Source: Shouchella clausii (lineage in GTDB: Bacteria; Bacillota; Bacilli; Bacillales; Bacillaceae_D). From it: a stretch of 64,000 bases of DNA. Positions 1 to 64,000 of this stretch are shown in pieces. Where the stretch lies: NCBI RefSeq assembly GCF_001598215.1, contig NZ_BCXJ01000006.1, positions 62,001 through 126,000 of the forward strand. The letters are read 5' to 3'. Made by a program: the position numbers and the translations under genes. The notes beneath the pieces are model-generated. The model was not told the DNA's origin, searched no databases, and saw nothing but the letters and a program-made list of their open reading frames with translations. Numbering within the stretch: the stretch's first letter is position 1; each line of letters opens with the position of its first letter.

Positions 1-1518
1 CGGGTCGGCTATCATCGTTCGTGCAAAGGAAAGCAGTTGCCGTTCGCCACTAGAAAACGTTCCTCCCCTTTCAGTCATTTCCGTATGATAGCCGTCAGGC
101 AACTTATGAATGAATGCATCAGCGCCGACAAAAGCGGCAGCAGCTTCTACATCAGCTTGGGTATACCCGTCACGCGAGAGCGTAATATTGCTGGCAATTG
201 TACCGCTATACATAAACGGGTCTTGTAACACAAGACCGACTTTTTGCCGCAGCTCTTCCTCTGGATAGGCGGATAACTCGCTATTGTCTATGCGAATAGA
301 GCCTTGCTTCAGCGGATAAAAACGGAGCAACAAATGAATGATGGAGCTTTTCCCGCTACCAGTGTGGCCAACAATGGCAAGTGTCTCGCCTTTTTTGACG
401 GTAAATGAAATGTTTTTTAGTACATCCGTTTTCCCATCATAAGAAAAAGTCACATTGTCAAATTCAATTTCCCCTTCTACCATTTGCGGCCTGTCATCCC
501 CCTGTTTACCTGGGGCAAACTCCTGTTGGTCCATTAAACGGAAGACGCGCCCAGCTGAAACAATCGCTTGTTGGAATAAAGATAGCCGCTGCATCATTTG
601 GTTGACCGGCTCAAAAAAACGATCAAGATAATTAACAAAAGCATACAAAACGCCTATTTCTACTGGACCAGCAAAGGAGCCAAAGCCAAAGTACAAAAGA
701 ATGATGGCAATGGCAAGGTGGCTTAACACATCGACGATCGGCCTAAGAAGCAAGCCGTCTGCTTTCATCGCCCGAAATCCTGCGCGGTAATGGGATTCAT
801 TTGTGTCCGCAAATTCTTTTTGCAGGCGCTTCTCTTGCCGGAACGCTTGAATAATGGCCATCCCTTGGATCGACTCGCTCAACTTCGCATTGATCTCACT
901 CAATTTGGCGCTAACTTGTTCATAGAACCGAGAGCTGATTTTACGGTACATGCCAACTACTGCAAGAAGCAGCGGCAGAAAAGCCAAACAATAGAAGGCG
1001 AGTGTCGCATTTAAGTAAAACATGGCCAAAAACGTCCCAATTATAAATACGCTGTTTTTGACAAAGACAGCGAGCACGCTAACATATAGTTCCTTGATGG
1101 CTTCGGTGTCGTTTGTAATTCGTGAAATAAGGGCGCCACCAGGCATGCGGTCAAAAAAAGACAGCCCTAACTTTTGCACGTGGGCAAATACATCGAGCCG
1201 CAATGCTTGGACAATGTTTAACGCAATCCGCCAAAAAAGGACGCTTTGAACATACTGGCCAACCACAGCCGCTACTAATAACCCTACATACAAGACCGAA
1301 AGCGCCAACAGTGGTTTAAGTTCAAATAATTGCGGCGTTAAATAATCATCAATAAAGCGGGCAATCAAAATCGGTTGCAGCAGTTCCGCTCCGGCGGCCA
1401 CCATCATAATGGCAAGGGCCAGCATGAACCGCTTCTTATGCGGGCTGGTGTAACAGAGAAGTCGCCAAAAAACGGCTCGCTGCTCACGTCCTGTCATCAC
1501 GCCATCTGTATGTTTCAT
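1..1518 (-). CDS. yheH: ABC exporter subunit, YheH/BmrD-like, 3' end beyond window
   Basis: The first 506 codons of a membrane-fused ABC exporter are visible; the gene runs off the left edge. An N-terminal six-helix transmembrane region is followed by the ATPase domain with Walker A GHTGSGKSS (about 330-365) and the signature SSGERQ close to the edge. The Walker B motif and H-loop lie outside the window. The ATG overlaps the TGA of the preceding exporter gene as ATGA, so the two are translationally coupled. Such pairs in Bacillus (YheI/YheH, also called BmrC/BmrD) form a heterodimeric multidrug exporter in the plasma membrane. The pairing and the YheI-like partner support this assignment; the substrate is inferred only from the family. 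Confidence 0.85.
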   Translation of the reverse strand, partial: MKHTDGVMTGREQRAVFWRLLCYTSPHKKRFMLALAIMMVAAGAELLQPILIARFIDDYLTPQLFELKPLLALSVLYVGLLVAAVVGQYVQSVLFWRIALNIVQALRLDVFAHVQKLGLSFFDRMPGGALISRITNDTEAIKELYVSVLAVFVKNSVFIIGTFLAMFYLNATLAFYCLAFLPLLLAVVGMYRKISSRFYEQVSAKLSEINAKLSESIQGMAIIQAFRQEKRLQKEFADTNESHYRAGFRAMKADGLLLRPIVDVLSHLAIAIILLYFGFGSFAGPVEIGVLYAFVNYLDRFFEPVNQMMQRLSLFQQAIVSAGRVFRLMDQQEFAPGKQGDDRPQMVEGEIEFDNVTFSYDGKTDVLKNISFTVKKGETLAIVGHTGSGKSSIIHLLLRFYPLKQGSIRIDNSELSAYPEEELRQKVGLVLQDPFMYSGTIASNITLSRDGYTQADVEAAAAFVGADAFIHKLPDGYHTEMTERGGTFSSGERQLLSFARTMIADP

Positions 1519-3269
1519 TCATTCTCCCCCTGTTCCACGGCCGATTCTAGCTGCTGGCGCTCATACATTTCTTTGTACCAGCCACCTTGTTGCATTAGTT
1601 CAGCATGAGTGCCTGATTGGCTAACCTTTCCGTCTGCAAGCACGAGAATAAGGGAGGCGTGGCTAATCGCACTTAAGCGGTGGGCCGTCATGATAATCGT
1701 CCGTTCCCGTTTTTCTGTTTGAAGGGCTTGTAAAATCGCTTCCTCTGTTTTCGCATCGACAGCTGACAGGGCATCGTCAAGTACGAGCAAAGTTGGGTCG
1801 CTTAACAGCGTCCGCGCAATGGAAATTCGCTGCTTTTGCCCACCAGAAAGGGTCACGCCCCGCTCTCCTACAACGGTGTCATAACCAGCAGGGAAACGAA
1901 CAATGTCTTCATGCACTTGCGCTAACTTGCACACAGCGATAATTTCTGCCATTGACGCTTCTGGCTTCGCAAAAGCGACGTTTTCAGCAATGGTCGCTGA
2001 GAAAAGAAAATGTTCTTGGGGTACAAGGCCAAATGCCTCTTTGATACGACTAAGTTGATAAGCTCGAATCGAATGACCATCAATGAGGATATCCCCCTCC
2101 GTAACATCGATTGTTCGCTGCAACAGTGACAACAATGTTGTTTTGCCGCTGCCTGTCCTTCCGACAATGCCAAGTGTCCCCCCTTTTGGCAAGGAAAAAG
2201 CGACATGTTCAAGGACATTTGGTCCGTCTAGCGAATAGCGAAAAGCGTCAATACGGACATCGATCTCGCCTTGGATGGCCAAATCAAGTGCCTGTTCGCT
2301 TTCATGAATGTCTGATTTTTCATTCAACACAGCGCGGATGCGGTCATACGATGCATGCCCCCTTTCAACTACATTAAAGAACATGCCAATCGCCAACATC
2401 GGCCAGATCAAAAGGCCTAAGTAAACGAAAAAAGACGTCAACTGGCCAATTGTCATAGTCCCATCAGCTACAAAAAAACTACCAACAGCTACTGCTAGCA
2501 AATAACAACTGCCGATCACAATCGTAATCGTCGGATCAAACAACGCATCGATCCTCGCGACAGCCATGTTCTTTTCGACAACATGGGCTGACTTTTGCGC
2601 AAAACGGGAAACCTCTTCTTGTTCACGGCCAAATGCTTTTGTTACTTTCATTCCGCCTATACTTTCTTGAACGGTGTTGTTTAAAGCACTAAAGGCAGCT
2701 TGTGCACCAGCAAAACGACGATGAAGCAATTTCCCATAATAACTCGTTAACAGCGCCATCAACGGCAATGGCAACAATGTGATGAACGTTAACTGCCAAC
2801 TGATCGAAACAGCCATTGTCACTACGACCATCCCACCTAGCAAGCACGCGTCCACTATCGTTAACACGCCTTCCCCAGCAGTGGCTTGGACAGCGCGCAC
2901 GTCGTTTGTGGAGACAGCCATCAAGTCCCCCGTTGTCCGCTTATGGTAAAAGGAAGCAGGCATGTTCGTAAAATGCCGATACAAATCGAAGCGAATTTGC
3001 CGAGCTAACTTCAGCGACGTCCCAAAAATGAGTAAACGCCACAAAAAACGCAATATGTATAAAACAACAGCAATCCCCACTATCAAGCCAACCTCATTTA
3101 ACAATGCCGAAGGCGTTAAGCTAGCGTCGGCAATCCCATCGACAACTTCCCCAATCACACGAGGAGGAATCAGCGATAAAAAAGAGACAACTGCAAGCAC
3201 TGCAATCCCGCTTGCATAAGCCCGCCAATGTTTTTTAAAAAACCAGTTTAAGTCGACAAAAACCCGCAT
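1515..3269 (-). CDS. yheI: ABC exporter subunit, YheI/BmrC-like (584 aa)
   Basis: Complete half-transporter: a transmembrane domain (about residues 1-310) followed by an ATPase domain with Walker A GRTGSGKTT, signature LSGGQKQR, Walker B LLVLDDALS and switch histidine in TAHRLS. The D after the Walker B aspartate, in place of the catalytic glutamate (LDDALS), is the usual sign of the degenerate site in a heterodimeric exporter, so the partner at 1-1518 should carry the competent site. Its C-terminal end (GWYKEMYERQQL) resembles B. subtilis YheI. I start at the ATG at 3269, seven bases after GGGAGG, rather than the GTG at 3284, which overlaps that ribosome binding site. Likely multidrug efflux; the substrate is unknown. 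Confidence 0.88.
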   Translation of the reverse strand: MRVFVDLNWFFKKHWRAYASGIAVLAVVSFLSLIPPRVIGEVVDGIADASLTPSALLNEVGLIVGIAVVLYILRFLWRLLIFGTSLKLARQIRFDLYRHFTNMPASFYHKRTTGDLMAVSTNDVRAVQATAGEGVLTIVDACLLGGMVVVTMAVSISWQLTFITLLPLPLMALLTSYYGKLLHRRFAGAQAAFSALNNTVQESIGGMKVTKAFGREQEEVSRFAQKSAHVVEKNMAVARIDALFDPTITIVIGSCYLLAVAVGSFFVADGTMTIGQLTSFFVYLGLLIWPMLAIGMFFNVVERGHASYDRIRAVLNEKSDIHESEQALDLAIQGEIDVRIDAFRYSLDGPNVLEHVAFSLPKGGTLGIVGRTGSGKTTLLSLLQRTIDVTEGDILIDGHSIRAYQLSRIKEAFGLVPQEHFLFSATIAENVAFAKPEASMAEIIAVCKLAQVHEDIVRFPAGYDTVVGERGVTLSGGQKQRISIARTLLSDPTLLVLDDALSAVDAKTEEAILQALQTEKRERTIIMTAHRLSAISHASLILVLADGKVSQSGTHAELMQQGGWYKEMYERQQLESAVEQGENE

Positions 3270-3331
3270 ATCCCTGCCTCCCACTTGGATCGATTCAGTA
3301 AAAATTCATATTATTAAAAAACTAAATGACA

Positions 3332-3364
3332 GTGAACACCCTGCCGCTCAGACAGGGTGTTCAC
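3332..3364 (-). terminator. Intrinsic terminator after yneF
   Basis: A perfect 12-bp stem (GTGAACACCCTG / CAGGGTGTTCAC) with a 9-base loop directly follows the yneF stop codon. On the minus strand it is followed by a T-rich tract. It should separate yneF from the exporter genes. Confidence 0.8.
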
Positions 3365-3580
3365 TTATTTAGACTGTTGCTTTTGCATCGCTTTCATCAT
3401 TTGCGTGATTTTCTTCTGCGACGGATTTTGACCCATTTGTTGCATCATGACACGCAACATCTGTTCATTGATTGGCGGATTTTTTTTCAAATAGGACATC
3501 ATTGTTTTGCGGGCAATGAAAAAACCAATGGCTAATCCCGCAAGAACAGCGACTGTATAGCCGATAATATGCCAAACCAT
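3365..3580 (-). CDS. yneF: UPF0154 membrane protein YneF (71 aa)
   Basis: Short protein with one N-terminal membrane segment (about residues 4-22) and a charged cytoplasmic tail containing [17 protein letters not shown], the hallmark of the UPF0154 family. Length matches the family (about 72 aa). AAGGAGG precedes the ATG. The position downstream of tkt and sirA is the same as in B. subtilis. No biochemical function is known to me. Confidence 0.93.
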
Positions 3581-3750
3581 TCCTGCTTCTTCCTCCTTAA
3601 CCCTTCTTGTTAGCTCTTATACAACCTAATCTATTATACATGAGCCCTTTCTAATTTAAAAGGACTTGCGATTGATTCGGTCATTATTATTCAGGGAACG
3701 GACAGACACACGTCAAAATTAGCAAGCCTTTCCATGAAAAAAAAGCGCGC

Positions 3751-4179
3751 TTAAAGCACGCGTTGTTTTTCAAAAGGTTGGAGCCAGCCAAACCGCCCAT
3801 CTGCGACATTCACTGCAAAAAAATGACTGTTGACTTCCTTCAAAACATCAAACACAGTCGTCTCGGCACTTAAATCACCGATTGCTTCCAACTGAATGCT
3901 TTTATCGCCAATCTCAACGAGGCATCTGTTTTTCTCATTAAACGTCGAACGCAGCTCATAACCATTTCCTTTTTTAAGTCCATACCGTTTATGCAGCGCT
4001 TCGTGGAGTTTGGCTTTCGGAAGCGGTTTCGTAATGTAATCCACTTGCCGATCGTAGATGTGCCGTTCGCTTTGCTTCGCCTTTGCCCGTTCTGTAAACA
4101 ATTGAAACAGCTTGGCCTCTTTTCCTGAATAGGAAGCGGCCACTTCATCACTAAGCAAATAAAGCTCATAGTGCCTCAT
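3751..4179 (-). CDS. sirA: Sporulation inhibitor of replication SirA (142 aa)
   Basis: Matches the SirA/YneE family in length and in conserved positions: N-terminal MRHYELYLL, the block DRQVDYITKPLP, and a C-terminal RFGWLQP resembling RYGWLNP of B. subtilis. In B. subtilis SirA is induced by phosphorylated Spo0A and binds domain I of DnaA, stopping new rounds of replication during sporulation. The ATG at 4179 follows GGGAGG. Its location between tkt and yneF is the conserved one. Sequence divergence is high, as is usual for this family, so synteny is a main support. I did not identify a Spo0A box. Confidence 0.85.
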   Translation of the reverse strand: MRHYELYLLSDEVAASYSGKEAKLFQLFTERAKAKQSERHIYDRQVDYITKPLPKAKLHEALHKRYGLKKGNGYELRSTFNEKNRCLVEIGDKSIQLEAIGDLSAETTVFDVLKEVNSHFFAVNVADGRFGWLQPFEKQRVL

Positions 4180-4271
4180 TGTCTATCGCCTCCCGGATAA
4201 GCTACTGCTAGTATACACTTTTTGTTCTGAAATAACTGTCTTTTTTCGCTGAAATTGATCGCTAGTTTTGT

Positions 4272-4312
4272 CGAAAAAGAAAAAGGCTCAGGTAGAGCCT
4301 TTTTCTTTTTCG
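4272..4312. terminator. Terminator between tkt and sirA
   Basis: A perfect 18-bp inverted repeat (outer CGAAAAAGAAAAAGGCTC) around a 5-base loop, with a GC core GGCTC/GAGCC and T-rich arms on both strands. It lies just after the tkt stop and can work in either direction; here it would end tkt transcription. Confidence 0.85.
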
Positions 4313-4341
4313 TTACTCTTAATTAGGACAAAACAAATGCC

Positions 4342-6339
4342 TTATTTCTTTAATAACGCTTTTGCCCGTGAAACGACATTCTCAACCGTAAAGCCGAACT
4401 CAGCAATAACCGCTTCACCTGCGCCAGAAGCGCCAAACGTGTCAATGCCAAGCACGTCTCCTTCGTCACCTACGTATTTTGCCCATCCAAACGAAGAGCC
4501 CATTTCAATCGCCAGGCGCGCTTTTACATCTCTCGGAATCACCGCGTCTTTGTATTCCTGTGGCTGCTCCTCAAAACGATCCCAAGACGGCATGCTGACT
4601 ACTGACGCATCGATCCCCTCGTCAGCAAGTGCAGCTTGTGCTTTCACAGCTAGCGGTACTTCTGAACCAGTTGCCAACAGCACGATTTCCGGTTTATCTT
4701 TTGGCTCCGATACAATGTATGCCCCTTTTTTGACCCCTTCATAAGCCTTTTTGTCCGTACCTTTTAACGTATCGACATTTTGACGGCTAAGAACGAGCGC
4801 CGTTGGGCGGCCTTTCGACTCTAGTGCGATTTTCCAAGCAGCAGCCGTTTCATTTCCGTCACCTGGACGAACAACGGACAAGCCAGGCATCGCCCGCAAT
4901 GCCGCAAGATGCTCTACCGGTTCATGGGTTGGACCGTCTTCGCCAACAGCGACGCTATCGTGAGTAAGCACATACGTGACTGGCACACCCATAAGCGCAG
5001 ATAAGCGAATGGCCGGACGTAGGTAGTCGGAGAAGACAAAAAAGGTTCCTCCAAATACTTTCAATCCGCCGTGAAGCGCCATTCCGTTTAAGGCGGCCCC
5101 CATCGCAAATTCGCGGACACCAAACCAAATATTGCGCCCGCCATAGTTGTCGCGACTAAAGTTGCTTTCCCCTTTTAGCGTTGTTTTGTTTGAGCCAGCA
5201 AGGTCAGCAGAGCCGCCAAACAATTCAGGCGTGTGGGCTGCAAGGGCATTGAGCGCTTCGCCTGAAGAAGCCCGCGTTGCAAGGCTTGTCCCATGCTCAT
5301 AGACAGGCAAAGCTTGGTCAAATCCTTCTGGCAACTCCCCTGAGAAAGCGCGCTCGTACTGCGCAGCCAATTCAGGATTCTCTGCCTTGTATGCAGCAAA
5401 CAAGTCGTTCCATTCTGCCTCTTTTGCTGCCCCATCTTCTTTAACCGCAGCAAAATAAGCTTTCACTTCCTCTGGAATGTAGAAGTCTTCCTCAAACGTC
5501 CACTTGTATGCTTCTTTTGTTAACTTTACTTCTTCAGCGCCAAGTGGAGATCCGTGCGAAGCCGATGAAGCTGCTTTGTTCGGTGAACCATAGCCAATGA
5601 CTGTTTTGACTTCAATTAGAGTCGGACGGTCGACACTTTTTGCTTCTTCAATCGCGTGGTGAATTTCTTCCATGTCCGTGCCATCTTCTACACGAACAAC
5701 ATGCCAGCCGTAAGCTTTGAAACGGTCTTCCACACTCTCAGAGAACGATTCATGCAAATCGCCGTCAAGTGAAATGTCATTTGAATCATAAAGGACAATT
5801 AAACGTTCAAGCTTCAAGTGACCAGCTAACGAAGCCGCTTCTTGTGAAACGCCTTCCATTAGGTCGCCATCGCCGCAAATCGCATACGTATAATGGTCAA
5901 CAATCGGATATTTATCAGTATTGTATGTAGCGGCTAAATGGCGCTCTGCCATTGCCATACCGACTGCCATGGCAATCCCTTGCCCAAGCGGCCCTGTCGT
6001 TGCTTCGACTCCGTCTGTATGGCCGTATTCAGGATGGCCTGGTGTACGGCTGCCAAGCTGGCGGAAAGACTTCAAGTCGTCAAGCGTCACGTCGTATCCA
6101 CTTAAATGGAGCAAACTATATAGCAGCATGGAACCATGGCCAGCAGAGAGTACGAAACGGTCGCGGTTTGACCACTTCGGGTTCGCAGGGTTGTGGTTCA
6201 TATGCTTTGTCCACAAATTTAATGCCATCGGCGCTGCGCCCATCGGCATCCCTGGATGGCCGGAATTCGCTTTTTCAATGCTGTCGATTGATAGCGTGCG
6301 GATTGTGTTAACAGCCAATTCTTCAACTTTTTTTGTCAA
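4342..6339 (-). CDS. tkt: Transketolase (665 aa)
   Basis: Thiamine-diphosphate enzyme of the non-oxidative pentose phosphate pathway, moving two-carbon units between sugar phosphates in the cytoplasm. Seen: N-terminal ThDP-binding part with GHGSM and GPLGQG, the cofactor motif GDGDLMEG ending in the N of DSND, the pyrimidine domain with [15 protein letters not shown], and a C-terminal domain (about 540-665). Full family length. The start is a TTG eight bases after AAAGGGTG; no in-frame ATG fits better. It belongs to the lexA-side cluster (yneB, ynzC, tkt, sirA, yneF) as in B. subtilis, with terminators on both sides suggesting its own transcript. Confidence 0.97.
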
Positions 6340-6390
6340 TGGATAACACCCTTTCTGCTGCCTTCTTTCCCTCTCATCATATACTTTCTG

Positions 6391-6423
6391 AAAAAAATGT
6401 ACAAGCCTGAGTAGACTTGTACA
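6391..6423 (-). terminator. Terminator after ynzC
   Basis: Stem TGTACAAG / CTTGTACA (8 bp, 10-base loop), followed on the minus strand by seven T residues. It begins two bases after the ynzC stop. Confidence 0.75.
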
Positions 6424-6424
6424 G

Positions 6425-6664
6425 TTAATGCAATCGTTTATGTTTTTGCGCTTTGCTGTCCTTTAATTTTTGTGGAGTAACGTCATTTCCTTTCGCGTCG
6501 ACGACTTTTACGGTATGGAGATGGTCCGTAAACGACGAACGGAAAGCCGACAAATATTCGTTGCGGAGTGCTTTTTGTTCCATTGCTTGTTTTTTTGTCA
6601 AGCCAACTGTTTTTGATAGCTTTGACAATTCATTGATGCGATCAAGTTTTTCTTTTGACAACAT
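6425..6664 (-). CDS. ynzC: UPF0291 protein YnzC (79 aa)
   Basis: Small hydrophilic protein of the UPF0291 family, recognised by N-terminal [13 protein letters not shown], the central [11 protein letters not shown] and the C-terminal block [10 protein letters not shown]. The family fold is a short helical hairpin; the function is not established. In B. subtilis it is the third gene of the SOS-controlled yneA-yneB-ynzC operon, and the order here is the same. I start at the ATG at 6664 (AGG, 8-base spacing). The GTG at 6673 and ATG at 6670 just upstream are alternatives. Confidence 0.92.
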
Positions 6665-6888
6665 CGTCATCACCTACCTTTTGTTCGCCCCCATCATAGC
6701 ATTCATCCAACACGAGAGCAAACAATCAGCTTACGGCAGACTAGACGAACAATATCCACGCCTTGCCCCGCTCATAGCCCTGGAAGCGTCGTTCCATGCA
6801 CAAGAAAACCGTCGCTCAATTCGCTTCTTCTCTCGCCCCGTGCCCCTGTCTAGCAACTGTTTATCATTCTTTGCTAACAACCACCAGC

Positions 6889-7605
<717 letters not shown>

Positions 7606-7760
7606 CTAACAGATAAGAACGAACTCAATCGCGCCAACGTTAATGCGGCATTGCCATCGTCCTCAACCTATTTATTTTATCAACAAAGGGCCTCCGATCT
7701 AAAGGCTTTCACTCCTCTGCTTAGCACAACCCTTCCAATTGTGTTTTTGCTGTTGTATTC

Positions 7761-7928
7761 TTAATTGTCAATTAAAAAAACGCGATCAATTGAAGTCGTT
7801 TCAACGATTTGCTCTGGCATGATTTGCTGTTCGTGTTTCTTGTTTTCGTTTTTTTCCTGCTCCCCAGGCCATACCAAGCTTGAGAAAATAAACAATACCG
7901 TCAAAATGCCGCCGCCTACTAGCCCCAT
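7761..7928 (-). CDS. Tiny membrane protein in the yneA position (55 aa)
   Basis: A 55-residue protein with an N-terminal hydrophobic segment (GLVGGGILTVLFIFSSLVW), then a charged extracytoplasmic tail. The ATG at 7928 has a strong GAGGA at 8-base spacing; an in-frame GTG at 7952 would add eight residues but has a poor site. It occupies the place of yneA, divergent from lexA and upstream of yneB. YneA proteins are SOS-induced cell division inhibitors with a membrane anchor and normally a LysM domain, which is absent here. A shortened YneA analogue is an inference from position and topology, not from sequence similarity. Confidence 0.6.
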   Translation of the reverse strand: MGLVGGGILTVLFIFSSLVWPGEQEKNENKKHEQQIMPEQIVETTSIDRVFLIDN

Positions 7929-7963
7929 ATCTTGTTTCCTCAATACGATCACCCGTTCCTAGA

Positions 7964-8034
7964 GAATGTTTGTTCTGCTAACAGAATACAAGGAACAACT
8001 GTTCGTGTCAACTGCTTTTTTAGAACTTATGTTT
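7964..8034. promoter_or_regulatory. LexA (SOS) box cluster between yneA-like gene and lexA
   Basis: Three sites resemble the Bacillus SOS box core GAAC-N4-GTTC: GAACAACTGTTC at 7993-8004 (perfect), GAACTTATGTTT at 8023-8034 (one mismatch) and GAATGTTTGTTC at 7964-7975 (one mismatch). They lie in the divergent promoter region, so LexA should repress both lexA itself and the yneA-like/yneB side. B. subtilis has the same multi-box arrangement here. Confidence 0.85.
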
Positions 8035-8096
8035 GCGTTCATACGTTCGATATGGTAAAGTTTGTTTAGAACAGTCATATGAAAGCAGGTGGGAAA

Positions 8097-8723
8097 ATGT
8101 CGAAATTGTCGAAGCGCCAAGAAGAAATTTTGGCGTACATAAAAGAGGAAGTAAAGAAAAAAGGGTACCCGCCGTCCGTCCGGGAAATTGGTGAAGCAGT
8201 TGGGCTCGCTTCAAGTTCCACTGTACATGGCCACTTAGCCAGACTAGAAAAAAAAGGCTATATTCGCCGCGACCCTACTAAACCGCGGGCGATTGAAGTC
8301 CTTTCTCTCGGATTTGATAATGATACATTTGTCAAAAAAGAGACAGCAAGCTTTATTCCGGTAATCGGAAAAGTTACCGCAGGTGTTCCAATTACTGCAG
8401 TTGAAAACATCGAAGATTACTTGCCCCTCCCAGACCATCTAGCCGCTTATGACAATACGTATGCGCTTGTCATTCAAGGGGAGAGCATGATTGAAGCGGG
8501 TATTTACGATGGAGACCAAGTAATCATACGGCAACAGCAAACAGCCGATAATGGCGATATTATTGTGGCCATGACAGAAGACAACGAAGCAACAGTAAAA
8601 CGGTTTTTCCGGGAAAAAGACTACATTCGTCTCCAACCAGAGAATTCTTCAATGGAGCCGATTATCCTTGAAAACTGCACGATACTCGGAAAAGTCATCG
8701 GAGTCTTCCGCACGATCCACTAA
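8097..8723 (+). CDS. lexA: SOS repressor LexA (208 aa)
   Basis: N-terminal winged helix (about 1-70; [20 protein letters not shown]) and a C-terminal S24 self-cleavage domain. Seen: the Ala-Gly cleavage site in VTAGVP, the catalytic serine in [13 protein letters not shown] and the lysine in ATVKRFF. LexA represses DNA-damage genes until RecA filaments stimulate its autocleavage. The start is the ATG at 8097 after AGGTGG; an upstream in-frame ATG at 8079 overlaps that site. Autoregulation is supported by SOS boxes immediately upstream. Targets visible in this window: the yneA-like/yneB side, recA, and possibly DNA polymerase IV. Confidence 0.97.
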
Positions 8724-9296
8724 CAGGCCAATAGCTCTTTCAGGTTGTTGACTAAGCTCCAACAATAAACAAGATTAAATGAAGACGCTTGTCCGACAAG
8801 AAGCAAGCCGCGGGAAGACGTAAACCGAACGTACTTTATAAAAAAGCTTTCGTGCTTGGAACGACTATTCCAATATGACATGGTAACAACACATATGGGA
8901 GTGTTTTTCTACAAACTAAAGACTCTTTCATCGATGATAAAAGAGTCTTTTTTGTGTAGCTGCCATCTTGCAAATGACCAAGCAGTTTCTTCGCTGGTAC
9001 ATACAATAAATAATAAGAAGGTGGTTCTACTTATGCCGTAACAAATCCTTTTAACAGCCAAGCTGCTGCCAAAGGAAAACAAGCTTAGTTGCTACGATAA
9101 CGGTAAATAGGCGATGCTGCTAGCATGACAGCTATGCTCCTACTAACGCCATAACATTCGCTGTTCCGAAAAGGACAAGAACGATCAAGCACTTGTCAGA
9201 GTTGACCATTAAATCAGCTGTAGAACCCCTCTCGCCCAACGTATTAGCCTGATTCCATTTGCTTTCTTGCGAGCAGAGCGCTCGCAGAAAGCTTTT
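8724..9296. other. Intergenic stretch after lexA without a convincing gene
   Basis: 573 bp. It holds the lexA terminator (8918-8953) and a second plus-oriented terminator-like hairpin (9261-9298). Between them all six frames are broken. Short hydrophobic minus-strand pieces (9050-9200) suggest a decayed membrane-protein gene, but no family is recognisable. Confidence 0.5.
8918..8953 (+). terminator. lexA terminator
   Basis: Perfect 11-bp stem AAAGACTCTTT / AAAGAGTCTTT with an 11-base loop, continuing into a T run. It lies about 195 bp after the lexA stop. Confidence 0.8.
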
Positions 9297-9298
9297 TT
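9261..9298 (+). terminator. Terminator-like hairpin, plus orientation
   Basis: Long GC-rich stem (GCTTTC-T-TGCGAGC / GCTCGCAGAAAGC) followed by six T on the plus strand, touching the stop codon of the convergent MFS gene. The T run suits plus-strand transcripts; on the minus strand no T run follows. Confidence 0.6.
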
Positions 9299-10520
9299 AG
9301 TCTGGTAGGCTGCTTTGTTCCTTTTGTTGGTGGCTAAGAGTCCATTTAAGCACAACTGCTGTCATAAGGAACAGCAAACCGGCCGAAATAAATACATAAG
9401 GAATGCCATAGCCGCTTGCAATCATTCCGCCGAGAACGGGCCCAAGCACATTTCCAAGAAAGCGAAAACTTTGGTTATAGCCAAGCACTTCCCCTTGCAT
9501 GGCAACAGGGCAAGCTTGGCGGATAAAAGCAGTTGTGCACGGTAGTAAGCCTCCTACGGCCATGCCGAACAGAAAACGCAAGACAATCAGTTGCCAAAGA
9601 GAACCGACAAATGCTTGTGGGATAAACAAAAGGCCTGATAATAGCAACAAAATCAACATGACTTTTTCATGGCCAATCCGATCACCGAATTGCCCCCAAG
9701 TACGAGTTAGCATTAAATTGCCAAGCCCAGTGATTGAGAAGGCAGCTCCTGCTAAAAAAGCCATATTTTCAGTGGTATGGGCAATTTGGTTGACATATAA
9801 GGCGAGCAAAGGTTGAACACTAAACAGAGCCATTTGTACAATTAAGGCAACAAACATCACCATTAAGAGCAGCGGGCTTTTTACGATACGGCCAAGTACT
9901 TCTTTAGAACGATACTTTCTTTTTCTTTCTCCTTTTTCTTCGTAAACGACTTCCTTCACGCCGAATAAAACGAGCACTGTTGCAATTAAAAGAATAGATG
10001 AAGTCAACAAAAATGTAAGTTCCATCCCCACTGTATCAGCGATCAATCCACCAAAAAGAGGTCCTAGCAAACCGCCGGAAACCGTCCCTGTTTGCAATGT
10101 TCCTAGCATTTCCCCTGCTGTTTTTTTGCTACTTTGGGCAGCAATCAACGCCATTGAGGCGGGAATGAACCCCGTGGCAAGGCCCATAAAAGCGCGCAAT
10201 ACAAACAATTGTTCTGCTGAATGTACGTATCCCATTAAAAAGACGGATAAGGCGATACCGAATCCTGTACCAAGCAATACTTTTTTTCGTCCAAACCGGT
10301 CGCCAACTTTTCCCCAAAGCGGAGCAACAAGAAAGGCGACTAGAAAAGCGACAGCAAACACATATCCTGCCCAGCGCTGGACTTCATCAACATTGTAGTG
10401 GCCTAAAGATTCAATGTATAGCGATAAAAAAGGAATGACCATTGTCATACTTGCCGATACAAAAAAGTTGGCAAACCACATGATGAGTAAATTTCGTTTT
10501 TCAGGTTGTATTCCAATCAC
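9297..10520 (-). CDS. MFS multidrug efflux transporter (407 aa)
   Basis: Twelve predicted membrane helices in the DHA1 major-facilitator pattern. Between helices 2 and 3 lies GKVGDRFGRKKVLL and in the second half the matching GQFGDRIGHEKVML. Motif C-like glycines follow in GGLLGPLFGGL. Such proteins are proton-driven drug exporters in the cytoplasmic membrane (MdtG/YfmO type), but the sequence does not give a substrate. The reading frame opens with GTG at 10520, where AAGG lies too close for a normal ribosome site, so the exact start is uncertain. No linked regulator gene is visible. Confidence 0.85.
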   Translation of the reverse strand: MIGIQPEKRNLLIMWFANFFVSASMTMVIPFLSLYIESLGHYNVDEVQRWAGYVFAVAFLVAFLVAPLWGKVGDRFGRKKVLLGTGFGIALSVFLMGYVHSAEQLFVLRAFMGLATGFIPASMALIAAQSSKKTAGEMLGTLQTGTVSGGLLGPLFGGLIADTVGMELTFLLTSSILLIATVLVLFGVKEVVYEEKGERKRKYRSKEVLGRIVKSPLLLMVMFVALIVQMALFSVQPLLALYVNQIAHTTENMAFLAGAAFSITGLGNLMLTRTWGQFGDRIGHEKVMLILLLLSGLLFIPQAFVGSLWQLIVLRFLFGMAVGGLLPCTTAFIRQACPVAMQGEVLGYNQSFRFLGNVLGPVLGGMIASGYGIPYVFISAGLLFLMTAVVLKWTLSHQQKEQSSLPD

Positions 10521-10715
10521 CTTCGTTTACAATACTACTTTCCATTTATTTCGCCAATCTAAATATATAGCGGAAAAGAAGAGCCGTCAAACCGTGAAAA
10601 TCGCGATTTGAGGGCGCTATAATCGCAGGCAACGGAAAAAGGGCGCTTATTATTCCGTTATCACCATATTTCATGTAGTTGAATAGGCTAACAAAGGAAG
10701 GCAAGGAGGGGTTAT

Positions 10716-10808
10716 ATGGATAACAACAACGGCTGGACTTTATTTGTAACCATCCTCGTGTTGTTTATTTTGTTGATTATTGTTGGGATTATTTTGTTTT
10801 TTCTATAG
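10716..10808 (+). CDS. 30-residue membrane peptide, YjcZ/SscA-like
   Basis: A very short frame, MDNNNGWTLFVTILVLFI and onward, almost entirely one membrane helix. It is preceded by the strong ribosome site AAGGAGGGG at 4-5 bases from the ATG. Composition and the core LFILLIIVG match the tiny YjcZ-type sporulation proteins common in Bacillus. It lies alone between the divergent MFS gene and the convergent DNA polymerase IV gene. The strong ribosome site and family-like core make it credible; a spore role is inferred from relatives only. Confidence 0.65.
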   Translation: MDNNNGWTLFVTILVLFILLIIVGIILFFL

Positions 10809-10813
10809 GAGTC

Positions 10814-11932
10814 TTATAAAGGAAACAACGAAATCATTTGATGTTCAACAGGCTCCAGTTTAGTGGCGGTTACGCCGAGCAGGCGAATTTCTCGGTCCAC
10901 CTGGCCGAATTTGTCCCAAAGTTCTGCTGCGTAACTATAAATGTCGGCGCTGTCTCGGATCGGTGCCGTGAAACTGATTTGCCTTGTCAGCGTCTCAAAG
11001 GAACGGTACCTAATTTTTACAACGATGGTTTTACATTGTTTGCCGTGTCGTTCCAAAACCGCCTCCACTTCTTTTGCTAAACGGCGCAACTCCGTCAAGA
11101 CAGCCGATTCAGACGTTAAAGGCTGGAAATACGTATGTTCTTTCCCGACCGATTTCCGCTCACGCTGCAAGTTCAATGGCTTATTATCAATCCCACGGGC
11201 TTTTCTGTAATAGGAAATTCCCGCTTTGCCAAAATGATGGATCAGATCAAGCTGTTCCATTTGATAGAGGTCTGCGCCTGTGTAGATTTTTAACTCGTGC
11301 ATTTTTTTGCTTGTTTTTGGGCCGATGCCTGGAAATTTTTCAATCGGCAATTGGTGGATGAAGCCAAGTGCTTGTTTAGGCGTAATAACCGTCAATCCTG
11401 CTGGCTTCCGGTAATCGGAAGCGATTTTCGCGATAAATTTATTGTAGGAGACGCCCGCAGAACTTGTCAGCCTAGTTTCCCGCCAAATATCTTGCTGAAT
11501 TTTTTTAGCAAGAAGGGTCGCACTTTTTACGTTTAACTTATTTTCGGTTACATCCAAGTAAGCTTCATCAATGGACATCGGCTCGACTAAGTCTGTATAG
11601 CGATGCATAATGTCCCTAATTTGAAGAGAAGCCTCTCTATAGGCGCTAAAGTTCCCTTCTATAAAGATCCCCTCAGGACAACGTTTATAAGCCTCATAAG
11701 CGCTCATAGCCGAGCGGATGCCGTATTGCCGTGCTACATAATTCGCTGTGGCGACAATACCCTTCCCACCCGTTTTACGAGGATGTTTTGCAATGATAAC
11801 CGGCTTCCCACGTAAAGAAGGGCAGTCCCGTTCCTCTACAGAAGAAAAAAAAGCATCCATATCAATGTGAATGATTTTCCGTGTTGTATCCCGATGAGGT
11901 TCTGGCAATTGAATCCCTGCAGAAAACGGCAT
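10814..11932 (-). CDS. dinB: DNA polymerase IV, Y family (372 aa)
   Basis: Y-family translesion polymerase. Seen: the catalytic aspartate motif HIDMDAFFSSVE, steric-gate region, second acidic site SIDEAYLD, helix-hairpin-helix FPGIGPKTSKKMHEL, little-finger domain (about 245-355) and the C-terminal sliding-clamp motif QMISLFPL. It copies past damaged bases with low fidelity and is recruited by the beta clamp. The frame has an N-terminal extension of about 17 residues before the usual start of homology. A LexA-like sequence with one core mismatch (CGAACGTTTGATCG, 11975-11988) lies 43 bases upstream and could put the gene under SOS control. Confidence 0.95.
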   Translation of the reverse strand: MPFSAGIQLPEPHRDTTRKIIHIDMDAFFSSVEERDCPSLRGKPVIIAKHPRKTGGKGIVATANYVARQYGIRSAMSAYEAYKRCPEGIFIEGNFSAYREASLQIRDIMHRYTDLVEPMSIDEAYLDVTENKLNVKSATLLAKKIQQDIWRETRLTSSAGVSYNKFIAKIASDYRKPAGLTVITPKQALGFIHQLPIEKFPGIGPKTSKKMHELKIYTGADLYQMEQLDLIHHFGKAGISYYRKARGIDNKPLNLQRERKSVGKEHTYFQPLTSESAVLTELRRLAKEVEAVLERHGKQCKTIVVKIRYRSFETLTRQISFTAPIRDSADIYSYAAELWDKFGQVDREIRLLGVTATKLEPVEHQMISLFPL

Positions 11933-12217
11933 CTTCGCTCTTCCCTTTCCAATCAGTATCCATTTTTATTTTAGCGAACGTTTGATCGGGTGTCAATTGC
12001 CATGTTTTAGTATGGTACGTGAAATTATGAAAGCGAACATCCGTTTCAAGCTCGTCCTTTTGTTTGCCAGATTGCCGGCGATGCTGTTTTCGATCCGAGT
12101 AGCTTTGTATTGCTACAACCATTCAGCACTCCATTAAATCGAGTCCTCCTCTTTTTTTGTTTATGCTATCCTGTAAATAGAACCTTCTTTTGCGATTATA
12201 AAGGAGCGCACTTACTT

Positions 12218-12751
12218 ATGAAAACGTTCGCTGACTTACAAACTGGCACACACTCTCAACAACTTGCCTATCGGCTTTTAACAGAACTCGACTTGATGAA
12301 TGCACTCAAACACTACTCCCCAGTATTATGCGGAACGATCCCTTTAGGCATTGACACCCCGTCTTCCGACTTAGACATTATTTGTGACGTCCGCGATTTT
12401 GAGCGTTTTGAACGAACCGTAACAGCACTGTATGGCGGACTCCCCCAATTTCAGCTTAAACGGAAAACGATTCGCGGCGTACCGACAATAAAGGCGAACT
12501 TTCGCTATCAAGGAAAGGCGTTCGAGCTATTTGGCCAGCCGCAACGTGTGGAATGCCAATATGCCTATTTGCATATGAAAATTGAACACCGGCTTCTGTT
12601 AGCCCATCCTGAATGGAAAGAAAAAGCGCTATACATGAAAAAACAAGGCGTGAAAACAGAACCAGCGTTTGCTTCTTTACTTGGCATTAGCGGCGATCCT
12701 TATGAGGGGCTTTTGGCATATGGAAAAGAGGCATTTGGAATTGGCTGCTAA
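12218..12751 (+). CDS. DUF4269 nucleotidyltransferase-like protein (177 aa)
   Basis: The block GTIPLGIDTPSSDLDIICDV carries the GT/S-x2-hD-hD pattern of minimal nucleotidyltransferases, and the remainder (FELFGQPQRVECQYAYLHM) is typical of the DUF4269 family. The start is the ATG at 12218 with AAGGAG eleven bases upstream; an in-frame upstream codon at 12110 lacks a ribosome site. Single gene, divergent from the polymerase IV gene. The substrate is unknown. Confidence 0.78.
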   Translation: MKTFADLQTGTHSQQLAYRLLTELDLMNALKHYSPVLCGTIPLGIDTPSSDLDIICDVRDFERFERTVTALYGGLPQFQLKRKTIRGVPTIKANFRYQGKAFELFGQPQRVECQYAYLHMKIEHRLLLAHPEWKEKALYMKKQGVKTEPAFASLLGISGDPYEGLLAYGKEAFGIGC

Positions 12752-12917
12752 AAACGGCATTTACCAAAAAACCCCAAAACCAAGAATGGCAGTTTTTACA
12801 ACAAACATGTCAGCTAGCTTTCTCCATCTTAACGCGGAATCATGAAACTTTTATTCCGTGTCCTCGTATTTTGATTATAAAGATCGTTCTAGAGTTAGAC
12901 AGAAAGGGTGTTCGATC

Positions 12918-13442
12918 GTGCTAAGCTTTAAAATAAAAGATGGGCTTAACCTTAATGATAAAAAGAGCGTTACCGTTCTAGACGGACAAGATCATATAAT
13001 TGGGGAAATAAAGAAAACGACTGTTCCTGGAAACGAGAAAGGCACTACGTTTGTCTTTGAACAGGAAGGCGTAAAAGCGACGTTAGGGATAAAAAAAGGC
13101 CGTTTGTTGTTTGCAACTTACCGGTTCCAAGTCAATGGCGAAGAATTTCAGTTAAAAGACAACACGCTTAATAGCATGCTTTACTTTTGCGTCAGGGGCA
13201 CCATTAACGGAAAAAAATGGCGGATTGATGAAAATTGGGATCAAGAACTAGACGTAAGTGTAGACGGAAAAAAGATCGCACTCATTAAACCTCATTCGTT
13301 TTTAGGAGCTGATCTTCTCATCGACGCAGAAGCATCGCGCCATCCACTGCCCTTTTCTTTAACGTGTTTGATGTATTTTATGCTAAAAATTTATCAGGAG
13401 GAGACCGAATTCATCGAAGACATCATTGATGAGCTTCTTTAA
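12918..13442 (+). CDS. Uncharacterised protein, beta-rich (174 aa)
   Basis: I do not recognise the family with confidence. The protein starts at a GTG at 12918 after AAAGGGTG; a second in-frame GTG lies at 12858. It alternates short beta-type strands with glycine turns (LDGQDHIIGEIKKT, GIKKGRLLFATYRFQVNGEE), which recalls tubby/LURP-one-like folds such as YxjI, followed by a hydrophobic helix (CLMYFMLKIY) and an acidic end. No signal peptide is seen. It stands alone between the DUF4269 gene and the GH2 gene. Confidence 0.6.
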   Translation: MLSFKIKDGLNLNDKKSVTVLDGQDHIIGEIKKTTVPGNEKGTTFVFEQEGVKATLGIKKGRLLFATYRFQVNGEEFQLKDNTLNSMLYFCVRGTINGKKWRIDENWDQELDVSVDGKKIALIKPHSFLGADLLIDAEASRHPLPFSLTCLMYFMLKIYQEETEFIEDIIDELL

Positions 13443-13647
13443 TGAATTTGTGCCATCTACGGCACATTTTTTGCGAAATTCGTTTGCACACTATAATTGA
13501 CGTAATTAATATTATGTTAACTAAATAGTATTAGCTTACTCATCACTTGATTCTATCTCGTTCCATAGAAACAACTTGACAAGTTGCCGAGATAGCAAAA
13601 TGGGACGAATCGCTATAAATTATACCTAGTTATAAAAAATAAAAGCT

Positions 13648-13675
13648 CCCCCATTTACTGGTAGGCAAATGGGGG
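13648..13675 (-). terminator. Terminator after the GH2 gene
   Basis: Stem CCCCCATTT / AAATGGGGG (9 bp, 10-base loop) followed on the minus strand by AGCTTTTATTTTTTAT. It lies 15 bp past the GH2 stop codon and ends the carbohydrate island. Confidence 0.75.
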
Positions 13676-13689
13676 GATTCAACATAAAG

Positions 13690-15897
13690 CTACTTATTCT
13701 TAGGGATCTGATTAAGGCGATTGTTCAATTGTTTGACCATTTCCTGCGTAATCGCTTTGCCTGCCTGCTTAAGCATTTTTTCCAGCGGCATGGTGTCAAT
13801 TTGACGCTGTATCGATTCAGGCAATGTCACATTTTTAGCAACATCTCCATATGAACGTTTGGCACGTTCCATCACTTTGGCCAACAATTGTGCTGCTCGT
13901 GGTTCTGCTTTTAAATCGGCGATGCTGTCAAGAATCGAATAATACCCTTCTCTGGCAATTTCATCAGGACGGTCAAACCAGTTGACAATTTCATACCCCT
14001 CCTTGATATAGGTTTTATTAAGCGTCTCCACTTTCTGGATACGAATCGTATCCGACAGCTCACCTGATTTTGCCTCAATTGCATGTTCATTTGAAATGGG
14101 GACATGGAACTTGAACACCTTCTCCCCTTCTTGCGTAGAAAATGCCTTTCCATCCACAAATAGTGTCACATTTGGTTGGTTCGTATATACTTTAACTTCT
14201 GTGACATCTTCAGTCCGTTGCACGTATCTTCTTCCGCATATATGAATAAATGGTTCTTTTGAAAGATAGGCTTTATAAACATAAAATGCATCCTTTTTCA
14301 GCTTGCGGTCAAATGTGACAAGCCCTTTTTGGTTTTGACCTGGTTTTCCACCTTCATTGCGACCATCAGCACCAAAATCGAACATGTTCCAGCAATGCAT
14401 CGCCCAGATATAAGGACGCTCACTCCACATTTTCAACATGTGCTCATGGTATAGAGCCTGATATGGTTCTGACCAGTCCCCTTTTTCTGGTTTGCCGTTC
14501 TGATAAGCCGGATTTGCATCAGCACCGTACTCAGACAAGCCAATGACCGTGTTAGGGTGCTTTGCATGAAACTCATCGAACCATGCGTCGTTCTGCTCGA
14601 CGTCACCTACATACCATCCATAATAAAGATTATAGCTGCAAATATCGGACAGTAACATAAAAGGATGATCGATATCCAACATAAATGCATGCGCCATGGT
14701 GGTGGGACGAGTATCGTCCAGTTTATGACATAGATTATGAAGCAGTCTGTGATTTTCCACAATATCATCGGTAACCCCTGCCGCTACTGTGATTTCATTG
14801 GACAGTCCCCAGCAAACAATCGAAGGATGGTTGTAGTTTTGCACAACGAGTTCCCTCATCTGACTAAGTGTATTGTCCCGCCCTTCTGGCATATGTTCCG
14901 TAATATAGGGAATTTCAGCCCATACAATCATTCCATATTCGTCGCAGAGGTCATAGAAATACTGGTCATGCTGATAATGGGCAAGCCTCACCGTATTTGC
15001 ACCCATCTCTCTCAATAAAGCCATATCTTCATCTTGCATTTCCGTTGTCATTGCATTTCCCACACCTTGGCGATCTTGATGGCGAGCTGCTCCACACAGG
15101 CGATAGGGACGTCCATTCAACATAAAACCATTTTCCGGATCGATGGCAAAAGTACGGCAGCCAAAACGGGTTTCTAAGAGATCGCCACTTTCCAGTTCTG
15201 CCTTGACCGTGTACAAATACGGGTCTGCCACACCATCCCATAGACGGACATTTTCAATTGTAAATACACATTCGGCATGGCCATCGTGAACCTTTGCTTC
15301 CAGTGTTCTCTCTTCTATCGTAAATTTCACAACATCCGCAACGCCAGTTACCCAGGCTTCCACTTTTACCTCAGCATTCCTGTCCTCTACATTGGGTGTC
15401 ACTTTTATGCCTGTTCCTCCGTAATAGCCCAGTTCAAAATGAGTCGCCGGCACAGTGATCATAAACACATCACGGTAAATTCCCCCATAGAATGTGAAAT
15501 CAGCTTTTTGGGGATATACCGTATGATTTTTGCTATTGTCGACGGCAACTTCGAGGATGTTGGATGCACGAATAACATCTGTTATGTTTACGCGAAAGGT
15601 AGAATAACCCCCTTCGTGATGACACAAATGCTGACCGTTGACATAAACTTGCGCGGTCATCGCAACACCTCTAAATTCCAGCCACACCTCGTCCCCTTCA
15701 CTCATTTCTGGCCTGGCAAATTCTTTTACATACCAGCAAGTGCCCCGATAGTAATCATTGCCCCCGTCCTGCCCATCGGCCGCATTCCAAGTATGGGGCA
15801 AGTCTAACCTCTCCCCTTCTGCTTCCAATGTAAACCCGGCCCCAACATCTTCTTTGATAAATTTCCATTTATGGTTAAAAAGCGTCTGTTTTCTCAT
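13690..15897 (-). CDS. Glycoside hydrolase family 2 (735 aa)
   Basis: GH2 layout: N-terminal jelly-roll sugar-binding domain (about 1-165), immunoglobulin-like domain (165-265), TIM barrel (265-570) and a C-terminal extension. The acid/base glutamate is in WGLSNEIT and the nucleophile in GLSEYGAD; the pattern RLAHYQHD is also typical. There is no signal peptide, so it probably acts in the cytoplasm on imported oligosaccharides. Members hydrolyse beta-galactosides, beta-glucuronides or beta-mannosides; I cannot decide which. The start follows GGAGG. Its upstream region shares a 58-bp element with the large putative hydrolase at 21022-23007, suggesting co-regulation. Confidence 0.88.
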   Translation of the reverse strand: MRKQTLFNHKWKFIKEDVGAGFTLEAEGERLDLPHTWNAADGQDGGNDYYRGTCWYVKEFARPEMSEGDEVWLEFRGVAMTAQVYVNGQHLCHHEGGYSTFRVNITDVIRASNILEVAVDNSKNHTVYPQKADFTFYGGIYRDVFMITVPATHFELGYYGGTGIKVTPNVEDRNAEVKVEAWVTGVADVVKFTIEERTLEAKVHDGHAECVFTIENVRLWDGVADPYLYTVKAELESGDLLETRFGCRTFAIDPENGFMLNGRPYRLCGAARHQDRQGVGNAMTTEMQDEDMALLREMGANTVRLAHYQHDQYFYDLCDEYGMIVWAEIPYITEHMPEGRDNTLSQMRELVVQNYNHPSIVCWGLSNEITVAAGVTDDIVENHRLLHNLCHKLDDTRPTTMAHAFMLDIDHPFMLLSDICSYNLYYGWYVGDVEQNDAWFDEFHAKHPNTVIGLSEYGADANPAYQNGKPEKGDWSEPYQALYHEHMLKMWSERPYIWAMHCWNMFDFGADGRNEGGKPGQNQKGLVTFDRKLKKDAFYVYKAYLSKEPFIHICGRRYVQRTEDVTEVKVYTNQPNVTLFVDGKAFSTQEGEKVFKFHVPISNEHAIEAKSGELSDTIRIQKVETLNKTYIKEGYEIVNWFDRPDEIAREGYYSILDSIADLKAEPRAAQLLAKVMERAKRSYGDVAKNVTLPESIQRQIDTMPLEKMLKQAGKAITQEMVKQLNNRLNQIPKNK

Positions 15898-15952
15898 AAA
15901 AAAGCGACCTCCTAACTATTTTGGCGCCCTATCATTCCACATGTTATTGTTG

Positions 15953-16009
15953 GAAACAGGACAGATTATCGTTTGCTGAAATGCCTGCGCACCGTGATAA
16001 ACAACTATC
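15953..16009 (-). promoter_or_regulatory. Shared upstream element, copy 1 (before GH2 gene)
   Basis: About 57 bp that align with 23042-23099 at roughly 48 positions with one indel, including the perfect run TTTGCTGAAATG and the flank GAAACAGG. It ends 56 bp from the GH2 start. A small palindrome TGTTGGAAACA sits at its proximal edge. Probably a shared operator or promoter; the binding protein is unknown. Confidence 0.6.
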
Positions 16010-16090
16010 AATCATCTAAAAGGGTAGGTACACCTTAATACTACGTTTGCTCCGTACAAAAATCTTTGAAGCGACTACTAGTGATTGTTT

Positions 16091-17635
16091 TTATTTGATT
16101 TCTTCCTTCCCAATTACATAATGGAAATAGTTAAAATGTGCAGGAGCAGTTGACTTTTTCCCATTACCCGTTGCATACAAGGCGAAATAAACCCCCGTAA
16201 ATCCACCTGCTACTTGAGAGGAAAGAAGAGACGTTTCTCCACTACCAATCACTGTTTCTTCACCTGTTGCACTTGTATAGCTAAAAGTAAAGCACGTGTC
16301 CGAAGCCTTTACCGTAAATACAACGCTTGATTCGTTATACTCTATTTCCTTTTCTACCTTCCATAGGCTTCCAACATGGCGACGAAATAGAATAACAGAT
16401 TTTCCTTGTTGTCTAGTTTTTGCGATATCATAGTGATAATTTTCGTTCATGAATACTGTTAAACCAGCTTCCTCCCCCACTTCATTAGGAGAAAACTCCA
16501 TTAAAGTAGAAATCCTACAGTTAAAATGTTGTTGTCTTCGACCAACAAAGGCTGGGGCTTCAGAATCATTTAACGTACAAGATTGACCGTAAAGTGTTAG
16601 TGAACCCGGCTTGTCAACTAGCGACCAACAATCGTTTTGTGGATTACGATAAAAATTCCAAACAGGTTGAAGTGAATCGCTTTCAAAATTCTCCACTTCT
16701 TTCCATGGGGTTGGGTTGCTTAATGGAAGAGATGTTGCCTCATGCTCTAATTCAACTCGACCATTGTTCCCAATTATCGGCCATCCTTCTTCCGACCATT
16801 CGACTGGAGCGAGATTCGTTTCCCGACCTAGATGATGGACCTTTGTACTTTTAACTGGCCTAAAACCTAGGAATACCGCCCACCAAGTACCATCGTTTGT
16901 TAAGACTAGATCAGCATGACCGGTTGCTTGAATGGGTAACTTCGTACTCCTGTTAGATAATATTGGGTTATCTGGATTGCTAACAAATGGGCCATAGGGA
17001 CTTTCACTCCTGGCAATCGTCACCATATGACCATACTCTGTGCCACCTTCGGCAATTAATAAGTAATATAAACCGTTGATTTTATATAGGTGTGGACCTT
17101 CTGGTGAACTTCCACCTGTTCCTTCCCATATATACCTAATTTCACTTTTCAGTTTTCCAGAATTAATATCCAACTCTGCTTGGATAATCCCTTCAGACCC
17201 TATATTAGGAAATGCAGCACCCGTTACATAAACTTTGCCATCATCGTCAAATAACAAAGATGGGTCATATCCTTTATAACCATCAATAAAAATCGGATTT
17301 GACCATGGACCTTCTATATGATCCGCCCAAACAAAGAAAGTCTTTCGAATCGTTATATTCGTTGTAATGACATAAAACCGTCCATTATAATGACGAATGG
17401 TTGGAGCAAAAATACCTTGAGATGGAATATAAGAATGCTCACGTTTAAGCTGCAACTGACTTTCACGTGTTAGGACATGGCCAATTTGCTCCCAATTCAC
17501 TAAGTCCTTACTGTGATAAATCGGGATTCCAGGGAAATATTCAAAGGAACTCGTGACTAAATAATAATCTTCTCCGACTCTACATACGCTAGGATCTGGA
17601 TGAAACCCAGGAATGATTGGATTCGTGTATTTCAT
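16091..17635 (-). CDS. GH43 beta-xylosidase / arabinofuranosidase (514 aa)
   Basis: Five-bladed beta-propeller of GH43 (about 1-310) followed by a beta-sandwich domain (about 325-510) as in XynB-type beta-xylosidases. Catalytic residues are visible: the general base in FHPDPSV near residue 16, the pKa-modulating aspartate in GYDPSLLF and the general acid in SSPEGPHLY. No signal peptide, so it should work on imported xylo- or arabino-oligosaccharides. ATG follows AAAGGA. It shares its strand with the GH2 gene but the 193-bp gap holds the GH2 upstream element, so it probably has its own promoter. Confidence 0.92.
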   Translation of the reverse strand: MKYTNPIIPGFHPDPSVCRVGEDYYLVTSSFEYFPGIPIYHSKDLVNWEQIGHVLTRESQLQLKREHSYIPSQGIFAPTIRHYNGRFYVITTNITIRKTFFVWADHIEGPWSNPIFIDGYKGYDPSLLFDDDGKVYVTGAAFPNIGSEGIIQAELDINSGKLKSEIRYIWEGTGGSSPEGPHLYKINGLYYLLIAEGGTEYGHMVTIARSESPYGPFVSNPDNPILSNRSTKLPIQATGHADLVLTNDGTWWAVFLGFRPVKSTKVHHLGRETNLAPVEWSEEGWPIIGNNGRVELEHEATSLPLSNPTPWKEVENFESDSLQPVWNFYRNPQNDCWSLVDKPGSLTLYGQSCTLNDSEAPAFVGRRQQHFNCRISTLMEFSPNEVGEEAGLTVFMNENYHYDIAKTRQQGKSVILFRRHVGSLWKVEKEIEYNESSVVFTVKASDTCFTFSYTSATGEETVIGSGETSLLSSQVAGGFTGVYFALYATGNGKKSTAPAHFNYFHYVIGKEEIK

Positions 17636-18183
17636 CTGAACAAGTCCTTTCTGCTAATTCTTTATGATTTTTATTAATGGTGACATCTCCTTCTTTAACA
17701 CTTCTCTAACAGCAAATCTTCATGTCATGCCTTATAAGCAATCATTATCAAATTATGGTAGCATTACTTTGACAATAGTTATGGTAATTTGGCTTTTATT
17801 TTAGTGTTATTTATAGATATGTGTATTATTTTCATAGATAAGTACGGGTATTAACTACTATTCAATCCCCACATGAAAACCAAAAGGAAAATTCTTTAAC
17901 CGATTGCACTTTAAACTAAGTGTAGAGTATAATTATCTACTTATTTAAAAAAATTTAGATAAATAATGGCGCCTCTACGGAATGACAAACGAGCCAAGAA
18001 GCCAGTATTACCAATAGCTGGCTTCGCCTAACAAGACTGTTATGCCCGCCTCCTCACATAAAGCCCCGCTTAAGTATTATGATATGGGAAATTTACGATA
18101 TTTTAGCGGACCCGTGCATGTGATATAAACATTCATGTTCTCCCAAGTCTGTAATTCGTATTAGACTTCCTTATTTAATAAAT
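17636..18183. other. AT-rich intergenic region upstream of the GH43 gene
   Basis: 548 bp with no credible frame. Facing the GH43 gene, TTGTCA and a downstream GATAAT-like sequence (about 17745-17780, minus strand) form a possible promoter, overlapped by the inverted repeat CAAATTA / TAATTTG and two copies of TTATGGTA, which could be an operator. Nearer the reductase gene, the stem GAAGCCAG / CTGGCTTC (about 18000-18026) may be its terminator. Confidence 0.4.
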
Positions 18184-19068
18184 TTATCTACCTACCTCAA
18201 TATTCGCTAACTTTTCGTAATATTTAACAAGACTGCTATGATCTTCAACATCATACCCATCAACTTTTAATGCTTTCATCCTTTCAAACACAGACGCAGT
18301 TAACGGCAGTGGAACCCCTACCTCGTGGCTTGTATCTAAAACATTGTTTAAATCTTTCATATGAAGATCAATGCGGAACCCAGGATCGAAATCTCGGTCC
18401 ATCATTAACGGGGCCTTAGCATCTAACGCTGTACTACCAGCCAATCCACCTCGAATGGCTTGATAAACTAATTCTGGATTTACACCTGATTTTTGCGCTA
18501 ATACTAATGCTTCTGAAACAGCAGCAATATTAATAGCAACAATTGTTTGATTTGCTAACTTAGCAATATTACCTGCCCCTATTTCTCCAACATATACAAC
18601 AGACCCAGCCATCGCTTTCATGACATCATAATACCGGTCAAACACCTCTTTTTTTCCACCAACCATGACTGCAAATGTTCCATCGATGGCCTTAGGCTCC
18701 CCACCACTTACTGGTGCATCAAGCATTTCCATGCTTTTTTCTTTAAGTTTTGATGCAACCTCACGAGATACGAGTGGAGCAATTGAACTCATATCAATTA
18801 AGACCTTTCCTTCGCTTGCACCTGCAAATAGTCCATTTCCCCCTAAGACTACTTCCTTAACTTCTGGAGAGTTAGGTAACATTGTGATGACTACATCCGA
18901 TCCTTCTACAACTTCTCTCGGTGTCGTGACAACCGTTGCACCTAAGTCTATAAATTCTTCAGTAACTGCTGGATTTCGACCGATAACAACAAGCTTATAT
19001 CCTGCTATTAATAGGTTTTTGCTCATTGGTTTTCCCATGATTCCTAATCCAATAAATCCTACTTTCAT
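18184..19068 (-). CDS. garR: Tartronate semialdehyde reductase, paralogue 1 (294 aa)
   Basis: Beta-hydroxyacid dehydrogenase with the NAD(P) motif GFIGLGIMGKPMSKNL at the N-terminus, substrate-binding DAPVSGGEPKAIDGT and the catalytic lysine in AGNIAKLANQ. The sequence is close to E. coli GarR throughout, including the C-terminal YYEKLA. GarR reduces tartronate semialdehyde to D-glycerate, the step after glyoxylate carboligase or after aldolase cleavage of glucarate-type acids. The ribosome site is weak (GGGAAAG). A second copy lies at 23290-24195. Neither carboligase nor aldolase is in this window. Confidence 0.88.
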   Translation of the reverse strand: MKVGFIGLGIMGKPMSKNLLIAGYKLVVIGRNPAVTEEFIDLGATVVTTPREVVEGSDVVITMLPNSPEVKEVVLGGNGLFAGASEGKVLIDMSSIAPLVSREVASKLKEKSMEMLDAPVSGGEPKAIDGTFAVMVGGKKEVFDRYYDVMKAMAGSVVYVGEIGAGNIAKLANQTIVAINIAAVSEALVLAQKSGVNPELVYQAIRGGLAGSTALDAKAPLMMDRDFDPGFRIDLHMKDLNNVLDTSHEVGVPLPLTASVFERMKALKVDGYDVEDHSSLVKYYEKLANIEVGR

Positions 19069-19383
19069 TTCTTTCCCAACCCATCATTAATTTCTTTTCC
19101 TATGACGACGCTAAAAATCACGATTGTATAATTTCAATCACTCCTTGTGTAACATGAACATTCATTACCCATTCTCCTTCAGGCTTTCTCATTGCCGCAG
19201 GCTGTTTGTGAAACTCTTTTAAGCCGGCAATTTTACATCTGTTAGTATGAAAAATATCTATAACCCCCTATTGTATCCGCTTACAAAATCATTTATCCTC
19301 CAATAGGATGTGTTTATAGGCTATTTTGTTTACTAACTGTATTAATCATGTTCTCCATTCATTTATCTAAATATTAACAAATT
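19069..19383. other. Gap with cre site and possible gene remnant
   Basis: 315 bp. A catabolite element lies at 19272-19285. On the minus strand 19118-19267 is open for about 50 codons and ends in a natural-looking C-terminus (VHVTQGVIEIIQS, then TGA) but has no start or ribosome site. It may be the tail of a deleted gene; its family is not recognised. Confidence 0.4.
19272..19285. promoter_or_regulatory. cre-like catabolite repression site
   Basis: TGTATCCGCTTACA matches the CcpA consensus TGWAANCGNTNWCA at all but one position and is nearly palindromic. It lies about 200 bp upstream of the first garR copy. Confidence 0.6.
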
Positions 19384-20850
19384 TTAACCAATAACCTTTT
19401 TATTATCAACTGCATTAGCTTTAATGCGAGTTGCTGCGTGAATTTCCCGATTATGCTCCTGAACTTCAGCCATCATTCCTTTATCTAACGGATACCATTT
19501 CATCGCAATGAGTGTCAGGATATTTCCGATTACCGGTACCCCTAACCATAAAAGCATAGTCATCCAGAAGAGTGCTGATGTAAGAGGATCGCCAGGCTGA
19601 GGTTGAACTGCGACATATCCAAGTGAGGCAACGGCTAATGCTGTAATGGTTGCTCCTACAGATGAGACCGTTTTATCAATCATGTTATAGAGTGAAGCAA
19701 CAGTTCCTGGCATATAAGTACCGGATCTGTATAGTTCATAGTCAACAATATCAGGTTGCATAGCCGATGTAAAAGCACCTGTTGTTCTCATGCATGCGGA
19801 ATATATGGCCGTCAAAATTAAGAAAATAACGGTCGGAACAGCCGACACAGTTATTTGTGTCGTATCAATTAAGGCCATAAATACAATTGTAGCGACGGCA
19901 AATATTATACTGGCCGTTGTCCATTTTATCAAAGCTTTCTTTGTACCGGTTTTACCTGCTATACGTGTTGCATAGAATACAAGCACCAATGTCGGGACCG
20001 CAACGATAAAATTATAGGTACCGTAAAACGTGTAATTTCCAATAACAATACCAAATAGCATAATGCTAATCGCGGATTGAGTTGCGGTCTGTTGTGCTAT
20101 TTTATCACTGGTTGCCGCAATGATATATGTCTGGAGGGCTCGGTTACTCTTAAGTAGGGACCATGCATCTTTTAGATTAATCGATTTACCATTGGATTTC
20201 TTAGGGAAATTTTCCGGTTTATCTTTTTCACTTATTGCGATAATTGACAAAATTGCACAAACAGTACATATGCCGATAACTATATAGCACAATTCCTGCA
20301 GAGCCTCAACGGAAATAGATCCATATTTTTTAAAAATTACGTTTGAAAGAAACACACTTGTAAATGTGGCAATTAGTGTTATATATACGATACCCCATCT
20401 GTAAATAATTGGACGCTGATGGGGATCTCTTGTAAGAATTACATTACCCGTGTTGATTGAAACACTATTAAACGAAGAACCAATATAATATACAAAGTAC
20501 ATGATGGTAAAAAAGACAATCCCTTGACCAATCCCCCACACAAATAAAGCTAATAAGGCCAAAATTTGAATGCCAAGACCAATTAACATAGCGATTCGGA
20601 CTCTCCCAAATTTTGAATGCATACGGTCAGTAATGATTGCAATCAATGGATCCGTAAATGCATCAAAGATCCGGCTGTAAGTAGCAAGCATACCTGCCAT
20701 TACCACTGCGATTCCATAACCTCCGACGGCAACATAGCTAAGGAACATCAACAAGATATTCATCACATTGTTGGTAGTAGTGTTTAAAGGCCAAAGAATA
20801 AGCTGCCAAGTTTTTGCACGATTGTATTGAATTGCTGTACTCTCGTTCAT
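19384..20850 (-). CDS. GPH-family sugar symporter, paralogue 1 (488 aa)
   Basis: Twelve-helix MFS_2 (glycoside-pentoside-hexuronide) cation symporter. Family signs are the N-terminal AKTWQLILWPLNTTTNNV, FDAFTDPLIAIITDRMHSKF between the early helices and PDIVDYELYRSGTYMPG in the second half. Likely imports an oligosaccharide or uronide for the neighbouring hydrolases. GGGGGAG lies six bases before the ATG. The protein is clearly paralogous to 25662-27113, with many identical stretches such as AVGGYGIAV and GIGQG. It directly follows the large hydrolase gene at 21022-23007 (171-bp gap). Confidence 0.88.
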   Translation of the reverse strand: MNESTAIQYNRAKTWQLILWPLNTTTNNVMNILLMFLSYVAVGGYGIAVVMAGMLATYSRIFDAFTDPLIAIITDRMHSKFGRVRIAMLIGLGIQILALLALFVWGIGQGIVFFTIMYFVYYIGSSFNSVSINTGNVILTRDPHQRPIIYRWGIVYITLIATFTSVFLSNVIFKKYGSISVEALQELCYIVIGICTVCAILSIIAISEKDKPENFPKKSNGKSINLKDAWSLLKSNRALQTYIIAATSDKIAQQTATQSAISIMLFGIVIGNYTFYGTYNFIVAVPTLVLVFYATRIAGKTGTKKALIKWTTASIIFAVATIVFMALIDTTQITVSAVPTVIFLILTAIYSACMRTTGAFTSAMQPDIVDYELYRSGTYMPGTVASLYNMIDKTVSSVGATITALAVASLGYVAVQPQPGDPLTSALFWMTMLLWLGVPVIGNILTLIAMKWYPLDKGMMAEVQEHNREIHAATRIKANAVDNKKVIG

Positions 20851-21021
20851 AACAAACTCCCCCTAAGTTTTCTCTTTCATTTTTGAGATCATTTGTTTCC
20901 CTTATGGTACTTCGACCATAATGATTTCCTTTACAATTTGCATTCAGACAAGGGGAAATACACAATTTCCCCCATAAAGAGTACTTTTCGATCATAACTC
21001 ATACGTGAGTTTTAAATTGAA

Positions 21022-23007
21022 TTATGATAGAACGAGAGCTTCATAATCTTTCAAAACATCCAAATTAATATTCAGATATCCATCTTTATATTGACATTCA
21101 GCTTTACCGCCCCTCAAGGTTTCAATATTTACACTTTCTTCCACACCTTTCAAACGCAGTGAAATATTGTTTATCGGTATGGGAGAAAAGTAGCTATTGG
21201 CAAAACAGCCAGAATTGTTGACCAGTTGTATGATTTGTTGTTCCTTGTTTCTGCAGATATTTACTTCTACCATAGGCGTTAGATCTGGAGCTATCTCTTC
21301 TATTCCACATAATGAGAAAAGAATATCCTGTATGATGTTCAGTGTATTTTGGTAGCCCTGCTCATGATAGAAGCTTCCGATTTTCCAAGGAATGTAGACA
21401 CCACGTCCCTTATGATATTTCGACACAAGGATTCCTGGCTCTTGGCTAACCTCATTATAGTAGCAGATTTCGGGCGGTCCAAACGGGTGTTCCGGAATTA
21501 ACTGTAGATATTTTTTTGCGTTTTCTTTTGGTTCAACCATTACGAGATTGGGTCCCGGTGCAATCAATGGAGTTTTCATGCATCGTGGGAACAGGTCTTT
21601 CTCCGCCTCCGGAATTTCAAATATTGAAGACATCAGGTCACTTTTGATTTCTTTGACCTGTTCAATTCCTAGACAATTCAACCCCGTACTGTTGCGAGCT
21701 TCAAATTGATGATTATAGAGTCCTGTTTCTCCTGTTGCGATGATCGTTCCGCCATTTGCTGCAAACTCATCAAACAACTTCACCTGTTGGTCTGATAAAA
21801 ATTTGATATCCCCAAGAACCACAAACTCTTTGCCATCAAGCTGGGATAGGTCATTCAGTTCCGAAATGCGTATCTCATCGAAAGGAATATGGCTTTCTGT
21901 AAGTGCCCGAATCCACCCTAACACTTCAGAATCGACCCGATACAATGATGCATTCCTCACGACAACACCCTTAGCCATCGAAACAAGGTTACTATACAGT
22001 TGTTCGTGTTTTTTGTGGAACTGAAACACTTTTTTGGTACCTTCAAAGCCTGAAGTGTCTCTATGATTATCAAGTCTGCCCATAATATACATACTCAGGC
22101 TGCCGGCATTCGCCAAGTTCTGCCACTGCCGAAGTTCCATCAACGCAGGCGATACTGAAGTATGACGGTATCGGAAGCCCATGAAATCAACACTGGCATT
22201 GTCAGTAGGTCGGGTACGATTTGGCCCACTGATTACCCTAGAATTTGATGAAGCACTGTACTGCCATGAGGGTCTTCCTATATCAGCATTAGACTCACCT
22301 CGTATATAATCTAATCCATTTATTGAAATATTTGGATTTATCTCTTTCACTAAACGCCTTAGACGTGCTGTATGGTCCTTCTCACAATCCTTTTTGAACA
22401 TCATATATTTTTTGTACGATGGATTGCGCGGATCATCCTTTTCTGGAAGTTCTAGTCCGTATTGCTCTTTAAATTTTTTCTGGCAGTTCTCACAATGGCA
22501 AGGTCCATGATAGGTATAACTGTAATCGACTACTAGAAATCCACTCATATTACAGAACAAGCCGTCAAAGTCATGCGTTGTAAGCATTTCTCGAAGAATA
22601 TCGAACATATATTCCTGCTGATAACCACCGTTGGGGCAAGTGTGTACATAGCCGTTGTAATTAACAATTTTTCCCTCACTCGTTCGATAAGCCCAATCTG
22701 GATTCTGTTCATAAACTGAATAACGAATTTTTGAAAAATCGGTTCTTGCAATTACTCGTATTCCCTGCTTATGGCATTCATCTATAATCTTATCCAGGCT
22801 ATCACCATTCAAATATTCGCTATTAGGCTGAAATGCCAGCTTCGAATCGTAGCTGGCGATAATACCTGCCGCATTAAGCAATACCACAGTTGCACCAAAT
22901 TCTTTCAAGTCCCTCACATAGCTAACAGCATCCATATTTTCCGTATCAATTTCTCTAAAATTTGTCTGGATCATCCGCCAAGGATACCCGTTCCACCAAT
23001 GTTTCAT
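21022..23007 (-). CDS. Putative glycoside hydrolase, GHL6-like (661 aa)
   Basis: Large soluble protein without a signal peptide. The first 360 residues look like a TIM barrel of the hypothetical glycosyl hydrolase (GHL6 / alpha-amylase-like) group: NAAGIIASYD, the repeated-strand pattern GIRVIARTDFSK, DGLFCNMSG, and a CxxC pair in GPCHCENCQKKF. A Rossmann-like part (about 370-560, GGTIIATGETG) resembles the beta-galactosidase trimerisation domain, and a beta domain closes the protein. Activity and substrate are unknown. The start has GGGAGG six bases upstream. A deleted relic of a second copy lies at 27219-27480, also upstream of a GPH symporter. Confidence 0.72.
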   Translation of the reverse strand: MKHWWNGYPWRMIQTNFREIDTENMDAVSYVRDLKEFGATVVLLNAAGIIASYDSKLAFQPNSEYLNGDSLDKIIDECHKQGIRVIARTDFSKIRYSVYEQNPDWAYRTSEGKIVNYNGYVHTCPNGGYQQEYMFDILREMLTTHDFDGLFCNMSGFLVVDYSYTYHGPCHCENCQKKFKEQYGLELPEKDDPRNPSYKKYMMFKKDCEKDHTARLRRLVKEINPNISINGLDYIRGESNADIGRPSWQYSASSNSRVISGPNRTRPTDNASVDFMGFRYRHTSVSPALMELRQWQNLANAGSLSMYIMGRLDNHRDTSGFEGTKKVFQFHKKHEQLYSNLVSMAKGVVVRNASLYRVDSEVLGWIRALTESHIPFDEIRISELNDLSQLDGKEFVVLGDIKFLSDQQVKLFDEFAANGGTIIATGETGLYNHQFEARNSTGLNCLGIEQVKEIKSDLMSSIFEIPEAEKDLFPRCMKTPLIAPGPNLVMVEPKENAKKYLQLIPEHPFGPPEICYYNEVSQEPGILVSKYHKGRGVYIPWKIGSFYHEQGYQNTLNIIQDILFSLCGIEEIAPDLTPMVEVNICRNKEQQIIQLVNNSGCFANSYFSPIPINNISLRLKGVEESVNIETLRGGKAECQYKDGYLNINLDVLKDYEALVLS

Positions 23008-23041
23008 TTTAATCCTCCCTCAATAAAGTACCATCCTGTTT

Positions 23042-23099
23042 GAAACAGGGCAGAATATTGTTTGCTGAAATGGCGATCGCACCTTGATTCACAACCATC
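23042..23099 (-). promoter_or_regulatory. Shared upstream element, copy 2 (before GHL6-like gene)
   Basis: Second copy of the element at 15953-16009, ending 35 bp from the start codon. Its proximal edge is the perfect palindrome CCTGTTTGAAACAGG (23035-23049), the counterpart of TGTTGGAAACA in copy 1. Confidence 0.6.
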
Positions 23100-23289
23100 C
23101 TATATATTTGCAGGTAAACCTTCAAAAGACATTACTAGGAAAAGAGATGTTATCCACACATAGGACCTTGGGATTTCACATCCTTTCCTAGTTCAACGAA
23201 AACGGCTAGACCATACCGTCCATCTACCTTACCTTCCAATGCTTTCTATTTTTAAAGACAGTAAAATACATAGCTAGATAAACAGTAAG

Positions 23290-24195
23290 TTATGGATGGG
23301 AAACCAGAGATGGTCGGCCAATGCGGATCCCAGTTAGATTTTCGTAATATTTAGCAATCGCGGAATGATCATCCTGACCATGGCCACTGTGGTGCAAATA
23401 TTGAAAAATCTCTTGTACTCCTGCTGTCATAGGTACGAGTGCACCTACCGTATGAGCGCAATCCAAGGCATTGTTTAAGTCTTTGATGTGTAGATCAATC
23501 TTAAATCCTGGCTTGTCATTTCCAGCAATCATCATTGGTGCTTTGGCATTCATCACGGTGGATCCGGCCAAACCTCCTCTGATCGCCTCAAACACCAACT
23601 GTGGATCCACTCCCGCTTTCTGAGCAAGAGTCAGTGCCTCAGCAAGAGCCTGTATATTACATGCTACAATAATTTGATTGGCCAATTTTGTCGTATTCCC
23701 GGCACCGATTTCACCGCAGCGAACGACAGATGCTCCCATTGTTTCTAGTAACGGTTTGTATTTATCAAACACGTTCTGTTTTCCGCCCACCATGATGCTC
23801 AAGGTGCCGTCGATTGCTTTTGGCTCTCCCCCTGAAACAGGAGCATCGAGCATTTCTACGCCTTTTTTTTCTAGTTCCGCTGCAATTTCCTTGCTTGCGA
23901 CAGGATTGATGGAACTCATATCAATAAAGACTTGGCCAGCTTTCATATAATTGGCAACACCGTTCTCTCCTAGCATAACCGCTTTTACATGAGGGGAGTT
24001 TGGCAGCATTGTCATGACAAGATCACAGGAAGAACCGATTTCTGCATTTGTACCTGCTATAGCGCCGAGTTCTACCAGTTCTTCAACCGAAGCTTTGTTT
24101 AAATCATTTACCATTAAATCGCTGTAGCCACCTTTGATGATATTTTTCGCCATCGGTTTGCCCATGATTCCTAAACCAATCAATCCAATTTTCAT
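23290..24195 (-). CDS. garR: Tartronate semialdehyde reductase, paralogue 2 (301 aa)
   Basis: Same family and motifs as 18184-19068: GLIGLGIMGKPMAKNI, DAPVSGGEPKAIDGT, and the catalytic lysine in AGNTTKLANQ. It ends with ENLTGIRIGRPS. I start at the ATG at 24195 (GGAGG, 8-base spacing); the frame stays open further upstream to 24228. It follows the AraC regulator gene on the same strand with a short gap, so the two may be co-transcribed. The two copies differ throughout, so the duplication is not recent or the copies came from different sources. Expected reaction: tartronate semialdehyde to D-glycerate with NAD(P)H. Confidence 0.87.
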   Translation of the reverse strand: MKIGLIGLGIMGKPMAKNIIKGGYSDLMVNDLNKASVEELVELGAIAGTNAEIGSSCDLVMTMLPNSPHVKAVMLGENGVANYMKAGQVFIDMSSINPVASKEIAAELEKKGVEMLDAPVSGGEPKAIDGTLSIMVGGKQNVFDKYKPLLETMGASVVRCGEIGAGNTTKLANQIIVACNIQALAEALTLAQKAGVDPQLVFEAIRGGLAGSTVMNAKAPMMIAGNDKPGFKIDLHIKDLNNALDCAHTVGALVPMTAGVQEIFQYLHHSGHGQDDHSAIAKYYENLTGIRIGRPSLVSHP

Positions 24196-24264
24196 CTCCA
24201 TGACCTCCGTAATTTCATTTATTTTCATTTTTAATGACCACTATCTTAAAATCTTTTGATCTTG

Positions 24265-25497
24265 CTAAACCATTACAGCTTTCGTTTTTCTATAATCACT
24301 TGGTGTTTTACCTGTATTCTTGCGGAAAATATAAGTAAAGTAGCTTCGTGAGCCGAACCCCAGTTGCATACTTATTTCTTCAATACTGCTCGTCGTTGTC
24401 GTCAATAGATATTTCGCTTTTTCCAGGCGCGCGTTTTGGATATAATCAATAAACGAGCATCCCATCTCTTTTTTGAATTTCCGCGACAAGTAGTATTCAC
24501 TGTAACCAATTTCTTTTGCCACAAAGTCCAATACAAGTTCTTCGCCTAAATGCTGGTCGATATATTCACAGCATGCCCTGATTTGGCTGGAACAGGAAGC
24601 CACTTTTTTCGACTCCCGCACGCAATGAACATACTCTAGCAACAGTTCTCTGCTCAATGCCGTCACCTCACTAAGCGATGAGCATTTATCCAGAATTCGC
24701 CGATAGTCAGCACATAATGAGTAAGATCGTTTTCGTGACATGCCTCCTTCCACAGCAGCGCGAGACACTAAAGTAAGCAAGATATGAATCTTCTGTTTAT
24801 AAAATTCGACACTCTTTTTATCACCCTCAAAAATTCCACTCATCACAGGTGTAGCTTTGTTGACCACTTTAACAACATCCAAGTCTCCAGTGCGGACTCC
24901 GTTTAACAACTCTTGTTCAATGTTCCAGTAGCCACTTTCCCCCTCAAATTGATCGATCCATATTTTCACTGTACCTTTCTTCTTTTTCTTTTTTTGAATT
25001 GTCGAACTCAAAGATGTAACATCCTTTACAGAAATATTCTTACCAGTGAGACAATAATGTAGCATCAACGCAAATTGCAAAATACTAGAAGATGTCAGCT
25101 CTGGCAGTGTTTTAAGACTGTTCACTATAATTTCTTCAGTATCTTGTGTGAGTCCCGCCTCATTGGCAATGTCGCTATAACTCATTCGGTCATTGTACCC
25201 GCTAAAAAACGGTCCTTTCACGTAGATCGCCTTCATCCCCTCTGAGGCAGGTTCAAAAGCAACAATCCAAGTGAGCATTGTCGATGTCGTGTAAACAAGG
25301 GGCAGTTCGCTCTTTGCCATATGTTCTTCAATCGCAGCTCGACGATTACATGCAAGGAAAAGACAATTAAACAAAGATTCGTGAGGACAGTCACTTTCAA
25401 TTACATTAAAGCGGTTATCATACTTCCAGTTCCATATGTTATAACAGCAACCGGTAAGCTGCCGAAAGGCGTCTAGCATTTCGAATTTTTCCGTCAT
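24265..25497 (-). CDS. AraC-family transcriptional regulator (410 aa)
   Basis: The C-terminal 100 residues hold two helix-turn-helix units: LDFVAKEIGYSEYYLSRKFK and EISMQLGFGSRSYFTYIFR, ending KTPSDYRK. The N-terminal 290 residues are probably ligand-sensing; the start (about 1-130) recalls PocR-type sensory domains but this is uncertain. A run of six lysines (about 169-174) is encoded by an A-rich tract. GGAGG precedes the ATG by eight bases. It sits between paralogous symporter and reductase genes and is the obvious local regulator for the sugar-acid module. A cre-like site lies 72 bp upstream. Confidence 0.88.
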   Translation of the reverse strand: MTEKFEMLDAFRQLTGCCYNIWNWKYDNRFNVIESDCPHESLFNCLFLACNRRAAIEEHMAKSELPLVYTTSTMLTWIVAFEPASEGMKAIYVKGPFFSGYNDRMSYSDIANEAGLTQDTEEIIVNSLKTLPELTSSSILQFALMLHYCLTGKNISVKDVTSLSSTIQKKKKKKGTVKIWIDQFEGESGYWNIEQELLNGVRTGDLDVVKVVNKATPVMSGIFEGDKKSVEFYKQKIHILLTLVSRAAVEGGMSRKRSYSLCADYRRILDKCSSLSEVTALSRELLLEYVHCVRESKKVASCSSQIRACCEYIDQHLGEELVLDFVAKEIGYSEYYLSRKFKKEMGCSFIDYIQNARLEKAKYLLTTTTSSIEEISMQLGFGSRSYFTYIFRKNTGKTPSDYRKTKAVMV

Positions 25498-25568
25498 ATC
25501 ACAATCCTCCAGTCAGACGCGTAATGAAAACGGTCTTCGATTTTTTTGATTTATAGGCCTGTAATCGA

Positions 25569-25582
25569 TGTATGCGTTTTCA
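25569..25582. promoter_or_regulatory. cre-like site upstream of the AraC gene
   Basis: TGTATGCGTTTTCA, 13 of 14 to the CcpA consensus. Identical, with the next base, to 27206-27220 upstream of the symporter gene. It is 72 bp from the AraC start codon. Confidence 0.6.
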
Positions 25583-25661
25583 TAATAATGTTGAAAGCAC
25601 TTGATTATCAACTTTCGGCAGAAATTCCATTTGCTTTTCTTGAGGAACTCCCTCTTACTAT

Positions 25662-27113
25662 TTAACTGCTAGCCTTGACATAAGCGTCTGTTTTAGCTTT
25701 TGCGCGAATATCCTGATTATGTCGCTGAATTTCAATCATCTTCTCTTTATCGAGCGGATAGAACTTCATTACAATAAGGGTAAAAAAGTATCCAATTATC
25801 GGTAGACCCATCCACAGAAACATCGCCATCCAAAAGAGCGCTGGTGTAACAGGATCTCCAGGCTGAGGCTGAACATTGACATATCCAATAGCCGCAATAG
25901 AGAGCGCGACAATCGTGCTTCCAAAAGATGAGATCATTTTATCTATGAAGGCATAAATGGCAGCGACCGTTCCTGGCAAATAGTTGCCGGACATGTACAA
26001 CTCGTAATCGACTATGTCAGGTTTCATCGACTGTGTACAAGCAGAGGTTACAATCATGGTAGCGGAGAAAGACACGGACAAGATAACGAAAATCGCCGTT
26101 TGAACAGGGGCTACACTAATTTTTGTCGGATCGATGATGACCATGAAAGCAATCATAGCAGCAGCCAGTGCAATTCCAATACTCGACCACTTAATGAGTG
26201 CTTTTTTTGTACCACCTTTCACCGCCATTCGCGTCCCATAGATTAGAACGAGTACTGTTGGGACGACGCTGATTAAATTGACGGTACCGAAAAACGAATA
26301 GTTTCCAATAATAATTCCGAAGATCATTGTCGTAATGACTGCCTGCCCTGCGGCCTGCTGTGCTAGTTTATCACTTGTTCCAGCAATAATGAACGCTTGC
26401 AAGCCCCGATTATTCTTTATTAACATCCAAGCATCTTTGAAATTAATTTTGCCTTGTGCTTTTTTCGGAAAGTTCTCCGGCCTATCTTTTTCGATGATTG
26501 CGATAAAGGCGAAAATTTCTAAAATAACTGCTACGATTACAATCGTATAGCACAGCTCCTGCAATGCCTCGATCGAAATGGACCCATATTTTGCAAACAA
26601 CACATTTGAGAGATACATACTTGAAAGTGAAGCAAGGACTGTTGTATAAATCATAGTCCATTGGAATATTTTTGGTCTTTGGCGAGGATCATTTGTTAGA
26701 ACTGTATTACCGGTATTGGTCGCAACACCACTAAACGTGGAACCAATGTAATAGATCAAATACATGATCGTATAAAAGACCATTCCTTGCCCAATTCCCC
26801 ATACAAATAAAACGAGAATCGCTGTTATTTGAATGACAAAACCAGTAATCATAATGATTCGGATTTTCCCAAATTTCGTCTCCAATCTGTCAGTGATGAT
26901 TGCAATCAATGGATCTGTAATTCCATCAAAAATACGTGTATAGGTGGAGATCAAACCTGCCGTTGCCACTGCAATTCCGTACCCGCCAACCGCAATGTAA
27001 CTAATAAACATCAGCAATACGTATAAAAGACTATTAATCGTAGTATTTCCAGGCCAAAGCATAAGCTGCCAAGTTTTTGCGCGTGTGTACTGGATCGCAG
27101 TATCCCCACCCAT
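25662..27113 (-). CDS. GPH-family sugar symporter, paralogue 2 (483 aa)
   Basis: Same family as 19384-20850: AKTWQLMLWPGNTTIN, FDGITDPLIAIITDRLETKF and PDIVDYELYMSGNYLPG are visible, with twelve hydrophobic helices. The start is the ATG at 27113, preceded by AAGGGGG with six bases between; the frame extends to 27137 without a ribosome site. Upstream lie a cre-like site and the relic of a large hydrolase gene, matching the intact hydrolase-symporter order of the first module. Expected to import a glycoside or uronide with a cation. Specificity may differ from paralogue 1. Confidence 0.88.
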   Translation of the reverse strand: MGGDTAIQYTRAKTWQLMLWPGNTTINSLLYVLLMFISYIAVGGYGIAVATAGLISTYTRIFDGITDPLIAIITDRLETKFGKIRIIMITGFVIQITAILVLFVWGIGQGMVFYTIMYLIYYIGSTFSGVATNTGNTVLTNDPRQRPKIFQWTMIYTTVLASLSSMYLSNVLFAKYGSISIEALQELCYTIVIVAVILEIFAFIAIIEKDRPENFPKKAQGKINFKDAWMLIKNNRGLQAFIIAGTSDKLAQQAAGQAVITTMIFGIIIGNYSFFGTVNLISVVPTVLVLIYGTRMAVKGGTKKALIKWSSIGIALAAAMIAFMVIIDPTKISVAPVQTAIFVILSVSFSATMIVTSACTQSMKPDIVDYELYMSGNYLPGTVAAIYAFIDKMISSFGSTIVALSIAAIGYVNVQPQPGDPVTPALFWMAMFLWMGLPIIGYFFTLIVMKFYPLDKEKMIEIQRHNQDIRAKAKTDAYVKASS

Positions 27114-27205
27114 AATAAGCCCCCTTATTGTTTGCAAATCAACTGTTTGTCAGGATTCACGTGGTGATAGACCAATTTATACTCATATTCGACTTTACCC
27201 CTTCC

Positions 27206-27219
27206 TGTATGCGTTTTCA
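27206..27219. promoter_or_regulatory. cre-like site upstream of symporter 2
   Basis: TGTATGCGTTTTCA, identical to 25569-25582, located 93 bp from the start codon of symporter 2. Predicted CcpA target. Confidence 0.6.
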
Positions 27220-27480
27220 TTTATGTCTGTCAAGCGTAGAGAAATATGGTGTATAGGCAAAAAGGGCAAAGTAGCTATTGGCAAAAACAACCTGAATGGT
27301 TGACAAGTTGAATCACTTGTTTTCCCATTTTTCTACATGAAGCAATACGACAATTGCGCCAAAGTCCTTCAACTCTTTTGCACCCCTAACAGCACGATAT
27401 CTTCCGTATCAATTTCACGTAAGTTTGTCTGGAGTATCCACCAAGGATATATAGTCATTCCACCAATGGTTGATCTTAAT
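27219..27480 (-). pseudogene. Deleted relic of a second GHL6-like hydrolase gene
   Basis: The DNA aligns with both ends of the gene at 21022-23007. The right part (about 27340-27480) keeps the ribosome site GGGAGGATTAA and the N-terminal coding sequence (NHWWN..Y, then the region of residues 10-45), but the ATG has become ATC and frameshifts follow. The left part (about 27219-27320) matches codons near 595-630 (VIQLVNHSGCF, then HISLRL). About 550 codons between are gone. It precedes symporter 2 just as the intact gene precedes symporter 1, so it marks an ancestral module duplication. It is not translatable. Confidence 0.85.
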
Positions 27481-27509
27481 CCTCCCATCGTCGCAAATAG
27501 TAATTGCTA

Positions 27510-28508
27510 TCAACCCTTGACTTTGCCCTTCGTGAAAATGCTCTTTTGTGTCAGACGGTTAATGAAACCGCTGCCTTTGCGATAGGCTTCAATATTCTGA
27601 TAAACATACTCCAATGCACGCTCTTCCCTATCAGGCAGCCGTGGCGTAATATGGGGTGTAATGAGAACGTTTTCCATATCCCAAAGGGGGCTCTCCTTCG
27701 GTAGAGGCTCCACTTCAAAGGTATCCAAGCCCGCCCCGGCAATCTTTCCACGTTGCAACGCCTCAATCATTACAGGTTCATCGATCAGTTCCCCTCTGCC
27801 CATATTGATGACAAAAGCTGACGGCTTCATCCAGTCAAATTCTTTCTTCCCTAACGTGTGCCATGTTTGATCATTTAGTTCCGTACACAACACAACATAA
27901 TCAGAGGCTTCCAGAAGCGGTCGTAGGCTGTCCTGACGGTCAGTGGAATACACGACGTCAACATTCTCAGGCACTTCAGTAGAGCGCCTCCACCCTAGTA
28001 CCTTCATGTCAAACATTTTTGCCAACCTTGCCACCTCACGTCCTGTCTTTCCGAGACCTAGGATACCGATCGTTTTTCCGTACATCCCTGTTTTATAAAA
28101 GTACTCTCTTGTTGCTGCCCACCGGTGCTCTGCTTTCGCTTTCATAAGCATCGGAAGGTCATATGTCAATGCAAGCATAAACATCAGTATATGTTCTGCA
28201 AGGGCAGGGGCAGAACGCCCTGATGAACTTGTTAAAATGATCCCGCGCTCAAAAACTTCAGGTTTTGCAGATTTGTCTAAGCCTGCACGGCAGCAGTGAA
28301 TCCAGCGCAAATTAGGACCAGTGAGGATTAGATCATCTACGTCACTATTTAGAATGGCAACATCCACTTTCTCGATGGCTTTGGCTATCGTCTCCGTATC
28401 ATCCGGTTTACAAAACACCACTTCCGCTGGTTCGAGCGCCTTGCGAAGCTGTTCCTGATTTTCCGGTGTGAGATACGTCGTCACAAGCGCAGAATCGATT
28501 TCTGGCAC
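27510..28508 (-). CDS. D-2-hydroxyacid dehydrogenase, glyoxylate/hydroxypyruvate reductase type (332 aa)
   Basis: NAD(P)-binding Rossmann domain with GILGLGKTGREVARLA (about 150-165), the catalytic arginine in NMGRGELID, glutamate in LDTFEVEPLP and histidine in ITPHITP, the complete active-site set of the family. GhrB/GyaR-like enzymes reduce glyoxylate to glycolate or hydroxypyruvate to D-glycerate. That would link the sugar-acid genes to the glycolate operon beyond the IclR gene. Start GTG at 28508 with GGGAGG ten bases upstream. A cre-like site lies 136 bp upstream. The exact substrate is not determinable. Confidence 0.87.
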   Translation of the reverse strand: MPEIDSALVTTYLTPENQEQLRKALEPAEVVFCKPDDTETIAKAIEKVDVAILNSDVDDLILTGPNLRWIHCCRAGLDKSAKPEVFERGIILTSSSGRSAPALAEHILMFMLALTYDLPMLMKAKAEHRWAATREYFYKTGMYGKTIGILGLGKTGREVARLAKMFDMKVLGWRRSTEVPENVDVVYSTDRQDSLRPLLEASDYVVLCTELNDQTWHTLGKKEFDWMKPSAFVINMGRGELIDEPVMIEALQRGKIAGAGLDTFEVEPLPKESPLWDMENVLITPHITPRLPDREERALEYVYQNIEAYRKGSGFINRLTQKSIFTKGKVKG

Positions 28509-28643
28509 GGAACAATTACCTCCCTTAGTTATTCGACTTTAGCATCGAAGCTTTTATTACTGCTCTAGACATTCTTTCGAGCCATCTCATTATTAGTGCC
28601 GAATGTGCTTATTGCACGTTCTTTTAACGAAATCAACCCCATT

Positions 28644-28657
28644 GGTAAGCGTTTACA
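28644..28657. promoter_or_regulatory. cre-like site upstream of 2-hydroxyacid dehydrogenase
   Basis: GGTAAGCGTTTACA fits the CcpA consensus at all but the first base. Confidence 0.6.
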
Positions 28658-29225
28658 AAAACGACTGATCTTCATTTTTAGTCGCTTCTCCTTTCTAATT
28701 ATTACTCCCCTTTGAGAATCCTTTATTATTCTTGGATTTTCTCTTTGATTATAAAATGCGAAAAAAATTCTAACAATAAAATTCTTGCTGTAATGGTAAT
28801 AATGTTGTCTATTTTACAAAACAGAACAACATTTTTATCTTATTATCCATTATTTTATCAGTGACAGCACCCTTTTTGTTCATCATAATAAATACTGTTC
28901 ACTATTTACCGATTATAAAATCATTGCCCAGCTTTAAACATCCATCCATATGCCTGAATGTACGTTCAAAGAAATGGCAACTAAACCGATTCTCCGAAAT
29001 TCCCAGCATCGTTAGGCATACTCGTCATACAACGTTCTTCAGTGGCGTATTCTAAGAAACTCAAGGGAGGCATTGTTCCTGTGGTGATATAGATAAACGT
29101 TAGAGCTCCTTTCTATTTGGAGTGTGTTCTCGTTCGAAGTTGGATCAGCGCGCTCCTGTCATAATCAGGAGTACCCCGTTCCGCTTTTTGTTTGACGGAC
29201 TATCATCTAAAATGGTACGATCATA

Positions 29226-29247
29226 ATTGTTCATAATACCGAACAAT
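29226..29247. promoter_or_regulatory. Putative IclR operator
   Basis: Perfect 7-bp arms ATTGTTC and GAACAAT with an 8-base spacer, 29 bp upstream of the IclR gene. A related GTTC-N8-GAACAA sequence occurs at 39393-39410 in the glc promoter region. Likely autoregulatory site. Confidence 0.5.
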
Positions 29248-29275
29248 ATGCTGTTTTAGGAAGTGAATTTATAAA

Positions 29276-30022
29276 ATGGAGCAAAAATATAATGTGCCTG
29301 CCTTAGATCGAGCGAATGCTGTACTGAATGTTCTAAGAGACGAGCCATACAGATGGAAGCTATCCGATTTGTCGAAAATGATCGGAATTAGCAAAAGCAC
29401 GCTACACTCGCTGTTGGTTACAATGGAGCGCCTGCAATGGGTGAGTCGTGATCGCAATGAGACATACGCTATTGGGAGCGCTATTGGACGTTTTGGGAGT
29501 GCTTTCTTCCGGCAGTTCGATCTGACTGAAGATTTTCGACGCTTGGCGGAGCCGGTGATGCGCAATCTTCAAGAATCGATCCAATTAGCAGTGCTTGAAG
29601 GCAGTGACGTCCAATATTTAGCTAAAGTAGAAGCCCCCAGTCCGGTCCAGATGGTTTCAGGTCCTGGTGTCCGCTTCCCTGCACATGCAACTGGTCTAGG
29701 AAAAGCTTTAATGGCCGACATGAGCGAACAACAAATATGCAACTTATATCCAGAAGAATCACTTCCTAAAATTACCGTTCATACGATCGGCTCCCGAGAA
29801 GCTTTGATTCAAGAGCTTAAGAACGTACGGAAAGCGGGATATGCAATGGATATTCAAGAGGGCGTTATGGGCTTTTGCTGTACGGCCGCGCCAATACGTA
29901 AAGCGAACGGCGAAATCGCAGCCGCCATCAGTTGTTCCATGCCCATTCACCATTGGGAGGGGAAGAAAGAGCGTGCCTTGGAAGAAATGATCCAACTTGC
30001 CCAGCGCCTTTCTCACATTTAA
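29276..30022 (+). CDS. IclR-family transcriptional regulator (248 aa)
   Basis: N-terminal winged helix (about 8-70; LSDLSKMIGISKSTLHSLL) and a C-terminal IclR effector domain (about 80-245) with FPAHATGLGKALMA and the cysteine-containing GFCCTAAPIRKANGEI. Family members sense small organic acids and control glyoxylate, allantoin or sugar-acid genes. The gene is divergent from the 2-hydroxyacid dehydrogenase gene and convergent with the glycolate operon. The ribosome site (AGGAAGTG) is unusually far, about 14 bases, from the ATG, but the protein start agrees with the family. Confidence 0.88.
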   Translation: MEQKYNVPALDRANAVLNVLRDEPYRWKLSDLSKMIGISKSTLHSLLVTMERLQWVSRDRNETYAIGSAIGRFGSAFFRQFDLTEDFRRLAEPVMRNLQESIQLAVLEGSDVQYLAKVEAPSPVQMVSGPGVRFPAHATGLGKALMADMSEQQICNLYPEESLPKITVHTIGSREALIQELKNVRKAGYAMDIQEGVMGFCCTAAPIRKANGEIAAAISCSMPIHHWEGKKERALEEMIQLAQRLSHI

Positions 30023-30501
30023 TCATTAAAACCCACAAAGAAATTAGAACGCTTTTCCTCTGGACGGGCACGTTTGCTCTCCATCTCCTTGTTGGTGAAA
30101 CCACTAGGCAAAGGGCCGCTTATCTGAGTTCTGACAGGTATGTACGGCCCCATTCACTCCAATGCTGTATTTGCTCTCCCCTTGACCGGATGTTTTTCCT
30201 TCAGCAATGTCCGCATCTTTCTTGTTGCCACCAGCCGAATCCTCGATTCTTTGTCTGCTTGTTGGTCGCCTCCTATTGGCAACTCCCGCAAAAAGTCGAT
30301 ATCAGAATCGTTGTCCTGTCTGTCTCTATCGGGCCAATCATTCGCAATCACGCCCCTAACCTGTTTACATATTGCTGTATGGATCGCAGTCATTTTGTTT
30401 TAAAGCGTCTACATTTGAGGAAAGATGAAAAACAGCCTTGTTCCGACATGTTCAAGTTTCGGAGCAAGGCTACGTGGTTTCAAGTTAGTTGCCGCTTTGT
30501 C
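30023..30501. other. Intergenic stretch between convergent IclR and malic enzyme genes
   Basis: 479 bp. It holds the malic enzyme terminator at 30434-30471. A 79-codon minus-strand frame at 30154-30393 has no ribosome site, lies beyond that terminator and has no recognisable family; I do not call it a gene. Confidence 0.5.
30434..30471 (-). terminator. Terminator of the glycolate operon
   Basis: 13-bp stem (AGCCTTGTTCCGA / TTCGGAGCAAGGCT, one G-T pair), followed on the minus strand by GTTTTTC. It lies 31 bp after the malic enzyme stop codon. Confidence 0.8.
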
Positions 30502-31923
30502 CTACTCTTTTGGGATTTTCCGAGCGACATTGGTCTCAATAGCTGCGCGAATCACAGCTTCGCTAACGGCTTTAACTACTTTTTGATTAAATACGGTAGG
30601 GATAATATAATGTGAACTTAGCTCCTCTTCTGAAATAATAGAAGCGATCGCCTGCGCACTGGCAAGCTTCATTTCTTCATTAATGACACTGGCCTGGCAG
30701 TCCAGCGCCCCTCGAAATATGCCTGGAAAGCAGAGGACGTTGTTAATCTGGTTCGGATAATCCGACCGACCTGTTGCCACAACAGCAGCAATGTCTTCTA
30801 TTTCTTCAGGCGTAATCTCAGGGGTCGGATTCGCCATGGCAAAAATAATCGGGTCTGGATTCATGAGCTGGATGTCTTCTCGCTTCAAAGTCCCTCCTGA
30901 GGATAAACCAATAAAGACATCGGCCTCTCTCAGGACGTCGCGAACCGTTCCCGTTATTCCGTAAGGATTGGTATTATCTGCAAACCATCGCTTCATCTCG
31001 TTGTCGCCACATTCGCGCTGCTTGGATAATACGCCAGTTCGGTCTACGCCGATTATGTTTTTCACACCTGCATACAGCAGCAATTTGGTGCAAGCGATCC
31101 CAGCAGCGCCTACACCTGCGACCACGACCTTAATTTTATCGATGGATTTGCCTGTTAATTTTAATGCGTTGATCAGCCCTGCATACATGACAACGGCGGT
31201 TCCATGCTGATCGTCATGAAACACAGGGATATCCAATTCCTCGCGGAGACGCCTCTCAATGTCAAAACATCTAGGCGATGAGATATCTTCGAGGTTAATC
31301 CCTCCAAAAACAGGGGCAATATGCTTTATCGTTTGAATCATTTCCTCCGTATCCTGTGTGTCTAAGCAAATGGGAAAAGAGTCTACATCGGCAAATTGCT
31401 TGAACAATACAGATTTGCCCTCCATGACGGGCATTGCCGCTTTAGGACCGATATTCCCAAGTCCTAAGACAGCACTCCCGTCAGAGATTACTGCGACTGT
31501 ATTCCGCTTTATCGTTAAGGCGTGAACCTTGTCTGGCTCCTCATGAATCGCCATACACACTCGCGCTACATCAGGCGTATACACCCTTGATAAGTCATCA
31601 CGATTTTGAACTGGGTTTTTTGGCTCCGTCCTTAGCTTGCCGCCAAGATGGAGCAAAAACGTGCGGTCAGAGACATGAACCAAACGAACGCCCTTTGTAC
31701 CATTGATTGTCTCGACGATTGCTTCTACACTGCCTGTATCCTCAACATTTACTGTTACATCACGAACAACATGAGTTGAACTGGAACTGGCGATATCCAT
31801 CCCTACAATATTTCCTCCAGCCATTACAATGCGCGTGACCAGTTCACTAAATTGAATACGGTCTTGGCTCATCTCTAATCTGAAGATGACATTTTTTCCA
31901 CTTAGAGCCTGCCTAACTTGCAT
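30502..31923 (-). CDS. NAD-dependent malic enzyme with N-terminal ACT domain (473 aa)
   Basis: Residues about 10-90 form an ACT-like regulatory domain. Then come the malic domain (VYTPDVARVCMAIHEEP; VISDGSAVLGLGNIGPKAAM; HDDQHGTAVV) and the NAD-binding domain (VVAGVGAAGIACTKLLLYAG; AMANPTPEI). It converts malate to pyruvate and CO2 and is the last gene of the apparent glc operon, after malate synthase. Together they would turn glycolate plus acetyl-CoA into pyruvate. The ACT domain suggests control by a small ligand such as an amino acid. GGAGG precedes the ATG. Confidence 0.92.
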   Translation of the reverse strand: MQVRQALSGKNVIFRLEMSQDRIQFSELVTRIVMAGGNIVGMDIASSSSTHVVRDVTVNVEDTGSVEAIVETINGTKGVRLVHVSDRTFLLHLGGKLRTEPKNPVQNRDDLSRVYTPDVARVCMAIHEEPDKVHALTIKRNTVAVISDGSAVLGLGNIGPKAAMPVMEGKSVLFKQFADVDSFPICLDTQDTEEMIQTIKHIAPVFGGINLEDISSPRCFDIERRLREELDIPVFHDDQHGTAVVMYAGLINALKLTGKSIDKIKVVVAGVGAAGIACTKLLLYAGVKNIIGVDRTGVLSKQRECGDNEMKRWFADNTNPYGITGTVRDVLREADVFIGLSSGGTLKREDIQLMNPDPIIFAMANPTPEITPEEIEDIAAVVATGRSDYPNQINNVLCFPGIFRGALDCQASVINEEMKLASAQAIASIISEEELSSHYIIPTVFNQKVVKAVSEAVIRAAIETNVARKIPKE

Positions 31924-31994
31924 AGAGCCCCCTCCTACCTTGTCTCATTTTAAGACTTTCCCAAACAGCACAAACGCAATGATTGACAGCTTAT

Positions 31995-32759
31995 TTATGA
32001 TAACTGGTCTACAAATATATTCTTCAGCTTTCCAATTCCTTGAATCTCACACTCTATCACATTCCCTGCTCCTACTAGTTCTGCTCCAAGTGGGCTGCCT
32101 GTCAGAATGACGTCTCCTGGCTTCAACGTCATAACGCGGGACAAATAAGCGATCATTTCACGAAGGGGTACAATCATTAATTCCGTACCACTGTTTTGCT
32201 TCTCTTCCCCATTCAAGCGCGCTTCTACTCGGACGGTATCGGGATTCAATTCCGTTTCGATAACGGGTCCCAGTGGTGTAAACGTATCGAATGATTTACC
32301 GATCATCCAATGGCCAGCTTCATGAAAATATTGCGGTGCTGTTACGTCATTGCCAATGGTATAGCCAAAAACGTAGTCCAACACGTCTGCCTCGTCAATA
32401 TTTTTCGCTTCCTTCCCGATCACGACTGCTAATTCAGATTCAAACTTTACCTGCTCGTTAGAGCCTGGGATCACGACAGGATCCTCAGGCCCAATGACAG
32501 AAGAAGTTGGCTTAAAGAAAAATACGGGGATATCAGGCAATGTGTCAGGACGCTCTTCAACTTTAGCGACATAGTTAGCACCAATTCCAATTATTTGGTT
32601 TGGCACAAGCGGAGCAAGCCATTTTACATCCTGTGCTGCATACGTTTCGCCTGTAAAACGCCACTCAGCGAACAAATCGCCTTGGATGGCTTTAATCGTA
32701 TCGTGTTCAAGAACTCCTTGGCTTGTCTTTGTATTTACGGTAAATCGTACAAATTTCAT
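31995..32759 (-). CDS. Fumarylacetoacetate hydrolase family protein (254 aa)
   Basis: FAH-fold enzyme: the metal-binding carboxylates are in KFESELAVVIG and GYTIGNDVTA, and TPLGPVIETE and VILTGSPLGAELV are family blocks near the C-terminus. Family members cleave or decarboxylate 2-oxo acids (fumarylpyruvate, acylpyruvates, oxaloacetate). Within this operon an oxaloacetate decarboxylase or tautomerase role is plausible but only inferred. AAAGGAG lies nine bases before the ATG. It is 24 bp from the malate synthase stop. Confidence 0.85.
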   Translation of the reverse strand: MKFVRFTVNTKTSQGVLEHDTIKAIQGDLFAEWRFTGETYAAQDVKWLAPLVPNQIIGIGANYVAKVEERPDTLPDIPVFFFKPTSSVIGPEDPVVIPGSNEQVKFESELAVVIGKEAKNIDEADVLDYVFGYTIGNDVTAPQYFHEAGHWMIGKSFDTFTPLGPVIETELNPDTVRVEARLNGEEKQNSGTELMIVPLREMIAYLSRVMTLKPGDVILTGSPLGAELVGAGNVIECEIQGIGKLKNIFVDQLS

Positions 32760-32783
32760 GGATGGCCACTCCTTTTGAATCGC

Positions 32784-34967
32784 TTATTTTCTCGTCATCA
32801 CACTGGCTTTCGTTTTGGCTTCTTTCCGGCGCCGATGAAGAATCGGCTCTGTATAACCGCTCGGTTGGCGGTAGCCTTCGAACACCAGATCGCATGCCGC
32901 TTGGAAAGCAACAGAGTTTTCATAGTCCGGCGCCATAGGAACGTATTCAGGATCGCCTGCGTTTTGCTGATCCACCACCTTGGCCATGCGTTTCAACGTT
33001 TCAAGCACTTGCTCCTTCGTGCAGATGCCGTGATGGAGCCAATTCGCCATATGCTGACTGGAGATACGCAGTGTCGCACGGTCCTCCATTAGCGCAACGT
33101 TGTTGATATCAGGCACCTTGGAGCAACCGATCCCCATTTCTACCCAACGGACGACGTATCCAAGAATGCCTTGCGCATTATTATCGAGCTCTTCCTGGAT
33201 TTCTTGTGGACTCCAATTTGGCGCTTCAGCCACTGGAATCTGCAAAATTTCATCTCTATAGTCGATTTGCTCAGCCGCAATCTCTTGCTGAACAGCTTTT
33301 ACATTGATTTGGTGATAATGAATGGCGTGCAAAACGGCAGCGGTTGGTGAAGGCACCCAGGCTGTATTGCCACCGGCCTGAAGCTGACCACCTTTTTGTT
33401 GAAGCATATCGGCCATTCGATCAGGCATGGCCCACATGCCCTTGCCAATTTGCGCTTTTCCCCTCAATCCAGCTGCGAGGCCAACCGCTACATTGGCTTG
33501 CTCGTAGCCATTGAGCCAAGCGGAAGATTTCATATCCTGCTTGCGAATCATTGGACCAGCTTCCATAGACGTATGAATTTCGTCACCAGTGCGGTCCAGG
33601 AAGCCTGTATTGATGAATACCACTCGTTCCTTTACCGCATGTATGCAATTTTTAAGGTTAAGTGATGTGCGGCGCTCTTCATCCATTACACCGATCTTAA
33701 GGGTATTGCGAGTAAGGCCGATGATATCTTCAACACGGTTAAATAGTTCATTGGCAAATGCCACTTCTTCAGAACCGTGCATTTTTGGTTTTACAATATA
33801 AATAGAACCCTTTTGTGAGTTTCGATAGTCTCCATTGCCCAATAGGGAGTGCTTGCCGATTAGACCGGTAACGATACAATCAAGGAAGCCTTCTGGCACC
33901 TCTTGACCATCTTCATCTAGCACCGCATTCGTGGTCATTAAGTGGCCAACATTACGGACGAACAGTAACGAACGACCGGATAAATTGATAGAGCTTCCGT
34001 CTGGGGAAATATACGCTCGGTTGGGATTCAATGTTCGATTGATCGTCCGGTCCCCCTTAACGAATGTAGATGTCAAGTCGCCTTTCATTAATCCTAGCCA
34101 GTTATCGTAAACAAGCACCTTGTCTTCGGCATCAACTGCCGTTACAGAGTCCTCACAGTCCATAATCGTCGTAATGGCAGCCTCTAGCACAATATCCTTT
34201 ACGTTTGCTGGATCGGTTTGCCCAATAGGATGTGTGGCATCGATTTGAACCTCTAAGTGAAGGCCATGGTGTACGAATAACAGAGCGGATGGCGCTGCCA
34301 TATCGCCTTGATACCCGGTAAACTGGGTACGGTCCTTCAAACCTGTTGTCGTTCCGTCGTTTAGCTTTACTGCTAAAGCGCCGTCAACGATGCTATAGCG
34401 CACGACATTGTTATGGGAACCTTGGTTCAAAGGTACCGTCTTATCTAGAAATTGCTTCGCAAATGCAATCACTTTTGCTCCTCTAGCTGGGTTGTACCCA
34501 TTTCCTTTGTCGGCACCGGCTTCTTCGCTAATCGCATCTGTTCCATACAAAGCATCATATAGACTTCCCCAGCGGGCATTCGCCGCATTAATGGCAAAGC
34601 GTGCGTTGTTCACTGGAACCACAAGCTGCGGTCCAGCTTGAAATGCAATCTCGTCATCCACATCTTGGGTTGTGATTTGAAAATCATCCACCTCAGGCTC
34701 CAAATAGCCAATCTCTTTCAAAAATGCTTTGTAGTCTTGAAAGCGATACGGTTTATTCGCTCTATGCCAGGCATGTATCTGGTCTTGAATGCGGTCGCGC
34801 TTCGCTAATAAAGCTTTGTTAATAGGAACAAGGTCTTTAACGAGACTGGCAAAGCCAGACCAGAATTCGTTCTTCGTCACGCCGCTGTCTGGAATCACCT
34901 TTGTATTGATAAATTCATAAAGGACCTGCGCAATCTGCAAATTGCCATTTTTTACGTAGTTTGTCAT
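32784..34967 (-). CDS. glcB: Malate synthase G (727 aa)
   Basis: Full-length monomeric G-type malate synthase, condensing glyoxylate with acetyl-CoA to malate. Seen: [14 protein letters not shown] around the substrate magnesium region, the arginine in [35 protein letters not shown], and [15 protein letters not shown], then a helical C-terminal plug ending in LHRRRKEAK. The start is the ATG at 34967 after AGGAGAGG, 17 bp past the glcD stop; the upstream in-frame codon at 35006 lies inside glcD. Part of glcE-glcF-glcD-glcB. Confidence 0.96.
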
Positions 34968-34983
34968 TTCAACCTCTCCTTTA

Positions 34984-36447
34984 TTAGGCTTGCTTCGCCG
35001 AAGCAACTTCTTTCATATTTTTTTTGACCTCTACACAACGCCCTGGGCTTGGGAACAGCTTCCCGCCATTTAGTAGATTATCTGGGTTAAAAACCTCACG
35101 GATTCGTGTCTGAGCAGCAATTTCCTCTTCGTTGAAAATAAACCGCATTTCTTCCATTTTTTCGATTCCTACGCCATGCTCTCCTGTAATCGATCCGCCG
35201 ACATCGGCACAAGCTTTCAAGCATGCGCTGCCCGCTTCTAACGCTTTTTCTGTCTCCCCTGGAATTCTGGCATCAAACAGCACAAGGGGATGAAGATTGC
35301 CGTCCCCCGCGTGGAAGATGTTGGCGATCCGAAGCCCGAATTGCTCGCTAATTTGATTGATTCGCTCCAGAACCTCGGGTAACTTGCTGCGCGGAATCAC
35401 ACCGTCTTGAACTAAATAATCAGGTGAAATGGCGCCCATCGCCCCGAATCCAGTCTTGCGATTCGCCCACCATCTGGCCCGTTCTTGCTCATTTTCGGCA
35501 ACTTTCACCTCGCGGACATGTCGCCGCTTGCAAATGTCGAGAATCTGATTTATTTGTTCATCGATCCCTGCCGAAATACCATCCACTTCAATGAGTAGAA
35601 GGGCGGCAATGTCTTTGGGATGGCCAACAGGAAACGCAGCCGCTTCTACGCCTTCAATTGCGGTCTTATCCATCATTTCAAGTGCCGCCGGGACAATTCC
35701 GGCAGATACGATATCTGATACGGCATAGCTGCCGTCTGATACTTCATCGAAGTAGGCGAGCACCGTCTGCTTAGCTTCAGGATTCTTCAAAATACGAACC
35801 GTGATTTTGGTGACGATTCCTAATGTTCCTTCAGAGCCTGTTAACAAGCCAAGCAAGTCATACCCTGGCACATCCGCTACCCCTTGACAGTTGATATCGA
35901 TGATGTCGCCATTAGGAAGAACAACCTCTAGTCCGAGAATATGGTTGGTGGTGACGCCATACTTTAAACAATGGGCGCCGCCTGCGTTCTCCGCCACATT
36001 GCCGCCGATCGTACAACAGTATTGACTAGAAGGGTCAGGCGCATAGTAATAGCCTTTATCAGCAATCGTGTTCGTCAATTTCAAGTTGACATAGCCCGGC
36101 TCTACAACCGCACGACGATTTTCCAAATCAACGCTGATTAAACGCTTCATACGAACCATGCTAATAATGACTTCCCCATTGATCGGGATCGCCCCGCCAC
36201 TGAGACCGGTGCCGGCACCTCTGGCAAGAAAAGGAAGATCGTGTGAAGCGCAGTATTTGACGATCTTAGCGACCTCTTCCGTATTTTTCGGGAAGACCAC
36301 TGCTTTGGGCAAATGCTTATGAATCGTAAAGCCGTCACAATCATAAGCAATCAAGTCTTCCTTTAAATAAAGGATCGACTTCCGACCGTCTACAAGCTTC
36401 GCAAGATTGAGAATATGGGGATCGTTTGTTTTCATCTTACGCGCCAC
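34984..36447 (-). CDS. glcD: Glycolate oxidase FAD subunit GlcD (487 aa)
   Basis: FAD-linked oxidase of the PCMH/VAO type: FAD-binding domain (about 40-220) with [17 protein letters not shown] and [13 protein letters not shown], and a C-terminal cap domain with [11 protein letters not shown] and [10 protein letters not shown]. It oxidises glycolate (or D-lactate) to the 2-oxo acid and passes electrons to GlcE/GlcF at the membrane. I start at a GTG at 36447, eight bases after GGAGG, because the GTG at 36456 overlaps that site. Genes on both sides encode its partners. Confidence 0.94.
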
Positions 36448-36472
36448 AGCTTTCACCTCCTAAATTGTATTT

Positions 36473-37828
36473 TTATTTATTCAACTGTTCATCGTCTCGC
36501 TTGTACGCCCAATCCAACAGCTGCACCGTATGCACGATCTTTTGGCTTCGCCCATACTTTTGTACGCCAACTGCCATTTGCAGCATACAACCTGGGTTGC
36601 CCATTGAGATCATCTCCACATCTTCCGGCACATTCTCCATTTTCCTTTCCAAGACAGCGCCAGCCATCTCAGGATTGGTAATGTTATAGATTCCAGCGCT
36701 GCCACAGCAACGATCGGCATTCGGCATATGAACGATCTCGACCCCTGGAATATCGAGCAATAGCTCGCGCGGTTCTTGCCGGATTCCTTGGCCATGCGCC
36801 AAGTGGCAAGCATCGTGGTAAGTCAAGCGCGTTTTCATTTCTGACTTCGGCTTTTCATAGCCTGTGTCGTGAAGATACTTCGATATGTCCTGTACTTTAG
36901 CAGAGAATGCCTCAGCTTTTTCATGCCACTCTGGGTCTTCGCGAAACAATTCTGGGTAATCCTTCAGCATGCAGCCGCAGCCAGCAGCATTGACGATGAC
37001 TGTATCTGCGTTTTCGAACGCCTCGATGTTTTGCTTGGCTAATCTTCTGCCAGTCTCCCGATCACCTGCATGAACATGCAAGGCGCCGCAGCATGTTTGC
37101 TGCTTCGGAATGGTGACATTATTTCCGTTGCGCGTCAGCACATGAATTGTAGACTCGTTGATATCGCTGAACATGACATCCATAATACAGCCAGTTAAGA
37201 AAGCGACAGTATGCGTTGCTTCTCCCTTAGCTGGAATGATGGTCTCATTTTTATATTTCTTACGGACAGGAACACCAATATCGGGCATAATCGCTTCCAT
37301 TTCAACAAGGTGCTTTGGCATAACACGAATCAACCCTGTCGCGCGAACAAACTTCTGCACGCCACTCTTCTGATAAACTTTTAACAACCCGCCCAAAGAT
37401 TGCATCCGTTTCGGATGAGGAAACAACCCTTCCAGGAAAAATTTACTCACTAGCCCCTTGACACCTGTTAACGGCATCGCTTGGCGAATTTGTCCTCTTG
37501 CTTCTTCAATCAAGCCGCCTACATCAACATCAGCCGGACAGGCAGTCGTGCATGCACGGCAATCTAAACACTGGTACACCGGATCCATAAACTGTTCATT
37601 CACTTCAAGCTTGCCTTCGGCTACCGACTTGATTAGATGGACACGCCCTCGCGGCGAGTGCTGTTCTTGGCCTGTGATCTCATAGGTGGGGCATGATTCC
37701 AGGCACATCCCGCAGTGTACGCAATCAGCCCATTTATTCTCATCTGGCGCATCATTCCATAAATAATTGCTCTTGCTGTTAGGAGAACAAGGCGGATCCA
37801 TGTTCAACTCGCTTTCTTTCAAACTCAT
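36473..37828 (-). CDS. glcF: Glycolate oxidase iron-sulfur subunit GlcF (451 aa)
   Basis: Two ferredoxin-type [4Fe-4S] motifs near the N-terminus (CVHCGMCLESCP and CLDCRACTTACP, about residues 37-105) followed by two CCG domains with GCIMDVMF, CCGALHVHAG and CCGSAGIYN. This is the electron-transfer subunit that links GlcD/GlcE to quinone. GGGGGGA lies eight bases before the ATG. The start is three bases after the glcE stop, so the two are tightly coupled. Confidence 0.94.
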   Translation of the reverse strand: MSLKESELNMDPPCSPNSKSNYLWNDAPDENKWADCVHCGMCLESCPTYEITGQEQHSPRGRVHLIKSVAEGKLEVNEQFMDPVYQCLDCRACTTACPADVDVGGLIEEARGQIRQAMPLTGVKGLVSKFFLEGLFPHPKRMQSLGGLLKVYQKSGVQKFVRATGLIRVMPKHLVEMEAIMPDIGVPVRKKYKNETIIPAKGEATHTVAFLTGCIMDVMFSDINESTIHVLTRNGNNVTIPKQQTCCGALHVHAGDRETGRRLAKQNIEAFENADTVIVNAAGCGCMLKDYPELFREDPEWHEKAEAFSAKVQDISKYLHDTGYEKPKSEMKTRLTYHDACHLAHGQGIRQEPRELLLDIPGVEIVHMPNADRCCGSAGIYNITNPEMAGAVLERKMENVPEDVEMISMGNPGCMLQMAVGVQKYGRSQKIVHTVQLLDWAYKRDDEQLNK

Positions 37829-37831
37829 GAT

Positions 37832-39142
37832 TTAAATCCCCCCAATAAACCTTGTCTCATTTAGCACACGCCGTGGATCGATACTGGCTTTGATGCCCTC
37901 GAATAGGAAAAAGGAATCTGGTTTGTCTCCCCACACATTGATGCTTTTCCGCAGAAAAAACGGAATATGCTTGACAATGACATAGCCATTAAGCTTTCTT
38001 GCAGTACCGCGTAACGCTTGAATGACAGCCTCCACGTTCCCGCTAGTACCTTGTAAGACGACGTGGCATAGGCCATGGCCAAAACCGCCGTGTCCATAAA
38101 CAACGAGATTGTGATGTTGCTGTAGCTCTACGCATTCTTCCAGCACCTGAAGCACGTCGATGTTCTTCACGCCAATTTTTAATCCAACTTTCATCTCTGC
38201 TTGCTCAGCCGGCTCCCCAATGCCATTAGGGCTTATGCTCAATAGCCTGTTCCAAAAATCTCTAGCTTCTTCATAGCGGAAAATATGAACGTCTGTGTGC
38301 TTGGGCACTGCCTGTTTCACCCTATTTTCTTGGTAGATGACGGAGCTTTCTACATCCTCCAAGCTGATCGCTAACGCCCATCGTTTATGCCCAGTAAGCT
38401 GCTCCACTAACGAAGGGCTAATGAGTTCGAAAGCTGTAGGCTCGAGCGTAGAATCAAATTGCTGGACAACAAAAGAGCGCAGCTCATCCAACCGATTGTC
38501 CTGAAATGAAACAAAAACAAGGCTCTCGCATTTCGGCAAAGGGCGCAGCTTTAACGTAATTTCAGTAATTACACCAATTGTACCCATTGATCCAATAAAC
38601 AGCTTATTCATATCATAGCCGGCAACATTTTTGACGACTTTCCCGCCAGTGCGGATAATGGTCCCATCTGGGTAAACCACTTTCAATCCGAGCACAATAT
38701 CTCTCGCAGAACCGTAGCCCATGCGCTTGGGTCCGCTGTCATTGGAAGCGATTACACCACCGACCGTAGACAAGTGCGGCATCGCCGGATCAAGTGATAC
38801 TTGCTGCTGATGCTTTGCTAAATAAGCCTGAAGTTCGTGAAAGGGTGTCCCCGCTTTTACAGTGACGACCATGTCCCCTGGAGAATGCTCTATGACACCG
38901 GTATATTTTGATAAAGACAAAAGCACATCATACGATTCCTTCAGACCGCCGAACCCTCGCTTCGATCCGTTGCCTTGAACCGATACCGTCTTGCCGTGAT
39001 CGTGGGCAAACTTGAGCAAGCCTACAACTTCCTTTTCTGAGGTTGGATATACATGGACATGTCCACCATTCCCTAACCAACTGTCAGTAGAACCTGGTTC
39101 CATCACTAGATCAGGAAAGGCAGATTTTAAATCAGATAACAT
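37832..39142 (-). CDS. glcE: Glycolate oxidase FAD-binding subunit GlcE (436 aa)
   Basis: Second FAD-type subunit, shorter at its C-terminus than GlcD. Visible are VSVQGNGSKRGFGGL, HLSTVGGVIASNDSGPKRMG and GGKVVKNVAGYDMNKLFIGS of the FAD fold, then a divergent cap region and FGHGLCHVV. First gene of the apparent operon glcE-glcF-glcD-glcB-FAH-malic enzyme. The leader is long: a candidate promoter lies near 39437-39465, about 290 bp upstream. GGGAGG precedes the ATG by about ten bases. Confidence 0.92.
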   Translation of the reverse strand: MLSDLKSAFPDLVMEPGSTDSWLGNGGHVHVYPTSEKEVVGLLKFAHDHGKTVSVQGNGSKRGFGGLKESYDVLLSLSKYTGVIEHSPGDMVVTVKAGTPFHELQAYLAKHQQQVSLDPAMPHLSTVGGVIASNDSGPKRMGYGSARDIVLGLKVVYPDGTIIRTGGKVVKNVAGYDMNKLFIGSMGTIGVITEITLKLRPLPKCESLVFVSFQDNRLDELRSFVVQQFDSTLEPTAFELISPSLVEQLTGHKRWALAISLEDVESSVIYQENRVKQAVPKHTDVHIFRYEEARDFWNRLLSISPNGIGEPAEQAEMKVGLKIGVKNIDVLQVLEECVELQQHHNLVVYGHGGFGHGLCHVVLQGTSGNVEAVIQALRGTARKLNGYVIVKHIPFFLRKSINVWGDKPDSFFLFEGIKASIDPRRVLNETRFIGGI

Positions 39143-39390
39143 TACTGCAACACCTCCCTAATTCAATTAAATTGAGGTATATCTGGCTGCTATTCACTCG
39201 TGCGAAAACGGCGAGAACAACATTGGCTAATAGAGATGCAATCGTCCATTTCACAGTGACTAGTACAGAGAACATCACGTTACATGAAATATACACGGCA
39301 ACGCGGTCGCTGATGGATTGTTTTCGTTATAAACTTTCATTCACCTAATGACCATTGTATAAAGATAGACTTCGCCGCTTACCAATCCTT

Positions 39391-39410
39391 TCGTTCGTTA
39401 TTTTGAACAA
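39391..39410. promoter_or_regulatory. Putative operator in the glc promoter region
   Basis: TCGTTC-N8-GAACAA, with the same arms and spacing as the palindrome before the IclR gene (29226-29247). It would lie at about +20 to +40 of the predicted glc transcript, a position suited to repression. Confidence 0.4.
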
Positions 39411-39436
39411 AATTCGTCAATTTGAACTTTCTATAT

Positions 39437-39465
39437 ACTATCGCATAGAATTGGGTTTCTGTCAA
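39437..39465 (-). promoter_or_regulatory. Candidate sigma-A promoter of the glc operon
   Basis: Minus strand TTGACA (39465-39460), 17-base spacer, GATAGT (39442-39437). A second TTGACA sits seven bases further upstream. No better promoter is visible before glcE. Confidence 0.5.
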
Positions 39466-39630
39466 TTGTCAAATGAATCATCCTTGTAGGCAGTTATGCA
39501 TCATCGTTGTGATGAGATGACAGGGAGAGGCTATAAAGTGATCGATATACAGGCAATGGATTGATTTAGCGTCGTTTCTTTTCAATAACGCTTTCACCTT
39601 CCCCCATCTTTCTATTCTAGAAAAAAGGAA

Positions 39631-39667
39631 CCTCTATAACAGCATAAAAGCTGTTATAGAGGCTTTT
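39631..39667. terminator. Bidirectional terminator
   Basis: Perfect 13-bp stem CCTCTATAACAGC / GCTGTTATAGAGG with a 6-base loop and T-rich (plus) or A-then-T-rich (minus) flanks. It insulates the glnA and glc transcription units. Confidence 0.75.
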
Positions 39668-39786
39668 TCTTACAATTCTAGTCACCAGCTGCTTAAATAT
39701 CCTTTAAATGCGGTAAAGTTCTATCATTCTTTTCTTGGCGCTCTCAAGAATATAGGAGAAGAAGGTTTCACCTTCTTAAACTTAAA

Positions 39787-39815
39787 AACCCCCGACACTA
39801 GTAGTGTCAAGGGTT
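39787..39815 (-). terminator. glnA terminator
   Basis: Imperfect stem AACCCCCGACACT / AGTGTCAAGGGTT with a 3-base loop, followed by T residues on the minus strand, eight bases after the glnA stop. Confidence 0.8.
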
Positions 39816-39822
39816 CCTCTCC

Positions 39823-41172
39823 TTAATAATTCTGCATGAACTGTTCCCGCTCCCACGGATGGACTTGCGTTCTAAACATGTCCCATTCGATTTCTTTCGC
39901 TTCTACGAAATGTTCTAGCGCATGTTCGCCGAGTGCTTTGACGAGCACTTCGTCTTTTAGGAGGCTGTCAATCGCTTCTTTTAATGTAGATGGCAAATCT
40001 TTGATGCCTTCATCAAGGCGTTCTTCTTTGCTCATGATGTAAATGTTGCGGTCCGTTGCTTCAGGCGGGTTGATTTTCTTTTTAATGCCGTCAAGGCCTG
40101 AAGCGAGCATAACCGCCATCGCTAAATATGGGTTCGCCGATGGGTCCGGGCTTCTCACTTCAATCCGGGTTGATACGCCTCGCGAGGATGGAATGCGGAC
40201 AAGAGGCGAGCGATTCCGCATCGACCAGGCGATGTACACTGGCGCTTCATAGCCTGGCACCAACCGTTTATAAGAATTGACAATTGGATTGGTAATCGCA
40301 GTAAAGCCTTCGGCATGCTTAAGGATGCCGCCTAAAAATTGCATCGCTGTTTTGCTAAGTTGGCTTTCTGTATTTTTGTCGTAAAAGGCGTTGCCCTCTT
40401 GGTTGAATAGCGACATGTTCAAATGCATGCCTGAACCGTTGACCCCAAACAGCGGCTTTGGCATAAACGTCGCATGCAAGCCGTGCTTACGGGCAATGGT
40501 TTTGACAACGAGCTTAAACGTTTGGATGTTGTCGCATGTAGAGACAGCGTCCGCATATTTAAAATCGATTTCGTGTTGGCCTGGGGCGACTTCGTGGTGG
40601 GATGCCTCAATTTCGAAGCCCATATCTTCCAGCTCCAGCACGATATCGCGGCGACAGTTTTCACCTAGGTCTGTCGGCGCTAAGTCAAAATAGCCGCCGC
40701 GGTCGTTTAGTTCAAGTGTCGGCTCGCCTTTCTCGTCATTTTTAAAGAGGAAAAACTCTGGCTCCGGTCCAATGTTGAAATCGGTAAAGCCAAGTTCCTG
40801 TGCTTCCTTGAGGACACGCTTTAAAATCCCCCGTGGGTCCCCTTCAAACGGCTTTGGCTCCTCCCCTGGCTTTCCTGGTTGGTAAATGTCACAAATCAAA
40901 CGGGCGACTTTCCCTTTTTCTGGCGTCCATGGGAAAACGACCCATGTATTTAAATCAGGGTACAAATACATGTCCGATTCTTCAATGCGGACAAACCCTT
41001 CAATCGATGAACCATCAAACATCATTTTGTTGTCAAGGGCTTTAGAAAGCTGATCGACTGGAATTTCAACGTTCTTGATCGTTCCGAGCAGGTCGGTAAA
41101 CTGGAGACGGATAAAGCGGACATTGTTATCTTGAGCTTGGCGGACAATATCTTCTTTTGTAAACTTTGGCAT
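39823..41172 (-). CDS. glnA: Glutamine synthetase, type I (449 aa)
   Basis: Makes glutamine from glutamate, ammonia and ATP. The beta-grasp domain (about 1-100, [18 protein letters not shown]) and the catalytic domain are complete: [33 protein letters not shown], and the arginine-rich [13 protein letters not shown]. The length of about 445 aa marks the short GSI-alpha type of Firmicutes, regulated by feedback and GlnR/TnrA binding rather than adenylylation. AGGAG lies 11 bases before the ATG. Unlike B. subtilis, no glnR precedes it; the 248-bp upstream gap is too short and shows no clear GlnR operator. Confidence 0.97.
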
Positions 41173-41420
41173 GCGTGGTTTTTCTCCTCTCGTTTTTCAT
41201 CTATGTAGAAAGGGGGATATCCCCTGTTCCCAAGCCATTCATCCACTCGTTCGTGAAAGGGTTGCAAAACAACGTAAGGCCCATTGGCTAGTCGTCTTCG
41301 TTGTTTCCTTGCCTCTTTCAGGTCTATCTTTTTTAGTATCGTACTAAAGGCTTATTTTGAAGTCAAGCATGGCCTGGCGCCTTACCCGATTTTGCGTCGT
41401 TACATCAAAATTTGCTCTCT

Positions 41421-42713
41421 TTATTTGCCTGATGGGCTCCGTTCGTCTTTTTCCCGAACTTTTTCAGTCATAAACGTTTTTTCACAAGCAGCACTGACCG
41501 CTAGCTTCACATGTTCATACGTGAGCCCACCTTGGATGTAGGCGGCATACGGGGGACGCAGTGGGCCATCCGCCGATAGCTCAATGCTTGCCCCTTGGAC
41601 AAACGTACCAGCCGCCATAATGACGTCATCCGCATAGCCTGGCATATAGCTTGGTTGCGGCTTCACATGAGCGTTGACTGGCGATGCTTGTTGGATCGCT
41701 TGGCAAAATGCCACCATTTGTTCGCCCGTTTTGAAATGGACCGCTTGAATCAAATCTGTGCGCCGTTCATGGGAACTAGGTCTCGTTTCTAAACCGAGTT
41801 CTTCAAGCAAAGCAGCGGTAAAAACAGCGCCTTTGACGCTTTGGGCAACAACATGGGGGGCAAGAAAAAAGCCTTGGTACATGTCTAAAAGTGTGCCTAA
41901 CGTGGCTCCCCCTTCCGCGCCAATCCCTGGCGCCGCCAAGCGATAGGAAGCGAGCTCAATTGCCTGTGTTTGACCAACCAAGTAACCGCCTGTTTTTGCA
42001 AGCCCACCACCTGGATTCTTAATGAGCGAACCAGCAATGATGTCAGCACCAACGTGGCACGGTTCTTTTGTTTCCACAAACTCGCCATAGCAATTATCGA
42101 CAAATACGAGCACTTCTTGTTTAATCGATTTGACAAACGCGATCACATCAGCAAGTTCATCGATATGGAATGAAGGTCGATCGCCGTAGCCTTTGGATCG
42201 TTGAATGCCAATCACTTTTGTTTTTTCCGTGATCGCCTCTTTGATCGCCTGCTTGTCCATGCGTCCTTCTCTTAATGGCACCATGTTGTAAGAAATGCCG
42301 TAATCACGAAGGGAGCCAGAGCCGTGTCCGCGAATGCCCACGATTTCTTCAAGCGTGTCATAAGGTTTTCCAGATATATAAAGCAGTTCATCGCCTGGAC
42401 GCAACAAGCCAAATAGAGCTATTGCGATCGCGTGGGTGCCTGAGACGATTTGGTGCCTGACAAGAGCAGCCTCTCCCCCGAAGACATCAGCATAAATGGC
42501 TTCTAGCGTGTCTCTGCCTAAATCGTCGTACCCGTAACCAGTGGAAGGGCTAAAGTGAAAATCGGCAACTTGATGGCGGGCAAAGCTATCCATTACCCGT
42601 TTTTGATTGATTAAAGCAATCCCATCAATTTCTTGATGATGAGCCGCGATCCGTTTTTCAGCTCGGATGATTTTTTCTTGTATTTCTTCGTTGAATAAAA
42701 ACTCTGTCACCAT
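41421..42713 (-). CDS. ynbB: Met-gamma-lyase-like PLP protein YnbB (430 aa)
   Basis: PLP-dependent fold-type I protein of the PF06838 family (once called aluminium-resistance protein). Visible: FSPSTGYGYDDLGRDTLE, HQIVSGTHAIA, the cofactor aspartate in VFVDNCYGEFVE and the Schiff-base lysine in SLIKNPGGGLAKTGG. The start is the ATG at 42713 after AGGAGAG; the frame upstream to 42803 lacks a ribosome site. In B. subtilis ynbB lies before glnR-glnA, and that order is kept except for glnR. The natural substrate is unknown. Confidence 0.92.
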   Translation of the reverse strand: MVTEFLFNEEIQEKIIRAEKRIAAHHQEIDGIALINQKRVMDSFARHQVADFHFSPSTGYGYDDLGRDTLEAIYADVFGGEAALVRHQIVSGTHAIAIALFGLLRPGDELLYISGKPYDTLEEIVGIRGHGSGSLRDYGISYNMVPLREGRMDKQAIKEAITEKTKVIGIQRSKGYGDRPSFHIDELADVIAFVKSIKQEVLVFVDNCYGEFVETKEPCHVGADIIAGSLIKNPGGGLAKTGGYLVGQTQAIELASYRLAAPGIGAEGGATLGTLLDMYQGFFLAPHVVAQSVKGAVFTAALLEELGLETRPSSHERRTDLIQAVHFKTGEQMVAFCQAIQQASPVNAHVKPQPSYMPGYADDVIMAAGTFVQGASIELSADGPLRPPYAAYIQGGLTYEHVKLAVSAACEKTFMTEKVREKDERSPSGK

Positions 42714-42813
42714 TTGTTCTCTCCTACTCTGCTGTCTCCTTTCTAGCTTACCATGTGATAAGCTAGAAAGAAAACGGAAAACGAAGCACCATAAAATATA
42801 CACACAGGTAGTG

Positions 42814-43755
42814 TTACATAAAGCGTTTATGTTTAAACTGGAAATCTTCTTTTTTCAGCAGCTCCATCGCTGCTTTCGTATAATCGTTTTGTTTTAAAAT
42901 CCGTACCGCTTGCTGACGGATTGCCTCTTCGACCATATTGCGGATGTAACGCCCATTGCTAAATGTCCTTTCCTGTTCAGACGCGACTTTGCGAATATGC
43001 TCACGGCATTCTTGCAAAGCCTCCTCCGACAGCATGTAATCTCGTTCTTTTGCCATCCCGATTAACATTTCCATCAATTCGTCAACATTATAATTGGGAA
43101 ACGTGATCGAAATCGGAAACCGTGAAGGCAAGCCAGGGTTTAATGATAGAAAGTAATCCATTTCTTTTGAATAGCCGGCGATAATAAGCACAAAGTCATT
43201 GGCGTTGTTTTCCATCCCTTTCACCAACGTATCGATCGCTTCCTTGCCGAAGTCTTTCTCCCCACCTCGTGATAACGAGTACGCTTCATCAATAAAGAGC
43301 ACGCCACCGCTTGCCTGCTTCAGCACTTCCCGCGTCTTTTGCGCCGTATGGCCAATGTATTCGCCAACTAAATCAGCACGTTCCATTTCCAGTAAGTGGC
43401 CCTTTGAGAGCACGTTCATTTCGTGTAAAAAAGAAGCAACAATTCGAGCAACCGTCGTTTTCCCTGTCCCTGGATTGCCTTTAAAAATCATGTGGAGTAC
43501 TTGCTTTGTTGCTTTAAGCCCGCGTTCTTTGCGGCGTTCATTCACATAAATCCATGCGTAGAGCTCTTGGATTAACGCTTTAATTTCATCCAAGCCGATA
43601 TAAGCTGACAGCTTCTGTTCAAACTTAGTCAGTACTTCATGCTTTTCTTTTTCTTCTGGAGAGACAAACCAGTCTGTGCTCGCTCGTTTTACAGGAACTT
43701 TATTTAATACGACATTGATTCTAGCGCTATTTTTCGTTTCAAGCGGATTGCTCAC
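42814..43755 (-). CDS. spoVK: Stage V sporulation protein K, AAA ATPase (313 aa)
   Basis: Single AAA+ domain of the CbbX/SpoVK type: Walker A GNPGTGKTT (about residue 95), Walker B GVLFIDEAYSL, sensor region NDFVLIIAGYSKEM, an arginine finger region LPSRFPISI, and a C-terminal lid. Required for spore maturation in B. subtilis. Start is a GTG at 43755 with AAGGGGGG eight bases upstream; the nearby ATG is out of frame. Followed by ynbB as in B. subtilis without hflX. A divergent recombinase gene lies upstream. Confidence 0.93.
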   Translation of the reverse strand: MSNPLETKNSARINVVLNKVPVKRASTDWFVSPEEKEKHEVLTKFEQKLSAYIGLDEIKALIQELYAWIYVNERRKERGLKATKQVLHMIFKGNPGTGKTTVARIVASFLHEMNVLSKGHLLEMERADLVGEYIGHTAQKTREVLKQASGGVLFIDEAYSLSRGGEKDFGKEAIDTLVKGMENNANDFVLIIAGYSKEMDYFLSLNPGLPSRFPISITFPNYNVDELMEMLIGMAKERDYMLSEEALQECREHIRKVASEQERTFSNGRYIRNMVEEAIRQQAVRILKQNDYTKAAMELLKKEDFQFKHKRFM

Positions 43756-43987
43756 CGCATCTTCCCCCCTTCAGCAGCCTGCCTCAGGCGGCTCTTGCTT
43801 TGTTGCTACTATACGCAAAAAGGATTAAAAACGTGACAAATGCCCATCCCCTGGAAAGACGTTTCCCTTTTACTATATGGAGCAATGGTTCGGGCAAGTA
43901 CTTCGCTTTGTAAAGCAAATGACTTATTATCTGTTCGTGACGGAGCGGAAGGGATTTGGTATAATTTTCTTGAAAGGGGTGCTTTGG

Positions 43988-44995
43988 ATGGATGGGATTC
44001 AATGGGTAGAGCGCTTTACATGCGCTCTTGCTGACAAAGGGCGGCGGCCGTCGACCGTTAGGCGCTACCGCTATGATTTGCTTGACTTTTTCAAGTGGCT
44101 CGACAATAAAGATTTCCGCTCTATGGAGCAAACGGATGCAGAACGTTACTTTTATGAATTGGTTGAAAACCGCTCCTACCAAACACGGACAATCCGCCGC
44201 GTCGCTTCCGTGCTCCGGCAATTCACCGCCTTTTTAATTGCAGAAAAACAGTTGGCGAGTCATCCACTCCTAACCTATGACCCGCCCCCTTTAGAAGCTG
44301 AACCGCTTCAACCTCACGAATGGGTCAATACGAAGGAAATAGCTGCGATCTTGCGTTCAAGCCAAACAGAAGAAGGGTTGACGGACAATCAGCTGCTTGC
44401 AAGGCCACAACTGACAAAACGAAATTTTGCGTTGTTTTTGCTTCTTGCCCACTATGGCCTCACATTGCAAGAACTTTGCGATTTGCAGATGAATGATGTC
44501 AATTTTGTAAAAGGGACGTTGCTCATTCGAAGAGACAGTGGCCACGACCGTCAACTTGCACTTTGCCCAAAAAACGCCAAGCAGTTGCATGCTTATTGGA
44601 CACTTATCCCTGAACCGGTACGGCCTCGTTTACATACGGACGATCCGTTGTTTGTCGCTTTTGATTTTACAAGGCGCACTTACCATTGGTCCTATGAAAA
44701 CGACGCGCCCAAAGCATTGACGGAAATTGCCCTGCAAAAAATGATCCGCACAGAAGTGGCGCGTGCTGGCTTGCGCAAAGGCATTTCCGCCCAGCATTTT
44801 CGTCATTCATTTCTGCTCAAGTTAATGCTTGCAGGGGAACAGTGGACAACGATTCAGCAAAAAGCAGGGCTAAAAAGCATGCTTTCCTTGCGGCGCTATG
44901 CCCTAACCGTCGAAAAAATGAACGTTGCTAGAAGGCAAGAACTTCTACCTACAGCTGTGGAAGCTGGGGCAGACTCCCGTCTAAACAGCTCATAG
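43988..44995 (+). CDS. Degenerate tyrosine recombinase-family protein (335 aa)
   Basis: N-terminal SAM-like core-binding domain (about 5-95, STVRRYRYDLLDFFKWL) and a C-terminal integrase-like domain. Several catalytic positions differ from active recombinases: the first arginine (normally GLRxxEL) is T in YGLTLQEL, the HxxR motif reads QHFR with histidine lost, and the late histidine of LGH is leucine in AGLKSML. The second arginine and the tyrosine (RRYAL) remain. It is probably not a working recombinase, perhaps a DNA-binding protein. I start at the ATG at 43988 with AAAGGGG; the frame extends to 43877. The frame is long and intact, so it is probably selected. Confidence 0.75.
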   Translation: MDGIQWVERFTCALADKGRRPSTVRRYRYDLLDFFKWLDNKDFRSMEQTDAERYFYELVENRSYQTRTIRRVASVLRQFTAFLIAEKQLASHPLLTYDPPPLEAEPLQPHEWVNTKEIAAILRSSQTEEGLTDNQLLARPQLTKRNFALFLLLAHYGLTLQELCDLQMNDVNFVKGTLLIRRDSGHDRQLALCPKNAKQLHAYWTLIPEPVRPRLHTDDPLFVAFDFTRRTYHWSYENDAPKALTEIALQKMIRTEVARAGLRKGISAQHFRHSFLLKLMLAGEQWTTIQQKAGLKSMLSLRRYALTVEKMNVARRQELLPTAVEAGADSRLNSS

Positions 44996-45048
44996 CAAGC
45001 TGGCTTCATTAAGGCACACAGGCAATAGTTTTTTTAAACAAATAAAAA

Positions 45049-45079
45049 ACGGGATGAAAATGGATTGTTTTCATCCCGT
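45049..45079 (-). terminator. hfq terminator
   Basis: Perfect 12-bp stem ACGGGATGAAAA / TTTTCATCCCGT, 7-base loop, then six T on the minus strand. It lies 45 bp after hfq. Confidence 0.85.
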
Positions 45080-45123
45080 CCTTGGAAAGAACCGTTTTCC
45101 CTCGTTGCTATACAAAAAAGCAG

Positions 45124-45357
45124 TTATACTTCCGCTTCATTTTTCAATTGAACATTTTTTTGCGGGGCAAATGTGGAAATGGCGTGCTTGTAAACAAGCT
45201 GTTGGCGGCCTTCTGTTTCTACAATAACGGTAAAGTTATCAAATCCCTTTACTTGCCCACGCAATTGAAATCCATTTAATAAAAAAACCGTTACCGGGAT
45301 GGATTCTTTGCGCAATTGGTTTAAAAACTGATCTTGGATATTTATTGTTGCTTTCAT
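45124..45357 (-). CDS. hfq: RNA chaperone Hfq (77 aa)
   Basis: Sm-like fold with Sm1 ([34 protein letters not shown]) and Sm2 ([10 protein letters not shown]) motifs; length typical for Bacillus Hfq. It forms hexameric rings that bind small RNAs and mRNAs. AGGAG lies nine bases before the ATG, 44 bp after miaA, the usual miaA-hfq order. Confidence 0.97.
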
Positions 45358-45401
45358 GTTGGCTGACTCCTCTCTCTACATCGTTCCTTTACTCATTCGC
45401 C

Positions 45402-46334
45402 TTAAGCAAACCCTTTTCCTGCTAAAAAAGCGTGGACATAATCAAAAATTTTTGCTTTGGCCTCTGGCTCCTCCAGATTAAACCAGACAGCATCGCTCCG
45501 GTTTTTAAACCAAGTCAGTTGCCTTTTAGCATAACGGCGCGTATTGGTTTTCAGAGCTTCAATGGCTTCGTCATAGGTGCATTTTCCATCAAAATAAGCA
45601 TATAGTTCCTTGTAGCCAATCGCCTGAATAGCTTGGCCCTGGATTCCCCGTTGATAAAGCCTATGAACTTCTTCCAACAATCCTGCCTCCATCATGGCAT
45701 CAACGCGGCGGTTGATCCGCTCATATAACGCCTGTCTTTCCATTTCTAAGCCAATTAGCGCATTGTCAAAACGAGGCCGCGCGAGGCCGTTCTCTTGTTC
45801 GGAAAATGGTTTTCCTGTAAGATGGATCACCTCTAAAGCACGGATAATACGGCGAACATTATTGGCGTGGATGGCTTCCGCTGCTTTCGGATCTGCTTTT
45901 GCTAGCTTCTCGTGGAGTGCTGCGTTGCCGAAACGATTGGCACACAATTCCATTTCTTCCCGGAATGAGGGGTCCGATGGCGCCTCGGCAAAAGACAATT
46001 CATGGGTAAGTGCTTGGACGTAAAGGCCCGTGCCGCCGACTAATAAGGGCCATTTGCCACGGCTACGAATGGAAGCAATCGCCAAAAGCGCTTTCTCTTG
46101 AAACATGGAAACCGTCCATGTGTCGCCTGGCTCAAGAATGTCAATTAAATGGTGGGGAATGCCAGCCATTTCTTCCACCGTTGCTTTTGCCGTGCCAATA
46201 TCCATTGTCCGGTACACTTGCATCGAATCCCCGCTAATAATTTCAGCGCCAAACGTTTTCGCAAGTTCAATGCCAAGGGCTGTTTTTCCTACGGCCGTCG
46301 GGCCGACAATTGCGATGAGCGGGTCTCGCGTCAT
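45402..46334 (-). CDS. miaA: tRNA dimethylallyltransferase MiaA (310 aa)
   Basis: Adds the isopentenyl group to A37 of tRNAs reading UNN codons. P-loop GPTAVGKTALGIELA at the N-terminus, SGDSMQVYRTMDIGTAK, PHHLIDI and GGTGLYVQAL are seen. The start is the ATG at 46334, six bases after AAAGGAGG; in-frame codons up to 46352 precede or overlap that site. Its partner MiaB, which methylthiolates the product, is also in the window (53210-54772). Confidence 0.96.
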   Translation of the reverse strand: MTRDPLIAIVGPTAVGKTALGIELAKTFGAEIISGDSMQVYRTMDIGTAKATVEEMAGIPHHLIDILEPGDTWTVSMFQEKALLAIASIRSRGKWPLLVGGTGLYVQALTHELSFAEAPSDPSFREEMELCANRFGNAALHEKLAKADPKAAEAIHANNVRRIIRALEVIHLTGKPFSEQENGLARPRFDNALIGLEMERQALYERINRRVDAMMEAGLLEEVHRLYQRGIQGQAIQAIGYKELYAYFDGKCTYDEAIEALKTNTRRYAKRQLTWFKNRSDAVWFNLEEPEAKAKIFDYVHAFLAGKGFA

Positions 46335-46363
46335 AGGCATCCTCCTTTCCATCCTAATCCATG

Positions 46364-47134
46364 CTAGAGTTCCATTACGCCGTATTGGAAAGTAGCATGT
46401 TGCCTTCTGTTGACGGTAAAGCCAAAGCGGGCAAATTGCTCGCTTTGCCAGTGGCCCTTTAACACGACAGCACGCCTTGCAACCCGCTTAGCTTCATCAA
46501 GAACGGATTTTGTCAACGTCTCTGAGCAGGCAAAATGGCGCAGTCCTTCAAGTCCAGGCGAAGCAATTTTCGTCTCAAACATCGGGTCAAAATAAACAAC
46601 ATCAACGGCTTCGTCTTTCATATGTTGAAAATAGGCCGCACTGCTCGTGTTCACAACGTTCACTTGCCGTAACGCCTGCAAGAACGCTTCGTCTCCTTCC
46701 TGCCACTCTTTTAAGCCTGTTGCCACAATATGAGCAATTGACTGACTCACTTCCAGCCCAGTTACTGTTCCTGTTCTGCCGACAGCAAGAGCAGCCATTA
46801 CTGCATCCGCGCCCATGCCAAGTGTGGCATCGAGGACTTTCTCGCCCTTGCTCAAGCCGGCAGCGTCGATGAAAGGATCCGTTCCTGTTTTCTTCCACTG
46901 TTTATAGCGGATAAACGAGGCATTTGGGTGGTAATAAAACGGGACTGCCTCATTATATTTGTAAAGGGTTAGCCGTTCTTTTCCGACGATGCACACATCT
47001 TGACCGTAAGCGGCAAAAAGCGCGTCAAGAGAACGGTCTTGACGCTCAACAAAACGAGCACCAAGTTTAGCAGCACATAAAGCTGCTTTTTCTTTTAAGG
47101 CATGGGCCTGTTTTCTTGCCGTCGTAACGATCAC
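46364..47134 (-). CDS. RsmJ-like SAM methyltransferase (256 aa)
   Basis: Class I methyltransferase with SAM motif DATLGMGADAVMAAL, acidic strand-2 residue in VTGLEVSQSI and catalytic-type motif VYFDPMFE. The DPMF signature and the N-terminal region resemble RsmJ (16S rRNA G1516 N2-methyltransferase) and its Bacillus relatives. GTG start with GAGGAG nine bases upstream. It lies between miaA and mutL, 14 bp from the mutL stop, probably in one transcript. The target in Firmicutes is not certain. Confidence 0.82.
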   Translation of the reverse strand: MIVTTARKQAHALKEKAALCAAKLGARFVERQDRSLDALFAAYGQDVCIVGKERLTLYKYNEAVPFYYHPNASFIRYKQWKKTGTDPFIDAAGLSKGEKVLDATLGMGADAVMAALAVGRTGTVTGLEVSQSIAHIVATGLKEWQEGDEAFLQALRQVNVVNTSSAAYFQHMKDEAVDVVYFDPMFETKIASPGLEGLRHFACSETLTKSVLDEAKRVARRAVVLKGHWQSEQFARFGFTVNRRQHATFQYGVMEL

Positions 47135-47148
47135 GTTTTGTCTCTCCT

Positions 47149-49108
47149 CTACATGACACGCTTAAACATTTTTTCAAGTTCGTACGTTGAAAAGTGGATC
47201 ACAACCGGGCGGCCATGAGGACATGTATACGGTTCTTCACAACGGCGCAGCGTTTCCAGAAGTTGAAACATTTCATCCGTGCGCAAATGGCGATTGGCTT
47301 TAATCGCCGCTTTGCAACTCATCATAATCGCTGCTTCCTCACGCAATTGGCCAATACTAATCCGTTTATTGTCCAAAAGTTGCTCAACCATTTCTCGTAT
47401 CGTCGATTCTTCGTCGCCTTGAGGAAACCAAGTCGGATGGGAACGGACGACAAATGTATTTTTCCCAAATTCTTCTAAAAAATACGCCAACGGCTTCAAG
47501 TTTTTCTTTCGATTCAGTCACAACAAGCGTTTCCCTTGTTGTCAGCTCAAGTGTAATCGGCACTAGCAAGTCTTGTGTTTGTCCTAATGGTTCAGCTAAT
47601 TTTTGATGGAAATGCTCATATTTAATCCGTTCTTGTGCCGCATGTTGGTCAATTAAGTACATCCCTTGTTCGTTTTGGGCAACAATGTATGTTCCATGCA
47701 TCTGGCCGACTGGATACAAAGGCGGCATCCCCCTTTTGGCCTCTACGTCATTGCCTTCAGGCGGTTCTGGCTCGATAACAGTTGTGTCCTCTTCCGTTGG
47801 AAGGGACTCGTCTACTGTTATTTCCGCCTGCTCATATGCATCCTCTGTGTTGGTTTCTACACGTTCATTTCGAGCAGGCACACTGGCATGGCCGCTTCTT
47901 ACTTGTTCGATTTCCTGCTCTTGTGGCCGTGATGGCGACCAACTGTTGCCCATGCTTGTGCTTTCCTCTTGGCGATCAACTTGATTGTCGGCAGCAAGCT
48001 GGCGCGGCTGCTGCATCGTTTCGCGCACATGCTCTTTTTCTGGCTGTAACTCGTACGCTAAGGAGAAGGACAGCTGTTCGCTTTTTGTTTGAGCTGCGTT
48101 TTCTTTTTTCGGCTCAGGTATAAGCGTTTCTTCACTTAACGCCTTTTTAATGCTATCGACAATCATTTCACTAAGCGCTTCTTCCTTGCTCAAGCGCACT
48201 TCCAGCTTAGCCGGATGGACATTGACATCGATTAACGTCGGGTCCATTTCCAACTTTAGAACGGCAATCGGAAAGCGGCCAATTGGCAGCTTTGTGTGAA
48301 AGCCTTGTTGAATCGCTTTAGCCAACTTAAAGTTGCGGATGTAGCGCCCATTTATGAAAATCGACATATACTGCCTGTTCGCTCGTGTCAATTCAGGCTT
48401 AGCGATATAGCCACTTAGCTCGTAATCCAACGATGAACCCGTCATATGGACCATTTGTTCTGCTGTTTTGCGGCCATAGACTTGGGCAATGACTTGGCGT
48501 AAGTCACCGTTTCCTGCTGTTTTCAGCACGGTTTTGCCATCGCTGACATAGTGAAACCGAATGTGCGGGTACGCCAAAGCCATGCGGTTCATTACTTCGC
48601 TCACATGCCCCGCCTCTGTTAAAACCGTTTTTAAATATTTTAGGCGTGCAGGCGTATTGTAAAACAAGTCAGTGACGACAATGGTGGTGCCTTTGCGCGC
48701 TTCAGAGGGCTGCTTGTGGACGATCTCTCCCCCCTCAAGCTCGATTTGCATCCCTGCACTTCCTGTGCTCGTCTGCATATTTACACGGGAGACAGAGGCG
48801 ATGCTTGGCAGCGCTTCGCCGCGAAAACCGAGTGTGCGAATCGTAAACAAATCGCGGTCCGTTTTGATTTTTGAGGTCGCGTGACGAGAGAAAGCCAATT
48901 CTAGTTCATTCGGCTCAATGCCTGTCCCATTATCAACAATGCGAATGGAAGAAAGACCACCTTCTTCAATTTCAACTAGAATTTGGCTGCTGTTTGCATC
49001 AATCGCATTTTCGACAAGCTCTTTGACGATAGAAGCAGGACGTTCAACGACTTCGCCAGCTGCAATTTTATTAGAAAGCGCATCGTCAAGCTGTTGAATA
49101 GCGGTCAT
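47149..49108 (-). pseudogene. mutL: Mismatch repair MutL, broken by a frameshift
   Basis: The N-terminal GHKL ATPase (about 1-335: ELVENAIDANSSQI, DNGTGIEP, TLGFRGEALPS) and linker are intact, and so is the first endonuclease motif DQHAAQERIKYE. In the run of six T at 47482-47477 (minus strand) the frame shifts. With five T the protein would read on as VFLEEFGKN, matching B. subtilis MutL, to [15 protein letters not shown] and FKRVM. As written, translation stops at 47384 after 574 residues with about 24 foreign ones. The lost part holds metal-binding and dimerisation residues. ATG at 49108 follows AAGGGG. Full length without the shift would be about 652 aa. Confidence 0.85.
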
Positions 49109-49131
49109 CGTCTCCACCCCTTTTTACTTTA

Positions 49132-51747
49132 TTACTTGTTTAGCTGCTTTTGCCACTCATTGATTTTTTCAAGCGCTTGTAGCGGTGTTAAGTGCAACAC
49201 ATCGACTTCAGCCATTTTCGCTAGTACCGAACGTTCTTTTTTTGTTGGCTGCTTTGGCTTTGTTTCATCATCAGCTGGAAATAGCGAGAGCTGCTGCGGT
49301 TCTTCGATGGTTGCTGCAGTTTCCGTTTTAGCGCTATTGATTGGTTGTTCTACCGAAGCACTTGTTGGTTTCCGTGGAATATGCTCCAACTCAGTCAAAA
49401 GCGCCTCTGCCCTCGTTGTTACCTGCTTTGGCAAACCGGCCAGTTCTGCGACATAAACGCCGTAGCTGCGGTCTGCAGCGCCTTCAATCACTTGATGGAG
49501 AAACACCACTGTCCCATTTTCCTCTACAGCCGAAACATGGACATTGCGTAACGTATGAAGGGAATCAGCCAACCCTGTCAATTCGTGGTAATGGGTCGAA
49601 AAAAGGGTTTTAGCGCCAATGGTTTCATAAATGTATTCAATGATCGCCTGTGCGAGCGCCATCCCGTCATACGTCGAAGTACCACGGCCAATCTCATCAA
49701 GCAAAATGAGGCTGTGGGGTGTTGCTTTCACAAGCGCGTCTTTTGTCTCCAGCATTTCTACCATAAATGTGCTCTGTCCGCTTGCAAGGTCGTCAGCGGC
49801 ACCAATGCGGGTAAAAATTTGGTCAAACAAAGGCAGCGTTGCTTCCGCGGCAGGCACATAGCTGCCAATCTGCGCCATGACGACAGTTAAAGCAAGCTGG
49901 CGCATATAGGTGCTTTTCCCGCCCATATTCGGCCCCGTAATTAACAGCATATCCCTGTCGCCCGTTAAATCAATGTCATTTTCTACATAACTGCCTCGTT
50001 TAATGACCGTTTCTACGACAGGATGGCGCCCGCCTTTGATGGCGACATCGCGACTTTCAGTGATGGTTGGCTTCGTGTAGCCGTTTTGTTCAGCAACAGA
50101 GGCAAAACCAGCGAGCACATCCATTTCGCTAATATCGGCGGCAAGCTTTTGCAAACTAGCAACATAGGCTTCCACTTGTTTACGGATATCAGCAAATAAA
50201 CGGTATTCAAGATCGGCGAGCTTTTCATCGGCTTCCAATATGAGCGCTTCTTTTTCCTTTAGTTCTGGCGTTATGTAACGTTCAGCATTGGTGAGCGTCT
50301 GTTTGCGTTCGTAGCGGCCATCTGGCAGCATATGGGCATTGGCCCTTGTTACCTCAATGTAGTAACCAAATACACGGTTGTAGCCTACTTTTAATGAGCG
50401 TATGCCTGTTGCTTCCCGTTCCGACTGCTCGAGTTCAGCAATCCACTGTTTGCCGTTACGGCTTGCATCCCGGTAAGCATCCAGTTCTTCGTTATAACCG
50501 TCTACAATAAGGCCACCGTCCGTTAACGAGAGCGGTGGATCATCGACAAGGCTTTGATCCATTAAGGCCACCAAGTCAGCAAACTGCTCAGACTGCTTTA
50601 GCCAACGTCCGCCAAGGCCGGCTTGTTCCAGCGTTGCCTCGATCTCCGGAATGTTTTGCAGCGAGCGCTTTAATTGCACAAGCTCCCGTGCATTGACGCT
50701 GCCGTAAGCAATACGGGCTGCTAACCGCTCAATATCGTAAACGTGGCGAAGACAATCGCGCAATTGCTCCCGTTCAAAAAAATGTTCCAGAAACGCTTCT
50801 ACCACTGCCTGTCTGCCTGCAATTGCTTGCTTGTCCACTAATGGCCGTTCAATCCATTGGCGTAAAAGCCTCCCACCCATTGCTGTTACTGTTTGGTCAA
50901 TCACAGCAAGGAGGGAGCCACTTTTCTTTTTATCGCGCAATGTTTGGACTAATTCCAAATTCCGTTTTGCATGGACATCCATTTTTAAATAAGAATCGGC
51001 CGGATGGAAAACGACTTGTTGCAAATGGCGCAAGCTTTGCTTCTGGGTCGCTAGTAAATAATGGAGCATGCGCCCGTAAGCTCGTTTTAGCAATGGCTGT
51101 TGAATATGGTTAATAAGCCGCTCATATTCTTTAGGCACGCTCTCTTGTTCCTCATAGGAAACAACAAAACCTTGCTGTCCGGCAAGCTTCGCTTTCAGTT
51201 CTTCTTCGAGCCCAGCCGGCGCAATCGCTTCTTTAACGCCACTGGCTGCAATTTCTTGAAGAAGCTCTGCGCTCCCTCCTCTAAGCAATGTTACATCGCT
51301 TTCGCCTGTAGAAAGGTCGCAACGGGCGATGCCCCACGCGTCATCCCCTTCGTTGGCAAAGGCGAGCAAATAGTTGTTTTCTTTTTCCGCTAACAACTTG
51401 CTATTCATCAACGTACCTGGTGTCAATACTTTTGTTACTTCACGCTTCACAACGCCTTTTGCTGTTTTTGGGTCTTCCACTTGCTCACAAATGGCAATTT
51501 TATACCCTTTATCAATTAGGCGGGCTATATATGAATCAGCCGAATGGTACGGAACACCGCACATTGGAATTCGGTCATCGCCTTGGCCACGGCCCGTTAA
51601 TGTAATTTCTAATTCTTGGGCAGCTTTAATGGCATCATCATTGAACATTTCGTAAAAGTCGCCTAACCGGAAAAATAAAAAGGCGTCCTGGTACTTTGCT
51701 TTTATTTGCAAGTACTGTTTCATCATGGGGGTGTGCATTTGTGCCAT
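49132..51747 (-). CDS. mutS: DNA mismatch repair protein MutS (871 aa)
   Basis: Complete MutS: mismatch-binding domain with the phenylalanine wedge in FFRLGDFYEMF (about residue 26), connector, lever and clamp, and the ATPase with GPNMGGKSTYMRQLA, the Walker B LILLDEIGRGTSTYDG and the histidine in FSTHYHEL. Near the C-terminus the clamp-binding motif QLSLFPAD is visible. It recognises mispairs and recruits MutL, whose gene follows after 23 bp but is frameshifted. GGAGG precedes the ATG by six bases. Confidence 0.97.
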   Translation of the reverse strand: MAQMHTPMMKQYLQIKAKYQDAFLFFRLGDFYEMFNDDAIKAAQELEITLTGRGQGDDRIPMCGVPYHSADSYIARLIDKGYKIAICEQVEDPKTAKGVVKREVTKVLTPGTLMNSKLLAEKENNYLLAFANEGDDAWGIARCDLSTGESDVTLLRGGSAELLQEIAASGVKEAIAPAGLEEELKAKLAGQQGFVVSYEEQESVPKEYERLINHIQQPLLKRAYGRMLHYLLATQKQSLRHLQQVVFHPADSYLKMDVHAKRNLELVQTLRDKKKSGSLLAVIDQTVTAMGGRLLRQWIERPLVDKQAIAGRQAVVEAFLEHFFEREQLRDCLRHVYDIERLAARIAYGSVNARELVQLKRSLQNIPEIEATLEQAGLGGRWLKQSEQFADLVALMDQSLVDDPPLSLTDGGLIVDGYNEELDAYRDASRNGKQWIAELEQSEREATGIRSLKVGYNRVFGYYIEVTRANAHMLPDGRYERKQTLTNAERYITPELKEKEALILEADEKLADLEYRLFADIRKQVEAYVASLQKLAADISEMDVLAGFASVAEQNGYTKPTITESRDVAIKGGRHPVVETVIKRGSYVENDIDLTGDRDMLLITGPNMGGKSTYMRQLALTVVMAQIGSYVPAAEATLPLFDQIFTRIGAADDLASGQSTFMVEMLETKDALVKATPHSLILLDEIGRGTSTYDGMALAQAIIEYIYETIGAKTLFSTHYHELTGLADSLHTLRNVHVSAVEENGTVVFLHQVIEGAADRSYGVYVAELAGLPKQVTTRAEALLTELEHIPRKPTSASVEQPINSAKTETAATIEEPQQLSLFPADDETKPKQPTKKERSVLAKMAEVDVLHLTPLQALEKINEWQKQLNK

Positions 51748-51830
51748 AAATTGCCTCCGATATGTTGAAAATCTAATCGCTATTATACCATAGGAAGACA
51801 GTCGATTTCCTTGATTTTAACGGAAAAAAA

Positions 51831-51859
51831 CCGGCTCTCCAAAAAGTGAGCCGGCTTTT
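51831..51859. terminator. cotE terminator
   Basis: 7-bp GC stem CCGGCTC / GAGCCGG with A/T-rich flanks that form T runs in both directions. It abuts the cotE stop codon and separates cotE from mutS. Confidence 0.85.
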
Positions 51860-51860
51860 T

Positions 51861-52433
51861 CTATCGGTCGATTTCTTCTTGTAAAAAGTTTGGATCGATT
51901 TGTTCAAATTCTTCGTCGCGAATTTCGCCAGTAAGTGAGTCAATCGGATATTCTTCAATCAGCCCTTGTGGATTGACCGCTACTGCCACTTTCGTTTCGC
52001 CAATGCATTCAACAATAAATTCCCGTTCGACTTGGACATCGACACTGCGGCCGTCCTCAGAAATGACTGCTTCAAGTGTATTCGGCTGCTGCACAGACTT
52101 CGCGTAAACTTCCAATTCTTCGGAAATCACATTGTCATCTTTCATTGTTAAAGGCACGAGATCGGTATAAGAAACCGTTTGAGTTGCAACGTCCGTTTTC
52201 GTGTTATTGGTATACGAAAACCATACATTAATGTCATAGCTGCCATTGACTTCGACTGTATCCCCACGCTTTTTTGCACTGTACGTGTGATTAATAATCC
52301 AGCAGCCGAGTATGCTTGACGGTGGCTCTGATGGACGGATATGATGTGTCGCTTCTGAAAATTTGCGCCCTTTGCCGCAGACAGCTTTCGTAATAATCTC
52401 GCGATAACTCGTTTCATTTTTTGAGTCAGCCAT
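51861..52433 (-). CDS. cotE: Outer spore coat morphogenetic protein CotE (190 aa)
   Basis: Matches the CotE family from SYREIITKAVCGKGRKF, through PSSILGCWIINH, YDINVWFSYTNNTKTDV and VEREFIVECIGETKVAV, to an acidic C-terminus ending in EQIDPNFLQEE. In B. subtilis CotE directs assembly of the outer coat on the mother-cell side of the forespore. GGGAGG lies six bases before the ATG at 52433; an upstream in-frame start at 52475 lacks one. Position beside mutS is conserved. Confidence 0.95.
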   Translation of the reverse strand: MADSKNETSYREIITKAVCGKGRKFSEATHHIRPSEPPSSILGCWIINHTYSAKKRGDTVEVNGSYDINVWFSYTNNTKTDVATQTVSYTDLVPLTMKDDNVISEELEVYAKSVQQPNTLEAVISEDGRSVDVQVEREFIVECIGETKVAVAVNPQGLIEEYPIDSLTGEIRDEEFEQIDPNFLQEEIDR

Positions 52434-52793
52434 CGTGTACCTCCCATTTTTCATTTTGCCTATTGCAATAGACATTCGCCTTGTTTTTTACATTGCGCAC
52501 ATCCGCTGATCATGTTGTGCAACGCCCCTACGCCTAGACGTTTCTATACCAAGCTATGAATCACTGACCCTGTTTAGACCTATAAAACAAAAACACGGCA
52601 TTCCTGCCGTGTTCAGACTGTAGACAAACGCTCGCATACGGGTCGTTTGCCTCACTTATATGCTTTAAAACTGTCGTTTGACATGCAAGAAAATGTTGCT
52701 CATAAACCCCCGTTCTATCCGCATCCTTCCCTCGCCTGCACTCATCGTCTGACAAGTGTGTTCGATCAGTCTGAGTGCAAAACAAAAAGCGTG
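52434..52793. other. Intergenic region between cotE and ricA
   Basis: 360 bp holding the ricA terminator (52592-52613) and presumably the cotE promoter. No gene and no clear sporulation promoter could be assigned by eye. Confidence 0.5.
52592..52613 (-). terminator. ricA operon terminator
   Basis: Perfect 9-bp stem AACACGGCA / TGCCGTGTT with a 4-base loop, followed by TTTGTTTTA on the minus strand. Confidence 0.82.
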
Positions 52794-53213
52794 TTAACAT
52801 TGATGAAAGGGGCTTTTCGTCGTCGTTCCCCGCATGACATCGCCATCCATGGAACGAATTATTTCATCCGTAACCGTTTTAGACACCGTGTTCGTGATTA
52901 ATTGCAGCAATTCATTTACTTCGACTTGACTCCGTTTAAATTCCTGAACGAGAGGGATCTCATCAATTTGATCATGCAATTCATCAATTTTCGCTTCCAC
53001 TTCTTTTAACGCTTCCGTCTTTCCGTAATGCTTCAAATTAACGGCTTCTTTTTGGTAGCGTTTAATATCGGCAATCATTTCCTGGACGCGAAGATGTTCG
53101 TTGATTTTCTTTTCTGCGCGCTTGAAAAAGTCAACTTCCTCTGTCCGGGCGAGCATATTTGCCAGTTCCTTTGCTTTGCCCTTGATTTCCTGTCTTGTAT
53201 ACAACTTTGTCAT
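52794..53213 (-). CDS. ricA: RicA (YmcA) regulatory protein (139 aa)
   Basis: Helical YmcA/YlbF-family protein: [19 protein letters not shown] and [20 protein letters not shown] are family blocks. RicA, with RicF (YlbF) and RicT (YaaT), forms an iron-sulfur complex that stimulates RNase Y-dependent mRNA processing and is needed for competence, biofilm and sporulation. RNase Y itself is encoded nearby (57074-58651). The ATG overlaps the miaB stop as ATGA, showing translational coupling as in other Bacillus genomes. Confidence 0.93.
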
Positions 53214-54772
53214 TGTGCTTTCACCTCTGGCGCCGAAACGATTTCTCCATCTAATGACCATGTTTTCGCTTCTGTTATTTTTACATAGACAATTTCGCCA
53301 ATTGCTGATTTCGGTCCGACAAAATTAACAAGCCGATTTGTCCGAGTGCGCCCAGCAAGAACATCTGCATTTTTCTTGCTTTCCCCTTCTACGAGCACTT
53401 CAACAATTTTGTCCTGATAATCCAAGTTGCGCTTGTTGGAAATATCGTTGACAAGGGCATTTAAGCGGGCCAACCGCTCTTTTTTCACAGCCATTGGGAC
53501 GTTGTCTTCCATTCGAGCTGCCGGTGTGCCTTCACGAGGCGAATAAATATAGGTATACGCCGCATCAAATTGAATTTCTTCCACGAGAGAAAGCATGTCC
53601 TGAAATTGTTCTTCGGTTTCATTCGGGAAGCCAACAATTAAATCGGTTGTAAAGGAAGCATTCGGAATCGCTTGTTTAATCTTATTCGCCAGCGTAATGT
53701 ATTGCTCCCGCGTATATTTGCGGCCCATCAGTTTAAGAATATCAGAGTTTCCATGCTGAACCGGCAAATGGATATGCTCAACAAGGTTTCCACCTTGGGC
53801 AAGCACTTCAATTAAATGGTCGTCAAAATCACGAGGGTGGCTTGTCGTAAACCGGACGCGCGGAATATCAATTTTATGAATTTCGTTCATCAGGTCGCCA
53901 AGCCGATAAGAGCCTGGCAAATCTTTGCCATAGGCGTTCACATTTTGGCCGAGCAGCGTTATTTCCTTGTACCCTTGGCGCGCCAAATCACGCACTTCGG
54001 CTATAATGTCTTCAGGCAAGCGACTACGCTCTTTGCCTCGCGTATATGGGACGATGCAGTATGTGCAAAACTTATCACAGCCATACATAATGTTTACCCA
54101 TGCTTGTGTTTTGTTTTTGCGAGAGCGCGGCATGTTTTCAACGATATCGCCTTCTTTGGACCACACTTCAATGACCATTTCTTTTCCGAAAATCGCATCC
54201 CGTAATAAATGGGGCAAACGATGAATGTTGTGTGTCCCGAAGATCAAATCAATGTGCTGGTGCTTTTCCATAATTTTGCCGACTACTGATTCTTCTTGTG
54301 ACATACAACCGCATACGCCAATAATCAGTTCAGGCTTTTCCAACTTAAGCGGCTTTAAGTTGCCGATTTCGCCAAACACTTTGTTTTCCGCGTTTTCACG
54401 GATAGCGCATGTGTTTAATAGAATGACATCAGCCTCTTCTGTTTCGTTTGTTTCTTCAAAGCCCATTCCGAGCAAAAGACCTGACATGTTTTCAGAATCA
54501 TGGACATTCATTTGGCAGCCGTAAGTCCGAATTAAAAATTTCTTCCCTGCGCCAAGGTTGGCAACATCTTCGGGGATCAAATTTTCGGGACGAAGCACTT
54601 GCACGTCTTCACGCTTTCTCTTTCGCCCTGCCCGATAATTCGGCTGATCGTATATGGTAATTTCCCGGCCTTTTATTTTAATAATTTTTTTCTCGTCGTC
54701 TTCAGAAACAACGCGCGCATCGCTAAAATCGAAGTACTTGCTGTAATCTTTCGTCTTGTTTTGATCACTCAT
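53210..54772 (-). CDS. miaB: tRNA methylthiotransferase MiaB (520 aa)
   Basis: Radical-SAM enzyme that methylthiolates i6A37 of tRNA. N-terminal UPF0004 domain with the cysteines of [22 protein letters not shown] and GVCGCMS, the radical-SAM CxxxCxxC in [16 protein letters not shown], and a C-terminal TRAM domain (about 450-515). The family-typical N-terminal extension of Bacillus MiaB is present. I start at the ATG at 54772 (AAGGGG); the frame runs further upstream to 54865 without support. Co-transcribed with ricA. Confidence 0.96.
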
Positions 54773-54970
54773 TGTAAAATCCCCTTCCATGCAAACAAAA
54801 CGTTCCTCCCATATTATACGTGTCTCATCCTTAGAAAACAATGGAACAGAGCCGATTCGCGGCAATCTTCATTGAAAACAACGCTAGCGTTATCTCTAGC
54901 TATAAAAATGAGGGCTGTAAGGCCCTTTTGACGCATAGGTTTTAATAATCGTATAAAGGGAGCTGGTCCA

Positions 54971-55777
54971 ATGATTGAAATTGCAGGAAAGCCGTTGCAC
55001 ACCATACCGAGCCACGGTTTATCTCAAGCGGAACGCGCCATTCTAACAAGTTTGCTTGAAAGCGAGGCTACTTACCGCTACCAATCCGTTGATGAACTCA
55101 GCTTTGAGGTTGCTTTGCGCTTACATACGGTCGAAGCGTCAATCGCCATGTTTCATAGTGGTGCCTCATTCGAGTCCTTTCAACAGTCCTTTTGCAATCC
55201 CCGCTTTTGGCAGCGGATGCCTAATGGCGCCTTCCAGTTAAAACCTTCCATTAGGCCGTCTGATGCCATCAACGATATCTTTTTAAATGGTAGAGCCTAC
55301 GGATTTGAATGCGCCACTGCGATTATCATTCTCTTTTATAAGGCGGTGCTAGACTCGATTGACCGTCCTTCGTTTGACCGGTTGTTCCAAGGGCTTTATT
55401 TGTATTCATGGGAACATGACGAAGACTTGCAGCTAGTGACGAGAAAAGGGACCGATTATTGTATTGGCGACTGCGTTTACTTTGACAATCCCGATTTTGC
55501 CCCGTACAATTCCGTCTGGCGCGGCGAAAACGCGATTAAGCTTGATCGTGACTTGTACTTTGGCCATGGGATTGGGATTCAAACGAGCGCAGAAATCATC
55601 CGCCTTCTAAACGAGCAACGCATCCCAGGCTCGCAAACGTCCGCTTACTTGCTCGACCAAGTAACACGCCTTAACTTTAAATTGGTACGTACTTTTTCCG
55701 ATACTGGCTACACGCCACGTACAGGGCTTTTGGATGCGATCGTCGTGGAAATGGGTGATCGTATCCACTTTTACTAA
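54971..55777 (+). CDS. tgl: Spore coat transglutaminase Tgl (268 aa)
   Basis: Protein-glutamine gamma-glutamyltransferase that cross-links coat proteins late in sporulation. The catalytic cysteine lies in GFECATAIII (about residue 114), followed by GDCVYFDNPDF, WRGENAIKL and FGHGIGI, all in the B. subtilis Tgl order; about 20 residues longer than that protein at the C-terminus. AAGGGAG precedes the ATG. Gene stands alone on the plus strand between miaB and spoVS and shares a terminator with spoVS. Its location differs from B. subtilis. Confidence 0.93.
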   Translation: MIEIAGKPLHTIPSHGLSQAERAILTSLLESEATYRYQSVDELSFEVALRLHTVEASIAMFHSGASFESFQQSFCNPRFWQRMPNGAFQLKPSIRPSDAINDIFLNGRAYGFECATAIIILFYKAVLDSIDRPSFDRLFQGLYLYSWEHDEDLQLVTRKGTDYCIGDCVYFDNPDFAPYNSVWRGENAIKLDRDLYFGHGIGIQTSAEIIRLLNEQRIPGSQTSAYLLDQVTRLNFKLVRTFSDTGYTPRTGLLDAIVVEMGDRIHFY

Positions 55778-55781
55778 AAGC

Positions 55782-55824
55782 AAAACAGGCTGCTGCACGT
55801 GTTATTCATGCAGCAGCCTGTTTT
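55782..55824. terminator. Shared tgl/spoVS terminator
   Basis: Perfect 16-bp stem AAAACAGGCTGCTGCA / TGCAGCAGCCTGTTTT with an 11-base loop between convergent genes. It works in both directions; the right arm touches the spoVS stop. Confidence 0.88.
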
Positions 55825-56086
55825 AGCTACGAGGTTCTATAATCAGCTTAATGGCCGTTCGCTCTTCTCCGTCAATATGGATGTCTGTAAACGCGGGAAT
55901 GCAGACCAAGTCGATTCCACTGGGAGCAACGAAACCTCTGGCAATCGCAATCGCTTTGATGGACTGGTTTAACGCTCCTGCGCCAATCGCCTGTATTTCT
56001 GCGGCTCCTCGTTCCCGGATGACACCGGCGAGCGCGCCTGCAACAGAATTTGGTGTAGATTTTGCTGAAACCTTTAAGACTTCCAT
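55823..56086 (-). CDS. spoVS: Stage V sporulation protein S (87 aa)
   Basis: Small Alba-like protein, nearly invariant among Bacilli: EVLKVSAKSTPNSVAGALAG, RERGAAEIQAIGAGALNQ and IAIARGFVAPSGIDL. In B. subtilis loss of SpoVS affects septation and coat assembly. GGAGGGG precedes the ATG. It follows ymdB, as in B. subtilis. Confidence 0.97.
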   Translation of the reverse strand: MEVLKVSAKSTPNSVAGALAGVIRERGAAEIQAIGAGALNQSIKAIAIARGFVAPSGIDLVCIPAFTDIHIDGEERTAIKLIIEPRS

Positions 56087-56221
56087 TTCTACCCCTCCTC
56101 AAATAAAATAAAGCGGGCTGGTTCGATCGTTGTCTCCTCAAGCTGTCAATTAACAGGCCAACGCCTTATCACATGTCTATTGAAGAAATAGGAGGGATAT
56201 GCCTCGTGAACACAAAATTGT

Positions 56222-57019
56222 CTACATTTCCATAAACGGGCGCTCATCGGAAAAGGAAAGGCGCTCAATTTTCGCTGCTTTTCCGGTACGGTCATCGATA
56301 TCAATCACAACACCGTTTAATTGTTTGCGACCTTCAGCCACTTCAAAACGCGCAGGCAAATTCGTCAGAAACCGGTACAGCACCGCTTCTTTTTCCATGC
56401 CAAGAATGCCGTCTAAAGGGCCAGTCATGCCAACATCAGACAAATAGGCGGTCCCTTTTGGCAAAATCCGCTCATCTGCTGTTTGCACATGTGTGTGTGT
56501 GCCGATCACTGCACTGACGCGCCCATCTAAATGCCAGCCCATCGCTTGCTTTTCGCTCGTCGTTTCTGCGTGAAAATCGACAAATATGCAATCAGCTTCG
56601 GCGCCAATTTCCTCTAAAATCCCATCGACTGTACGGAAAGGGCAATCAGCTGGATTCATGAACGTCCGTCCTAGCAAATTGATGACGGCCACATTTAATT
56701 GGTTGACTTTCATCACCCGGAAGCCGACCCCAGGCGTGTTCGGAGGCAAGTTGGCTGGCCGTACAAGCCATTTCGCGTCTTCAATGAAATCAAAAATTTC
56801 CCGTTTATCCCAAGCATGGTTTCCGAGTGTCACCATTTGCGCACCTAAATCAAGAAAACCTTTATATATTTTTTCTGTAATCCCTTTACCGTGTGCCGCA
56901 TTTTCGCCATTTATGACCGTGACGGTCGGCTTGTAATGCTGTTTCAAGCGTTTCAAATGCGTTTCTACCATGTCGCGGCCAGGAGAGCCGACAACGTCAC
57001 CAATAAATAAAATCCTCAA
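56222..57019 (-). CDS. ymdB: Metallophosphodiesterase YmdB (265 aa)
   Basis: Calcineurin-like phosphoesterase: metal and catalytic motifs RILFIGDVVGSPGR, VINGENAAHGKG, LGNHAWDKRE, DFHAETTSEK and IGTHTHVQTADE. YmdB hydrolyses cyclic nucleotides and influences biofilm and sporulation gene expression. The start is a TTG at 57019 (GAGGG, 6-base spacing), which gives the usual N-terminus. It follows rny after a terminator hairpin, so its expression may depend on read-through. Confidence 0.95.
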   Translation of the reverse strand: MRILFIGDVVGSPGRDMVETHLKRLKQHYKPTVTVINGENAAHGKGITEKIYKGFLDLGAQMVTLGNHAWDKREIFDFIEDAKWLVRPANLPPNTPGVGFRVMKVNQLNVAVINLLGRTFMNPADCPFRTVDGILEEIGAEADCIFVDFHAETTSEKQAMGWHLDGRVSAVIGTHTHVQTADERILPKGTAYLSDVGMTGPLDGILGMEKEAVLYRFLTNLPARFEVAEGRKQLNGVVIDIDDRTGKAAKIERLSFSDERPFMEM

Positions 57020-57050
57020 GGGGATCCCTCTTTTCCAAACAAATTTCAAA

Positions 57051-57080
57051 AAAATAAAGTGGCTTTCGCCACTTTATTTT
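57051..57080 (-). terminator. Hairpin at the rny stop codon
   Basis: 12-bp stem AAAATAAAGTGG / CCACTTTATTTT, 6-base loop, with a T run on the minus strand. The upstream arm includes the rny stop codon, so ribosomes could affect its folding. Confidence 0.75.
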
Positions 57081-58651
57081 GCGTATTCCACAGCACGTGT
57101 TTCGCGAATGACAGTCACTCGAATATGACCTGGGTAATCAAGCTCTTGCTCAATTTTTTTCGTTATGTCACGCGCTAGTTTATGGGCCAATGCATCGTCG
57201 ACGACATCTGGCCGAACCATGATCCGCACTTCACGCCCAGCTTGAATGGCAAACGTTTTTTCAACGCCATCAAACGACTCAGAAATCTCCTCGAGCTTTT
57301 CAAGGCGGCGTATATACGTTTCAAGTGTTTCCCGTCTTGCGCCGGGACGAGCAGCAGACAATGCATCAGCGGCAGCAACAAGCGTCGAAATAATCGACGT
57401 GGACTCGGTGTCGCCATGATGCGAAGCAATTGCATTAATGACAACAGGATGCTCCTTATATTTTGTCGCAAGCTCGACGCCAATTTCAACGTGGCTGCCT
57501 TCAACTTCATGGTCAATCGCCTTGCCGATATCATGCAAAAGGCCTGCACGTTTTGCTAGCTTCACGTCTTCACCAAGCTCTGCCGCCATAATCCCTGCTA
57601 GATGGGCTACTTCCATCGAATGCTTTAAGACATTCTGGCCATAGCTTGTACGGAAGCGCAGCCTGCCCAAAATTTTGATCAGATCAGGGTGGAGGCCGTG
57701 TACGCCAACTTCAAATGTCGTCTGCTCGCCGTACTCGCGAATCGTTTCGTCGACCTCACGCCGCGATTTATCCACCATTTCTTCAATCCGGGCAGGATGA
57801 ATCCGTCCGTCTTGGACAAGTTTCTCCAGAGCTGAACGGGCAATTTCGCGACGAATTGGATCAAATCCTGATAAAATGACCGCTTCCGGCGTATCGTCAA
57901 TAATTAAATCGATCCCCGTCAACGTTTCTAACGCGCGAATATTCCGCCCTTCACGGCCGATAATGCGCCCTTTCATTTCATCATTAGGCAAATTGACAAC
58001 AGAGACCGTCGTCTCGGCCACGTGGTCAGCTGAGCAACGCTGAATGGCAAGAGACAAAATTTCTTTCGAGCGTTTATCTGCCGTTTCCTTTGCCTCGGCT
58101 GTTTTTTCTTTAATCAAAAGAGCCGTTTCATGGGCAATTTCTTGTTCAACCTCTTGTCGGATGATCATTCGGGCTTCTTCCCGTGACAATCCGGATACTC
58201 GTTCCAGTTCCTGTTTTTGTTCAACAAGCAACTGGCTCATTTTACTTTCCATCTCTTCAACTTGTCGTTGTTTTTTGGCGAGAGATTCCTCCCGTTTTTC
58301 TAACGATTCTTCTTTTTTATCGAGAGTTTCGCTTTTGCGGTCGAGAATCTCTTCTTTTTGGACCAAACGATGCTCTTGTTTCTGAATCTCATTTCTTCGC
58401 TCACGAACCTCACGCTCGGCGTCACTACGAAGCTTATGGACTTCGTCTTTCACTTCCAAAATCGCTTCTTTTTTATTCGTTTCTGCTTCGCGCTTGGCGT
58501 CATCAATCATTTGCTTTGCTGCGTGTTCCGCACTTGATATTTTCGCTTCAGCGACTGATTTTCGAACAAGATATCCAACAACTGCAAAAACTACAGAGAA
58601 AGCAAGTACAATGAGGCAGAGAACCAAGAGACTCAACGTATAACTTGGCAT
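57074..58651 (-). CDS. rny: Ribonuclease Y (525 aa)
   Basis: Membrane-anchored endoribonuclease that starts mRNA decay. One N-terminal membrane helix (about 5-25), a long coiled coil (30-190, repeated [13 protein letters not shown] pattern), a KH domain ([15 protein letters not shown]), and an HD domain ([20 protein letters not shown]). Start at the ATG at 58651 after AGGGAGGTG. The RicA protein at 52794-53213 is part of a complex modulating this enzyme. Normally just downstream of recA; here a Mre11/Rad50-like operon is in between. Confidence 0.97.
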
Positions 58652-58790
58652 CGTTTCACCTCCCTTGCTATCCAATTGTTGGTTTTAACGGTGCATTCAC
58701 GTTTGCTAAATTACAGGTCAAACTTACATAAAATACAGCCTTTTTTACACACTGTATCATTTCTTATTCTACGCTCAGTCGCAGGCGATG

Positions 58791-59453
58791 TCAAGGTTTG
58801 GAAATCTCTTCTATTTGGCTAAGTCCATCGCGAATGGACACTGAAAAGGCTTTGTCGCCTGATTCGGCTAAGTGATGGTTATGGGTAATCATTATGATTT
58901 GCCTGCCAAACATCGTTGCTAGCGATTTTAAAAATTCGTATAAGTAATGGGTATACTCCCCTGACACATGCTTGCCTGGCTCATCAAGCAACAGCGGCCC
59001 AGCCTGGCGCGGCTGTGTCGTTTCCATCAAGGCAACGCGAAGCGCCAATGTCACAATATCCACGACACCGCCGCCTCTGGCGTCCTGGGGCTTCGTCTTC
59101 ACACGAATGCCTTCATAATCAGAAATGACGTACATGTCCGCAACTGCACGGTTGCCGTGCTCTTCTAATTCGATTTCAAATGAGACAAGCGGTCCAAATA
59201 CGTACTGGAGCGCATTTGTCACCAACGTCTCCATTTGCTGTTTGGCTTGCTCCCTGGCATATTCCGCTGATTGTTGCAAAAGAACACGCGCCTTTTCGTA
59301 CGTATCGACCGTGTCTTCCATATGAACAAGTTCCGCTTCAGCCGCTTCAAGTCGTTCTTGCAACATCCGCTTCTTTTCATCAAGGCGCATCCATTGGTCT
59401 CTCGCTTGCTGGAGGGCGTTTTCTAACTGCTCCAGCTCCCGTTCACTGCTCAC
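58791..59453 (-). CDS. Rad50/SbcC-like ATPase, C-terminal half (220 aa)
   Basis: Begins with a coiled coil (about 1-95), then the C-terminal ATPase lobe: signature-like block ARGGGVVDIVTLALRVAL (instead of LSGGE), Walker B GPLLLDEPGKHV and a switch histidine in IMITHNHHLAE. It lacks a P-loop, which lies in the separate protein at 59694-61130. The GTG at 59453 has AAGGAG ten bases upstream and overlaps the preceding small gene by 11 bases; the frame also opens at 59492. The GGGVVD signature recalls phage- and clostridial-type recombination ATPases. I infer a complex of the three proteins with the phosphoesterase at 61117-62109. Confidence 0.8.
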   Translation of the reverse strand: MSSERELEQLENALQQARDQWMRLDEKKRMLQERLEAAEAELVHMEDTVDTYEKARVLLQQSAEYAREQAKQQMETLVTNALQYVFGPLVSFEIELEEHGNRAVADMYVISDYEGIRVKTKPQDARGGGVVDIVTLALRVALMETTQPRQAGPLLLDEPGKHVSGEYTHYLYEFLKSLATMFGRQIIMITHNHHLAESGDKAFSVSIRDGLSQIEEISKP

Positions 59454-59697
59454 GGCTAACAAGCTCCTTTGGAATAAGGGACCATGCTTCATCCATTGAA
59501 CGTGTGATGCTGTCTTCTAAACGTTGAATCTCTTGTTCAAGCTCCTCTGGCTTCACGCCAAGTTCCTCTAATTCACCTAACAGCCGTTGCTTTTGATTCT
59601 CTAACTCTTCAAGCTTTGCTTCAGCCCGGTAGCGGACGTCTTTTGCCTTTTCAATAGCTTGTTTCATTTTTTCCAAATCTTGTTCGACACTGTTCAT
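59443..59697 (-). CDS. Small coiled-coil protein of the split Rad50 operon (84 aa)
   Basis: Almost entirely heptad-like coiled coil (VEQDLEKMKQAIEKAKD, AKLEELENQKQRLLGELEEL), in a different frame from both neighbours. The ATG overlaps the stop of the upstream ATPase half as ATGA, and the ribosome site GGAGGGG lies about ten bases before it. It sits exactly where the second coiled-coil arm of a full Rad50/SbcC chain would begin, just after the zinc hook. It may bridge the two ATPase halves. No known family was recognised. Confidence 0.72.
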   Translation of the reverse strand: MNSVEQDLEKMKQAIEKAKDVRYRAEAKLEELENQKQRLLGELEELGVKPEELEQEIQRLEDSITRSMDEAWSLIPKELVSREQ

Positions 59698-61130
59698 CCG
59701 TGATGCTCCCCTCCATGATTAATCGCTTGCCCACAAGTCGGGCAAATACCGAGCGCTTTTAGTGTTTTCGTATAACGATCATTCAACTGCTTTTCCTCAG
59801 CCAGCTTTTCTTTCACAAACGCTTGTCCGTCAGCAGCACGTTTTGTCACTTCTGCCAACTGCCTTTTATAATCCTTTAACTTCATTAAAAGCTTCGTCGT
59901 TTCAGTCGCCTCGTTTAACTGTTGGGCTGCTTGCTCTGTCCCTTTCAATTCTGCACTGGTGGCCTTCACTGATGTATATTCGTGCTTCGTTTGCTGCCAC
60001 TGGCGTGCAAGTTTTTCGAGCCGTTCTTTTTTGGCTTGCTCCTCTTCCATTCGTACAAGCTGCTTCCTGTCTAAACTTTGCACAAAAGCTGTTTGCGCCA
60101 TTGCCTTCGTCAATGTTTGCTCATTGTCCTTTATTGCCTGGCATTGTTGCTCAAGATTTGTCAGACGCACATAACGAGCCGCCTCGTTTCGTATGGCCTG
60201 GTGAAGGCTATAAGCGCTGTCTACTTGGGCTGTTTTTGAAAGCCATAAGGAGCAAGTACTACTGTCTTTTTCGAGCCGTGTCCATTGTTCAGCCAACTGA
60301 CTAAGGCGCTTGCTTTTAACGGCCAGGGCACGCAACTGTTCATAACGAATTTCCCAATCAGCAAGCTGGGCTACACTTGCTTTTTGTTTATTGGCCTCTG
60401 CTTTGGCTCTTGTCAGCTCTATGTAACGGGCATGCCATTGCTTCAGCTTCGCCAACCTCTCCTGGGCAGCTTTGGCTAGCCGCAATTTTTCAAAGCCTTT
60501 GTCCAGTTTCGCTTTCGCCGCCTCAAGCCCATCAAATGGTGCGAGCGCCGTTTTGGCTTCCTCTACTTCTGCTTGTTTCTGTTTGATTCGTTGGCTAAGT
60601 CCGTACACATCTTTAGAGGTATCGCGGATCGCCATATCTAAATAGTGGGCACCGCTCATGCGGCCAATTGTCTTGGCGCGCAGCGATCCTGGCGCTTCCA
60701 ACAAAAAGGGCCCATCTAACTGCTGGGCAATTTGCAAATGCCACTCATTATCGCCATCGATTCGGAACGGCCTCATGCCATGGGCTTGGATCACTTCTTC
60801 AGGCACTTGGCTGCCAAACCCTTCAAGCACCAAGTCTTGCCCTCCTGGCTCTTTTAAGATATAGCGATTTTTTGAGCTTGTCCGCTCGCGGATGATGAGA
60901 CGTCCTGAGTCCATTGTGATCGTCACACGGACAAAATCCGCACCGACACGGATGAAATCTGTTCCCCTCGGCTGGTTAAACAATGCCCAGCGAACTGCCC
61001 GCAAGACGGCAGTCTTGCCGCTGTCAGATTGGCCAACAATGACATTTAGACCTTTGTCAAATTGCAGCGTGCTATCTAAATGGGATTGGAAATTTTCAAG
61101 CCTGACGCTTACAATATTATTCAGTTTCAT
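59694..61130 (-). CDS. Rad50/SbcC-like ATPase, N-terminal half with zinc hook (478 aa)
   Basis: N-terminal ATPase lobe (about 1-160) with P-loop GQSDSGKTAVLRAVRWAL, followed by IIRERTSSKNRYI and a Q-loop-like segment, then a coiled coil (about 170-460), and a zinc-hook motif CPTCG nine residues from the end of a typical Rad50 arm. No C-terminal lobe: Walker B and signature are encoded separately at 58791-59453. ATG at 61130, overlapping the phosphoesterase gene by 14 bases. Expected role: DNA end processing in double-strand break repair, next to recA. Family resemblance to phage-type recombination ATPases is from memory and should be tested. Confidence 0.82.
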   Translation of the reverse strand: MKLNNIVSVRLENFQSHLDSTLQFDKGLNVIVGQSDSGKTAVLRAVRWALFNQPRGTDFIRVGADFVRVTITMDSGRLIIRERTSSKNRYILKEPGGQDLVLEGFGSQVPEEVIQAHGMRPFRIDGDNEWHLQIAQQLDGPFLLEAPGSLRAKTIGRMSGAHYLDMAIRDTSKDVYGLSQRIKQKQAEVEEAKTALAPFDGLEAAKAKLDKGFEKLRLAKAAQERLAKLKQWHARYIELTRAKAEANKQKASVAQLADWEIRYEQLRALAVKSKRLSQLAEQWTRLEKDSSTCSLWLSKTAQVDSAYSLHQAIRNEAARYVRLTNLEQQCQAIKDNEQTLTKAMAQTAFVQSLDRKQLVRMEEEQAKKERLEKLARQWQQTKHEYTSVKATSAELKGTEQAAQQLNEATETTKLLMKLKDYKRQLAEVTKRAADGQAFVKEKLAEEKQLNDRYTKTLKALGICPTCGQAINHGGEHHG

Positions 61131-62109
61131 CACGCTCCCAGCGCTCTTCCACGACTGTCATCCGCCTTAGCGCTTCCTGTTTTACTTTGTCTTCCACACC
61201 TTGCAAAGAGGCAAGCTCGCGAATGATTTCACCCATTTGCAGCGTTTGGAAATCGGCCTGCTCTCTCACTTGCTGGACAAAGGCGTGAAGTTTTTCTTCC
61301 TGGTGGCTTGCTTTTTCGACGTAAGCCCTGTCCAACACGTCACTGCCTTTTTGAGCGACAGTCAGCGTCTCTTCCCGTAGCGTTATGCCTTCTTTTGTCA
61401 CGGTACCAATAATGACTTTAGGCAGCCGTTCTACTTCTGTCCAATGGTTGTTAATCCTCGCTATCGCACCTGGATTGCAGATAAATTTGCCGTTTTGCTC
61501 TTTAATGCCGAAGCCTGTATGGTAATGCCCTGTCAAAATAACATCGGCGCTCGTTCCCCAAATGTGGTCAATCAGCGTATGAGGAATGCCATCAGGCAGT
61601 GCTTTTTCGACGAGCATGCTATGGACAAGGTGGATCATCGCATCTGCTTCTGTTTCATTGATCGGGTAATAGTCTAGCTTAGGGTCACGCTGGTCGAGCT
61701 CGTAATGGTATGGCTGGCCAGACACTTGCACACGGACGCCAGCTTTTTCGATCAAAATCGGCTTGCCAGGATGGACGAGCTTCATAATGCCAAACGCATC
61801 AAGGAGACCAAGCATCGTCCGTGACACCGTCTCTGGGTTATGACCAAATGTATCATGGTTCCCGGAAATTGTGTATATGGGCGCTGGCGCTTCCCGGAAA
61901 ATTTGTGCGAATTGGCCAACTGTGCTTGGCGATAAGTCAGGCCTGTCAAAAACATCACCGCCGTGAAGAAGCACATCCACTTGTTCACGGTCGGCAATTG
62001 CCATTATTTCTGTAAGCTTTTGTTTCATTGTTTCTGGAAACGCATCTAAACGGTTTTTAGGCGCTGTCCCCCGAATATGGGTATCGGTAAAATATAAAAA
62101 CGTGACCAT
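61117..62109 (-). CDS. Mre11/SbcD-like metallophosphoesterase (330 aa)
   Basis: Calcineurin-like nuclease fold with all metal motifs: FTDTHIRG, LLHGGDVFDRP, ISGNHDTFG, an HxH-type LTGHYHTGFG. A C-terminal helical region (about 265-330) would contact the ATPase. Mre11/SbcD enzymes are 3'-5' exonucleases and hairpin endonucleases working with Rad50/SbcC. First gene of a four-gene overlapping operon ending before rny. The ribosome site is weak (AAGGAG about 13 bases from the ATG). recA lies 198 bp upstream on the same strand. Confidence 0.87.
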   Translation of the reverse strand: MVTFLYFTDTHIRGTAPKNRLDAFPETMKQKLTEIMAIADREQVDVLLHGGDVFDRPDLSPSTVGQFAQIFREAPAPIYTISGNHDTFGHNPETVSRTMLGLLDAFGIMKLVHPGKPILIEKAGVRVQVSGQPYHYELDQRDPKLDYYPINETEADAMIHLVHSMLVEKALPDGIPHTLIDHIWGTSADVILTGHYHTGFGIKEQNGKFICNPGAIARINNHWTEVERLPKVIIGTVTKEGITLREETLTVAQKGSDVLDRAYVEKASHQEEKLHAFVQQVREQADFQTLQMGEIIRELASLQGVEDKVKQEALRRMTVVEERWERDETE

Positions 62110-62307
62110 TTTATCCCGTCGGCTCCTTTTGCAAGTGAAACTGCTTCTTAATCCTTATAAAAAAAGCCCCCTCAACGGTTGCAGCCACTGAAATCCCGTT
62201 TTTTTCAAATACAGAGGAAAGAACATGGCGTAGGCCAGATCTTTCCTCCTCTTGTATGGGCGTCTATCAGCGGACTCTGTTCGGGAGCCTCGTAAATGTT
62301 GTTCGCT

Positions 62308-63360
62308 TTATTTTAAATCTAAAGGCACATCTTCAAAAGCTTGTTCTTCAGCTGCCTCTTCCAGCTTCGCTTCCCCGTCGAGCCCGTGGTGGTCACGAAT
62401 CAAACGCTCAATTTCAGCGGTAATTTCCGGGTTTTCTTTCAAGAATTGTTTTGAATTTTCGCGGCCTTGCCCGAGGCGGTCGCCTTTGTAAGAATACCAA
62501 GCACCGCTTTTTTCGACAATATCGAGTTCCGACGCAATGTCAAGCATCGAACCTTCCCTGGAAATGCCTTCTCCGTACATAATGTCGACTTCCGCTAAAC
62601 GGAAAGGCGGAGCTACTTTATTTTTGACGACTTTGATTTTGGTACGGTTGCCGACAATCTCATTCCCTTGCTTCAACGCCTCGGCACGGCGCACTTCCAA
62701 GCGGACGGACGAGTAAAATTTAAGGGCGCGCCCCCCTGGCGTTGTTTCTGGATTGCCGAACATAACACCGACTTTTTCACGGATTTGGTTGATGAAAATC
62801 GCAATCGTTTTCGACTTATTGATCGCTCCTGATAATTTCCGAAGCGCTTGTGACATTAAGCGTGCTTGCAAGCCAACATGCGAGTCGCCCATTTCCCCTT
62901 CAATTTCCGCTTTTGGCACGAGCGCAGCTACACTATCAATGACAATAATATCAAGAGCACCACTGCGGACGAGCGCTTCAGCAATTTCAAGTGCCTGTTC
63001 GCCTGTATCAGGTTGGGACAGCAGGAGCTCATCGATATTAACGCCTAGTTTGCTCGCATAGACAGGATCAAGGGCATGCTCAGCATCTATAAAAGCTGCT
63101 TGGCCACCATTGCGCTGCACTTCAGCAATTGCATGGAGGGCAACGGTCGTTTTACCGGAAGATTCCGGGCCATATACTTCAATGACTCTTCCTTTTGGAT
63201 AGCCGCCTACACCAAGGGCAATATCAAGGGCAAGGGCGCCGCTCGAGACCGTCGATACGCGCTGTTCAGCCTGTTCACCTAGCTTCATGACAGAGCCTTT
63301 GCCAAATTGTTTTTCAATATGGCGTAAAGCCATGTCAAGCGCTTGTTTTCTATCACTCAT
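62308..63360 (-). CDS. recA: Recombinase RecA (350 aa)
   Basis: Walker [15 protein letters not shown], Walker [15 protein letters not shown], the DNA-binding loop [16 protein letters not shown] and an acidic C-terminus mark full-length RecA. It drives strand exchange and triggers LexA cleavage. The start is the ATG at 63360 (AAGGAG, 8-base spacing). A LexA box, CGAACATTTATTCG, lies at 63478-63491, 118 bp upstream. The usual cinA gene upstream is absent from this window. A hairpin at 62215-62247 (AGGAAAGA / TCTTTCCT) may be the terminator but has no T run. Confidence 0.98.
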
Positions 63361-63477
63361 GTTCATCTCTCCTTGTCAATTCGCTCATTTCTATCGTTAT
63401 CCATGTAAGGGACAATGTTGTAAGTCTTCGCATGAGTCTATCATAACGCGTTTTGCTTCGTTTGCCAATAGTTTTTG

Positions 63478-63491
63478 CGAACATTTATTCG
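63478..63491. promoter_or_regulatory. LexA box upstream of recA
   Basis: CGAACATTTATTCG differs from the perfect Bacillus SOS palindrome CGAAC-N4-GTTCG at one core base. It lies in the recA leader, the expected place for SOS control of recA. Confidence 0.75.
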
Positions 63492-63510
63492 TCTTTTTTT
63501 ACGACAAATA

Positions 63511-63539
63511 GGAAAGACCGGGCGGAACCCGGCCTTTCC
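63511..63539 (-). terminator. Hairpin after the RNA helicase gene
   Basis: 12-bp GC-rich stem (GGAAAG-A-CCGGG / CCCGG-C-CTTTCC), 5-base loop. T enrichment on the minus strand is weak (TATTTG). Confidence 0.6.
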
Positions 63540-63596
63540 GACTGTAAATACTACGTGTTGTGGCCAAAGCAACCCAGCAAGCTTTGGTCAAGGAGT

Positions 63597-64000
63597 CTAT
63601 GAACGGCGTGAGCCTGCTGGCGTGCGCCGCTCCCGTTTCGGGCGAGGCTTAGCAGGTTCAAGATTGACGCGCGCTCCATTAATACGGGAATAGCGCAAGC
63701 CTTCATACACAAATGGCGCAGCCTCTTCTGGTACATCGACAAAGGAAAAGTTTTCAAAGATGTCGATGCGGCCAATCGATTTGACAGGAATGCCGACAAG
63801 GCGACCGATCTCTTCGCCAAGAATTTTAGGCGTTAAATTGACGTTTCGCCCAACATTGATGAAGAAGCGGACCATTCCTTTGGCACCGCCTGTGTCACCA
63901 AAGCTGTAGCCAGCATCTTCGGTTGCCGTCTCTGTCGAAAACTTTAATTTCAATAGCGCCGCAACCACTTGTTTAGGGTCTTGCTCAGCAAGAATTTCAT
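63597..64000 (-). CDS. DEAD-box RNA helicase, C-terminal part (partial)
   Basis: The final 134 codons are visible; the 5' part, including the helicase core, is beyond the right edge. The visible part begins in EILAEQDPKQVVAALLKL and contains the DbpA-type RNA-binding fold (VRFFINVGRNVNLTPKILG, SIGRIDIFENFSFVDVPEE, LRYSRINGARVNLEPA), then a basic tail (PRPKRERRTPAGS). Helicases with this fold (DbpA, DeaD, CshA groups) remodel ribosomal RNA or act with the degradosome. I cannot assign the exact member from this fragment. Confidence 0.85.
   Translation of the reverse strand, partial: EILAEQDPKQVVAALLKLKFSTETATEDAGYSFGDTGGAKGMVRFFINVGRNVNLTPKILGEEIGRLVGIPVKSIGRIDIFENFSFVDVPEEAAPFVYEGLRYSRINGARVNLEPAKPRPKRERRTPAGSRRS

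Follow-up and report, generated by a model that had tools for sequence, protein, structure and literature searches.

What keeps a Rad50-like ATPase in separate pieces? In most cells, the DNA-repair ATPase of the Rad50 kind is one long protein. In the stretch of Shouchella clausii DNA analysed here (the window: 64,000 nt, positions 62,001-126,000 of contig NZ_BCXJ01000006.1, assembly GCF_001598215.1), a sequence-only reading had instead proposed three overlapping ATPase genes beside recA, joined by an ATGA overlap and an 11-base overlap. We find the coordinates and both overlaps to hold, and the making of a Rad50/SbcC-like ATPase as three proteins is confirmed. Here, we ask how old this split is, what the pieces are related to and what they may do.

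Results and Discussion

Layout of the locus

Four closely spaced minus-strand frames, referred to as MPE, NL, SC and CL, lie between two ORFs that we take, from their own sequences, to be recA on one side and rny on the other (Table 1). MPE and NL overlap by 14 bases, and NL starts at an ATG with a GTG located 3 bases upstream. The start of SC lies within the ATGA that ends NL, preceded by GGAGGGG, and CL begins at a GTG that follows AAAGGAG, its first 11 bases being shared with the end of SC; the ribosome sites ascribed earlier to the separate pieces are therefore present ahead of both. A 233-residue reading of CL from 59492 represents the longest frame only and was discarded in favour of the start at 59453. 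NL and CL occupy the same frame, in which CL begins at codon 560 as counted from NL. Seven stops (codons 479, 489, 510, 518, 521, 526 and 538) lie between the two, so that a single indel would be unable to join them, just as the sequence-only reading had argued.

Table 1. Genes of the locus. Coordinates are positions within the 64,000-nt window, numbered along the forward strand.
Feature	Description	Coordinates	Strand	Basis
MPE	Mre11/SbcD-like metallophosphoesterase, 330 aa	61117..62109	-	Pfam PF00149 and Mre11 profile match
NL	ATPase lobe I with Walker A, helical arm and zinc-hook CPTCG	59694..61130	-	Rad50 profile match
SC	84-residue protein, two predicted helices, family of its own, without CxxC	59443..59697	-	phrog_18563, alignments, AlphaFold2
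CL	Short N-terminal helical segment and ATPase lobe II	58791..59453	-	Rad50 lobe II profile, motifs, phrog_15167
recA	Upstream neighbour	62308..63366	-	ORF; same neighbour in relatives
rny (RNase Y)	Downstream neighbour	57074..58675	-	ORF; same neighbour in relatives

Age and spread of the split

How old is this arrangement? We searched the close relatives for an uninterrupted gene, which would have marked the split as a recent accident, and found none: lobe II occupies a frame of its own (221-291 residues from stop to stop) in 41/41 genomes of the family. Further out, lobe II matches occur in 20/299 genomes of the order (18 strong, and two weak ones in 1024-residue frames), in 50/398 genomes of a class sample and in 66/398 of a phylum sample. 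Most of these matches are likewise a separate CL, and three genomes of the phylum sample (G730, G1038, G977) carry the match in a frame of 686-702 residues. The best NL and CL matches share a frame in four of 160 bacterial loci, two of these four being one contig (L180 and L185); the 160 are redundant in species and include three that hold no NL (L183, L246, L264). In viral loci, the two matches share a frame in 0/22. Comparing gene structure across family and phages, as had been suggested, therefore returns the split in every family genome and in 22/22 viral loci.

Scanning one genome per species (84,980 species) yielded 278 stretches encoding relatives. In the best 80 of these (L185-L264), all four genes are present in 75 and ordered MPE-NL-SC-CL in 74; for 50 loci recA lies no more than 3.5 kb upstream, for 51 rny lies no more than 1.5 kb downstream, and 48 have both neighbours. 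For 80 loci hand-picked from the family, order, class and phylum matches (L105-L184), the corresponding figures are 75, 70, 44, 43 and 43, and these are partly circular because the family HMMs were built from the same loci plus the window, with viral loci left out. The two sets partly share species (L180, for example, is L185), and some loci in both stop at a contig edge. Flanking by recA and rny was found in 10/10 family loci whose surroundings were examined (L105-L114), and the order recA-quartet-rny occurs in Bacilli as well as Clostridia. The stable four-gene set between recA and rny that the sequence-only reading had pictured is thus matched by the synteny. Elsewhere, the quartet stands without nearby recA and rny, as in the class-level loci L134-L141 and many Clostridia loci (L190-L193, L208, L218, L248 and others). 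Halalkalibacterium halodurans, Alkalihalophilus pseudofirmus, Thermoactinomycetaceae, Tepidanaerobacter and Carboxydothermus are among the carriers. In a CL tree, 34 rows of Bacillaceae, Thermoactinomycetaceae and one unclassified MAG form a single group (support 99/98), which speaks for mostly vertical descent within Bacilli. Judged from these distributions, the split is old and common to many Bacillota.

The four proteins

MPE matches Pfam PF00149 (E 4.7e-13), and a profile built from its relatives matches Mre11 1ii7 (E 5.4e-10). Across 34 rows, D9, D52, N84, H85, H163, H195 and H197 are invariant and H11 is nearly so; as in Mre11, these eight residues presumably bind the metals.

NL carries the Walker A motif GQSDSGKT, and CPTCG 11 residues ahead of its C-terminal end. 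Its profile matches Rad50 3qku (E 2.6e-13), and the last 70 profile columns (411-480) match the Rad50 zinc-hook structures 1l8d/6zff (E ~5e-6), with C464, P465 and C467 invariant in 63 rows. When loci were tested for the hook, CPxC was present in 167/178, followed by 5-44 residues in 165 and by 86 and 138 in the other two; the 11 loci without it comprise four arm-less fusions, six broken or cut frames and one locus with a different CxxC (L288). A single-chain AlphaFold2 model of NL (pLDDT 83, pTM 0.38) places lobe I first, then helices at 162-200, 203-254, 257-300 and 304-347, a long helix at 357-461 and finally the hook, and among PDB entries it comes closest to the Mre11-Rad50 complex of P. 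furiosus (Foldseek E 7.7e-7).

The arm itself appears to be built in an unusual manner. Distances from P-loop to hook cluster around 383, 429 and 477 residues in the 167 loci; a single one is 572, and five range over 247-331. Self-similarity within the arm is dominated by a lag of 47 residues, with z 82.7 against shuffles over 149 arms (from related species) and z 22-24 in four samples of 28 NL arms each, and lag 7 is likewise present (z 32). SbcC control arms (28 arms of 14 proteins) have lag 7 on top (z 16.7) and z -1.9 at lag 47. A row of ~47-residue helical repeats, rather than a plain heptad coiled coil, would best explain this pattern.

SC matches phrog_18563 (E 1.6e-7). The sequence-only reading had described it as an 84-residue coiled coil; a separate protein of that size it is, but it is not predicted as one straight coil: the single-chain AlphaFold2 model (pLDDT 86, pTM 0.44) has helices at 2-45 and 50-74, separated by a conserved ELGV.PE turn. 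The family ends in the motif LIP.EL, and any cysteine in the conserved part is found in 14/171 members. A fold search of SC against the PDB gave no useful match, the sole one having an E of 7.7. Selection on this small gene had been put forward as a check. Against the near relative L105, dN/dS is low for SC, at 0.063, next to 0.013 for CL and 0.113 for NL, and pN/pS of SC is 0.14-0.36 against eight more distant relatives (L106-L113), at which dS is saturated.

CL matches Rad50 lobe II (3qkr_B, E 6e-10, with a CL profile) and phrog_15167 (E 5.4e-62). It contains Walker B LLLDEP and ITHN, and at the place of the ABC signature it reads DARGGGVVD. The usual form at this place is [DE][AS]RGGG[VI]VD; RGGG was counted in at least 160 of 182 CL among the 25 commonest forms, while SbcC controls have LSGGE or MSGGE in 14/14. 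The arginine replacing the signature serine in most CL could change ATP sensing.

Relation to Mre11-Rad50 and SbcCD

With SbcCD and Mre11-Rad50, the quartet shares a metallophosphoesterase with Mre11-like phosphodiesterase motifs and an ABC ATPase composed of a Rad50-type Walker A lobe, an arm ending in a CxxC zinc hook and a Walker B lobe. It differs in that the ATPase is made as three proteins, the two lobes being separate in the window, in the RGGG that takes the place of LSGGE, in an arm dominated by the 47-residue lag that SbcC arms lack, and in the extra protein SC. Moreover, the NCBIfam models are not reached: MPE scores 35.9 bits against TIGR00619 (SbcD; cut-off 77.65), and the Rad50 models give 68.8 of 700 bits. 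Without a single polypeptide, an LSGGE signature, a plain heptad arm and scores over these cut-offs, the system is better regarded as a split variant related to Mre11-Rad50 than as a member of SbcCD. Within the open-licence PMC literature, we found no description of a split Rad50/SbcC.

Does the variant live alongside SbcCD or instead of it? We compared 40 genomes with the system to 40 without, hand-picked and spread over order, class and phylum; one genome of the phylum sample with a partial weak match (G817) was left out. Of the genomes carrying the system, 3/40 (G126, G489, G505) have a TIGR00619 match over cut-off, as compared to 26/40 of those that lack the system. Fisher's test gives p 9e-8 by genome, where kinship means that the genomes are not independent, and 7e-4 by family, based on hand counts of SbcD in 3/24 families with the system and 19/32 without. 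The cut-off may miss divergent SbcD, and 14/40 genomes without the system are below it too. G126 is a genome that has both the system and SbcD.

The SbcC Walker B model PF13558 was over cut-off in 16/40 genomes with the system and 30/40 without. Three of the 16 matches are close neighbours, at 3-4 kb, of the SbcD in G126, G489 and G505, and another is a 261-residue frame. The remaining 12 are strong and belong to genomes without SbcD over cut-off, 11 of them in frames of 1108-1420 aa and one in a short cut frame; these 12 genomes may hold another SbcC-like ATPase alongside the system. As PF13558 is an ambiguous marker of SbcC, SbcD over cut-off was used in its place. In the genome from which the window comes, nothing passes the SbcD cut-off, PF13558 gives no match and TIGR00618 scores 20.4 bits at most. 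The system tends to occur where SbcCD is missing.

A putative DNA-end-processing machine

What, then, might the quartet do? In our view it is probably a divergent Mre11-Rad50-type machine for DNA-end processing, with its ABC ATPase made as separate lobes and working in the place of SbcCD. The four proteins would form one complex, and both the distribution and the recA neighbourhood support a function as SbcCD substitute, with an ATP-dependent nuclease acting on DNA ends or hairpins as the candidate activity. Mechanistically, lobe I of NL and lobe II of CL would dock to give one ABC head; on binding ATP, two such heads would come together and keep the nuclease at the end of the DNA, and the C-terminal CPxC hook of NL would join the two arms. 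Docking in trans has a precedent, in that the lobes of Rad50 are two distinct chains in the PDB entries 1f2t, 1ii8, 1us8 and 3qkr; the solved P. furiosus lobes (1f2t, 1ii8, 3qkr) were reportedly expressed in separate halves. SC probably packs on the arm or the hook, given that it accompanies most forms with an arm and did not turn up in the arm-less fusions; it was detected in 18/22 viral loci and not found in the other four (L282, L286, L287, L288), all arm-bearing. In genomes without SbcCD, a system of this kind would perform the end-cleaning.

A bolder version, to which we give tentative credence only, sees a separate Mre11-Rad50-like branch that serves as the main SbcCD substitute in a large part of Bacillota. 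Here, a dissociable lobe II, encoded apart in two Clostridia, would make head assembly on DNA ends open to regulation, and arms would grow in whole 47-residue repeat units completed by a dedicated small subunit.

If the end-processing reading is right, many Bacillota carry a Mre11-Rad50-type complex, often adjoining recA, and surveys that rely on SbcC and SbcD only would score such bacteria as poor in complexes of this type. As a naturally divided machine, it would also let each ATPase lobe, the hook arm and the nuclease be supplied on its own, so that head assembly, arm length (in ~47-residue steps) and hook function could be studied one at a time.

Fusions, phages and alternative readings

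The pieces are found joined in some genomes. MPE, lobe I and lobe II are fused into 684-700 aa in L179, L180 (= L185) and L181, without arm, hook or SC, and such both-lobe fusions occur in one distant clade only; an alignment of their fragments (9-16% identity) was set aside, the fragments being apparently misplaced. MPE is fused to NL, with CL separate, in the bacterial locus L141 (937 aa) and in 4/22 viral loci (707-772 aa). Natural fusions of both kinds count for one machine.

Phages carry the same split. In vB_BboS-125, the three ATPase pieces are likewise encoded one by one, as gp32, gp34 and gp35 (PHROG 16465, 18563 and 15167); an AP2-domain gene separates NL from SC, and an MPE-like frame (7893-8873 of the locus, L031) that has no annotation in the record follows the ATPase pieces. 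PHROGs labels the three families exonuclease, unknown function and ATPase, respectively. Viral loci differ from the window in that MPE, in most of them, comes after CL or is fused to NL, and in that genes are inserted between the pieces. L278 encodes a 769-aa MPE-NL frame with SC and CL downstream as separate genes; judged by length, it may be Bacillus phage 0305phi8-36, although a megablast against the phage collection returned no match. Among viral proteins, the fold of NL is best matched by the Mre11/Rad50 fusion of that phage, A7KV18, which likewise has 769 aa. In the report on that protein, one of the P-loop segments was not observed, and the Mre11/Rad50 fusion proteins described there hold nuclease and ATPase in one chain, as do MPE-NL fusions (Yoshida, Claverie and Ogata 2011, PMC3175470). 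The separate SC and CL of L278 would supply the half missing from A7KV18, if the phage is the same.

Might the quartet then be a domesticated phage recombination module or an anti-phage system, rather than a housekeeping replacement of SbcCD? In the CL tree, 79/80 non-fused chromosomal rows fall into one group with one viral row (L275), at a support of only 87/81, and the remaining chromosomal row (L215) is placed among viral ones. Midpoint rooting puts the chromosomal group inside the viral lineages, and hence a phage ancestry of the system is possible; such an ancestry and a housekeeping role are compatible with each other. PADLOC, moreover, returns matches to LmuB (NL, E 2.4e-13), mad3, PtuA, GajA and others. 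These are scattered over many systems, however, which led us to reject membership in a defence system. Near-complete grouping of the chromosomal CL argues in the same direction, and so do presence throughout the family and a place beside recA and rny in all family loci examined, unlike defence islands with their patchy distribution. We therefore consider a phage module or defence system unlikely and retain the DNA-end-processing machine as the favoured reading.

Could the quartet act with RNase Y on RNA, and not with RecA on DNA? The frequency of rny downstream in the species scan would fit, as would two draft Clostridia MAGs (L246, L264) in which CL stands by itself, flanked by rny and by a frame that its sequence suggests to be folD-like, while MPE-NL-SC occupy another contig, with no CL in the 11.5 and 12 kb examined around them. 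However, the closest solved relatives are Mre11-Rad50, and in many Clostridia loci and phages the quartet has no rny nearby, making a partnership with RNase Y very improbable compared to the processing of DNA ends.

Programmed frameshifting, by which translation would join the pieces into some full-length Rad50, might be suspected from the tight junctions, the median spacing being 13 nt between NL stop and SC consensus start and 2 nt between SC stop and CL consensus start. Yet, across 170 loci, neither junction keeps to one frame relation, all three being seen for NL/SC (72/49/49) and for SC/CL (86/56/28). Gaps extend to hundreds of bases (some of the largest trace to broken NL frames or contig ends), and CL sits on another contig in the two MAGs. 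Given this frame use, the conservation and the separate encoding of CL, we rejected frameshifting and grant it hardly any credence.

The same three grounds dispose, almost with certainty, of a recent frameshift, decaying gene or sequencing error, for which one might invoke the common frame of NL and CL and the few relatives with NL itself broken in two (L211, L223, L272), and against which stand the seven intervening stops, the separate CL in all family genomes and most matches beyond, the individual ribosome sites, the low dN/dS of SC and CL, and the same division in phage vB_BboS-125 with its AP2-domain gene in between.

Variant arrangements of the quartet

In three loci from one distant clade of the phylum (f133), the nuclease, lobe I and lobe II are encoded as a single chain of 684–700 aa, in which the arm is nearly absent and the hook absent. 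This fusion is a predicted minimal Mre11-Rad50 head. Lobe II is encoded apart in two draft genomes: it alone adjoins rny, and the remaining three genes lie on a different contig of the same genome.

Coordinates of variant arrangements (MPE, nuclease; NL, lobe I with arm and hook; SC, 84-residue protein; CL, lobe II)
Feature	Locus	Position	Remark
MPE-lobe I-lobe II fusion	L179	4938-7040	one frame
MPE-lobe I-lobe II fusion	L181	4947-7034	one frame
MPE-lobe I-lobe II fusion	L185	6594-8648	one frame
Lobe II next to rny	L246	7842-8525	MPE, NL, SC on L297 5189-7888
Lobe II next to rny	L264	7854-8513	MPE, NL, SC on L298 4046-6866
Copy grouping with viral ones	L215	6181-9489	Clostridia MAG
AP2-domain gene	L031	6053-6625	between NL and SC, phage

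The Clostridia copy, where MPE follows CL, probably belongs to a prophage. The AP2-domain gene is of a type frequent in homing elements.

As assembled, the NL frame is in two parts in a MAG (L211), a draft genome (L223) and a viral contig (L272); it is intact in L273, a near viral relative. Strong SbcC_Walker_B matches occur in frames of ~1100–1440 aa (genomes G776, G796, G417, G755 and others), located away from SbcD or in genomes without SbcD over the cut-off.
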